Assembly: GCA_003339605.1 (NCBI GenBank)
Contig: QOVW01000076.1
Coordinates: 1 to 40,915, forward strand
Reading direction: 5' to 3'
DNA length: 40,915 nucleotides
DNA from: Spirobacillus cienkowskii
GTDB lineage: Bacteria; Bdellovibrionota_B; Oligoflexia; Silvanigrellales; Silvanigrellaceae
In this document: piece after piece, positions 1 through 40,915 of the stretch
How positions within the stretch are numbered: position 1 is the first letter of the stretch
Layout of the letters: each line of letters begins with the position of its first letter
Program-made: the position numbers and the translations under genes
Notes under the pieces: generated by a model
What the model was told of the DNA's origin: nothing
Database searches by the model: none
Seen by the model: the letters and a program-made list of their open reading frames with translations, nothing else

Positions 1-65
1 GTGGTTGGAATCAATTAACACAAAAAATTGTCAAGTCAATTATGAATTCAAAACCTAAGGCAAGC

Positions 66-323
66 TTATGTTAAAAACTTAGTGGACGGCGTATTATTAT
101 CGATTTCGGCAATTATTGTGAAGGCGGAAGTAAATTTGATATCATAAATTGTTTTGTCAATTTCTTTAATAACTTCTGTACTCAATCGATATTCAGGATT
201 AACTAAATTCGTTGCATTGATTGAGTCAAATAGGTTGTTAGCAAATTCTTTTTTTCCGCATGATATTTCAAAGTATATCAATGTAGCAGTAATTGCTAAT
301 CCAATTATAATTTTCTTTTTCAT
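66..323 (-). CDS. Small exported protein, possible lipoprotein, unknown function
   Basis: An 85-residue protein beginning MKKK, followed by a hydrophobic stretch of about 17 residues that ends in ISCGKK. This looks like a signal peptide. The Cys could be a lipidation site, but position -3 is Glu, so the lipobox is poor. The remaining ~60 residues are polar and match no family I recognise. I chose the second ATG (323) because AGG lies seven bases upstream of it; an in-frame ATG four codons earlier (335) has no ribosome site. The gene starts 28 bases after the LysM gene on the same strand, so the two are probably co-transcribed. It probably acts in the periplasm or at a membrane (inference). 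Confidence 0.5.
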   Translation of the reverse strand: MKKKIIIGLAITATLIYFEISCGKKEFANNLFDSINATNLVNPEYRLSTEVIKEIDKTIYDIKFTSAFTIIAEIDNNTPSTKFLT

Positions 324-350
324 TTCATACCTCATAAAAATTAATTACTC

Positions 351-1163
351 TCAAATTCCAGTATCATTTGAGAGTAAGAGAGGGGAATTTTGCAAATTGC
401 AACAACGATTATTTAAATCCCATAACCATATTGTACAAATTGGATCAGGCTTACAGTAGTGACCATAATCAGGTAAAAGTTGTTCTGCATGTTCAAAAAT
501 TGAAACTGAAGTACTATGCATATTATTTGAAGAATTGTGTTCTTCTTTGCTATTCGCAATTGGATTGTGTGATTCTTGTTTATTTGAATGCAGTATTTCT
601 TTGGATTCAGAAATTGAAGAATTGTTTTTGGGAACTTGAATTTCTGTTGTTGAAGGTTTAAAAATTTGTGTTTGTTCTGTTTTTTGTGGTTTGTCAAATT
701 CAAATGGATTGTTTGATTTAAACAAAACTTCTTCTTTCTTTTTTGGTGTTTCTAATTTTTCTTTTTTAACCTCTTTGTTGATTTCAGATGCAATGGGTTT
801 TACTTTTTGAACTTTATCTTTTGTGATTTTATCTTTTTGAATTTTTGTAGCTGATTGCGATTTATTATTTTCTGTGTTCATCAAGTGTTTAGGAATTATC
901 AATATTTCACCAACAAAAATTAGGTTGCCATTATGCGTTTGTTTCTTAGGATTTAATTTTAGAGCTTCGGCAAGTGCGCCAGTGTTTCCATAAATTGGTT
1001 TAATTCTATGTTTTTTAAGAATTTTAATCAGCGTATCATGCTCTTTAACCTTATATTCTATTGTTTCTGAATTGGTTTGGGCGTATAGAAATGGAACAGA
1101 TGATAATAAGCAAATCGTGAAATGTATTTTTAATAATATTATGATTTTTAACGCTATTTGCAT
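351..1163 (-). CDS. LysM-domain exported protein
   Basis: A 270-residue protein with an N-terminal signal peptide (hydrophobic core, ending around FLYAQ). A LysM-like domain follows at about residues 35-95: it opens YKVKEHDTL and closes with the typical GEILIIPK strand. LysM domains bind the glycan of peptidoglycan, so a periplasmic or envelope location is likely. The rest is a long low-complexity region rich in Lys, Glu, Gln, Ser and Asn, then a Cys-containing tail with no recognised enzyme domain. Start at 1163 is chosen for GGAG nine bases upstream; a TTG nine codons earlier is also in frame. It is the first gene of a likely two-gene unit with the small exported protein downstream. The loose linker and lack of a catalytic domain suggest a structural or anchoring role (inference). 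Confidence 0.7.
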   Translation of the reverse strand: MQIALKIIILLKIHFTICLLSSVPFLYAQTNSETIEYKVKEHDTLIKILKKHRIKPIYGNTGALAEALKLNPKKQTHNGNLIFVGEILIIPKHLMNTENNKSQSATKIQKDKITKDKVQKVKPIASEINKEVKKEKLETPKKKEEVLFKSNNPFEFDKPQKTEQTQIFKPSTTEIQVPKNNSSISESKEILHSNKQESHNPIANSKEEHNSSNNMHSTSVSIFEHAEQLLPDYGHYCKPDPICTIWLWDLNNRCCNLQNSPLLLSNDTGI

Positions 1164-1281
1164 CCGCAAATTCTCCAGCACATAAGTCAATTAACTAACA
1201 TTTTGTTCGGAAAAATTTTCAGCATTCTAAAAGAAATTTAATAAAATTAATAAGAAAAAAGATAAGACATTCTTAAGTTAT

Positions 1282-1923
1282 TTAAATTTTTGAAGAAAAA
1301 TTTTGATGACTCAACGAGCACGATGGAGAGTGAGCTATGAGCTTGGGAGTTCCCGAAATATCGTAATGATTTAAATCTGTTCCACATTCAGAACAGAGCC
1401 CCTTGCAATTTGGGCGGCAAAGAGGCAACTCTGGAATTGCGCAGTACAAAGTATCCAACAGCAATTCATCAAGAACTATAGAACTTCCCTGAAATGTATA
1501 TGTTTCTAAATCTGATGCAGAAAACTCAAACTCTTCATCGAGATTTTGCGAATGTATGCCTAACTTATTATACTGCGTACTTTGATAAGAGTTTTTAGAA
1601 ACATAAAACGCATTCATTTCGGCAGAAACCTCGTCTTCAAAATTGTGAAGAGAACGAACACATTCTAGTTTTATACAAAAGGACAAGCGTCCTTGAATAC
1701 GAAATAACGCGTCTTCTCTTGTAATTGTTATGGATCCAAATATTTTGGGGTTTCCAAGAGCGTCATTTGTAATTTCATTTTCGTGAAAAAAATGCGCCAT
1801 GCCATCTGTCATGAGCGATTGAAAATGTAGGTTGCTGCTGTCGTCTGGGTTGGGGAAATTGCCAAAAGTGATGTGCAGTGCTTCGCCAATTTTTGATAAT
1901 GGTACTGAAATATTGCTTTTCAT
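1282..1923 (-). CDS. DUF177 / YceD family protein
   Basis: A 213-residue protein with the diagnostic C-terminal Cys cluster of DUF177/YceD, CRPNCKGLCSECG, preceded by a stretch rich in Asp, Glu and Leu. Family members are linked to large-subunit rRNA and ribosomal protein L32 accumulation, and the gene usually sits directly upstream of rpmF. Here no rpmF follows: the next ~90 bases hold no L32-like reading frame. I chose the ATG at 1923 because AGGA lies eight bases upstream; the longer frame from 2025 has no such site and adds a non-homologous-looking head. It appears monocistronic, separated by 118 bases from the LysM gene. Confidence 0.75.
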   Translation of the reverse strand: MKSNISVPLSKIGEALHITFGNFPNPDDSSNLHFQSLMTDGMAHFFHENEITNDALGNPKIFGSITITREDALFRIQGRLSFCIKLECVRSLHNFEDEVSAEMNAFYVSKNSYQSTQYNKLGIHSQNLDEEFEFSASDLETYTFQGSSIVLDELLLDTLYCAIPELPLCRPNCKGLCSECGTDLNHYDISGTPKLIAHSPSCSLSHQNFSSKI

Positions 1924-2030
1924 GAAAGTTATCCTAATTTTTTTCTTAAAGTCTAAATTGAGGCAGCAGGGTATTGCCCAATAATTCCTCTTAAAGCAGC
2001 TAACAGATCTTATTTTCTTTTCCAAGTTCT

Positions 2031-2430
2031 ATTTGAATGACTTTTCCTTCTCAATTTTAAGCCAAAATAAAGTTCCAATTGAGAGTGCAATTTTTTTTTA
2101 AAATTAAAAGTCCATGTAAAAAATGGCTCTCAAAAATGCCAGTTTTTACTTTTGGTCATTTGTACTAAAAATTCCTGTTGTGCATACATTAAAGAGAGCG
2201 AGTTAAGACTTATCATTTTAGCATTTTTTGATAGTTTTTGCGCATTCTCTATTTAATTTAAAAAAAAAGCGGTGAAAAAGGGTTAAATTTTTTTAATTTT
2301 TTATATTAAATTAAAAAATACCAAAAATACCTATTTAACATCTTACATTTTTGGTATTTTCGATGTCAAAAATACATTTTTGGTATATTATTTAAACTAA
2401 TCGAGAACGTTTTAATAGGAGTCAAAGTTT
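2031..2430. other. Intergenic region upstream of flbD
   Basis: About 400 very AT-rich bases between divergent genes (DUF177 leftward, flbD rightward). I see no gene in it. The right third contains the repeat cluster listed separately at 2315-2386. AGGAG at about 2418 is the flbD ribosome site. No convincing sigma-70 or sigma-54 promoter could be assigned by eye. Confidence 0.5.
2315..2386. promoter_or_regulatory. Candidate operator cluster upstream of flbD
   Basis: A perfect 14-base inverted repeat joins 2315-2328 (AAAATACCAAAAAT) with 2347-2360. The sequence ACATTTTTGGTAT occurs at 2345-2357 and again, identically, at 2374-2386, 29 bases on. A third palindrome, CAAAAAT-AC-ATTTTTG, spans 2367-2382. 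The shared core is ACCAAAAAT. Three related copies within about 70 bases, ending 45 bases before the flbD start, suggest a regulator binding site array. A hairpin in the flbD mRNA leader is an alternative. No known regulator consensus was matched. Confidence 0.45.
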
Positions 2431-2676
2431 GTGATTAAATTAACAAAGATTGATGGACATGAAATTCATATTAACCATTGTAATATTCAATGGATTGAAA
2501 CACTTCCTGATACAACAATTACAATCTTAAGTGGTGCTAGAATAATTGTTAAAGAGTCGTTAAATGAGGTGTTGCGGCTAATTGATGAAAGAATAAATTA
2601 CGAAAATAGTTTTTGTTTAAACAATGATTTTAATATTTCTCATATTAATAGCGAAAAATTGCCTCACATGACATAA
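2431..2676 (+). CDS. flbD: Flagellar protein FlbD
   Basis: An 81-residue protein whose first ~55 residues fit the FlbD family: MIKLTKIDG at the start, then IQWIETLPDTTITI and the VKES segment followed by a short helix. The start is GTG at 2431 with AGGAG about eight bases upstream. The tail beyond residue 55 is not conserved family sequence as far as I can tell. FlbD is commonly encoded near flagellar hook or motor genes (often before motA/motB); none is seen nearby, so this copy is detached from a flagellar cluster. The molecular role of small FlbD proteins is poorly defined. The downstream exported TPR-like gene starts 59 bases later on the same strand and may be co-transcribed. Confidence 0.8.
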   Translation: MIKLTKIDGHEIHINHCNIQWIETLPDTTITILSGARIIVKESLNEVLRLIDERINYENSFCLNNDFNISHINSEKLPHMT

Positions 2677-2735
2677 TCACGAAATTTGCAAATTTAAATG
2701 GAATTATTTTTGATGCTTTCCGATACTTCATCAAA

Positions 2736-5525
2736 ATGAGGAATGATTCGGTGCATCAAATCTTTTGTTACTTTTTACTTGGATTTATTATTAATTTATT
2801 TATCAATTTTAAGTTTCTGTATGCACAAAGTTGGCCAACTTTGTACACACAAGAAGACATTATTCCGCAAAAAAAGAGTGATCTAAAAGAAATTGAAAAA
2901 ATTAAAACAAAAAATATTAGCAAAATACCAGAAAATAAAATTAGAGAAAAAATATTTAATTCTTATTATTTCATCTTAGATTTTGTAAGTAGCACCAAAG
3001 GTGAATTGCCAAAAAACTGGATAGATTCAAAAAAAGAACCAGAAAAATCTTTAATCTATGGTTTTCCTCCAGAACTTAAAAGACCTTCTGTTCCAATTTA
3101 CTTTCCTGATTTTAATTTAACAAAGCTAGCGTTTTTTATATCTGATGATCCCTACATTTCTAGGCTAAATATGTGCCAAGACTTTTGGATTCAAAATAGA
3201 CTTCAAAAATCATATGATTGCTTTTTCTTTTTGCAAATGGACTTAGCAAAAGACAATGTTCCAATTTCATCGTTGATTCGATTGCAAACAAATATCCTAC
3301 AGGCCTTTCTTTTTTTGCACTTAGCGACAAACGATGTGAATAATTTATATATTTGGAATGCAAAATTTGTGCCGCCTTCTCCCCAAGAATTTACCGAAGG
3401 TGACCATTATGCAATGGCTAGAGTGTTGTTTTCTTATATTGCTACCAAAGTTGATGACAGTACCTATCTTCCAACTAAAAAGAATGCATCTGTTATTAAT
3501 GAAATTTATGATAATATCTATGATTCACCAGTATATTTTAAGGAGACTAAAAAGATAGCTGGAAAAAAAACAAGTATAACCCACTTACAGGAACCTATCG
3601 ATTCTATAAAGTGGATTCAAACAGTTATGCCATTGGTGTATTATAATTCGATGGTGATGAACCAAGGTGTGATGATTTGGGATCGAGCATTTACTTCTGC
3701 GTGGAAATTAGAAAACTACTACGCGAGGTTTGACTACCCAAAAATGCCAGAAGGCTCACCTTTGGTTGTTGAGTCGCCAAGCAAAGTGACTAGCCCAATT
3801 TTTATAGCACCAAGAAATAATACCGACATTTTAAGTTCGGCAGACTTGTTTCGTTCTCTCGCTATGCTCATTGGCAAAGATCCTGGTAAAGCATTTGAAC
3901 ATACATCATCGGGAATTTTCCGGAAAGCCCATCCCGAATTAACCGCGCTGCACTTTCATGTGACAGGGAATACATATTTTGATTTGGATTTGTTACGTTG
4001 GTCTCGTCGGTCGTATTCTTGGGCCGAATTGTATTCAAAGTCATTTTCTGAAAAAGTTCCGAGTAACTTAATCTATGGCGCCGAAAGTGCATTTTGGGCG
4101 GGTCAATATGAAGTTGCAAAAAATGCATATATTCAGTTTTTAACTATAGCTGGAGATAAAGTGTATTCACCTTGGGCAAATTTAAGACTTGCAGAGATTG
4201 AAGAGCTCAATGGAAATCAGACGTTTGCTAAAAATAAATATGAGCAGATTTTAAGAAATTTCGACATGCATCCTGTGGCTGATGAAGCACAGGTAAGATT
4301 ATTTTGTCTTTATGAAAAAAATCTTACTAAAAATGCAAAAATGGTTGAATACAATAAAGTATTAGAAAGAATTAAAACAGCACGCGATGTCCTCAAAAAG
4401 CAGGCAAAAACATGTATGCTTAGAGCTGATTTAACAAAAATGCAAGAAGAGTCATTTAAAGATAACAAAGCTTCTGTTGAAGAAAAATCAAATAAACAAA
4501 TTGAGGCAATTAATAACTTTGCGAAGGAGTTTCCAAATAATGAATTTATGGTGTTATTTACGGATAGAATAAAAGAATTGGAACTATTTAAAGCACCTCT
4601 ATTTGCAGAGCACAACAAATGCATTCAACTCATCGATTTTTTTGTTAAAAATAGAGATTCGTTGAATAATTTATCTCTTAATAATCATCATTTCATTGGT
4701 GGATTGAAATGGGATAATGTTGATCGTTTAAAGGTTCTGCGGTGTGCTGCTTTTGTGGGAAATATTGATGTTTGGAAAGAAATGAGGAGTCATGAAGTCG
4801 GAAAAGATGGCGTGCCTCTGCACTCAACTTTTTATAATCTTTCTCTTAAACCGTCTGTCAGCAATGCATTAAAAGCTTATATGCAATTAAAAAATACGAG
4901 TTCATTATGGATTAATAAGGTTAAAAAAATTGAAAAATCGAGTTTTGAAGTGATTGATCGTGATGATTTTTGGGAAATGCTGACGTTAAGGGAATTACTG
5001 AAATACAATCTAACGATGTCAGAGTCTGCGCAGTCATTGATTGATAATGCAGTTGCAGTTGATATGTTTGCCAACCCTAAACTCATTTATTCTTCAGACA
5101 CATTTTGTTTTTGGATGTTAAAAGCTTCACGTCAATTTAATACAGCAAACTGGGAAAGCATCGCTAAAACAAAAACTAAAAATGAATGGACACTTTTATT
5201 AACTGATGAAAAAATTCAAAAAAATCAACCATGTGAAGCTTCTTTTGCCAAAAAATTAAATACTCATGCATTAACCAATTCTTCTGTTTTTTTAGATACA
5301 TACATCTTGTTGCCGTTTTTAGAAAAGGTAGGGGTTGCAGACGCTTCTGAAGATTGGCTGTGGTATGTGCAGAGAATAGAAAAAAATTTAGGATCAAATA
5401 ATCCTGAAATTATTAATATTTATAAAAATTTATTGGATAAATCCAAAAGTGCTCTTGTCAAGGAAGCGTCGAGATTATGGATACAAAAAAACATTCCTTC
5501 TGAGTCTGAGAAATTATTGTGGTAG
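2736..5525 (+). CDS. Large exported TPR-like protein, unknown function
   Basis: A 929-residue protein with a signal-peptide-like N-terminus (hydrophobic core at about residues 9-28, then LYAQ). It is mostly alpha-helical in character. Around residues 445-525 two adjacent helix pairs have TPR-like spacing (GAESAFWAGQYEVAKNAY; LRLAEIEELNGNQTFAKNKY). The N-terminal third also has short repeat-like helices with DCFFFLQ. No catalytic motif is recognised. Overall form resembles the periplasmic TPR-rich proteins common in Bdellovibrio-type genomes; that comparison is inference. The ATG at 2736 lacks a clear ribosome site, but the signal peptide starts right there, which supports it. It lies after flbD and before two small coupled genes on the same strand, so all four may form one unit. 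Confidence 0.65.
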   Translation: MRNDSVHQIFCYFLLGFIINLFINFKFLYAQSWPTLYTQEDIIPQKKSDLKEIEKIKTKNISKIPENKIREKIFNSYYFILDFVSSTKGELPKNWIDSKKEPEKSLIYGFPPELKRPSVPIYFPDFNLTKLAFFISDDPYISRLNMCQDFWIQNRLQKSYDCFFFLQMDLAKDNVPISSLIRLQTNILQAFLFLHLATNDVNNLYIWNAKFVPPSPQEFTEGDHYAMARVLFSYIATKVDDSTYLPTKKNASVINEIYDNIYDSPVYFKETKKIAGKKTSITHLQEPIDSIKWIQTVMPLVYYNSMVMNQGVMIWDRAFTSAWKLENYYARFDYPKMPEGSPLVVESPSKVTSPIFIAPRNNTDILSSADLFRSLAMLIGKDPGKAFEHTSSGIFRKAHPELTALHFHVTGNTYFDLDLLRWSRRSYSWAELYSKSFSEKVPSNLIYGAESAFWAGQYEVAKNAYIQFLTIAGDKVYSPWANLRLAEIEELNGNQTFAKNKYEQILRNFDMHPVADEAQVRLFCLYEKNLTKNAKMVEYNKVLERIKTARDVLKKQAKTCMLRADLTKMQEESFKDNKASVEEKSNKQIEAINNFAKEFPNNEFMVLFTDRIKELELFKAPLFAEHNKCIQLIDFFVKNRDSLNNLSLNNHHFIGGLKWDNVDRLKVLRCAAFVGNIDVWKEMRSHEVGKDGVPLHSTFYNLSLKPSVSNALKAYMQLKNTSSLWINKVKKIEKSSFEVIDRDDFWEMLTLRELLKYNLTMSESAQSLIDNAVAVDMFANPKLIYSSDTFCFWMLKASRQFNTANWESIAKTKTKNEWTLLLTDEKIQKNQPCEASFAKKLNTHALTNSSVFLDTYILLPFLEKVGVADASEDWLWYVQRIEKNLGSNNPEIINIYKNLLDKSKSALVKEASRLWIQKNIPSESEKLLW

Positions 5526-5559
5526 TATAATTGTTAACATAGCATTCATTGAGGTGTGC

Positions 5560-5868
5560 ATGGGTGATTTGATTGAGTTCTTGAAGAAAAAGCAACAACG
5601 AAGCAAAAAAAAGCAAACAGCTTCATCGAAAAAGCCACCAGATGTTCAATCAATTAGGTTATGGCGTTTTTCTATGGAAATTGATGACTTAATTAAAAAA
5701 GGAGTTGTGCATGATTCTTTATCTCCAGACGAAATTGCTGCTGTGCTTTCACACAGATTAGGAACCTTGATATCTTGTTGCGATCAACCAATAGAATTAA
5801 CTAGATTTTGTAATGATATTATTGAAAGATTAAATTTACCAAAACCAAAAACAGGTGAGCCTGCATGA
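5560..5868 (+). CDS. Small basic protein, unknown function
   Basis: A 102-residue cytoplasmic protein with a Lys-rich N-terminal region (about residues 8-24, KKKQQRSKKKQ) followed by a predicted helical domain (LWRFSMEIDDLIKKG, then LSPDEIAAVLSHRLG). I recognise no family. A longer frame opens at 5449 inside the preceding gene, but the ATG at 5560 has GAGGTG four to eight bases upstream and is preferred. It begins 35 bases after the exported TPR-like gene. Its stop overlaps the next start by four bases (ATGA at 5865), so translation of the two is probably coupled and the products may work together. Confidence 0.55.
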   Translation: MGDLIEFLKKKQQRSKKKQTASSKKPPDVQSIRLWRFSMEIDDLIKKGVVHDSLSPDEIAAVLSHRLGTLISCCDQPIELTRFCNDIIERLNLPKPKTGEPA

Positions 5869-6356
5869 CCAATCCATTAACCTTTGAGTGGAAAAAAGAC
5901 AATTATGTTGCAATTAGTGGAATAGTTGACGAAAATGCGGATTTTAGTGAATTGTATTTAAAAAAATTTGAAGTGTTATTTATTGATCTTAAAAAAATAT
6001 TAAGAATGAATAGTAGCGGAGTTAGAAATTGGGTGATTGCCCTCAATAAATTAAAAGATGTAGAGCTTCATTACATCAATTGCTCCTTTCCGGTTGTTGA
6101 TCAATTATCGATGGTTCCTGAGTTTTTAACAAAAAAAACCTTTGTAGAATCATTTGATGCGCGGTATGTTTGTGAAAACTGCAACACGTCATATGTTTTT
6201 ACATTAATAGTCGGTTTTGATATTCAGGCTGGTTTGCCCCAATATTTAGATGGTCCAGATAAATTTTGTTCAAATTGTAAAGCCAAGCTTGAATTTGATC
6301 ACAATCCTGATAGTTATTTATATTTTTTAAGTAACCTAAAAAACACAAAAAAATAA
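5865..6356 (+). CDS. STAS-like domain protein with C-terminal zinc ribbon
   Basis: A 163-residue protein. Residues about 1-95 look like a STAS-type fold: a strand (FEVLFIDLKKI) followed by MNSSGVRNWV, where STAS proteins carry the conserved Ser/Gly turn that is phosphorylated in anti-sigma antagonists. The C-terminal part has two Cys pairs, CENC at about residue 104 and CSNC at about 138, spaced like a zinc ribbon. The combination suggests a non-canonical STAS regulator or scaffold rather than a classical SpoIIAA. No anti-sigma kinase is adjacent. It is translationally coupled to the preceding small basic protein. Domain assignment is by eye. Confidence 0.5.
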   Translation: MTNPLTFEWKKDNYVAISGIVDENADFSELYLKKFEVLFIDLKKILRMNSSGVRNWVIALNKLKDVELHYINCSFPVVDQLSMVPEFLTKKTFVESFDARYVCENCNTSYVFTLIVGFDIQAGLPQYLDGPDKFCSNCKAKLEFDHNPDSYLYFLSNLKNTKK

Positions 6357-6448
6357 CAGCATCAATTTATTATAAATTCACTAGTGTAAATTTTAACAAC
6401 ACGATACAACTACTATCTTGTGGTTTCATAAGTATGGAAAGGGGTATT

Positions 6449-7654
6449 ATGAATAATTATGAAAACGAATTTAATTCTTGGTTACTAAATTTAAATCCCT
6501 TCTCTCTTACAAAAAATGATGATTTAAAAAAAATTCTTATAGAAAAAAATCAAGAAATATTTGATTTTACGATTGGAGATCCCAAAGAGCCAACCCCTGA
6601 GTTTATTCGTAAAGCATTATCGCAAAATATTGATGCAGTAAGTCAATATCCATTAAATAATGGAAGTTTAGAGTTGCGACAAACATGTTCAAATTGGGCA
6701 CAGCGGCGATTATCTGTTGATTTAAATCCAAATTTACAAATTATTACTTCAAATGGAAGTAAAGAAGCAATTTTTCATATTCCCCAAATTTTATTTAACG
6801 CGGCTTCTGCTAAAAAAATTGTTGTATTTCCTGAACCTGGTTATCCAGTCTATAAAGCAGGAACAATTTTAGCAGGAGGTGTTCCCTATGCCATTCCGTT
6901 GAGTAAGAAAAAAAATTATGTATTTGATCCTCAAGATATACCAAACGAGATAGCTCCCCACATTGCTGCTGTTTGGTTATGTTACCCACACAATCCTACT
7001 GGGGCAACAATTTCATTCCAACAAATGCAAGCAATATATGAATGGGCTTTAAAATTTAATATCATTTTATTATCGGATGAATGTTATATTGATATGTTCT
7101 ATCAAGGAAAAGAAAAACCACATTCATTTCTTGAAATCGCAAAAAATTTTGATTTAAAAAATTTAATTTGCTTTTTTTCATTGAGTAAAAGAAGCGGAAT
7201 GACGGGGTATCGTTCTGGATTTGTAGCTGGTCAAACGGAACTCATTTCTTTATTTGCAAAATATCGTTTAAATGTTGGTTTAGGAACACCAGATTTTGTG
7301 CAAAAGGCTGCCGTTGTTGCTTGGCAAGATGATAAGCATGTGTTGGAGAGAAACTCAATATTTAAACAAAAAAGAGATATTGTTGATAAATTTTGTTTAA
7401 AAAATAAAATTAAAGTTTTACCGAGCAACGCAACTTTTTATGTGTGGGGAGAGATTCCTAAAAAATTTAATTCTGATAAAGAATTTATAGAAGAGTTGTT
7501 TATGCAAACTGGGATTCTTTTAACTGCTGGATCGAGTTTTGGAAACTCATGTTTTAAAAACTTTAGAATGGCCTTGGTTCCAACTGTCGAAAAAATTAAA
7601 GAATGTTTAGAAATTTGGCAAGAAAAAATTGATTTGGGAGAGTTTAAATTATGA
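6449..7654 (+). CDS. dapC: N-succinyldiaminopimelate aminotransferase, PLP class I/II
   Basis: A 401-residue fold-type I aminotransferase. Visible signatures are FTIGDPKEPTP near the N-terminus, the substrate/PLP segment CYPHNPTGA, the aspartate in LLSDECYID, and the PLP lysine in SLSKRSGMTGYRSG (Lys247). It would transfer an amino group from glutamate to N-succinyl-2-amino-6-ketopimelate in lysine/DAP synthesis. The family alone does not fix the substrate. The assignment rests on translational coupling to dapD, whose ATG overlaps this stop by four bases. ATG 6449 is preferred over 6434 because GGAAAGGGG precedes it by about five bases. The product is cytoplasmic. Confidence 0.8.
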   Translation: MNNYENEFNSWLLNLNPFSLTKNDDLKKILIEKNQEIFDFTIGDPKEPTPEFIRKALSQNIDAVSQYPLNNGSLELRQTCSNWAQRRLSVDLNPNLQIITSNGSKEAIFHIPQILFNAASAKKIVVFPEPGYPVYKAGTILAGGVPYAIPLSKKKNYVFDPQDIPNEIAPHIAAVWLCYPHNPTGATISFQQMQAIYEWALKFNIILLSDECYIDMFYQGKEKPHSFLEIAKNFDLKNLICFFSLSKRSGMTGYRSGFVAGQTELISLFAKYRLNVGLGTPDFVQKAAVVAWQDDKHVLERNSIFKQKRDIVDKFCLKNKIKVLPSNATFYVWGEIPKKFNSDKEFIEELFMQTGILLTAGSSFGNSCFKNFRMALVPTVEKIKECLEIWQEKIDLGEFKL

Positions 7655-8577
7655 GTTTAGATGTTGAATACGAGTTAAAAGAATTAGAACATAAAATAAC
7701 AAGTGCATTTAACGATAATTCATTATTGCAAAATTTAAACATTCAAGATGCAATTGCAAAATGCTTACGCTTGATTGAATCTGGAAATTTAAGAGTGGCG
7801 TCACCTAAAAACTTGGGCCCTCACTGTGGTGAGGTTGAAATGGTGATGTTGCAAGATTGGGTAGTGCATAGTTGGGTTAAAAAAGCAATTCTTCTTGCAA
7901 TGAAAATTCGAACATCAGAAACATTTTATTGGGATTTAAAGAGTGCAGCGTCTTTATCAAATCAAGGAAGAGTTCATGCTGGGACATTGAGTTACCACGA
8001 TAAATTTGATGTCCGTCGTGATTTACCACAAAATGGTGTTCGCAATGTGTATGGTTCTATTGCGCGAGAAGGAGCCTACGTCGCCAAAAATGTAATTTTG
8101 ATGCCCAGTTTTGTTAATATTGGAGCTTGGATTGGAAACGGTACCATGATTGATACATGGGCAACAGCAGGGAGCTGTGCGCAAATTGGCAAAAATGTTC
8201 ATGTAGCGGGTGGTGTTGGAATTGGCGGTGTGCTTGAACCAGAAAATGCAAGACCTGTGTTAATTGGCGATAATGCTTTTTTAGGCAGTCGTGTGGTTGT
8301 TGTAGAAGGAACTGTTGTGGGAGAAGGAGCCGTACTTGGTGCCAACGTTTCGTTAACCTCTTCGACGCCAATTTATGATGTCACTCAAAAAGAAAAGGTT
8401 GAATACAGGGGAATTGTTCCGCCCCATGCCGTTGTTGTCGCTGGCACTCGTATGAAAGCATTTCCTGGTGGAGAAGTTCCGCTGCAATGTGCTTATATTA
8501 TTGCATACCGTAACTCTAAAACTGATGCAAAAATAAGTTTAAATGATGTGTTACGAGAAACGGGAATTCCCATTTAA
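7651..8577 (+). CDS. dapD: 2,3,4,5-tetrahydropyridine-2,6-dicarboxylate N-succinyltransferase
   Basis: A 308-residue DapD. The C-terminal two thirds is a left-handed beta-helix of hexapeptide repeats with strong DapD signatures: VYGSIAREGAYVAKNVILMP, FVNIGAWIGNGTMIDTWAT, GGVGIGGVLEP and IGDNAFLGSR. It transfers succinyl from succinyl-CoA to tetrahydrodipicolinate, an early step of the succinylase route to meso-DAP and lysine. It is somewhat longer than the ~274-residue E. coli enzyme, with extra sequence at the N-terminus. The start overlaps the dapC stop (ATGA), showing one operon. Its stop overlaps the stop of the convergent permease gene by four bases, leaving no room for an intergenic terminator. 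Confidence 0.95.
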   Translation: MSLDVEYELKELEHKITSAFNDNSLLQNLNIQDAIAKCLRLIESGNLRVASPKNLGPHCGEVEMVMLQDWVVHSWVKKAILLAMKIRTSETFYWDLKSAASLSNQGRVHAGTLSYHDKFDVRRDLPQNGVRNVYGSIAREGAYVAKNVILMPSFVNIGAWIGNGTMIDTWATAGSCAQIGKNVHVAGGVGIGGVLEPENARPVLIGDNAFLGSRVVVVEGTVVGEGAVLGANVSLTSSTPIYDVTQKEKVEYRGIVPPHAVVVAGTRMKAFPGGEVPLQCAYIIAYRNSKTDAKISLNDVLRETGIPI

Positions 8578-9275
8578 ATTGATTTTTTCCATGCTAAAAC
8601 TTTTTCTAGCCATCTACTTAACGTTGTAAATGCAAAGCAGATCACAAAATAGACTATTGCTAGAAAAATAAAAATTTCTGCCGCATAGTTTTGTGTTCTA
8701 TTGTTAATTTGTTGCGCAACTTGCGTAATTTCAGAAACACCGACAATGTAACCAAGCGAAGTGTCTTTAATTAACGAAACAAATTGATTAACAAATGAAG
8801 GAATCATGTTGCGTAGTCCTTGTGGTAAAATAATATATTGCATGCACTGCCAATAAGTTAATCCACTTGATAATGCAGCTTCAGATTGACCTTTTGCAAT
8901 GCTTGCAATTCCTGCTTTAACAATTTGGGATATATAGCAAGAAGTGAATAATGTTAAAGCACAAATAACAGTTCCATTTTCAGGAAATTTTCCGCCTGAT
9001 ACGACAGGTAGCAAAAAAAACATCCAAAATATTACCATAAGTAGTGGCATCGCTCGAATTACGTTTACAAATATATTAACAGGTATTCGAATATATTGAT
9101 TTCTTGAAATACATAGTAATCCTAAAATTAAGCCGCCTACGATTGAAAGCAAAACAGAAATGAACGCTAAAATTAAAGTTAGTGCTAAACCGCCTAAAGG
9201 ACCATCAGGGTAACGGCCAATCATAAGTTGAACAAAGTTATTTGAAATTACTGAGAGGTCTAAAAAGCCATCCAT
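8574..9275 (-). CDS. Amino acid ABC transporter permease (GltK/GlnP type)
   Basis: A 233-residue inner-membrane permease of the HisM/GltK family with about five hydrophobic segments. It has the N-terminal ALTLILAFISVLLS helix, the RAMPLLMVIFW segment, and the cytoplasmic EAA loop (EAALSSGLTYWQCMQYIILPQ) that docks the ATPase. It would form a heterodimeric channel with the upstream permease. Its ATG follows the TAA of that gene directly (TAAATG), so the two are tightly coupled. It is the last gene of a four-gene minus-strand operon and ends inside the dapD stop region. Confidence 0.9.
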   Translation of the reverse strand: MDGFLDLSVISNNFVQLMIGRYPDGPLGGLALTLILAFISVLLSIVGGLILGLLCISRNQYIRIPVNIFVNVIRAMPLLMVIFWMFFLLPVVSGGKFPENGTVICALTLFTSCYISQIVKAGIASIAKGQSEAALSSGLTYWQCMQYIILPQGLRNMIPSFVNQFVSLIKDTSLGYIVGVSEITQVAQQINNRTQNYAAEIFIFLAIVYFVICFAFTTLSRWLEKVLAWKKSI

Positions 9276-9989
9276 TTAATATGACCCTCTTCCAATAGGA
9301 TTAAGTACCATTTTATCGTATAAAGAAACGACTACGGAAATAGTGATTGAAATACATATGTAAATTAAAGTTGCTGCAAAAAATGCTTCAAAACTTTTAA
9401 AAGTTTGGCTTTCAATTTGACGAGCTTGATAGGTTAATTCTGCAACTCCTATCACCATCGCCATTGATGAGTTTTTTGTTAAATTTAGAAACTGATTGAT
9501 AAGAGGCGGAATAGTTAATCGAACTGCTTGGGGGAGTATGATGTAGTGCATTGAACGGATATAAGAAAAGCCACTACTTCGCGAAGCCTCCATTTGTTCT
9601 TTTGGAATAGATAGAATTCCAGATCGAATATCTTCAGCAATAAATGCAGATGTGTAAAATGTTAATGCGATCACTGCTGCTGCAAATTCAAAATTTAAAT
9701 TATTTAACCAATCGTTGATTGCTGTAGGCAAAATTTGGTACGAACCAAAATACCAAAAAAAAAGTTGAACAATTAATGGGGTATTTCTAAAAAACTCTAG
9801 ATATGCTTGGGCAAGTAATCGAATAGGAGTGAAGTTTGCCATTCGCATTATTGCTATATTTAATCCTAAAAAAAATGCAAGAATACAGGAAATAATTGAG
9901 AGTTCGATTGTTGTTACCAATCCACTAACAAGCATTTGACTGTATTTTTCATTTAAAAGGAGAGAAAAATCAAAATGATAAGAAGACAT
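9276..9989 (-). CDS. Amino acid ABC transporter permease (GltJ type)
   Basis: A 237-residue polar amino acid permease. It shows the His/Glu/Gln/Arg permease signatures: a LVTTIELSIIS first helix, EFFRNTPLIVQLFFWYFG, and the EAA loop EASRSSGFSYIRSMHYIILPQAVR. It pairs with the adjacent permease to form the membrane channel of the importer. The start at 9989 has AGGAT about eleven bases upstream. It lies 59 bases downstream of the binding-protein gene. Confidence 0.9.
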   Translation of the reverse strand: MSSYHFDFSLLLNEKYSQMLVSGLVTTIELSIISCILAFFLGLNIAIMRMANFTPIRLLAQAYLEFFRNTPLIVQLFFWYFGSYQILPTAINDWLNNLNFEFAAAVIALTFYTSAFIAEDIRSGILSIPKEQMEASRSSGFSYIRSMHYIILPQAVRLTIPPLINQFLNLTKNSSMAMVIGVAELTYQARQIESQTFKSFEAFFAATLIYICISITISVVVSLYDKMVLNPIGRGSY

Positions 9990-10048
9990 ATTTTTTAAAT
10001 CCTGAAAGGTATTCGTTTAATTTAAAAGTTAAACTTATTACAAGGATT

Positions 10049-10870
10049 TTAAGGTGTGATTTTAAAATCCTTGCTTAAAGGAACAGTAGAATTAGGTCCA
10101 AACCATTTTTTAAATATTTCTGAAACTTTTCCTTTCTTTTCCATATCTAAAAGCGTGCTGTTAACTAATTTTAAAAGCTCAGGATCTGTATTATTCACAC
10201 CAATACCATAAGGTTCTTTTGATATATCGTATAATGGAATTTCAAATTCTTCTCTACGTGTTGCTTTAGATAAAATTCCCGCTAAAATTGATTCATCTGT
10301 GGTAACGGCAAAAACTTTACCTTGTTGCATTGCAAGAAAAGCTTGAGGGTAATCATCGTAAGACAAAACTTTTGCACTTGGCAAAGCTTTTGCAACGTTT
10401 AGTTCAGACGTAGAACCTTTAGTTGTTCCAATTTTTTTGTTTTCTAATTCTTTTAAGCTTTTAGCGCTTCCGCGCTTAACGATAAATTTTTGTTTTGAAA
10501 TAAAATAAGGATAACTAAAGTTAATTTGTTTAGCTCTTTCAGGAGTGATTGTCATTGTACAAATTAATAAATCAACATTTTTTTCTGTTAACATAGGTAT
10601 ACGATTTGCAGACGTAACAGGTTTGAGTTCTAATTTAACCCCTAATTTTTCGGCTATATTTTTAGCAAAATCAATATCATAACCTTCAAGCTTTCGTGTT
10701 TTTTCATTCACATAGCCAAATGGATAGAGGGAGTCTTTAACTCCAACGACCAATGTGTTTTTCTTTTTAATATCTGCAACATCAGAATGGCTCTTAAAAT
10801 GATAAAAAACGAGAGGAATACTTGTAATAATTAATGATAATAGAAAACGTCTTGGATACAATTTCTTCAT
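10049..10870 (-). CDS. Amino acid ABC transporter substrate-binding protein (family 3)
   Basis: A 273-residue periplasmic binding protein with an uncleaved-looking or Sec signal helix (FLLSLIITSIPLVFY). The family 3 opening is LVVGVKDSLYPFGYV, with the signature GYDIDFAKNIAEKLG. The TMTITPERAKQINFSYPYF segment and the VGVN hinge motif (IGVN) are also present. Family 3 proteins bind glutamate, glutamine, aspartate, arginine or similar; the substrate cannot be fixed by reading. It sits between the ATPase gene (25 bases upstream) and the two permeases. The order ATPase-binding protein-permease-permease is that of Bacillus glnQHMP rather than E. coli gltIJKL. Confidence 0.9.
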   Translation of the reverse strand: MKKLYPRRFLLSLIITSIPLVFYHFKSHSDVADIKKKNTLVVGVKDSLYPFGYVNEKTRKLEGYDIDFAKNIAEKLGVKLELKPVTSANRIPMLTEKNVDLLICTMTITPERAKQINFSYPYFISKQKFIVKRGSAKSLKELENKKIGTTKGSTSELNVAKALPSAKVLSYDDYPQAFLAMQQGKVFAVTTDESILAGILSKATRREEFEIPLYDISKEPYGIGVNNTDPELLKLVNSTLLDMEKKGKVSEIFKKWFGPNSTVPLSKDFKITP

Positions 10871-10895
10871 TCGTTAACTCCTTCTTTGTGTAAAT

Positions 10896-11636
10896 TTATG
10901 ATTGCATTGGTGTTAATACTTGTTTTAAAAACTGTTGTGCACGTTCTGATTTTGGCCGGTTAAAAAAATCATGTGGTTTTGCAACTTCAACTATTTTGCC
11001 AAAGTCTATAAAAACAATACGGTCGGCCACTTCTTTGGCAAAACCCATTTCATGTGTGACAACCATCATCGTAATATCGCCGCGCGCAAGATCTTTCATA
11101 ACTTTTAAAACTTCTCCAATCATTTCTGGATCAAGGGCAGAGGTTGGCTCGTCAAAAAGCATAATTTTGGGTTGCATCGCGAGTCCTCTTGCAATGGCAA
11201 CGCGTTGTTGTTGTCCTCCAGAAAGTTGTGCAGGATATGCGTCTTTTTTACTTTCTAAACCCACTTTTGATAAAAGCTCTAAGGCTAATGATTCTGCCGC
11301 ATTTTTTTTCATTTTTTTAACTTTTATTGGGGCTAAAGTAATATTATTGAGTACAGTTAAGTGCGGATAAAGGTTAAATTGTTGAAAGACAAAACCGACT
11401 TCGCTTCTGAGTTTATTAATATTGGTACTGGATTCTGAAACATCTACCCCGTCTACAATAACACTGCCTTTATTAATGGATTCTAATCGGTTTACTGTTC
11501 TGATTAAAGTTGATTTTCCAGATCCAGATGGACCGCATATGACAACCACTTCCCCTTTACTAACGGTTAAATTTACATCATCTAGTACATGATGATTTTT
11601 GTTATACCATTTATGAACGTTTTTAAATTCAATCAT
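10896..11636 (-). CDS. glnQ: Amino acid ABC transporter ATP-binding protein (GlnQ/GltL type)
   Basis: A 246-residue ABC ATPase of the polar amino acid type. Seen: Walker [11 protein letters not shown]-loop [18 protein letters not shown] signature LSGGQQQR, Walker [15 protein letters not shown] and the H-loop VTHEMGFA. It powers the importer encoded by the three following genes. Start 11636 is chosen for AAAGG six bases upstream; an ATG six codons earlier is in frame but adds a non-family head. As first gene of the operon it should follow the operon promoter, in the AT-rich region to the right. The symbol follows gene order and family; the transported substrate is unproven. Confidence 0.88.
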
Positions 11637-12018
11637 AGAGTTACCTTTATTCATTTTTTCTTATCGTAACATCCTAAAATATACTAAATATATAATTTGA
11701 ATTTTTTTGACAATCAAAAAATCGATCAATAGTGCAATTAGTAATTTATCAAGTTTTATATTTTTATCAAGTTTTTTAGTAATGATGATCGATGATTTTT
11801 TAACTTATTTTTTTGTCATTATTCAGTTTTTAAATTTATACAATTTAAAATTTTACCTAAATTGTTAATTGCCAAAATATTAGACTTAAAATATTTTTAA
11901 TTATATTTGAATATGGTATACTTTTCGTGTGATTAGAAATTCTATGCAATTAATGATTTTTTGTTTTTGCTAAATTTTAATAGAATTACAAAAATATTTA
12001 AATAGGGGATAAATTGTA
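11637..12018. other. AT-rich divergent intergenic region
   Basis: About 380 bases between the leftward ABC operon and the rightward solute-binding-like gene. I see no reading frame with coding character. It contains a 13-base direct repeat, TTTATCAAGTTTT, at 11745-11757 and 11763-11775, offset by 18 bases, of unknown meaning. Promoters for both directions must lie here but could not be fixed by eye. Confidence 0.4.
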
Positions 12019-12777
12019 ATGTTAAAATTTTCGATACTCAAATATATTTTATTTATATCTTTTTTTTATGTTTGCTTTGCGAAAGCAAATACAGAAGATA
12101 TTACTTTGTATGTAGAAAACTTTCCTTCTGAATCAATTAAAATAAGCAAAAATCTAGTAGGTGGAATATCTGGAGAAATTGTGACCAAAGCTTTTAGTGC
12201 TAAAAATATGACATATAAAGCATTTTGGACTCGTTGGAAAATGGCGCAAAACTATACACAAAAAAATTCGGATAAAAAATCATTTATTATGCCACTTACA
12301 CGCAATCCAGAGAGAGAAAAGAGTTATAAATGGGTTGTAAGCTTATATAATATAGATACTGTTTTTTGGACTTTGAAAGGGAGTAAAAAATTAAATTCTT
12401 TAGCAGAAGCTAAAGGTAAAAAAATTGGTGTTTTGCTTGGTTCTTCTTATGAAAATAAACTTTTAAATCCAAAAAGTAACTTATTGAGAGAAGATATTAT
12501 ATCTGTTCCTTATGATTCTTTTAATTTAAAAAAACTACTTTCTGGTGAAATTCAAGCATTTTATGAAAGTATCATTGGTGGTAAGGCTTTAATTGAATCA
12601 GAAAAATTATATTTTTCTGATTTTGAAAACGGAAAAACTATAGATACAGAAGAAAATTATCTTGCAACTTCTCACGCTACTCCCGATGCTCTTGTGGCAA
12701 AAGTTAAAAATGCTGTCGAAGAATTTAAAAAAACTGATGATTATAAAGAAATAATAAAAAAATACACTGCTAAATAA
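12019..12777 (+). CDS. Orphan periplasmic solute-binding-like protein (family 3 fold)
   Basis: A 252-residue protein with a clear signal peptide (ILFISFFYVCFAKA). The body resembles bacterial family 3 solute-binding proteins: GGISGEIVTKAF, the PEREKSYKWV segment corresponding to the usual RxxxxxFS region, LAEAKGKKIGVLLGSSYE, and a closing helix with VAKVKNAVEEF. It has no transporter genes of its own, though a complete importer lies divergently 380 bases away. It could serve that importer, act as a sensor, or have another ligand role. AGGGG lies about ten bases upstream of the ATG. Confidence 0.7.
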   Translation: MLKFSILKYILFISFFYVCFAKANTEDITLYVENFPSESIKISKNLVGGISGEIVTKAFSAKNMTYKAFWTRWKMAQNYTQKNSDKKSFIMPLTRNPEREKSYKWVVSLYNIDTVFWTLKGSKKLNSLAEAKGKKIGVLLGSSYENKLLNPKSNLLREDIISVPYDSFNLKKLLSGEIQAFYESIIGGKALIESEKLYFSDFENGKTIDTEENYLATSHATPDALVAKVKNAVEEFKKTDDYKEIIKKYTAK

Positions 12778-12923
12778 TTTTTCTTCGTTCTTAAAAAAAT
12801 TATCTTTATGTCAAAAAAATGTTATAGTCACTAATTTTGTTTCATTTGTTAAAAATAAACAATGATATGATATCTATAATAATTATTTTTAAGTGGAGGT
12901 GATTTATTTACTTTCAAAAAAAA

Positions 12924-13568
12924 ATGAATAAATTAATCATATTTTTGATTTCTATTTTTAGTGTGACTTTAGTTTATGCAGAAGAAGGCGCTGTTGATAC
13001 TTATATTAGCTATGGTTATACAACAATTACGATTGAAAACAGTAAGTATAAAGGTCATACAGCGTTTTGGAAATTATTGATCCCATTTACATTAGTCCCT
13101 GATCTTTATCTGGGATTAGGGGTTAAATTTGATCATGCTGATGTAGAAACACCTTCTTTGTCTCCACAGACTCATAACAATCATTTGTATGAGTCTGTGC
13201 AAGCAGGTTTGGATTTTGCGTATAAGCTGCAAACAGAATTTGTGGATTTTTTATTAAATCCATATATTTACTATTCATTTTATGATACCTGGTTGCAAGT
13301 CACTACAACCAACACCTCTAGACAAGCTTATGAACCAATTGTCTCACATAACGTAAATTTTGGTGTCGGGTTTTCTATTCTTTATAAATATGTTCCTGAA
13401 TCTGATTCTTTTATTCCTGGTAGCTGGTATTTGGGCCCTGCTTTTTACTATACATGGGCATATTTATCTCGTATGCCACAAAAAGATGATAATGGAAATT
13501 TATACCCAGCAAATGAAGGAAGTTACAGTTATTACTCAGTAAACTTTACGATTGGCACGTTTTTTTAA
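12924..13568 (+). CDS. Predicted outer-membrane beta-barrel protein
   Basis: A 214-residue protein with a signal peptide (LIIFLISIFSVTLVYA, cleavage before EEG). Many short amphipathic strands rich in Tyr, Thr and Phe follow, ending in the terminal aromatic FTIGTFF typical of barrels assembled by BamA. Strand count is roughly eight. No enzyme motif is seen. The best ribosome site (GGAGG, 12895-12899) is 24 bases from the ATG, which is unusually far. No ATG, GTG or TTG lies in frame between them, but an in-frame ATT at 12906 sits six bases from GGAGG. The RCC1 lipoprotein gene starts 27 bases downstream, suggesting co-expression. Confidence 0.65.
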   Translation: MNKLIIFLISIFSVTLVYAEEGAVDTYISYGYTTITIENSKYKGHTAFWKLLIPFTLVPDLYLGLGVKFDHADVETPSLSPQTHNNHLYESVQAGLDFAYKLQTEFVDFLLNPYIYYSFYDTWLQVTTTNTSRQAYEPIVSHNVNFGVGFSILYKYVPESDSFIPGSWYLGPAFYYTWAYLSRMPQKDDNGNLYPANEGSYSYYSVNFTIGTFF

Positions 13569-13595
13569 TTGATATTGCAAATTGGTGGTGTGGAT

Positions 13596-14879
13596 ATGCT
13601 TAAAAAAAGGTTTCAATTTCTATTAATTTTCTTTTTATTTCCTTTATTTTTTAATTGTAATAAATTGAAGGATTTGACTGATCCTTATGTTCCAATCTCT
13701 TTAGATTCTTTTAAATCCTTAGATAGTTTAACAGAACAGGTAAAGGCTTTGGGTTATGTGCCAAGTTATACTTCTCAAGGTGGCGAATACGGATTAATTA
13801 GTGGAGCAGATAGGGGGATGTGTGTTGTAATGCGAAATGGAAGTATTAAATGTTGGGGAAATAATGGTTCTGGCCAACTTGGTAATGGTAATACAACGAC
13901 TCCTCAGTTATTGCCTGTGCTCGCCACTGCGTTAGGTACTACCTCTATTGCTGGTGGAGTTTTTGGGGTTGCTGTGTCTTCGGGACTTAATAGTTCTTGT
14001 GCCTTTTTAAATAGTGGTTTTAATTGTTGGGGAAATAATGGCGCTGGGCAACTTGGTCTTGGTTCTACAAGTCCAGCAACGAGTACATCTCCAGTATTGG
14101 CAACTATTTTAAGTGGTAAAACAATTAAACAATTTACAGTAGGAGATACTCATGCTTGTGTTTTGTTTTCTAGTGATAGTTCAGCTTTTTGTTGGGGAAA
14201 TAATAATTACGGGCAACTTGGAGATGGAACATTAGTTAATAGCTTTCCAGGTGTGAAACCAATTATTACAGAACCCATTCGTTCGATTGCTGCATCTGAT
14301 TTTATGACATGTATTATTACATTTTCTAATAACGGTTACTGTTGGGGTAATGCAACAAAGAATCAAAACTTTCAATTAGGTGCCACCCCGACTTTAATTA
14401 TTAGTGGTGCAGCGTATGTCTCTGGAGGAGATGCCTCGCATGTTTGTTTTATTATGCTTGATCAAACTGTGCAATGCTTAGGAAATAATGATAAGGGGCA
14501 GTTAGGTAATGGTCAAATCAATCCTGGCGATGGAACAATTACTCCTTTTCGAGTTCCAAATTTGCTTGGTGCGTCAATGATTGTCGCAGGAGAGTCTCAT
14601 ACATGCGCAGTAACAAAAAATAATACACTCGTGTCTTGTTGGGGAGACAACTCTGACGGGCAACTCGGAAATGGTGTTTCTGGTATAAACAAAGGTTCCA
14701 CTATACCTTTAACGGTAACAGGAATACCCGAAGGCTCTAAAATTGTTGACATTGCTTCTGCTGATGTGGGGAGCTGTGTATTACTTTCAAACGATGATGT
14801 GTATTGTTGGGGCAACACGGGGAGCGCAACACTTGCTTCTACTAGTGCGCAAAAAATTTTAAATAGAGCCGATCCTTAG
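13596..14879 (+). CDS. Lipoprotein with seven RCC1-type repeats
   Basis: A 427-residue protein. The N-terminus (LKKRFQFLLIFFLFPLFFNC) looks like a lipoprotein signal with Cys at residue 21. Seven copies of the RCC1 blade signature follow: CWGNNGSGQLG, CWGNNGAGQLG, CWGNNNYGQLG, CWGNATKNQNFQLG, CLGNNDKGQLG, CWGDNSDGQLG and a degenerate CWGNTGSATLA. Seven is the number needed for a complete RCC1 beta-propeller. Bacterial RCC1 propellers are usually surface or secreted binding modules, and some act as eukaryote-directed effectors. The partner is unknown. ATG 13596 was preferred to an upstream in-frame TTG at 13569. The repeats are also visible at DNA level. It follows a predicted outer-membrane barrel gene. 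Confidence 0.8.
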   Translation: MLKKRFQFLLIFFLFPLFFNCNKLKDLTDPYVPISLDSFKSLDSLTEQVKALGYVPSYTSQGGEYGLISGADRGMCVVMRNGSIKCWGNNGSGQLGNGNTTTPQLLPVLATALGTTSIAGGVFGVAVSSGLNSSCAFLNSGFNCWGNNGAGQLGLGSTSPATSTSPVLATILSGKTIKQFTVGDTHACVLFSSDSSAFCWGNNNYGQLGDGTLVNSFPGVKPIITEPIRSIAASDFMTCIITFSNNGYCWGNATKNQNFQLGATPTLIISGAAYVSGGDASHVCFIMLDQTVQCLGNNDKGQLGNGQINPGDGTITPFRVPNLLGASMIVAGESHTCAVTKNNTLVSCWGDNSDGQLGNGVSGINKGSTIPLTVTGIPEGSKIVDIASADVGSCVLLSNDDVYCWGNTGSATLASTSAQKILNRADP

Positions 14880-14880
14880 T

Positions 14881-14907
14881 TAGCTAGAAACATTGTATTT
14901 CTAGCTA
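14881..14907. terminator. Perfect hairpin between convergent genes
   Basis: TAGCTAGAAA at 14881-14890 pairs perfectly with TTTCTAGCTA at 14898-14907 around a seven-base loop. It fills the 32-base gap between the stop codons of the RCC1 lipoprotein gene (+) and recA (-). There is no long T-run on either side, so it is a weak or atypical bidirectional terminator, or an mRNA 3' end stabiliser. Confidence 0.55.
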
Positions 14908-14911
14908 CCAA

Positions 14912-16066
14912 TTACTCTGCCGCTACAGAAGCTCCAGCTCCCCGACGGGTTGCTTTGTTGGCTTGATTTGATGGGAGAAGAGCCGCTGTTGAGCCGGGGA
15001 GTGATTTTGTTTGCTCGTCAGCCACATTTTGTTCTCCACTTGATTGTGTTTTGATTAAATTGGCTTTGGCACGCACAGCTGCTTCTATTTTTGCCATGGT
15101 TTCTGGGTGTTCTCTGAGATACTCTTTTGCGTTTTCTCTTCCTTGACCTAGACGTTCACCGTTATATGTAAACCATGTGCCGCTTTTTTGAATGATTTCT
15201 GCTTCAGGCGCAGAGGCTAAATCAAGAACGTCACCTTCTTTGCTGATTCCTAGACCAAACATAATATCAAATTCAACTTCCTTAAAGGGAGCTGCCACTT
15301 TATTTTTAACCACTTTAACTTTTGTGCGGTGTCCTGTGGTATCATTGCCGCTTTTGATTGCGGCAGCTCTACGCACTTCGAGCCTTACAGAAGAATAAAA
15401 TTTCAATGCTTGTCCACCGGTTGTGGTTTCTGGGTTGCCAAATACAATACCTATTTTCATGCGCACTTGGTTGATAAAAATCACACAGCAGTTTGTTTTA
15501 GAAATACTGCTTGTTAATTTACGAAGCGCTTGGCTCATGAGTCGGGCTTGGAGACCCATATGGCTATCGCCCATTTCTCCTTCAATTTCTGCGCGCGGCG
15601 TGAGAGCTGCAACGGAGTCTACAACAATGAGATCAACAGCCCCGCTGCGTACCAACATGTCTACGATTTCTAGTGCTTGTTCACCATTATCAGGCTGCGA
15701 GACAAGAAGATCAGACGTGTTGACACCAATTTTACGTGCGTAGCTGACATCCAACGCGTGTTCTGCATCAATGAACGCTGCAATGCCTCCTTTTCTTTGG
15801 CACTCAGCAATGGCGTGGAGAGTGAGGGTTGTTTTGCCACTTGATTCTGTTCCATAAATTTCAACAATACGACCTTTTGGGATACCTCCTATCCCAAGAG
15901 CAACATCAAGGCTCAGAGAACCGGTTGAAATCACCTGAACTTCTTGAGCAATTTTTGCGTCATCGGAGAGGCGCATGATTGTGCCTTTTCCAAACTGCTT
16001 TTCAACGGATTGAAACAATGTTTCTAGAGCTTTGAACTTATTTTGGTTTGTTTCATGAATAGACAT
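14912..16066 (-). CDS. recA: Recombinase RecA
   Basis: A 384-residue RecA, the ATP-dependent strand-exchange protein that also activates LexA cleavage. Seen: Walker [11 protein letters not shown] (residues 71-80), IDAEHALD, the [10 protein letters not shown] segment, Walker [11 protein letters not shown], loop L1/L2 sequence ([25 protein letters not shown]) and [14 protein letters not shown]. The C-terminal ~60 residues are a divergent Gln/Ala-rich tail ending in basic RRGAGAS rather than the acidic tail of E. coli RecA. Start 16066 is set by GGAG just upstream; the 23-codon extension has no family sequence. It is divergent from ddl across about 210 bases. No SOS box could be assigned with confidence. 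Confidence 0.97.
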
Positions 16067-16278
16067 GGCTTCTCCTTTTATTGCAAAGATAAGTGGCACG
16101 TGTTTAGATATAGAGAGATACTCAATAACGTGCAACCAATCATGTATGTTAGTTTTCCTTTATTGGAAGACAACCATACGTTTGTACCGTTCATCTTTTC
16201 ATAGCTCTTGTTCAGTTTCAATTCAAGTCGATTGGGTGTATTTCCTAAAGTGGATATTTTAAGAGTTGAGGTTGTGTT

Positions 16279-17484
16279 ATGGTCGTGCGTAAAAAATTTG
16301 AAAAAGTGGTTGCGGTTTTATTTGGAGGGCGTTCCAGTGAGCATGAGGTGTCATTGCGTTCAGCATTGTTTATACTAAAAAACATGCCTGAAAAATATGG
16401 TATTGTGCCTGTAGGGATTAATCGAGATGGCATTTTTTTTAGTTTGGAAGGTGTTTTTCAATCACATGATTTTGCAAATTTTTCTCTAGAAGATCTCGTC
16501 ACAATCACACAAGGCAACAGCCCTTTTGCAATGCAAGGTATAAAAAACCAAAAAACAATATTATTGCCTTATGTTTTGGATAAATTGTTACATGATGCAC
16601 CAAGTTGTTATTATGGTTCAACAACAGATAAAAAATCGTACCGAATTTTAAATTTTGATGTCAATTGTATTTTTCCTGTTTTACATGGACAAAATGGAGA
16701 AGATGGTAGATTTCAAGGTCTTTTAGAGCTTGCAGAAATTGCATATGTCGGATGTGACATTCGCTCGAGTGTTGTGGGTATAGATAAAGATATTCAAAAG
16801 CGCCTTGCTCGCGATGCAGGCGTTGCGGTTGCAAATTATTGTGTTGTGCATAATGAATTGTTTTTTGAAAATAAAAACCAGACACTCGAACACATTGAAC
16901 AAAATATCAGTTATCCCTGCTTTATAAAGCCAAATGCATTGGGATCTGCTGTTGGTACAGGAAAAGCACAAAATCGTATACAACTTGAAAAGCTTTTGCA
17001 TGAGGCTTTAATGTTTGATCAAAAAGCATTGGTAGAAGAGATCATGGTTGGCACTGAGGTTGAGTGTGCTTTTCTCGGGAGTTCTTATAAGCCTAGAATT
17101 TCTGTCGCAGGAGAGATCGCACCAAAAGATTTTTATTCTTACTCAGAGAAATACGATAGCAGCTCAGAGGCTGCGTTGTTTATTCCTGCCCGGTTGTCAC
17201 CCGAAAAAATGGATGAACTGCAAGACAATGCACGAAAAATTGCCTTAGCCACAGGCATTTCTGGTTTATGTCGAATTGACTTTTGGAATTGTAAAAATAC
17301 AAATAAGTTTGTGTTTAATGAAATTAATACCATGCCCGGTTTAACGTCAATTAGTATGTTTCCAAAATTATGGGAACAAGAAGGTGTTATTGGTAAAAGT
17401 TGGATAGAAGAGTTGATAGAAGCTGCATATCAGCGTAAAAAACGTTTAGATAACAGTCAATACGGGATAAAAGCGGCGACTTAA
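16279..17484 (+). CDS. ddl: D-alanine--D-alanine ligase
   Basis: A 401-residue ATP-grasp ligase that joins two D-Ala for the peptidoglycan stem peptide. Seen: N-terminal VLFGGRSSEHEVSLRSA, the FPVLHGQNGEDGRFQGLLE segment, the ATP-grasp strand PCFIKPNALGSAVGT, the VECAFLG region, CRIDFW and the metal-binding FNEINTMPGLTSISMFPKLW. HGQNGEDG replaces the more frequent HGxxGEDG variants without loss of key residues. Although long, it fits the longer Ddl subgroup. ATG 16279 is preceded by GAGG at about ten bases. fusA follows after a 129-base gap that probably carries its own promoter. Confidence 0.95.
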   Translation: MVVRKKFEKVVAVLFGGRSSEHEVSLRSALFILKNMPEKYGIVPVGINRDGIFFSLEGVFQSHDFANFSLEDLVTITQGNSPFAMQGIKNQKTILLPYVLDKLLHDAPSCYYGSTTDKKSYRILNFDVNCIFPVLHGQNGEDGRFQGLLELAEIAYVGCDIRSSVVGIDKDIQKRLARDAGVAVANYCVVHNELFFENKNQTLEHIEQNISYPCFIKPNALGSAVGTGKAQNRIQLEKLLHEALMFDQKALVEEIMVGTEVECAFLGSSYKPRISVAGEIAPKDFYSYSEKYDSSSEAALFIPARLSPEKMDELQDNARKIALATGISGLCRIDFWNCKNTNKFVFNEINTMPGLTSISMFPKLWEQEGVIGKSWIEELIEAAYQRKKRLDNSQYGIKAAT

Positions 17485-17613
17485 AATTTAGCGACAACAA
17501 AAGCATAAAAATGACTATTGAAATCCGAGTAAAAATCAGATAGCACAGAGCGTGTTTCCCGTCCTCTGTTTGGACTGAAATTTTAACCATTTTTATGTTA
17601 AGTTGGATTAATC

Positions 17614-19716
17614 ATGACAATTAAAGACCTCTCCCGTGTAAGAAATATTGGTATTTCTGCCCATATCGACTCCGGAAAGACAACTCTTTCCGAACGTATT
17701 CTTTTTTATACAGGGAAAATCCATAAAATTGAAGAAGTTAAGGGAAAGTCTGGTGTTGGTGCAACAATGGACAGCATGGATCTTGAGCGTGAAAAAGGCA
17801 TTACGATTCAATCAGCTGCAACATTTTGCCAATGGAAAGATAACTGGATCAACCTTATTGATACCCCAGGCCATGTGGACTTCACAGTTGAAGTGGAGCG
17901 TTCTTTACGCGTGTTAGATGGTGCAATTCTTGTTTTGTGCTCGGTTGCTGGAGTGCAGTCTCAGTCGATTACTGTTGACCGCCAAATGCGTCGTTATCGT
18001 GTACCTCGTATTGCATTTGTGAATAAAATGGATCGGGCAGGTGCAAACCCATACCGCGTATGTCAACAACTGCGTGAAAAACTTAATCATAATGCTTGGA
18101 TGGCTCAAATGGCAATTGGTGCTGAAGACCGCTTCCAAGGTGTGGTTGATCTTTTAACCATGAAAGCCTTTTATTTTGATGGCTCAAATGGTGAGAATGT
18201 TCGCGAAGAAGAAATTCCAATCGATATGATTGAAGAAGCAAAAACTCGACGTAGTGACCTCATTGGTGCTCTCGCTGATTTTGATGATGCTTTGGCTGAA
18301 AAGTTTTTAAGTGATGAATACGTTACAGCTGAAGAAGCGGCTAAAGTGATGCGCAAAGCTGTTATTAGTTTGCAATTTACTCCAGTGTTTTGCGGTTCTG
18401 CGTTTAAAAATAAGGGTGTGCAGCTATTACTTGATGCCGTGCAATCTTATCTTCCCGCTCCAAATGAAGTGATGAACGAAGCCCTTGATCAATCGCAAAA
18501 TGAGGCTCCTGTACAGCTTAAGTCAGATCCTGCATTACCGCTTGTTATGCTCGCGTTTAAACTCGATGAAACCCGCTACGGTCAGTTGACATTTATGCGT
18601 ATTTACCAAGGAACAGTGAAAAAAGGTGACATGGTCATTAACATGTCAAGCGAAAAACGCGTTAAAGTGCCGCGCATTGTAAGACTTCATGCTGACGAAA
18701 TGGAAGACATTGAAGAAGCTTCGGCTGGCGATATTGTTGCATTATTTGGCGTTGATTGTGCTTCTGGTGATACGTTCACAGATGGCAAATCTAACGTCAC
18801 AATGGCTTCGATGTACGTTCCAAATGCTGTTATTTCTTTGGCAGTTGCTCCTAAAGATAAAGCTGGACAAACCAACTTTTCTAAAGCTTTAAATAAGTTT
18901 ACTAAAGAAGATCCAACTTTCCGCGTTTCTCGTGATGAAGAATCTGGAGAAACAATTATTGCTGGTATGGGTGAACTGCATCTTGAAATTTATGTTGAGC
19001 GCATGAAACGCGAATTCAATTGCGAAACCATTGTTGGTAAACCTCAAGTGAACTTCCGCGAAGCATTAACCCAACGCACAGAAATCAATTACACGCATAA
19101 AAAACAATCCGGTGGTTCTGGTCAGTTTGCGCGTATTATTGGCTATATGGAACCACTTGTTGATGCAGGTGATAAGGTTTATGAGTTTCATGATGAAACC
19201 GTTGGTGGTTCAATTCCTAGACAATTTATTCCTGCTTGTGAAAAAGGTTTTGTTGAGCAAATGAAAACCGGTCTTTTGATTGGTGCGCAAGTGGTTGGTG
19301 TTAAAATTATTGTTAATGACGGTTTGCATCACCCAGTCGACTCAAACGAAATGGCTTTTAAAACATGTGCGATGACCGGTTTTCGTGAATCTTATATGAG
19401 TGCAAAACCTGTTATTCTTGAGCCAATTATGAAGGTTGGTATTGAAGGGCCAGAAGAATTTCAAGGAACAATGATGGGTCTTATCAATCAACGCCGCGGT
19501 GTGATTATGGGATCATCTGGAAATGGTGGTTATTGCCAAATTGAAGCTGAAGTGCCTTTAACAGAAATGTTTGGTTTCTCTACGGATTTGCGCTCAGGAA
19601 CTCAAGGTAAAGGTGAGTTTTCGATGGAATTTGCAAAATACGCTGCAGTTCCTCGCAACGTTCAAGAAGATATGGTTGCAAAATACAAAGCAAAAAGAGC
19701 TGCTGAAAATAAATAA
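17614..19716 (+). CDS. fusA: Elongation factor G, spdEFG1-like
   Basis: A 700-residue translational GTPase that drives ribosomal translocation. Seen: G1 AHIDSGKTT (residues 16-24; Ser where most EF-G have Ala), G2 [10 protein letters not shown]3 DTPGHVD, G4 NKMD, and all later domains up to the C-terminal [20 protein letters not shown]. The stretch between G1 and G2 ([20 protein letters not shown]) closely resembles mitochondrial EFG1 and bacterial spdEFG1 rather than classical E. coli EF-G. In species with spdEFG1 a second factor, spdEFG2, does ribosome recycling; it is not in this window. The gene stands alone, not in a str operon with rpsL, rpsG and tuf. A strong terminator follows. Confidence 0.95.
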
Positions 19717-19743
19717 GTAGAGCTTTATTTGTATAAACTTTAG

Positions 19744-19788
19744 AAACAGCCTAAATAAAGATAATACTTTTATTTAGGCTGTTTTTTT
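19744..19788 (+). terminator. Rho-independent terminator of fusA
   Basis: A perfect 16-base-pair stem (left arm 19744-19759, AAACAGCCTAAATAAA; right arm 19769-19784) with a nine-base loop and a continuing T-run to 19788. It is oriented for the plus strand. The TAA of the convergent helix-turn-helix gene (19770-19772) lies inside the right arm. Confidence 0.92.
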
Positions 19789-20549
19789 ATATATTTGGGT
19801 TTAGTTTTATATTGAAATTTTTTAATTTTATTTTCTTTTAATAGATTTTGCGATAATTCTTGAATACTATCAAATATCACTGCAACATCTTGTTTTAACA
19901 AGTTTAAAATGTTTTTGCAGTGTGTGATAGAGTGCAAGTTTTGTTGAATTTTATGATCAAAATGATGATCGGTTTTTGATTTGTCATTCATCAAAGTTTT
20001 TAATGTAACATCCTGTTTATTTATAATTTCTTTTATAGTCTGTAGTTCGGTATTATTTAAAGTATATGCTTGGTTTTGTTTGATATTGTGATGCAACTCT
20101 TGGGCAGAGCGGAGATTTTTTTGTTTTTCTCTCAGCGGTAATGCATTTTTTCTGCTCTTTAAATATGAGCTGGCTTGCTGTTTTGAGTTAGAGTCTAATA
20201 ATTCTTGTTGATTATTTTGAGATTCATGTGAAGAGTAGACTTTGGTTTGAGAGAAGGTCGGTTGAGGTATCAGTTGCTGGAGTCCTATTTGAGAACGTTG
20301 ATGGGAAAGAAGGTCATTGAGTCTATAGAATAGTCGATTTCTTGTCTCTATTTTTCTTCTTTCAAATGCAAAAACCCCTTTTTGAGTGAGCTGTGAAAGT
20401 CTTGAGCGGTTTACTCCTAAAATTTGTGCCGCTTCTTCTGCGCTAATTGTAAAGCTTTCGTTGGCTTCTTCGTTATTTTGGGCACTTTGTGGTGCATAAT
20501 AGCCATTTATGCTTGGTAAGTGAGTGTTGGCTTCAGTGTTTTCATTCAT
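19770..20549 (-). CDS. Helix-turn-helix DNA-binding protein with long coiled tail
   Basis: A 259-residue protein. Residues about 32-88 form a MerR/excisionase-type helix-turn-helix: FTISAEEAAQILGVNRSRLSQLTQKG, then a wing with RRKIETRNRLFYRLNDLL. Before it lies a polar Asn/Gln-rich head, and after it about 170 residues of Gln/Lys/Asn-rich, probably coiled-coil sequence (KEIINKQDVTLKTLMND; HCKNILNLLKQDVAVIFDSI). No ligand or enzyme domain is seen. ATG 20549 has GAGG seven bases upstream. Paired TAACC/GGTTA palindromes lie in its upstream region, as expected of an autoregulated DNA-binding protein. It could be a transcription factor or nucoid/partition-type protein; target unknown. Confidence 0.6.
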   Translation of the reverse strand: MNENTEANTHLPSINGYYAPQSAQNNEEANESFTISAEEAAQILGVNRSRLSQLTQKGVFAFERRKIETRNRLFYRLNDLLSHQRSQIGLQQLIPQPTFSQTKVYSSHESQNNQQELLDSNSKQQASSYLKSRKNALPLREKQKNLRSAQELHHNIKQNQAYTLNNTELQTIKEIINKQDVTLKTLMNDKSKTDHHFDHKIQQNLHSITHCKNILNLLKQDVAVIFDSIQELSQNLLKENKIKKFQYKTKPKYIKKQPK

Positions 20550-20589
20550 TTTACGGCCTCAGTTTTAAATATCTAATAATAACGAATTA

Positions 20590-20667
20590 CTAACCAGGTT
20601 AGGTGCTAAATCATGATATCATTTATAAACATACCTTGACTGAGTTAGAAATGTAACCCATTGGTTA
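20590..20667. promoter_or_regulatory. Paired TAACC/GGTTA palindromes
   Basis: Two related inverted repeats lie between the divergent helix-turn-helix gene and the lipoprotein gene. CTAACC-A-GGTTAG is at 20590-20602 and TAACC-CATT-GGTTA at 20654-20667. Centres are about 64 bases apart. They share the half site TAACC. The first lies about 40 bases upstream of the helix-turn-helix start codon. Candidate operators for that protein (inference). Confidence 0.45.
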
Positions 20668-20781
20668 AAATACCTCATGAATTTTCTTGTATAGCTTTAA
20701 TTTTTATTGATTTTTATACTTTTTTAAAATAGTTATAATTGTTACTTAAATCAATCTAAAGAGTGGTTGTAAGAGGTATTT

Positions 20782-21900
20782 TTGTTTTTTCTAAAATCTA
20801 TTTATAAAAATTTGATGTTTATATTTTTGTTATCAATTGCGATGCTCATTTCTAGTTGTCGTTCATCTCTGATAGTTTTAAATCCTGAATTGGTTGATAA
20901 TAATATTAAAGGCAAGTTTTTTTTAAAAAAAACGTATGTTTTATATGCTTCTGATGACCCATATTGGTTTCCTTATTTTTCAATTCCTTTTACGCAGCGC
21001 ATTGCTAAAGAAACAGCTATTGAAGCGCTGCATAATTTAGAGTTAAATCGTTTTTGGTTGTTTAATAGTATTGCTGATAAAGAAAAAATTCACTTAGAAG
21101 AACAATTTACAAAATATTCTGAACATTTAAAAAATTTAATAGATTATAAAGAATTTGTAAAAGCAGAAAAACTTTCTCGAGAATATATGCAAAGTGCAGC
21201 TGAATTGCTTGCTGATAATCAGATGTCAGTTGCTTTTTCTTATGGCAATCTTGCGTTTTGGGCGGCTATGGCACAAATTGGATATTCTGATTTACGGGCA
21301 AAAAATTTTGCTCTAATCTATGAAAAATATCTGACTCTTCGTATGAAAGAGCTTTTAGTTTTAGAATCTGAGGGAGAAAAAATTGATCACCTTACAGCTC
21401 TTGCGGCACCTTATTTGGTTAAACAATATCCTGTAAAAATTAAAGCGTCGAAACATTGTGTGGTTTTTGTAAACGGACAGGAAGTTAAAACAGCTGTTGT
21501 GATGCTGCCCCCAACTATGCCAAGTGTCCTTTCTGCAAATTGCACACATGGTACATTTCATCGCACTTTTTCTTCTGATAAGATCTCGTTTATTGAAGTT
21601 ATACCATCTTTTCAGCTCATTTTTGAAGCAATGCCAGCTCTTTCAGCGTTACCAAGACAAAAGTTATATGATCTCAATTCGTCTTTTGTACTCTTAATTT
21701 ATTGGTCTCATGCAGGAAAATATATTGATTCGACTTTTGTTGAGACAAAAAAATTTTCAATTATAAAAAAAATAAGAGTTCCTTTGCGTACAGAAGAAGA
21801 TCGACAACAAACTGGAGATAGTCTGATTCGTTTTATAAATTCCATAGATATTTTTTACACCAACACCCAATCGATAGACTTGACCTCTCCTGCAAATTGA
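20782..21900 (+). CDS. Large lipoprotein, unknown function
   Basis: A 372-residue protein with a lipoprotein signal: hydrophobic LMFIFLLSIAML then lipobox LISSC near residue 26. The mature part begins with a short polar stretch, then a helical region (residues about 75-200, with EKLSREYMQSAAELLADNQ). From about 218 comes a beta-rich region (YPVKIKASKHCVVFVNGQEV) that loosely recalls PEGA-like or Ig-like envelope modules. No enzymatic motif is recognised. The start is TTG at 20782 with AGAGG seven bases upstream; an ATG at 20815 would shorten the signal too much. It is divergent from the helix-turn-helix gene, sharing the region with the paired palindromes. Confidence 0.6.
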   Translation: MFFLKSIYKNLMFIFLLSIAMLISSCRSSLIVLNPELVDNNIKGKFFLKKTYVLYASDDPYWFPYFSIPFTQRIAKETAIEALHNLELNRFWLFNSIADKEKIHLEEQFTKYSEHLKNLIDYKEFVKAEKLSREYMQSAAELLADNQMSVAFSYGNLAFWAAMAQIGYSDLRAKNFALIYEKYLTLRMKELLVLESEGEKIDHLTALAAPYLVKQYPVKIKASKHCVVFVNGQEVKTAVVMLPPTMPSVLSANCTHGTFHRTFSSDKISFIEVIPSFQLIFEAMPALSALPRQKLYDLNSSFVLLIYWSHAGKYIDSTFVETKKFSIIKKIRVPLRTEEDRQQTGDSLIRFINSIDIFYTNTQSIDLTSPAN

Positions 21901-22057
21901 CTTATCTCGTTGATTAAGAAATAGAAATCGCTGTCAAAAGGTTGTCATTCTTCAGGCACCTTTTATTTTCGTTTTTAAGAGTTTTTTTGCTTATTTTATA
22001 TGCTTTTTTTAGATTATTACCTAAAAAAATTGAAGAAAATTATAGCGACAAATTTCA

Positions 22058-22086
22058 CCGTGACGCTATTGACAGCGTCTTTTCGG
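22058..22086 (+). terminator. GC-rich hairpin with short T-run
   Basis: GACGCT (22062-22067) pairs with AGCGTC (22074-22079) around ATTGAC and is followed by TTTT. CCG and CGG at 22058-22060 and 22084-22086 could extend the pairing. It may end transcription from the upstream lipoprotein gene or be part of an nrdA leader. The T-run is short, so confidence is low. Confidence 0.35.
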
Positions 22087-22094
22087 ATGAGCTA

Positions 22095-22114
22095 ACACTA
22101 TATATAACAAGTGT
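22095..22114. promoter_or_regulatory. NrdR-box-like palindrome upstream of nrdA
   Basis: ACACT at 22095 and AGTGT at 22110 flank an AT-rich ten-base centre beginning ATATATA. The core ACACTATATATA matches the known NrdR box consensus, bound by the repressor of ribonucleotide reductase operons. A weaker related sequence, CTATGTA, lies 35 bases on (22133-22139) and CACTATA 61 bases on (22157-22163). NrdR sites usually come in pairs about three helical turns apart, so the pairing here is imperfect. Confidence 0.55.
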
Positions 22115-22288
22115 CGGCATTTTCATCCTACTCTATGTAAGGTGCCGCAATTTTTTCACTATAGAAGATTTGCGGTTGATGAATTCCTACGGCATGCTAC
22201 ACCATTCATTCGTACGGTGTTATGAATTGCAGCTTTTTCCAAAAATAATGAAATGGAATAACGTGTACACCATTTGGAGAAGATTTAC

Positions 22289-24670
22289 ATGGCAACATCC
22301 TCTTACAGGCCCTATCATCCTAAAGTCAATTTTTCTGATTTAAATCTATCGAATGTTAATTTTTCTGCTTCATTGCAGAATATTATACTTGATGTTCGTC
22401 CATTGATTGAGTTGGGTAGGGAGTATTCTTATGTTGCGGCAAGTGTTTTGTCTGAACAGCTGCGACTAGAAGTTTTTAGCACAATAGGCTTAAAAACTGA
22501 CATTTCGAGTTTGCCAGAACAACAAAAACAATACCCAACACTTGCTGATTATGTACATTACGGAACAGAAAATGGCCAATTATCAAGACGATTGCGTGAG
22601 CTCGATTTGGTTTATTTAAATTCTTGCATTCGTCATGAGCGTAATTATTTGTTTGATTACCTAGGCGCCCATACTCTTTATGATCGTTATTTACTGCACA
22701 AAAAAGGAATGCGTTATGAAACATTTCAGCACTTTTGGATGCGTATTGCGATGGGAGTGGCGTTAGCTGAAGGCAATGCACAAAAGGCAACACAACGTGC
22801 TGCTGAATTTTATGATGTTATTTCTCAAATGTTGTATGTTCCAAGTACTCCTACATTATTTAACTCAGGAACCAATCATTCTCAAATGTCTTCTTGTTTT
22901 TTGACAACAACTCAAGATGATTTGCTTGATATCTATAGACAGTATTCTGATAACGCAATGCTTTCTAAATATGCGGGTGGACTTGGCAATGATTGGACAA
23001 ATATTCGTGCAAGCGGTAGCTGGATCAAAGGAACAAATGGCCGTTCACAAGGTGTGATTCCTTTTATAAAAGTACAAGACTCTTCAACTATTGCTGTTAA
23101 TCAAGGTGGCAAGCGCAAAGGCGCAGTCTGTGCGTACCTTGAAGCTTGGCATCTTGATATTGAAGACTTTCTGGAACTCAGAAAAAATACAGGCGATGAG
23201 CGCCGTCGTACACACGACATGAATACAGCAAGTTGGATACCTGATTTGTTTTTAGAGCGTGTTGAAAACAATGCCGATTGGACTCTTTTCTGTCCCTCAG
23301 AAGTGAGTAATTTGCATGATGCATATGGTATTAAATTTAAACATCTTTACGAAGAATATGAGAAAAAAGCCGCTTTAGGACACATGCAAAATTATAAAAA
23401 AGTTTCTGCAGTGCAGCTTTGGCGTAAAATTTTAACAATGATTTTTGAAACAGGCCACCCTTGGGTTACTTTTAAAGATCCCTGTAATTTACGCAGCTCG
23501 CAACGTCATGTGGGTGTTGTGCATAGCAGTAATTTATGCACAGAAATTACATTAAATACCAATTCAGAAGAAACGGCTGTTTGTAACTTAGGTTCTATCA
23601 ATTTAAAAGCAGTTTTTCAGTCAGAAAATCCAGCAAAAACGCTGGCTCATGCGGTTAAAGTTGGAATGCGCATGCTTGATAATGTGATTACAGAAAACTT
23701 TTATCCAATTGCTTCTGCAGCAACAGCAAATCACCGTCATCGTCCTGTAGGTTTAGGGTTTATGGGATTTCAAAATGTATTGTATATGAAGAAAATTCCA
23801 TATTCTAAACCAGAAGCTTTATGGCTCTCTGAAAAAATAGCAGAATTTATTAGTTATCATGCTGTAAAAGCTTCGGCAGAATTGGCAAAAGAACGTGGTT
23901 CTTACTCTACATTTTTAGGATCGACATGGTCAAAAGGACAAGTTCCTAAAGACACCATAACCGAATTGGGAGCTCATGTTTTATTACCAACAATCCCATC
24001 AGAGTTTATAGATTCTAAGGGTCAGTCACAATCTTGCGAAAAATTACTTGCTGCAGATGGATTCAATTTTGATCTCAATTGGGATGAGTTACGCACAATG
24101 GTTGCAAATGGAATGAGAAACAGTTTGTGTTTGGCAATTGCACCAACAGCGACAATTTCAAACATCTCAAACTGCACACAATCCATTGAACCTACGTATA
24201 AAAATCTCTATGTTAAAAGTAACATGGGCGGTGATTATACGATTATTAATGAATATTTAATTGATGATCTCAAAGCTTTAGGATTGTGGAATGCAGAACT
24301 TGCACGTGAGCTCAAACGATATGATGGTTCTTTAGAACCTCTTAATTTACCACTCGAGATCAAAGAATTATACAAAACAGCATTTGATATTGATCCAGAA
24401 CAATTGATTCGTTGTGCTGCGGTTCGTCAAGTGCATATTGATCAAGCACAAAGTTTAAATCTGTATATGTCTGCTCCAAGCGGTAGAAAAATTGATGAAA
24501 TGTATCGTTATGCTTGGCATTGTGGTTTGAAAACCACTTATTATTTAAGAACAATTGCAGCTACAAGTGTTGAAAAATCAAGTCTTTCTTCTAAAAAAAG
24601 AAATGTGACCTTGTCTTCAGAAATTAAAGCGTGCTCGATTGACAATCCAGAATGTGAGTCGTGTCAATAA
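22289..24670 (+). CDS. nrdA: Ribonucleotide reductase class I alpha subunit
   Basis: A 793-residue R1 protein that reduces ribonucleoside diphosphates together with NrdB. Seen: the redox Cys in QMSSCFLTT, the specificity/active-site region GGLGNDWTNIRASG, the thiyl radical Cys in NLCTEI, the second redox Cys in AVCNLGSINL, the Tyr pair region, PTATISNI, and a C-terminal CESC pair used for re-reduction by thioredoxin-like partners. The N-terminus starts directly at the R1 core: the ATP-cone, which senses ATP/dATP in E. coli NrdA, is missing. The ATG at 22289 is set by GGAG nine bases upstream. nrdB follows after 35 bases. Confidence 0.95.
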   Translation: MATSSYRPYHPKVNFSDLNLSNVNFSASLQNIILDVRPLIELGREYSYVAASVLSEQLRLEVFSTIGLKTDISSLPEQQKQYPTLADYVHYGTENGQLSRRLRELDLVYLNSCIRHERNYLFDYLGAHTLYDRYLLHKKGMRYETFQHFWMRIAMGVALAEGNAQKATQRAAEFYDVISQMLYVPSTPTLFNSGTNHSQMSSCFLTTTQDDLLDIYRQYSDNAMLSKYAGGLGNDWTNIRASGSWIKGTNGRSQGVIPFIKVQDSSTIAVNQGGKRKGAVCAYLEAWHLDIEDFLELRKNTGDERRRTHDMNTASWIPDLFLERVENNADWTLFCPSEVSNLHDAYGIKFKHLYEEYEKKAALGHMQNYKKVSAVQLWRKILTMIFETGHPWVTFKDPCNLRSSQRHVGVVHSSNLCTEITLNTNSEETAVCNLGSINLKAVFQSENPAKTLAHAVKVGMRMLDNVITENFYPIASAATANHRHRPVGLGFMGFQNVLYMKKIPYSKPEALWLSEKIAEFISYHAVKASAELAKERGSYSTFLGSTWSKGQVPKDTITELGAHVLLPTIPSEFIDSKGQSQSCEKLLAADGFNFDLNWDELRTMVANGMRNSLCLAIAPTATISNISNCTQSIEPTYKNLYVKSNMGGDYTIINEYLIDDLKALGLWNAELARELKRYDGSLEPLNLPLEIKELYKTAFDIDPEQLIRCAAVRQVHIDQAQSLNLYMSAPSGRKIDEMYRYAWHCGLKTTYYLRTIAATSVEKSSLSSKKRNVTLSSEIKACSIDNPECESCQ

Positions 24671-24705
24671 TCAGTCATGGTTTATAAATTTTTTAGGAGA
24701 TAAAA

Positions 24706-25689
24706 ATGTTGATAAATGAAGTGAGACCGCAGTTGATGCCATTTCAATATCCTTGGGCATGGGAAGAGTTTAAGAATCTTTGTAAAAATCATTGGCTACC
24801 GCAAGAAATTTCGATGTCATCAGATATTGCGCAATGGAAAAATCAGGGCTATTTAACTGATGATGAACGTCATTTAATTAAAAAGATTTTAAGTTTTTTT
24901 GCAAATACTGATGTGTTGGTTGGTGATAATATCATTATGGCTATTTATAAGCACATCACAAATCCTGAGTGCCGTCAGTATCTAACAGCTCAAGCTTTTC
25001 AAGAAAGCATTCATTCTTGGAGTTATTCTCATATTGTTGAATCGCTTTCTATGGATCAGCAAGAAGTTTTTGGAGAATTTAAAAAAGTTGGTATTATAAA
25101 AGATAAGCATGATTTTCAAGCTCAATTTTTTGAAGGAATTTTAAGTGAAAATTTTACTACCAAAATACAGCAAGGTCGCGCGCAATTTTTAAAAAATCTT
25201 TGTGCTTATTATTTAGGTATGGAGGGGATGCAATTTTATAGTGCGTTTGTTTTGTTACTTAATTTTAAACGCCGTAATCTTTTAGTTGGTACAGCCGAAC
25301 AGCTTGAGTATATTGTGCGAGATGAAAGTTTGCATTGTCGTTTTGGTACAAAACTTATAAATCAATATATTGAAGAAAACCCTGACATTTGGACCGAACA
25401 GTTAAAGCACGAAGTGTCACAAAATATAGAGCATGTTGTTGAGCTTGAAGACGCTTTTGTTGCGGATGCGTTGCCACGAGATATTTTAGGACTTTCAAAG
25501 CAACAGTTTTCTAAATACATTCGCTATATCGCAGATAGACGTATTGAAAGCATTGGCTTAGATCCCATTTATGGCGAAGAAGAAACTCCATTTCCATGGA
25601 TGAATGAAATTATGGATCTGCCAAAAGAGAAAAACTTTTTTGAAACCCGTGTGACGGAATATCAAACAGGTTTTGGATTAGAATGGTAA
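24706..25689 (+). CDS. nrdB: Ribonucleotide reductase class I beta subunit
   Basis: A 327-residue ferritin-like R2 protein that generates the radical for NrdA. Metal ligands are visible: Asp74 (LVGDN), Glu100 and His103 (QESIHSWSY), Glu in MEGMQFYS, and Glu/His in RDESLHCRF. Tyr107 in HSWSYSHI aligns with the E. coli radical Tyr122, so this is a tyrosyl-radical type rather than the Phe-bearing chlamydial type. The C-terminus ends in an acidic/aromatic tail (FETRVTEY...LEW) for binding to NrdA. It carries no ATP-cone either. AGGAGA lies seven bases before the ATG. Confidence 0.95.
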   Translation: MLINEVRPQLMPFQYPWAWEEFKNLCKNHWLPQEISMSSDIAQWKNQGYLTDDERHLIKKILSFFANTDVLVGDNIIMAIYKHITNPECRQYLTAQAFQESIHSWSYSHIVESLSMDQQEVFGEFKKVGIIKDKHDFQAQFFEGILSENFTTKIQQGRAQFLKNLCAYYLGMEGMQFYSAFVLLLNFKRRNLLVGTAEQLEYIVRDESLHCRFGTKLINQYIEENPDIWTEQLKHEVSQNIEHVVELEDAFVADALPRDILGLSKQQFSKYIRYIADRRIESIGLDPIYGEEETPFPWMNEIMDLPKEKNFFETRVTEYQTGFGLEW

Positions 25690-25763
25690 TCTGTCAGTAT
25701 TGATTGATCGTAAGCGTTAAAGGAGGTATTTTAAAATAAGAGAAAAAAAATAAGGATAAAAGT

Positions 25764-26039
25764 ATGGTGACAAAAAAAAAATTTAAACTATTTGCGATGC
25801 ACGCGTTGGCTTTTGTCAGTATTCTTTCGTGCACAAATGAGAAATCTGTCGATTTGATTGTTGATGTACCAGAAATGTTAAGAAAAGATCGTATTGCAAG
25901 CTTTTATGGCACCGATGCAAAAAAGCTGTGTGAGAACTATCGTAAAGTCTATGCAGGGTTTTGTGATGCAATAAGTCAGTCGTATGTAAAATGCTATGGC
26001 TTAAATGAAAACAAATACAAGTTAACCTTATGTGAATAA
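25764..26039 (+). CDS. Small Cys-containing lipoprotein, unknown function
   Basis: A 91-residue protein with a lipoprotein-type signal, ending VSILSC (Cys at residue 23). The mature part carries four more Cys residues (KLCENY, GFCDAI, VKCYG and LCE at the end), which suggests two disulfides in the periplasm. No family is recognised. AAGGAT lies six bases upstream of the ATG. It starts 74 bases after nrdB and could be read through from it, but function appears unrelated. Confidence 0.6.
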   Translation: MVTKKKFKLFAMHALAFVSILSCTNEKSVDLIVDVPEMLRKDRIASFYGTDAKKLCENYRKVYAGFCDAISQSYVKCYGLNENKYKLTLCE

Positions 26040-26139
26040 CCTTTCCTTTATTTCCTTTCAAGGCAGGCTTCCTATTCTTTCGTTGCAATTTTACTGAGGA
26101 GATGATACGTCCAAGGTCGCATGAAAAGGAGTTTGCTTT

Positions 26140-26715
26140 ATGAGTAGTATGTATGATACCCGCGAATTTCGCAGGGGGCTAAAAGTTCTTATCAATAATG
26201 ATCCCTGGATAATAGTTGATTTTCAACACGTTAGTCCTGGAAAAGGTGCAGCATTTACCCGCACAAAAGTAAAAAACTTAAGAACTGGTCAAGTTGTTGA
26301 GCAAAACATTAAAAGTGGCGACAAACTTGAAAAGCCTGATGTTGAAGAGAGAAATATGCAGTTTCTCTACAATGATACAGAGGGTTATCATTTCATGGAT
26401 ACAGCAAATTTTGAGCAAATTTCCCTTTCAAATGCAGAGGTTGCTGATACAAAAAATTATTTAATTGAAAACTCTGTTATTAAAGTTGTATTTTTTAACG
26501 GCAAACCAATTGGTGTTGAAACAGATACTTTTGTTGAACTTAAAGTTGTTGAAACAACTCTAGGAGTCAGAGGGGATACGGCAACAGGGGGCACCAAGCC
26601 TGCTAAGCTTGAAACGGGTCTTGTCGTAAATGTGCCTTTTCATATTCACGAAGGGGACATTTTAAGAATTGATACACGAGAAGGTGTCTATGTAGATAGA
26701 GTAAACCGAAAATAA
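26140..26715 (+). CDS. efp: Translation elongation factor P
   Basis: A 191-residue EF-P with three beta domains. It enters the ribosomal E site and rescues ribosomes stalled at polyproline. The N-terminal domain has the loop SPGKGAA, whose Lys35 corresponds to E. coli Lys34, the residue modified with beta-lysine by EpmA/EpmB. The C-terminal domain shows the EF-P signature region around GTKPAKLETGLVVNVPFHIHEGD and ends VDRVNRK. AAGGAG lies seven bases upstream of the start. No epmA or epmB is nearby. It precedes accB-accC, a grouping common in bacteria, but a terminator separates them here. Confidence 0.96.
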   Translation: MSSMYDTREFRRGLKVLINNDPWIIVDFQHVSPGKGAAFTRTKVKNLRTGQVVEQNIKSGDKLEKPDVEERNMQFLYNDTEGYHFMDTANFEQISLSNAEVADTKNYLIENSVIKVVFFNGKPIGVETDTFVELKVVETTLGVRGDTATGGTKPAKLETGLVVNVPFHIHEGDILRIDTREGVYVDRVNRK

Positions 26716-26734
26716 TTGGTTTTATTTTAAATAG

Positions 26735-26772
26735 CTGGGTACTTGTGATTTTCGCAGTATCCAGTTTTTTTT
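26735..26772 (+). terminator. Rho-independent terminator of efp
   Basis: CTGGGTACT (26735-26743) pairs with AGTATCCAG (26756-26764), nine pairs with one G-U, around a twelve-base loop. Eight T follow at 26765-26772. Efp transcripts should mostly end here, making accB-accC-clpP a separate unit. Confidence 0.9.
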
Positions 26773-26948
26773 GGAGTAAACTTAAGTACAGTTTTCAAGC
26801 TATTGACTTTACGTAAAGAATTATGGAAATCTATATATTGTTATTGACGTTGTACTTTAAAAGTATTTTTTTAAATATATCAATAGAAACATACGACTTC
26901 TTCCGTTTTGTTTGACTCGGAAGGAATAAATTTAGAGGAACTACAAGA

Positions 26949-27449
26949 ATGGTTGATGTGGCTAAAATAGAAAAATTAATGGCTTTAATGGCAACACATG
27001 GTTTTGATGTGATACAGGCGGAGTCCTCAGAAGAGAAAATAAATCTTGCTCGAAATGTTTCGCAAACAACAGTATTTCAACCACAAAACTCTCAAAATAA
27101 TACTCCTACTCCTGAAATAAAAACAAATTCGAATGCCGCATTAGAAGTGCGACAGGAAAATCAAGTCTTAACAGCAAATCAAAATGCTTCAAATAATACT
27201 CCTCAAGGTGAAACAATCACAAGTCCATTTGTTGGGACATTTTATAGAGCACCCAGTCCAGATTCTGATCCATTTGTAGATGTTGGCGCAAAAATTAAAA
27301 AAGGACAGACACTTTGCATTGTTGAGGCAATGAAACTCTTAAACGAAATTGAGTCAGAAATTGATGGCGAAGTTGTTGCAATTCTCGCAGAAAATGGAAA
27401 ACCTGTAGAATTTGGTTCTCCATTATTTATTGTGGCTCCAAGTAAATAA
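26949..27449 (+). CDS. accB: Biotin carboxyl carrier protein of acetyl-CoA carboxylase
   Basis: A 166-residue BCCP. An N-terminal oligomerisation region (residues 1-35) leads into a long Gln/Asn/Thr/Ala-rich mobile linker (about 40-88) and a C-terminal biotinyl domain. The biotin lysine is Lys129 in EAMKLLNEI, where Leu replaces the commoner Met after the motif. The domain also has [13 protein letters not shown], including the protruding thumb typical of E. coli-type BCCP. It shuttles CO2 between AccC and the carboxyltransferase in the first step of fatty acid synthesis. accC follows after 30 bases; a 230-base gap after the efp terminator probably holds the promoter. Confidence 0.95.
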
Positions 27450-27479
27450 AAAATTAAAAATAAGCGGATATCAAATACT

Positions 27480-28820
27480 ATGAAAAAGATTCTTATTGCG
27501 AATAGAGGTGAAATTGCTGTTAGAATCATACGAGCATGTAGAGAACTTGGCATCAAAAGTGTTGCAATATATTCTCAAGCTGATGCTCATAGTTTGCATG
27601 CAAAATTAGCAGATCAAAGCATTTGTATTGGTCCTGCAGAAAGTAAAAAAAGCTATTTAAATATTCCAGCAATTATTGCAGCTGCAGAAATAAGTGGCGC
27701 TGATGCCATTCATCCGGGGTATGGTTTTTTATCAGAAAATGCGTATTTTGCAGAGGTCTGTAAAAAGTGTAAATTTACTTTTATAGGCCCAACACCAGAG
27801 CAAATGAAGCAACTCGGAGAGAAAGTTGCCGCACGTCAAGTTGCGCGAAAGGCTGGATTGCCATTTTTACCAGGTTCAAAAACAGCGATAGAAACGATAG
27901 ATGAAGCAATTGTCACAGCAAAAGAAATTGGCTTTCCTGTTATTTTGAAAGCAAGCGGCGGCGGTGGTGGACGTGGAATGAAAATTATCTACAAAGAAGC
28001 CGACTTAGAAAAAGCGTATTTGACCTGTCGAAAAGAAGCAGAAGCGGCATTTGGAAATTCAGAAGTTTATTTAGAAAAATATTTAGAAAACCCTCGTCAC
28101 GTAGAAATTCAAATTGTTGCAGATAAATTTGGCAATATTGTCCATTTAGGAGAGCGTGATTGTAGTGTGCAGCGCAGACATCAAAAAGTGATAGAAGAAG
28201 CTCCTTGCAATTTATTATCTGAAAATGATCGCAATAAAATTGGTTCCTACGCCGTAGCATTAGCTCGAGAAGTGGGTTATCACGGTGCAGGTACAGTTGA
28301 GTTTTTAATGGACGATGATAGGAACGTGTATTTTATGGAAATGAATACACGAATTCAAGTTGAACATCCTGTCACAGAACAGGTTACAGGAATTGATCTG
28401 ATTAAAATCCAAATTATGGTTGCAAGGGATCAAGAACTGCCTTTTACACAAAAAGACATTAAAATTAAAGGACATGCAATCGAATGTAGAATTAACGCAG
28501 AAGATCCTAAATCTTTTGCGCCATGGCCTGGGAAGATTACTGCGTATTCGAGCCCTGGCGGTTTAGGGGTTCGAGTCGATGGTTTTGTGTATCATGGATA
28601 TACTGTGGTGCCCTATTATGATTCTATGCTAACTAAGTTGATTGTGACCGCAGACAATAGAGAACTTGCTATCAAAAAAATGGAGTGCGCATTGCAAGAA
28701 TTTATAGTTGATGGAATACGCACAAACATTCCGTTTCATTTAGAAGTCTTGAAGCATCCTGAATTTGTTCAAGGTAAGCATTCAACTCGATTTTTAGAAC
28801 GCGCTGGCTTTATAAAATAA
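27480..28820 (+). CDS. accC: Biotin carboxylase of acetyl-CoA carboxylase
   Basis: A 446-residue ATP-grasp enzyme that carboxylates the biotin on AccB using ATP and bicarbonate. Seen: MKKILIANRGEIAVRIIRAC at the start, HPGYGFLSENA, the glycine-rich ATP loop KASGGGGGRGMK, the RHVEIQ strand, ERDCSVQRRHQK, and the metal/bicarbonate site FMEMNTRIQVEHPVTE. It has full family length (E. coli 449). It is co-transcribed with accB, and clpP starts 26 bases downstream. Confidence 0.97.
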   Translation: MKKILIANRGEIAVRIIRACRELGIKSVAIYSQADAHSLHAKLADQSICIGPAESKKSYLNIPAIIAAAEISGADAIHPGYGFLSENAYFAEVCKKCKFTFIGPTPEQMKQLGEKVAARQVARKAGLPFLPGSKTAIETIDEAIVTAKEIGFPVILKASGGGGGRGMKIIYKEADLEKAYLTCRKEAEAAFGNSEVYLEKYLENPRHVEIQIVADKFGNIVHLGERDCSVQRRHQKVIEEAPCNLLSENDRNKIGSYAVALAREVGYHGAGTVEFLMDDDRNVYFMEMNTRIQVEHPVTEQVTGIDLIKIQIMVARDQELPFTQKDIKIKGHAIECRINAEDPKSFAPWPGKITAYSSPGGLGVRVDGFVYHGYTVVPYYDSMLTKLIVTADNRELAIKKMECALQEFIVDGIRTNIPFHLEVLKHPEFVQGKHSTRFLERAGFIK

Positions 28821-28846
28821 AGATAACAAAATGAGAAGGAGCTAAA

Positions 28847-29431
28847 ATGCCGAACCACGATGATTTGTCCTCAATATTGGAAGCCTCTACCCAAAAAAAA
28901 CTTTTTGATCAACGAATTATTGTCCTTTCTGAGGCAATTCACGCGGCATCTGCTAAAAAAGTGATTGAACGTCTTTTAGCGTTAGAAGCGGCAGATCCTA
29001 CAAAAGAGATTTGGTTGTTTTTAAACAGTCCAGGCGGAGAGGTCAATTCAGGATTTGGAATCTATGACACCATTCGTTTTATTAGACCGGATGTAAAAAT
29101 AGTTGTAACTGGACTCGCAGCGAGTGCTGCAACGGTTATTTTACTTGCTGCTGATGCACAATATCGTTTCTCGATGCCAAACTCAAGACTGCTGATTCAC
29201 CAACCATTAATTGGTGGAAATATTCAAGGCCAAGCATCAGACATTGAAATTCATGCAAAAGAAATTTTAAAAACCAGAGAAAAAATTGCAGAACTTTACA
29301 CTAAAGAAACCAAACAACCAATTGAACGTGTGCGAAGAGATATCGAACGAGATTATTGGATGACAGCGCAAGAAGCACTCGAATATGGACTTTTATCCAG
29401 AATAATTACTTCTTGGAATGAAGTTCGTTAG
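28847..29431 (+). CDS. clpP: ATP-dependent Clp protease proteolytic subunit
   Basis: A 194-residue ClpP peptidase that forms double heptamers with an AAA+ unfoldase. The catalytic triad is visible: Ser93 in GLAASAATV, His118 in SRLLIHQP, Asp169 in ERDYWMT. FLNSPGGEVNSG and GQASDIEIHAKEIL are also typical. Two departures from housekeeping ClpP are seen: the Ser is followed by Ala-Ala rather than Met-Gly, and the handle region has one residue fewer (LLAADAQYRF). It also lies away from tig, clpX and lon, following accC by 26 bases. It may be a second, specialised ClpP; this is inference. AAGGAG precedes the start. Confidence 0.85.
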   Translation: MPNHDDLSSILEASTQKKLFDQRIIVLSEAIHAASAKKVIERLLALEAADPTKEIWLFLNSPGGEVNSGFGIYDTIRFIRPDVKIVVTGLAASAATVILLAADAQYRFSMPNSRLLIHQPLIGGNIQGQASDIEIHAKEILKTREKIAELYTKETKQPIERVRRDIERDYWMTAQEALEYGLLSRIITSWNEVR

Positions 29432-29470
29432 TTTATCAACTCTAGCAATATTAGTTCTTATTAGGTGATA

Positions 29471-29971
29471 ATGTCAAAAAAATTTTTTCCTGCAAAGTTT
29501 TTATTTTTTTTATGTATTTTCCTTTTTTATACCAGTCAAGCTTTTTCATATGGATCGTATTTATTTTGTATTAACAAAAACGTTAATAAAAGATATCTGA
29601 CGATAGAAGGAATTGGTTGGAATTGGGCAAAAGGTGAAGACAAAACAAATATTTTAGAAGAGTATAAAAATTTTATCACAGTTTACGACAACAACGGAAT
29701 ATGGATAAGTGGCTTTGCTGTTTTACCATCGTATTCTAATGGATATACTCTATCATTAAACGATACTTTTCAAAGTAAAAAAGAAGCAAAAAAATTTTGC
29801 ATTACATTAATTAAAAAATGCCAACAAGATTTTGGAACAGAGTTTTCATTGTTAGGAGTTTCTTCGTGGGATATTCCTAACTGGAACTGGGGATCAATTG
29901 CTATTAAATATGGGCTATTAGGGTGGGGTGTTTGTGATAATTGGAAAAGATTACAAGACTTTTATCTTTAA
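29471..29971 (+). CDS. Secreted Cys-containing protein, unknown function
   Basis: A 166-residue protein with a strong signal peptide (FFPAKFLFFLCIFLFYTSQAFS). The mature domain has four Cys residues (LFCINK, FCITL, KCQQD, VCDNW), consistent with two disulfides, and many Trp/Gly/Tyr (GIGWNWAKGE, NWNWGSIA). It lacks a lipobox and predicted helices after the signal, so it is probably periplasmic or secreted. No family is recognised. ATG 29471 is chosen for AGGTG five bases upstream; a GTG two codons earlier is possible. It ends six bases from the convergent haem oxidase gene. Confidence 0.6.
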   Translation: MSKKFFPAKFLFFLCIFLFYTSQAFSYGSYLFCINKNVNKRYLTIEGIGWNWAKGEDKTNILEEYKNFITVYDNNGIWISGFAVLPSYSNGYTLSLNDTFQSKKEAKKFCITLIKKCQQDFGTEFSLLGVSSWDIPNWNWGSIAIKYGLLGWGVCDNWKRLQDFYL

Positions 29972-29977
29972 TTTAAA

Positions 29978-31468
29978 TTAACATAGTTTAGAGCAATAAG
30001 CAGCTATTTTTTTTGCAACTATTTCAGCTTGCTCTAAGCAATCTGCAACCGCCGCTGTTTTTAAGTAGTTGCCTGTAAAAAATAATCCAGGAACCAAAGC
30101 TTCTAGTTTCCAAACTGCCTCATGAACTCTATCTTGATGTTCTGTTTGTAAAGGAATATAATTTTCCCAGTGCTTTACTATTTCAAATTCAAATTCGGTA
30201 TTTTCGGGAAGAATTTTTGATTGAAAGAGTCGTTGTTTAGCAATGGCAATAATTTCTTCATTAGATATATGATTAATCTTAGGATTGCATTCTCCACCAA
30301 GCAAAACACGATATAAAAAAGCATTTTCTGGCACATGAGCAGAGTAGGTTGAGTGAATAAATATCACACCTAAAATATCTTGAGACCATTCTCCAGCAAG
30401 TGCTCCAAATCCTTGTGGATACAAATTATGCAAAGGAGGTACTTTGCCGCCTAAACCAACTACCGCAATACTGTGTGAATCTATTTTTCTTAAAGTATTG
30501 AGTGCATGGTTTATTTCTTCTGATGAAACTTCTGAAGACTGTAAAATTTTAAAGTTATCATCACGCCATGGTTGTCCTGTATAAACAACAATATCGCAAG
30601 CAAGAGTTTGTAATAAACTGTTGAGATCTAAACTTGAATTTGATTGATATTGAATGTTAATTTGAGAATTATTTTTTTCTATAGAAATTACATTACAAGA
30701 TAAATGAAGTACAAATTCAATATTATTTTTTTTACATAAATTTTTACACTCTTGCAAAAGAGTATGCGTAAAAAAGCTCATCCCATCGCGAAAACTTGCT
30801 AAACCGCTAGTTGATTTTTTAGATTTTTTTTGAAATAAATTACTAAATTTAGAAAATATAAATCCTTTTAATAAGCTACCATAACCGATTTCAATTTGTT
30901 TTAATTTAGGTAACACATGCCTTACAACAAGTTTACGAGATCCTCCACCCCATATCCCAAAAGTTACGGAAACAAGAAAAGTTTGTGCAAATTTTTTGCC
31001 AAAATGACGTTCAAAAAAAGCAAAAAGTGTTTCGTTAAAAAAAACTTCTAAATTACTAGGTTTTTTTAAAAAAACTTCAGAAATTATTTTAAACAAATCA
31101 GAAATAGAAAGTAACTTATATTTTAATAATTTAAAAAAGTTAAAAGTTAAAGGGACACAAGCATTGGGAGTCATAATAAATCGTTTTTGTTTTTTAGGAT
31201 TGGGTATAATAAGATCGTGTTCAATTCCAAGCTCATGAATACAATCAGAAAAAGGCTGTCTTGTGAAAAGAACTCCTTGTGCACCATGTTCTAAAAGAAA
31301 GCCATTAGATTGAGTATGTTGTAAGACACCGCCAATAGTACTATTTTTATCGATAATAATAATTTTAGAAAATGAAGCTGCAGAGTTTTGGGCAAGAAGT
31401 TGCGCAGTTCTCAAACCAGAAACACCTCCTCCAATAATAACAACAATTTTTTTATGAGCTTGATACAC
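29978..31468 (-). CDS. hemY: Protoporphyrinogen/coproporphyrinogen oxidase, HemY-like
   Basis: A 496-residue FAD-dependent oxidase of the amine-oxidase superfamily. Seen: the dinucleotide fold KIVVIIGGGVSGLRTAQLL near the start, the GGVLQHTQSNGFLLEHGAQ segment, the middle ASFRDGMSFF, and the C-terminal FAD-contacting FFTGNYLKTAAVADCLEQAE. This pattern fits HemY-type protoporphyrinogen oxidase, the penultimate step of haem synthesis; other members use coproporphyrinogen. I chose GTG 31468, which has GAGG six bases upstream, over GTG 31483, which has none. It is divergent from bfd, with a Fur-like site between them, and the bfr product binds haem, so the context supports a haem role. Confidence 0.75.
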   Translation of the reverse strand: MYQAHKKIVVIIGGGVSGLRTAQLLAQNSAASFSKIIIIDKNSTIGGVLQHTQSNGFLLEHGAQGVLFTRQPFSDCIHELGIEHDLIIPNPKKQKRFIMTPNACVPLTFNFFKLLKYKLLSISDLFKIISEVFLKKPSNLEVFFNETLFAFFERHFGKKFAQTFLVSVTFGIWGGGSRKLVVRHVLPKLKQIEIGYGSLLKGFIFSKFSNLFQKKSKKSTSGLASFRDGMSFFTHTLLQECKNLCKKNNIEFVLHLSCNVISIEKNNSQINIQYQSNSSLDLNSLLQTLACDIVVYTGQPWRDDNFKILQSSEVSSEEINHALNTLRKIDSHSIAVVGLGGKVPPLHNLYPQGFGALAGEWSQDILGVIFIHSTYSAHVPENAFLYRVLLGGECNPKINHISNEEIIAIAKQRLFQSKILPENTEFEFEIVKHWENYIPLQTEHQDRVHEAVWKLEALVPGLFFTGNYLKTAAVADCLEQAEIVAKKIAAYCSKLC

Positions 31469-31536
31469 AAATACCTCTGGCACGTTAGAAACAGCGGCTA
31501 GTTTTATTTATTATAAATGAACAGTCAAAAAAAACT

Positions 31537-31551
31537 TGATAATAATTCTCA
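31537..31551. promoter_or_regulatory. Fur-box-like site between hemY and bfd
   Basis: TGATAATAATTCTCA matches the 7-1-7 Fur consensus TGATAATNATTATCA at 14 of 15 positions, and the flanking TT...A extends a near-perfect 17-base palindrome. It sits about 60 bases upstream of the bfd start and about 70 bases upstream of the hemY-like gene start. Fur regulation of bfd is well established in other proteobacteria. Confidence 0.7.
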
Positions 31552-31611
31552 AGTGCATTAAATTAGAAACCGAAGTTGAAAAATAACAAATATGTTCAGG
31601 GGTATAGCAAA

Positions 31612-31854
31612 ATGCTGATGTGTTTGTGTTATGGAGTTTCGTGCAATCAAATAAAAAAAATTGTGCAAAGTGGTGTTGATACCATTGAGGGTGTGCAAAA
31701 AGAATGTGGCGCAGGAAGTGGATGTGGCTGTTGTTTACAATCATTAGAAAAAATTGTAAACAAAGAGCTTACAAAAATAGTAGAACTTACGATGAATGCT
31801 CAAGAAGCTGTTGAGCCAAATAATACTCATAACCAATGCTCTTTATTACGTTAA
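31612..31854 (+). CDS. bfd: Bacterioferritin-associated ferredoxin
   Basis: An 80-residue [2Fe-2S] protein that passes electrons to bacterioferritin to release stored iron. The four cluster cysteines are recognised: CLC near residue 4-6, then C at 37 and 40 in GSGCGCC, with the typical ITxxQI- and LQK-like segments (VSCNQIKKIVQSG). The ATG at 31612 follows AGGGG at about ten bases; a TTG upstream would add a head absent from the family. Compared with ~64-residue Bfd, it has an extra ~20-residue C-terminal tail, and that tail lies opposite the last 68 bases of bfr. Confidence 0.85.
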   Translation: MLMCLCYGVSCNQIKKIVQSGVDTIEGVQKECGAGSGCGCCLQSLEKIVNKELTKIVELTMNAQEAVEPNNTHNQCSLLR

Positions 31855-32266
31855 GTTGTGTTTCTAACCAATCGATATGCTCTTCTTCGTCTTCTAATAT
31901 TTCTTCAAGAAGTTCTCTGCTTGTATGATCTTTTGCAGCAAAACAAACATCAATACCTTTTTTTAAACGTTCAACTGCTAAGAACTCTAAAGCTAAATCA
32001 GATTCAATTTGTTCCTTTACGTTTTCACCAATATTGAGCTTATCAAGCTTTTGTAAGTTTGGTATGCCGTCTAAAAATAAAATTCTGTCTACAAGATTTT
32101 GTGCATGTTTCATTTCATCAATTGATTCTTTGTATGTTCTTTCAGCAATTCTGTGGAAACCCCAATTTTTACACATTTTTGCATGAAGAAAATATTGATT
32201 AATTGCAGTTAATTCCCCTGTTAAAACTTCATTTAAAGCTTTGATAACTTGAAGGTCGCCTTTCAT
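31787..32266 (-). CDS. bfr: Bacterioferritin
   Basis: A 159-residue bacterioferritin, very like E. coli Bfr. The 24-mer stores ferric iron and carries haem between subunit pairs. Ferroxidase ligands Glu18, Glu51, His54, Glu94 and the DEEEH motif (Glu/His) are visible, as is the haem ligand Met52 in ESIDEMKHA. It starts MKGDLQVI like E. coli. It is convergent with bfd and overlaps its 3' end by 68 bases, so transcripts of the pair are partly antisense. The Bfd/Bfr pair handles iron release and storage. Confidence 0.95.
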   Translation of the reverse strand: MKGDLQVIKALNEVLTGELTAINQYFLHAKMCKNWGFHRIAERTYKESIDEMKHAQNLVDRILFLDGIPNLQKLDKLNIGENVKEQIESDLALEFLAVERLKKGIDVCFAAKDHTSRELLEEILEDEEEHIDWLETQLNVIKSIGYEYYLAQQLLEHSS

Positions 32267-32325
32267 TTATATTCCTTTACAAAATTTAATAAAAACAATA
32301 ATTATAAAGAGTTCTATTAGAATCA

Positions 32326-32383
32326 AGATTGAACGTTAACAATCTTCAATTAAATTGTCTATTTTTTCTCGTAATCATTATTT
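32326..32383. promoter_or_regulatory. Candidate sites between bfr and APC permease
   Basis: AGATTG-AACGTTAA-CAATCT at 32326-32345 is a perfect 6-base inverted repeat around a nearly palindromic centre. At 32369-32383 TCGTAATCATTATTT matches the Fur 7-1-7 consensus at 11 of 15 positions, including AATCATTAT. The two lie in the 260-base gap between divergent bfr and the APC permease. In an AT-rich genome an 11/15 match can arise by chance. Confidence 0.3.
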
Positions 32384-32526
32384 TATAAATTTAACATTTT
32401 GAAATTATTAGAATATAATAGAATAATAAGTATCATTTATTAGTTTTGTTAGACAAATTTCTAATTTTCATATAAACCATGTGTTGCTACGACACTAGAA
32501 AGACTTTTGCTTTAGAGAGGGGAAAT

Positions 32527-34176
32527 ATGCAATTTAAAAGACAAATAGGTGCTAGCGGAGTCTTATTTGCTTCAATTGGAGCAATGATAGGTTCTGGGTG
32601 GCTTTTTAGTTCTTTATATGCTGCCCAACTCGCAGGTCCTGCAGCAATTGTTTCTTGGATCATTGCAACTCTCTTTATCATAATAATTGCAATAACTTTT
32701 GCAGAATTAGGAACATTATTTCCAATTGCTGGAGGTATTGCAAACTATCCATTTTTTACTCATGGTAAGTTAGCAGGATTTTTACTTGGCTGGATTTCTT
32801 GGCTATCATTTTTAGTTTTGACTCCAATTGAAGTGCAAGCAACAATTCAATATATGACCAACTTTTTTCCGTCGCTAACGCGAGTGGAAGACAATATCCA
32901 TCATTTAACGAGTTCTGGTTACATTATAGCAATCGTACTCATGTTGGTTTTGGTTTATATTAATACACGTGGTGTAAAGTTTATGACAGATACTAATAAA
33001 TATTTTAGTATCTGGAAAATTGTTGTTCCTTCTTTAGCAATTCTTATATTTTTCTTAAGTTCACAAGGCACTCAAAATTTAACTCTCGAAGCCACGGGGG
33101 GTTTTGCTCCGTTTGGATGGCATGGAATATTGTCTGCATTGGCGGTATCTGGAATTGTTTTTTCGTTTAATGGATTTCAAATTGGTATTATGATGGCAGC
33201 CGAAACGCGCGATCCACAAAAAAATATCCCTAAAGCAATTATTGGCTCAGTGTTATTGGGCGGAACGATATATATTTTATTACAAATTTCTTTTTTAATG
33301 GCTGTGCCTGGACAATCATTACAAAATGGCTGGGCAAGTTTGTCTTTTACGGGTGATGCAGGACCTTTGGCTGGTTTAGCTTTAGTGCTCGGCGTGTCTT
33401 GGTTAGCGTGGACTCTTTATATTGATGCCATCATTTCTCCAATTGGTGCGGGTATAGTTTATACAGCTTCAAGTGCGCGCGTTTTGTATGCATTGAGTGC
33501 TAATGGCTACATACCAAGTCAAGTTAAAAAAATCGATAAGCGTGGTATTCCTATCACGAGTGTTTGGGTCAATTTTGCATTAGGCATGCTCGCGTTTTTG
33601 CCATTTCCTGGGTGGCAAGGGATGGTGGGATTTTTGTCTTCAACCATGATTGCTGGGTATGCAATAGTGCCTATTTGTATTCTTGCACTAAGAAAACAGC
33701 AACCAGAATTACACCGTCCATTTAAATTACCAATGTATAAAGTCTTTTGTTTTATTGCATTTTATATTTGTAATCTTTTGCTGTATTGGTCTGGTTGGAC
33801 AATTATAAGTAAACTATTTGTAGCAGTAATAATTGGTTTCTTAATTTACTTATCACGCCTTATTTATCTTAAAGAACTAAAAGACAATTTGCCGACGTGG
33901 AAAAATGCAACTTGGATTTTATTTTATTTAGCAGGCTTATGTGTTTTAACACGATATGGTGAATTTGATGGTGGATTAAAAATAATTCCTGTTGGTATAG
34001 ATTTTGCAGTATTGGCGGCATTTTCAATGATAGTGTTGTGGGCATCAGAAAGATATATGCTTTCGCCTGAACAAGCCAAGAAAAATATTTCTCTCATTCT
34101 CGCAGAACAGCAAGGTTCAAAACAAGTCACGCATAGCTATGATGTTCAACCAGAACCATGTTCAAAAGAGGGTTGA
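32527..34176 (+). CDS. APC superfamily amino acid permease
   Basis: A 549-residue integral membrane protein with about twelve hydrophobic segments. The first helix has the APC signature region ASGVLFASIGAMIGSGWLF; later GGIANYPFF, IVFSFNGFQIGIMMAAETRDPQKNIPKAI, SALRVLYAL-like TASSARVLYAL and the PITSVW loop fit the family. It would be a proton- or sodium-coupled amino acid transporter or exchanger; substrate unknown. The ATG at 32527 follows GAGGGG, while the longer frame from 32479 lacks a ribosome site. The C-terminal ~60 residues are cytoplasmic and charged. It ends three bases from the convergent DUF3626-like gene. Confidence 0.85.
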   Translation: MQFKRQIGASGVLFASIGAMIGSGWLFSSLYAAQLAGPAAIVSWIIATLFIIIIAITFAELGTLFPIAGGIANYPFFTHGKLAGFLLGWISWLSFLVLTPIEVQATIQYMTNFFPSLTRVEDNIHHLTSSGYIIAIVLMLVLVYINTRGVKFMTDTNKYFSIWKIVVPSLAILIFFLSSQGTQNLTLEATGGFAPFGWHGILSALAVSGIVFSFNGFQIGIMMAAETRDPQKNIPKAIIGSVLLGGTIYILLQISFLMAVPGQSLQNGWASLSFTGDAGPLAGLALVLGVSWLAWTLYIDAIISPIGAGIVYTASSARVLYALSANGYIPSQVKKIDKRGIPITSVWVNFALGMLAFLPFPGWQGMVGFLSSTMIAGYAIVPICILALRKQQPELHRPFKLPMYKVFCFIAFYICNLLLYWSGWTIISKLFVAVIIGFLIYLSRLIYLKELKDNLPTWKNATWILFYLAGLCVLTRYGEFDGGLKIIPVGIDFAVLAAFSMIVLWASERYMLSPEQAKKNISLILAEQQGSKQVTHSYDVQPEPCSKEG

Positions 34177-34179
34177 TTA

Positions 34180-35118
34180 TCAGTCATTTATTAAAATAAT
34201 AAAATCTAACCCGTCAGTTTTAGGAAATTTTGAGTTCATTTCAGAAATTAAGTTTAAGATTATAGTTATATTTTTTTTGAGGTACATTTCATTTAGCTCT
34301 CTCTTAGATAAAAAGATGTGTTTTATGTCTCTTTCAATTAAAATTTGGCCGTGAATATGACATTCAATGTAATTTCCTTCCGCTCCTGTTCCATAATTAT
34401 TATGAATTGCAAAATTGATATTTCTAGCTTTATAAATTAAACTTTTAAGACAGTTATATCCAAAAAAATCATTTTGACAATTTGCGATAAGATTTTCAAA
34501 ACTAAAATAAGTGCATAATTTATTTATATCTCCTTGAAAACGATTGCCATAAGTATCAAAGGGAGAAAAAGTGCATATTTGCTTTACGTAATCTTTTAAA
34601 ACAAAAAATGATTTTCCATATTGCTGCGCACCTCCATGTTGATGATTTAAAAAATCTAATGCTGCATAGATTGGTCTGCTATAGGGGTGAAAATCTTTAT
34701 TAAGTGGTTTTTTAGATAAACTAAAGCCTTTTGTTAAAGCATAAGACTGATAGCGAGACATATTGAGTTTAGTCAATTCAAAAGTACTTGTTTCTATAGA
34801 GTCTCGACCAATATTATAAACAGAAACTTCATTTGGTTTATCTGAAAAGTGGAAGCAATTTAGTAATTCTCGTTTTTTTAAAAGATTTAAAAAATCAAAA
34901 TTTAAAGAATTAAAATTTATTGTAATTCTTGATTTATGCAATACTTCTATAATTTGACGTAGTAATTTTTCAGCTTCTTGTTCATTGTTATGGCAATAAA
35001 CTTTTAGTCTATTAAGTGCTTTACAATAATTGTCTTTATGATTTTCTAAGCAACGGTCATCTGCTCGTTTTAATATTGTTTTTTGAAATATTTTCGCATA
35101 TGTTTCTTTTTTATTCAT
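34180..35118 (-). CDS. DUF3626-like protein, unknown function
   Basis: A 312-residue protein with no signal peptide. Features recalling DUF3626 are ITINFN near residue 65, then RPIYAALDFL, QQYGKSFFVLKDYV, CTFSPFDTYGN and near the C-terminus YIECHIHGQILIERDI. These correspond in order to the ITxNF, RPxYGALN, FGSxxFVL, TFTFGDS and YIExQVHG segments I recall for the family, but several residues differ (for example Tyr for Gly). The function is not established; a transferase or toxin-like activity is speculative. The ATG at 35118 has AGG seven bases upstream. It is AT-rich and flanked by katG and a permease, so it may be mobile in origin. Confidence 0.45.
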   Translation of the reverse strand: MNKKETYAKIFQKTILKRADDRCLENHKDNYCKALNRLKVYCHNNEQEAEKLLRQIIEVLHKSRITINFNSLNFDFLNLLKKRELLNCFHFSDKPNEVSVYNIGRDSIETSTFELTKLNMSRYQSYALTKGFSLSKKPLNKDFHPYSRPIYAALDFLNHQHGGAQQYGKSFFVLKDYVKQICTFSPFDTYGNRFQGDINKLCTYFSFENLIANCQNDFFGYNCLKSLIYKARNINFAIHNNYGTGAEGNYIECHIHGQILIERDIKHIFLSKRELNEMYLKKNITIILNLISEMNSKFPKTDGLDFIILIND

Positions 35119-35322
35119 AATAAACCTAACTATTTTAGTAGCCACAAGTATAAATAAATTATTTATATTGTTTTATCAATATAAATATTGTTTTTTTACA
35201 AATTTTTAAGGAATTATTTATAAATTAATTGATTAAAATTTAATACCTATTTATAATTATTAAATAATAATAATTTATTTTGTTTATTATTAACAAAAAT
35301 CAACTACCTATTACTTTTATAT

Positions 35323-37542
<2,220 letters not shown>

Positions 37543-37632
37543 TTATTTTTTTATACAATTTAAATTAACATAAATAATTCTAAATTTAAATTAAAAAAAA
37601 TACAAAGAATTTCTTCATAAGGAAATCAATAA

Positions 37633-37891
37633 TTACTTATTTTCATGCCTCCTCATACTCATTAGTAATGTTACAATATCATTTGATAAGGTTATAAATT
37701 TTGATTTATTTCCAAGCGTAATCTCTTCTGAAACATTTTGATTGGTATCCTCTTGATGAAATTCAGTGTGGGTTGTTAAGAATCTTCATAAAATTCGATC
37801 TTTTTTTAGTAATCCATCTTTCATGGGTGAATAGATGAAGCCCTTCTGCGCTAGTAGGCCTTTTGAGCTCGCAGCTGTTACCAGGCGTCAT
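37633..37891 (-). pseudogene. Possible frameshifted gene remnant, unknown family
   Basis: On the minus strand an ATG at 37891 opens a 42-codon frame ending in KILNNPH at 37763. A second open stretch in a shifted frame continues to a TAA at 37633, reading HTEFHQEDTNQ, LGNKSKF and LLMSMRRHENK. Removing one C from the ACCCA run at about 37770 joins them into ~85 residues. No ribosome site precedes the ATG and no family is recognised. It may be a decayed gene or a sequencing error in a C-run. Confidence 0.35.
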
Positions 37892-37949
37892 TTCTTTATA
37901 AGCTATTTATTATAAAGGAAATTCTGAATTTCTAATAAAAGAATGGTGA

Positions 37950-38369
37950 TTAACGATATTGCTTCGGAGCGCGTCCTTCTTTTTCAAGAATGTGTGGATA
38001 TTTAATTTTTGGAGTGGGTTCTAAAACATCAATACACTCAACAATAAACTCCCAGCCATCGCCGTAATCAAACATAAAAAGCATTTTTTTTTCTTTCTCA
38101 AACACATCACAAAGATATGTTTTACTAACGCCTTTTGCACCTGGCGAACATTCATAACCATCATCAGCAAACAGTTCGTATTTTTCAGTACTGTCATACC
38201 TTTTTTTTATATTGTTATAAAAACCAAATGCATGATCAAAATCGAAATTATATGCATGGATGATGAACTCAGCGAGTTTATAAAGACTGCTATTCCCCTT
38301 GATTGCAATAATTCTATGAATTTTTTTATTCCAAGAAATTTTTAATTGATAGATAGAACTTTTAGACAT
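37950..38369 (-). CDS. Plasmid pRiA4b ORF-3-like family protein
   Basis: A 139-residue protein fitting the pRiA4b ORF-3-like family often carried by mobile elements: YQLKISWNKKIHRIIAIKG at the start, LAEFIIHAYNFDFDHAFGF, FMFDYGDGWEFIVECI and the ending YPHILEKEGRAPKQY. The function of the family is unknown; it was first noted on plasmids and IS elements. ATG 38369 has GGAGGAG about nine bases upstream, which is a strong signal. The family's C-terminal region can be longer, so slight truncation is possible. It lies between katG and the insertion-sequence cluster, which suggests it arrived with mobile DNA. Confidence 0.7.
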   Translation of the reverse strand: MSKSSIYQLKISWNKKIHRIIAIKGNSSLYKLAEFIIHAYNFDFDHAFGFYNNIKKRYDSTEKYELFADDGYECSPGAKGVSKTYLCDVFEKEKKMLFMFDYGDGWEFIVECIDVLEPTPKIKYPHILEKEGRAPKQYR

Positions 38370-38484
38370 TCGTTTTACTCCTCCTTCATTGACGACTATG
38401 GTATGCACACATCTTTTAAAAAGGCATAAAATCAAGTAGATTGCAACTTTTTGACCTATTCTTAATCTATACAAGGATGTAAAG

Positions 38485-38556
38485 ATGAAACCAAAAGTTG
38501 AGTTTAGCTACGGTGATTTTAGAATTGATAAATTAGGGAGTGTAGTCAAATATTGA
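38485..38556 (+). pseudogene. Possible IS4-type transposase N-terminal remnant
   Basis: An ATG after AAGGATG encodes 23 residues including FSYGDFRIDKLGSVV before a stop. The FxxGDxRxxKL pattern resembles the N-terminal DNA-binding segment of IS4/Tn5-type transposases. The rest of the gene is gone. The match is short, so this is a weak call supported mainly by its place in an IS cluster. Confidence 0.3.
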
Positions 38557-38623
38557 ATAAGACTTGATTTTTGGCGTGTTTCTCGCAAAAGTTGGATTAC
38601 CACATCTAACAAAAGAGGGAAAC

Positions 38624-38698
38624 ATGTTGAGGTTGATGATAACAGATCAGTTATGGTCAAGGCTAGCAGCAAAGTTAAAAGAATTTAAAATTCACTAG
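38624..38698 (+). pseudogene. IS5-family transposase N-terminal remnant
   Basis: MLRLMITDQLWSRLAAKLKE and four more residues resemble the first helices of IS5-family (IS427/IS1031-type) transposases, which begin with a LTDxQWxxLxPLL-like segment. It ends at TAG where an IS-end-like sequence begins. Upstream, GGCGTGTTTCTC at about 38574 resembles the element's terminal repeat. It is a fragment of a destroyed element. Confidence 0.45.
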
Positions 38699-38713
38699 GG
38701 CGTGTCCTCAATC
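38698..38713. repeat. IS5-type terminal-repeat-like sequence
   Basis: GGGCGTGTCCTCAATC directly follows the transposase remnant and matches 12 of 16 bases of GGGTGTGTACTCAAAT at 40768, the end of the IS5-family element in istB. Both are preceded by TA, as expected for TNA-type target sites. It is probably one end of a second IS5-like insertion whose body has been lost or replaced. Confidence 0.45.
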
Positions 38714-38919
38714 TGAATTAGGCTCATCATTCATTTTATAATTCAGTTACTTTATGTCATTTTCTCCTACTGTAAAGGCGGGAGGGTTTATAGATGCTAA
38801 GAAGGGTTATGGCCGATTGCATTAAAGAGCGCCACCCCGATTGCAAATTAAGGGGACCATTTTTTTATAGCCAGCGATTCGTCTTTTTTGCAAAGCTCTT
38901 AGGCAAGGAGGTGAGCCTA

Positions 38920-40449
38920 ATGAGAAGAAAAGGACGGGTTAGTATGGAAAAGTTGGGGCAAATCCTGCAAATGCGGGAAAAAAGGCGTTCCATTAGGACA
39001 ATTGCACGATGTCTTCATATGTCGAGAAAGACAGTCAAGAAATATCTTCAAGAAAATTTGCATAAAGAATGTCTAAACAAAAACACTCAATATCAAACTC
39101 ATTCTCCAAATGACAAACTTAATCCAGACGATATACCTAACTGGGCTCAAGAAATTGATATTGAACTCGTATTAAAAGAATTGGGTAAGGGAATTAGCTA
39201 TAAGGTTCTTTATGAAGAACTCAAACCCACCATTAGTTATTTTAGCTTTTGGAGATTTTTTAGAAAACTATACGGCTTAAAAAGGCAAAACATTTCAATA
39301 AGAATAATCCATAAACCAGGAGAAAAAACTTATGTTGATTTTTGTGATGGTATCCAGATTTTTGATGAACTAACTGGTGAGGTTATTAAAACTCATTTAT
39401 TTGTCGCAACACTGCCTTTTAGTCAATACACTTTTGCAGAGTTTACATTAGATCAAAAGCTAGAAAATTTTATTGAATTGCATGATAAAACTTGGGAGTT
39501 TTTTGGAGGGGTAACAGATTACACTGTGCCTGATAATTTAAAAAGTGCTGTAAGCAAAGCACATCGCTATGACCCTGATTGCAATAAATCATTTTGTGAA
39601 TATGCAAACCATGTAGGTTTTGCAGTTTTACCAGCAAGGCCATATAAACCAAGAGATAAAGCTTCTGTTGAAGGCAATATTCATCATATTCAAAAATCTT
39701 TTTTTCAGCGTGTCAGAAATAAAAAGTATCAAACTTTATTTGAACTCAATCAGGATTTTAAAATATTTTTGAAAGAATTCAATAACTCTATTATGAAAGA
39801 CTATGGTGTATCAAGGAAAGAAAGATTTAGTACAGAAGAAGCTTATTTAAAGGCTGTTCCTGCGGAAAAATTTCAATTGTTTAATTGGAAAATAGCAAAG
39901 GTTCATCCTGATTGCCATATTCAAGTGGAAAAAAATTTTTACTCAGTTCCATTTCATTTTGCTGGCAAAGAAGTTAGAGTTAGATATTCAAAGAATTATT
40001 TAGAAGTTTTTTCTTCAAATGGAGAGCTTTTATCTTCACATAAAAAAATAAAAGGAATAGGAAAGTCATCAACCGATCCTGGTCATTGGCCTCAAGAAAA
40101 ACAACGTTACCTCAGCTTTGATATCAATAAAGCAAAATTGGAGGCTAAAAAAATAGGAGAAAACACGTATAAGTTGATTGATTTTTTATTTTCACAAAGT
40201 CACCCTTTGCGCTTTTTACGTCCTGTACAAGGGATGTTAAGACTAGTGAATTCAAATAAATTTAACAAAGAAGATATGGAATATGCAGCAAAAATGGCGT
40301 TTTCTCATAAAATTTACCGTCTCTCATATATAACTGATTGTTGTATTTTTCATGTAAATGGAGGGGCAAAGCCAAGAGCAACGCAAGCGCCAATCCGTAC
40401 ACTAAACACAATCCATCTTCATCAAAGCAAAGAAAAGATATTCAATTAA
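38920..40449 (+). CDS. istA: IS21-family transposase IstA
   Basis: A 509-residue DDE transposase. The N-terminal helix-turn-helix (SIRTIARCLHMSRKTVKKYL, residues about 23-42) precedes the rve-type catalytic core. The acidic triad appears intact: Asp in GEKTYVDFCDG, Asp in TVPDNLKSAV, and Glu in DKASVEGNIHH. A beta domain and a basic C-terminus follow. It binds and joins the element ends, and needs IstB for strand transfer. Start 38920 is set by AAGGAGGTGA about four bases upstream, a near-ideal ribosome site; the frame extends to 38794 but that head has no family sequence. istB starts 15 bases later. Confidence 0.92.
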   Translation: MRRKGRVSMEKLGQILQMREKRRSIRTIARCLHMSRKTVKKYLQENLHKECLNKNTQYQTHSPNDKLNPDDIPNWAQEIDIELVLKELGKGISYKVLYEELKPTISYFSFWRFFRKLYGLKRQNISIRIIHKPGEKTYVDFCDGIQIFDELTGEVIKTHLFVATLPFSQYTFAEFTLDQKLENFIELHDKTWEFFGGVTDYTVPDNLKSAVSKAHRYDPDCNKSFCEYANHVGFAVLPARPYKPRDKASVEGNIHHIQKSFFQRVRNKKYQTLFELNQDFKIFLKEFNNSIMKDYGVSRKERFSTEEAYLKAVPAEKFQLFNWKIAKVHPDCHIQVEKNFYSVPFHFAGKEVRVRYSKNYLEVFSSNGELLSSHKKIKGIGKSSTDPGHWPQEKQRYLSFDINKAKLEAKKIGENTYKLIDFLFSQSHPLRFLRPVQGMLRLVNSNKFNKEDMEYAAKMAFSHKIYRLSYITDCCIFHVNGGAKPRATQAPIRTLNTIHLHQSKEKIFN

Positions 40450-40464
40450 TTAGAAAGAAATAAT

Positions 40465-40767
40465 ATGTTCCAACAAGCCAAAAACTTAGCACAAAAATTA
40501 CGTTTACCTGGATTTTTAGAAAATATGGAAAGAAGATGCGCGGAGTTTGAATCAGGAAATCTAAGTCCATATGAATTTTTATCGCTGTTATTGTCAGACG
40601 AGGCAAATTCTAGGAAAAATAAATTAAACAAGCGCCTAGAATCCATAGCACGATTTCGCCATCGTATTGATTTAGAAGACTGGGATGCGTCTTTTGACAG
40701 GGGTATCTCAAAAGCAAAAATGAAAGAAATATTTCAACTTTCTTTTTTACATAATCGAGAAAATTTA
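40465..40767 (+). pseudogene. istB: IstB helper ATPase, truncated by insertion
   Basis: The first 101 codons match the IstB N-terminal domain: AQKLRLPGFLENME, LSPYEFLSLLLSDEANSRK, and WDASFDRGISKAKMKEI through FLHNRENL. This domain mediates assembly of the IstB oligomer. The native sequence ends at Leu101; nine further codons and the stop at 40797 belong to the inserted IS5-family element. The break falls just before the Walker A segment would begin, so no ATPase domain is made. Without IstB the IS21 copy should not transpose on its own. Confidence 0.85.
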
Positions 40768-40915
40768 GGGTGTGTACTCAAATTTTCCCCCAAATAATGG
40801 AACACCCCATGTAAACCAATGAAGCATAGTTATTTTTACTTTTATCGTAACGGGTCGCAATGCTTCTAAATTGTTTTAATCGAGCAAATAAGTTTTCTAT
40901 CAAATGCCTGATTTT
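40768..40915 (-). mobile_element. IS5-family insertion in istB, cut by window end
   Basis: The element starts at 40768 with GGGTGTGTACTCAAAT, preceded by TTTA, consistent with a TNA target of IS427/IS1031-type elements. It carries a minus-strand transposase 3' end. Its other end lies outside the window. Confidence 0.8.
40778..40915 (-). CDS. IS5-family transposase, C-terminal part
   Basis: A partial minus-strand frame of 45 codons before the TGA at 40778-40780. It reads KIRHLIENLFARLKQFRSIA then TRYDKSKNNYASLVYMG. RHxIEN-FxRLKxFRxIATRYDK is the conserved C-terminal catalytic block of IS427/IS1031-type transposases, including the third acidic residue (Glu in HLIEN). In this group the transposase is usually split into two frames joined by programmed frameshift; the other part lies outside the window. 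Confidence 0.88.
   Translation of the reverse strand, partial: KIRHLIENLFARLKQFRSIATRYDKSKNNYASLVYMGCSIIWGKI

Follow-up and report, generated by a model that had tools for sequence, protein, structure and literature searches.

Two adjacent genes of 'Candidatus Spirobacillus cienkowskii', a Daphnia-infecting bacterium that carries a full flagellar gene set (PMC12321486), are best read as the core of a stator operon, here without motAB, and the larger of their products is probably a periplasmic stator scaffold of the PflA/MotC/MotK type. The two genes, flbD and one for a 929-residue protein predicted to be exported, open the four-gene run that a preliminary description had correctly reported on the plus strand of the window (the whole 40,915-nt stretch of contig QOVW01000076.1 analysed here), and are followed by genes for a 102-residue protein and a 163-residue STAS plus Zn-ribbon protein (Table 1). 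Gaps of 59 nt (between flbD and the large gene) and 34 nt (between the large and the small gene) separate the first three genes, and the last two share a 4-nt ATGA overlap. In a promoter-terminator scan neither an intrinsic terminator nor any of the listed sigma-70-like sites fell in the two gaps, although promoter-like counts were about those of the shuffled background and the scan is hardly informative. The preliminary description had proposed looking for the neighbourhood in relatives, and there it does recur: five further genomes of the genus keep this gene order, spaced by similar gaps, and a complete genome from the same species has the run at 99.4% identity, so the arrangement is not due to chance.

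Table 1. Features of the locus, numbered by position in the window.
Feature	Position	Strand	Details
Possible operator/promoter region upstream of flbD	2315..2389	+	three AATACCAAAAAT-type motif copies
flbD, FlbD/SwrD family (PF06289)	2431..2676	+	81 aa, GTG start; hmmscan
Large TPR protein, predicted to be an exported, periplasmic stator scaffold (PflA/MotC/MotK-like)	2736..5525	+	929 aa; family A1
Predicted signal peptide of large protein	2736..2828	+	residues 1-31; hydropathy, model
Best conserved TPR core of large protein	4083..4415	+	residues 450-560; alignment A1: invariant E450, W454, R484, A486, C524, C560
Small protein, lysine-rich N-terminus, conserved HRLG core	5560..5868	+	102 aa; class-wide single-copy family
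STAS plus Zn-ribbon protein	5865..6356	+	163 aa; PDB profile, model, Foldseek
Zn-ribbon cysteines C103/C106, C135/C138	6171..6278	+	alignment A3: C103 invariant, C135 nearly so

The large protein belongs to a class-wide family that has no Pfam model, and among relatives of the same class, the only ones that a phylum-wide search returned, it is present in all 34 genomes that have flbD and in none of the five that do not (Fisher p 1.7e-6). Both genes lie on the same contig, at most 4.2 kb apart, in 30 of the 34, and on different contigs in the other four. In four genomes without flbD and FliM the large protein is absent too, with no match to MotA_N. Moreover, in families f4-f7 the locus order is flbD-motA-motB-TPR (as in L125, L131, L132 and L134), often followed by a gene for a methyl-accepting protein, and because other families have this order, the locus in the window looks like a stator operon minus motAB. 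The earlier claim that this flbD lies away from motor genes therefore holds for part of the class and fails for the families with flbD-motA-motB-TPR, and the suggested link to motility stands strongly for flbD and the large protein, given their co-occurrence, their linkage and the motAB genes found between them elsewhere. The order with motAB does not occur in the window's own genus, where motAB is located elsewhere (contig C68 of genome G000), and we counted this against the stator-scaffold reading.

FlbD was the only one of the four products to pass a Pfam cut-off, as had been stated before (64.3 bits against PF06289, cut-off 24.7; hmmscan). It is encoded by a single-copy gene, has no relative of solved structure in the PDB, and belongs to a family whose search recovered B. 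subtilis as a control. SwrD, of the same family, increases motor power in Bacillus (Hall 2018, as cited in PMC9195833). The SwrD/YlzI protein of Bacillus subtilis thus shares with FlbD its Pfam family and is tied to motor power, whereas flbD here is coupled to the gene for a putative TPR scaffold, in a host that has an outer membrane and a periplasm.

Invariant W, R and three C residues in a 21-row alignment (A1) place the large proteins in one family, in which hhalign joins two subfamilies at 99.8% (E 2e-28) and congeneric members are 50-61% identical; Pfam TPR models exceed their cut-offs in the distant orthologue L128. Export is predicted from a hydropathy peak at residues 9-27, with no comparable stretch past residue 40, and from a genus-conserved hydrophobic helix at residues 3-28 of the AlphaFold model, followed by A-Q. 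The remainder is modelled as a TPR superhelix of helical hairpins over residues 139-928 (pLDDT 85.6). Hydropathy, models and profiles hence back the signal peptide and TPR readings of the preliminary description, and likewise its STAS reading of the last gene product. Searched with Foldseek against all of the PDB, the model matched 9hmf_K, a chain of the Campylobacter jejuni periplasmic motor scaffold, at rank 3 (E 7.9e-6 over 820 columns, TM 0.25/0.29), but these TM-scores are low, TPR superhelices resemble one another generically, and Ctr9, SKI3 and IFT proteins score alike. No other bacterial flagellar protein stood among the best 50 matches; from its length we take the chain to be PflA.

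Searching PDB sequences with the profile brought up CpoB, LapB, APC3 and designed TPRs but no PflA, which speaks against membership of PflA by sequence, and the N-terminal AMIN/beta-sandwich domain of PflA is absent from the model, which has only short strands at residues 124-126, 265-276 and 343-357. We counted the generic TPR matches, the lacking PflA sequence match and the missing domain against a stator scaffold. PflA candidates in the literature are likewise without sequence conservation (PMC11870540). An improbable alternative is that the large protein is some other periplasmic flagellar accessory, such as an assembly factor, a part of the P-/L-ring or basal disk, or a peptidoglycan or outer-membrane anchor: co-occurrence and linkage with flbD show a flagellar role only, the TPR gene follows flbD without intervening motAB in f10 and part of f4, and among curated profiles the family comes closest to that of YbgF/CpoB, a Tol-Pal protein with TPRs that belongs to the envelope. 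However, where motor genes do intervene they are motA and motB, and the sole flagellar structural match is a stator scaffold.

Like PflA, which forms the periplasmic spokes of the stator scaffold in Campylobacter and Helicobacter, the large protein is flagellar by its associations, of similar size, predicted to be exported and modelled as a long TPR superhelix; the match to 9hmf_K spans the whole length, but generic TPR proteins match similarly. The large protein differs in showing no detectable sequence similarity to PflA and no such N-terminal domain, and in its coupling to flbD(-motAB). MotC of Sinorhizobium and MotK of Cereibacter are TPR proteins of the periplasm with links to MotE and the stator; the large protein is similarly TPR-rich, predicted to be exported and, in related families, has its gene beside motB, but is set apart from both by its flbD linkage and from MotK by the lack of an AMIN domain in its model. 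The Bdellovibrio motor has a 12-fold inner-membrane ring, for which a PflA-like TPR protein was proposed (Chaban et al., 2018; PMC5758724). That protein, WP_011165745.1 of Bdellovibrio bacteriovorus, compared here by its description, likewise has a signal sequence and a long TPR stretch and is encoded in a flagellar operon (PMC5758724). A partner for such a scaffold may also be present in the host: elsewhere in the same genome, directly after fliG-fliH-fliI-fliJ, lies a gene for a 192-residue exported protein that combines a coiled coil with an MgtE_N match (29.6 bits, cut-off 25.9), the architecture given for MotE/FlgY (PMC13023049), which makes it a candidate MotE/FlgY-like E-ring protein.

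Based on these data we can present a rough proposal. The large protein would be exported and folded in the periplasm as a long TPR superhelix, where it would form a radial spoke or collar docked onto a MotE/FlgY-type E-ring around the MS-ring. It may position or anchor MotAB stator units, like PflA in Campylobacter and MotC/MotK in alphaproteobacteria, perhaps binding MotB and affecting torque, while FlbD would cooperate with the stator from the cytoplasm. Within the Silvanigrella-like family the operon would have gained the genes for the small protein and the STAS/Zn protein, the latter probably acting as a cytoplasmic switch of the SpoIIAA/RsbV type.

The second half of the run has a different history. 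The preliminary description had proposed one four-gene module of an undescribed kind, and this has to be given up: flbD and the TPR gene make up the old core, to which the other two genes are joined only within the Silvanigrella-like family; a single ancient four-gene module is ruled out, as these two sit elsewhere outside that family; and flagellar TPR scaffolds of this kind had already been anticipated for Bdellovibrio (Chaban et al., 2018; PMC5758724) and were generalised across phyla in a 2025 preprint (PMC11870540). The small protein, described as basic, does have a pI of 9.1, with the basic character confined to its first third, and gave no credible match in a profile search of the PDB. 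Its family was aligned without L118, because of a frame error there. The gene occurs class-wide, usually beside engB/lpd and also beside mutL and miaA, and is present even where flbD and FliM are missing (genomes G014, G025, G037), which rules out a dedicated flagellar protein; to judge by these loci, it is most likely a later arrival in the run from a house-keeping locus.

The STAS/Zn protein matches the anti-sigma factor antagonist TM1442 (profile against the PDB, E 7.1e-5), and its model (pLDDT 91.6) matches SpoIIAA in Foldseek (probability 1.0, E 4.4e-3); no Pfam match to PF01740 was obtained for the window copy, and the best paralogue reached 22.1 bits (cut-off 22.6). It shares the STAS fold and the switch-position serine with SpoIIAA/RsbV, but differs in the change of D to N in the DSSG motif, the C-terminal Zn ribbon, the sub-cut-off Pfam STAS score and the lack of an adjoining anti-sigma kinase gene. 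The gene belongs, as one of several paralogues, to a signalling family, the single match to a STAS query among the contigs of the genome being a member of it, and most likely joined the run later from that family.

Whether these two genes have any function in common with the first two was weighed in two ways. The chances seem to us about even that only flbD and the TPR gene are flagellar and that the last two became mere co-directional neighbours through rearrangement, with no functional link: both have other homes in relatives, and lysine-biosynthesis genes continue the run on the same strand, although the order is kept across the genus despite the divergence of the large proteins, and partly across genera, and the ATGA overlap joins the two genes. 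That reading of the second half is compatible with a stator-scaffold role for the TPR protein. We consider it unlikely that the four genes function together as a single module whose small and STAS/Zn proteins regulate the motor, for example by switching FlbD or the stator through phosphorylation. The order kept in the genus, the small gene lying behind the TPR gene in two further genera, the serine retained at the SpoIIAA phosphorylation position (N-S-S51-G, where most other paralogues have C, L, T, V or M) and the paralogues directly upstream of cheA-cheW (7-8 loci, three families) speak for it; however, the small gene occurs where flbD and FliM do not, the window STAS copy falls outside the cheA-linked clade, and no kinase, phosphatase or anti-sigma kinase gene adjoins it at the locus. 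Still more speculatively, and in our view quite improbably, STAS/Zn proteins could be class-wide cytoplasmic switches dedicated to motility/chemotaxis, one branch working with CheA-CheW and the operon branch, in which the switch serine is retained, controlling stator engagement via FlbD; if true, partner switching would in this branch be coupled to a scaffold of the PflA type.

The stator-scaffold kind is already known, and the large-protein family is new to it. Flagellar TPR scaffolds lack sequence conservation and have so far been sought through nearness to large flagellar clusters, a search that could miss this family in the Silvanigrella group, where it has flbD alone beside it. Through the flbD link, the likely stator scaffold of an entire bacterial class, some members of which are cultured, can be traced by sequence. 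The link also makes the inner-membrane ring of Bdellovibrio-like motors testable, and it gives FlbD/SwrD, a protein whose mechanism is not understood, a scaffold gene as its constant neighbour.

At the borders of the run, an aminotransferase gene and then dapD lie on the same strand, 77 nt past the STAS/Zn gene, and because they continue in that direction the end point set in the preliminary description is arbitrary. Upstream of flbD, one of the AATACCAAAAAT-type copies is inverted and two are direct, and TACATTTTTGGTAT occurs twice within this region, against an expectation of 0.08 for the whole window.

The large, predicted exported TPR protein encoded after flbD is best read as a stator scaffold of the PflA/MotC/MotK type, accompanying flbD where motA and motB have left the operon. 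All four genes of the run set out in the preliminary description (flbD, the TPR gene, a small gene and a STAS/zinc-ribbon gene; 2431-6356) are present in the window, and a complete genome of the same species carries the run at 99.4% identity. Every common structural flagellar gene has been reported in S. cienkowskii (a 2025 study, PMC12321486), and FliM and a FliL-FliM-FliN-FliP-type cluster were likewise detected here.

The TPR proteins form a family with 51–62% identity in the genus's well-assembled genomes and much weaker matches across the class (search of 56 relatives). E450, W454, R484, A486, C524, C560 and C791 are invariant among 21 aligned members, and the subfamily of the window's family aligns with the remaining one over 459 profile columns (probability 99.8, E 2e-28). 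In a profile search limited to genomes at least 90% complete, every flbD-bearing genome gave a strong TPR match: 34 genomes had both genes, five had neither, and none had one alone. The two lie at most 4.2 kb apart on the same contig in 30 of the 34, and on different contigs in the other four. FliM is also absent from four of the five genomes lacking the pair; in G032 FliM is present and flbD, MotA and the TPR protein are absent, which may reflect an assembly gap at the locus. FliM is the noisier marker, since four genomes carrying the pair gave no FliM match.

The AlphaFold model (pLDDT 85.6, pTM 0.67) starts with a hydrophobic helix; short strands occur in the mixed N-terminal region that follows, and the remainder, up to the end, is made of helical hairpins. 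Against the PDB, Foldseek ranked third chain K of 9hmf, a C. jejuni flagellar periplasmic scaffold (E 7.9e-6), which is presumably mature PflA, judging from its length of 773 residues. Ctr9, SKI3 and IFT TPR proteins score similarly, so the match supports kind rather than descent. A profile search of PDB sequences gave no PflA match for the TPR protein, in agreement with the published statement that PflA lacks sequence conservation (PMC11870540). As a scaffold, the protein would be periplasmic, with contacts there and an effect on torque. PflA, MotC and MotK bind the E-ring protein MotE/FlgY, whose reported architecture (PMC13023049, PMC10954123) is the same as that of a 192-residue protein encoded in the window's genome directly after fliG, fliH, fliI and fliJ: a signal sequence and a long, charged, helix-like stretch, with an MgtE_N-like domain at the C-terminus (match above cut-off). 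G019, a relative, has an equivalent MgtE_N protein, likewise after fliJ. The kind is already known, because a PflA-like TPR protein was proposed in 2018 for the 12-fold inner-membrane ring of Bdellovibrio (PMC5758724) and in 2025 a comparison across phyla treated TPR proteins encoded close to flagellar genes as candidates for PflA (PMC11870540). What is added here is the TPR family in this class, its tie to flbD, and its occurrence outside large flagellar clusters.

Families f5, f6, f7 and part of f4 arrange the locus as flbD, motA, motB, TPR, after which there is usually a gene for a membrane protein containing a methyl-accepting domain; in f10 and another part of f4, TPR directly follows flbD. 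The window's genus has flbD, then directly TPR, the small gene and the STAS gene, with motA-motB at another place in the window's genome, followed there by genes for a 285-aa coiled-coil lipoprotein and a tsaD-like protein. Between flbD and TPR, sister genera encode a secreted protein of about 600 residues, which was looked for in the window's genome and not found.

The small gene is a class-wide uncharacterised gene, single-copy in 43 of 56 genomes, with D42, H65, R66, G68, L70 and C84 invariant. A dedicated flagellar role was ruled out, because it occurs beside house-keeping genes (engB, mutL, miaA and/or lpd in other families) and in three genomes without flbD and FliM (G014, G025, G037). 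Most likely, a house-keeping protein was recruited into the flbD-TPR operon.

Profile and fold concur on an anti-sigma antagonist-type STAS domain followed by a two-CxxC ribbon in the last protein. The window's genome has four copies and others up to nine; further copies are found next to response-regulator genes and a gene for a PAS-GGDEF protein. In f4, f5 and f6 genomes one copy immediately precedes cheA and cheW (L192 has a short cheA-like gene, with no cheW seen beside it), a pairing not met in the literature searched. In a tree the window's copy branches as sister to an f10 group with support 0.95, outside the cheA-linked clade; it retains the switch serine, which is substituted in most other copies.

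Just 5' of flbD, a AATACCAAAAAT-type motif occurs three times (two direct, one inverted), and the 14-mer TACATTTTTGGTAT occurs twice there and nowhere else in the window. dapD, intact in the window, is split between two frames in the complete genome, likely through a sequencing indel in one or the other. In the complete genome the locus is bordered by a tandem run of related lipoproteins starting MKKKIIIGLA...CGKK; the window's contig breaks off inside this run. A gene for an IS21-type (IstA-like) transposase lies at the end of the window's contig.

Coordinates of features in the window and at loci (L) of the genomes compared
Feature	Position	Remarks
Candidate MotE/FlgY E-ring protein	L218:10129-10707	192 aa, predicted exported
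Metallopeptidase-like secreted protein, sister genera	L121:8880-10712, L122:12293-14122, L123:12953-14731, L118:8283-9983	HELGH motif, proprotein-convertase P-domain
Small-protein family near engB/mutL/miaA/lpd	L135, L136, L137, L142, L143, L144	
STAS/Zn paralogues upstream of cheA/cheW	L177:6472-9730, L187, L188, L189, L192, L194, L195, L197	
motA-motB, window's genome	L178:9742-12334	
Motif and 14-mer 5' of flbD	window 2315-2389	
dapD, complete genome	L179:4917-5842	two frames
Tandem lipoproteins	L179:13155-16832; window 66-335	
IS21-type transposase gene	window 38794-40449
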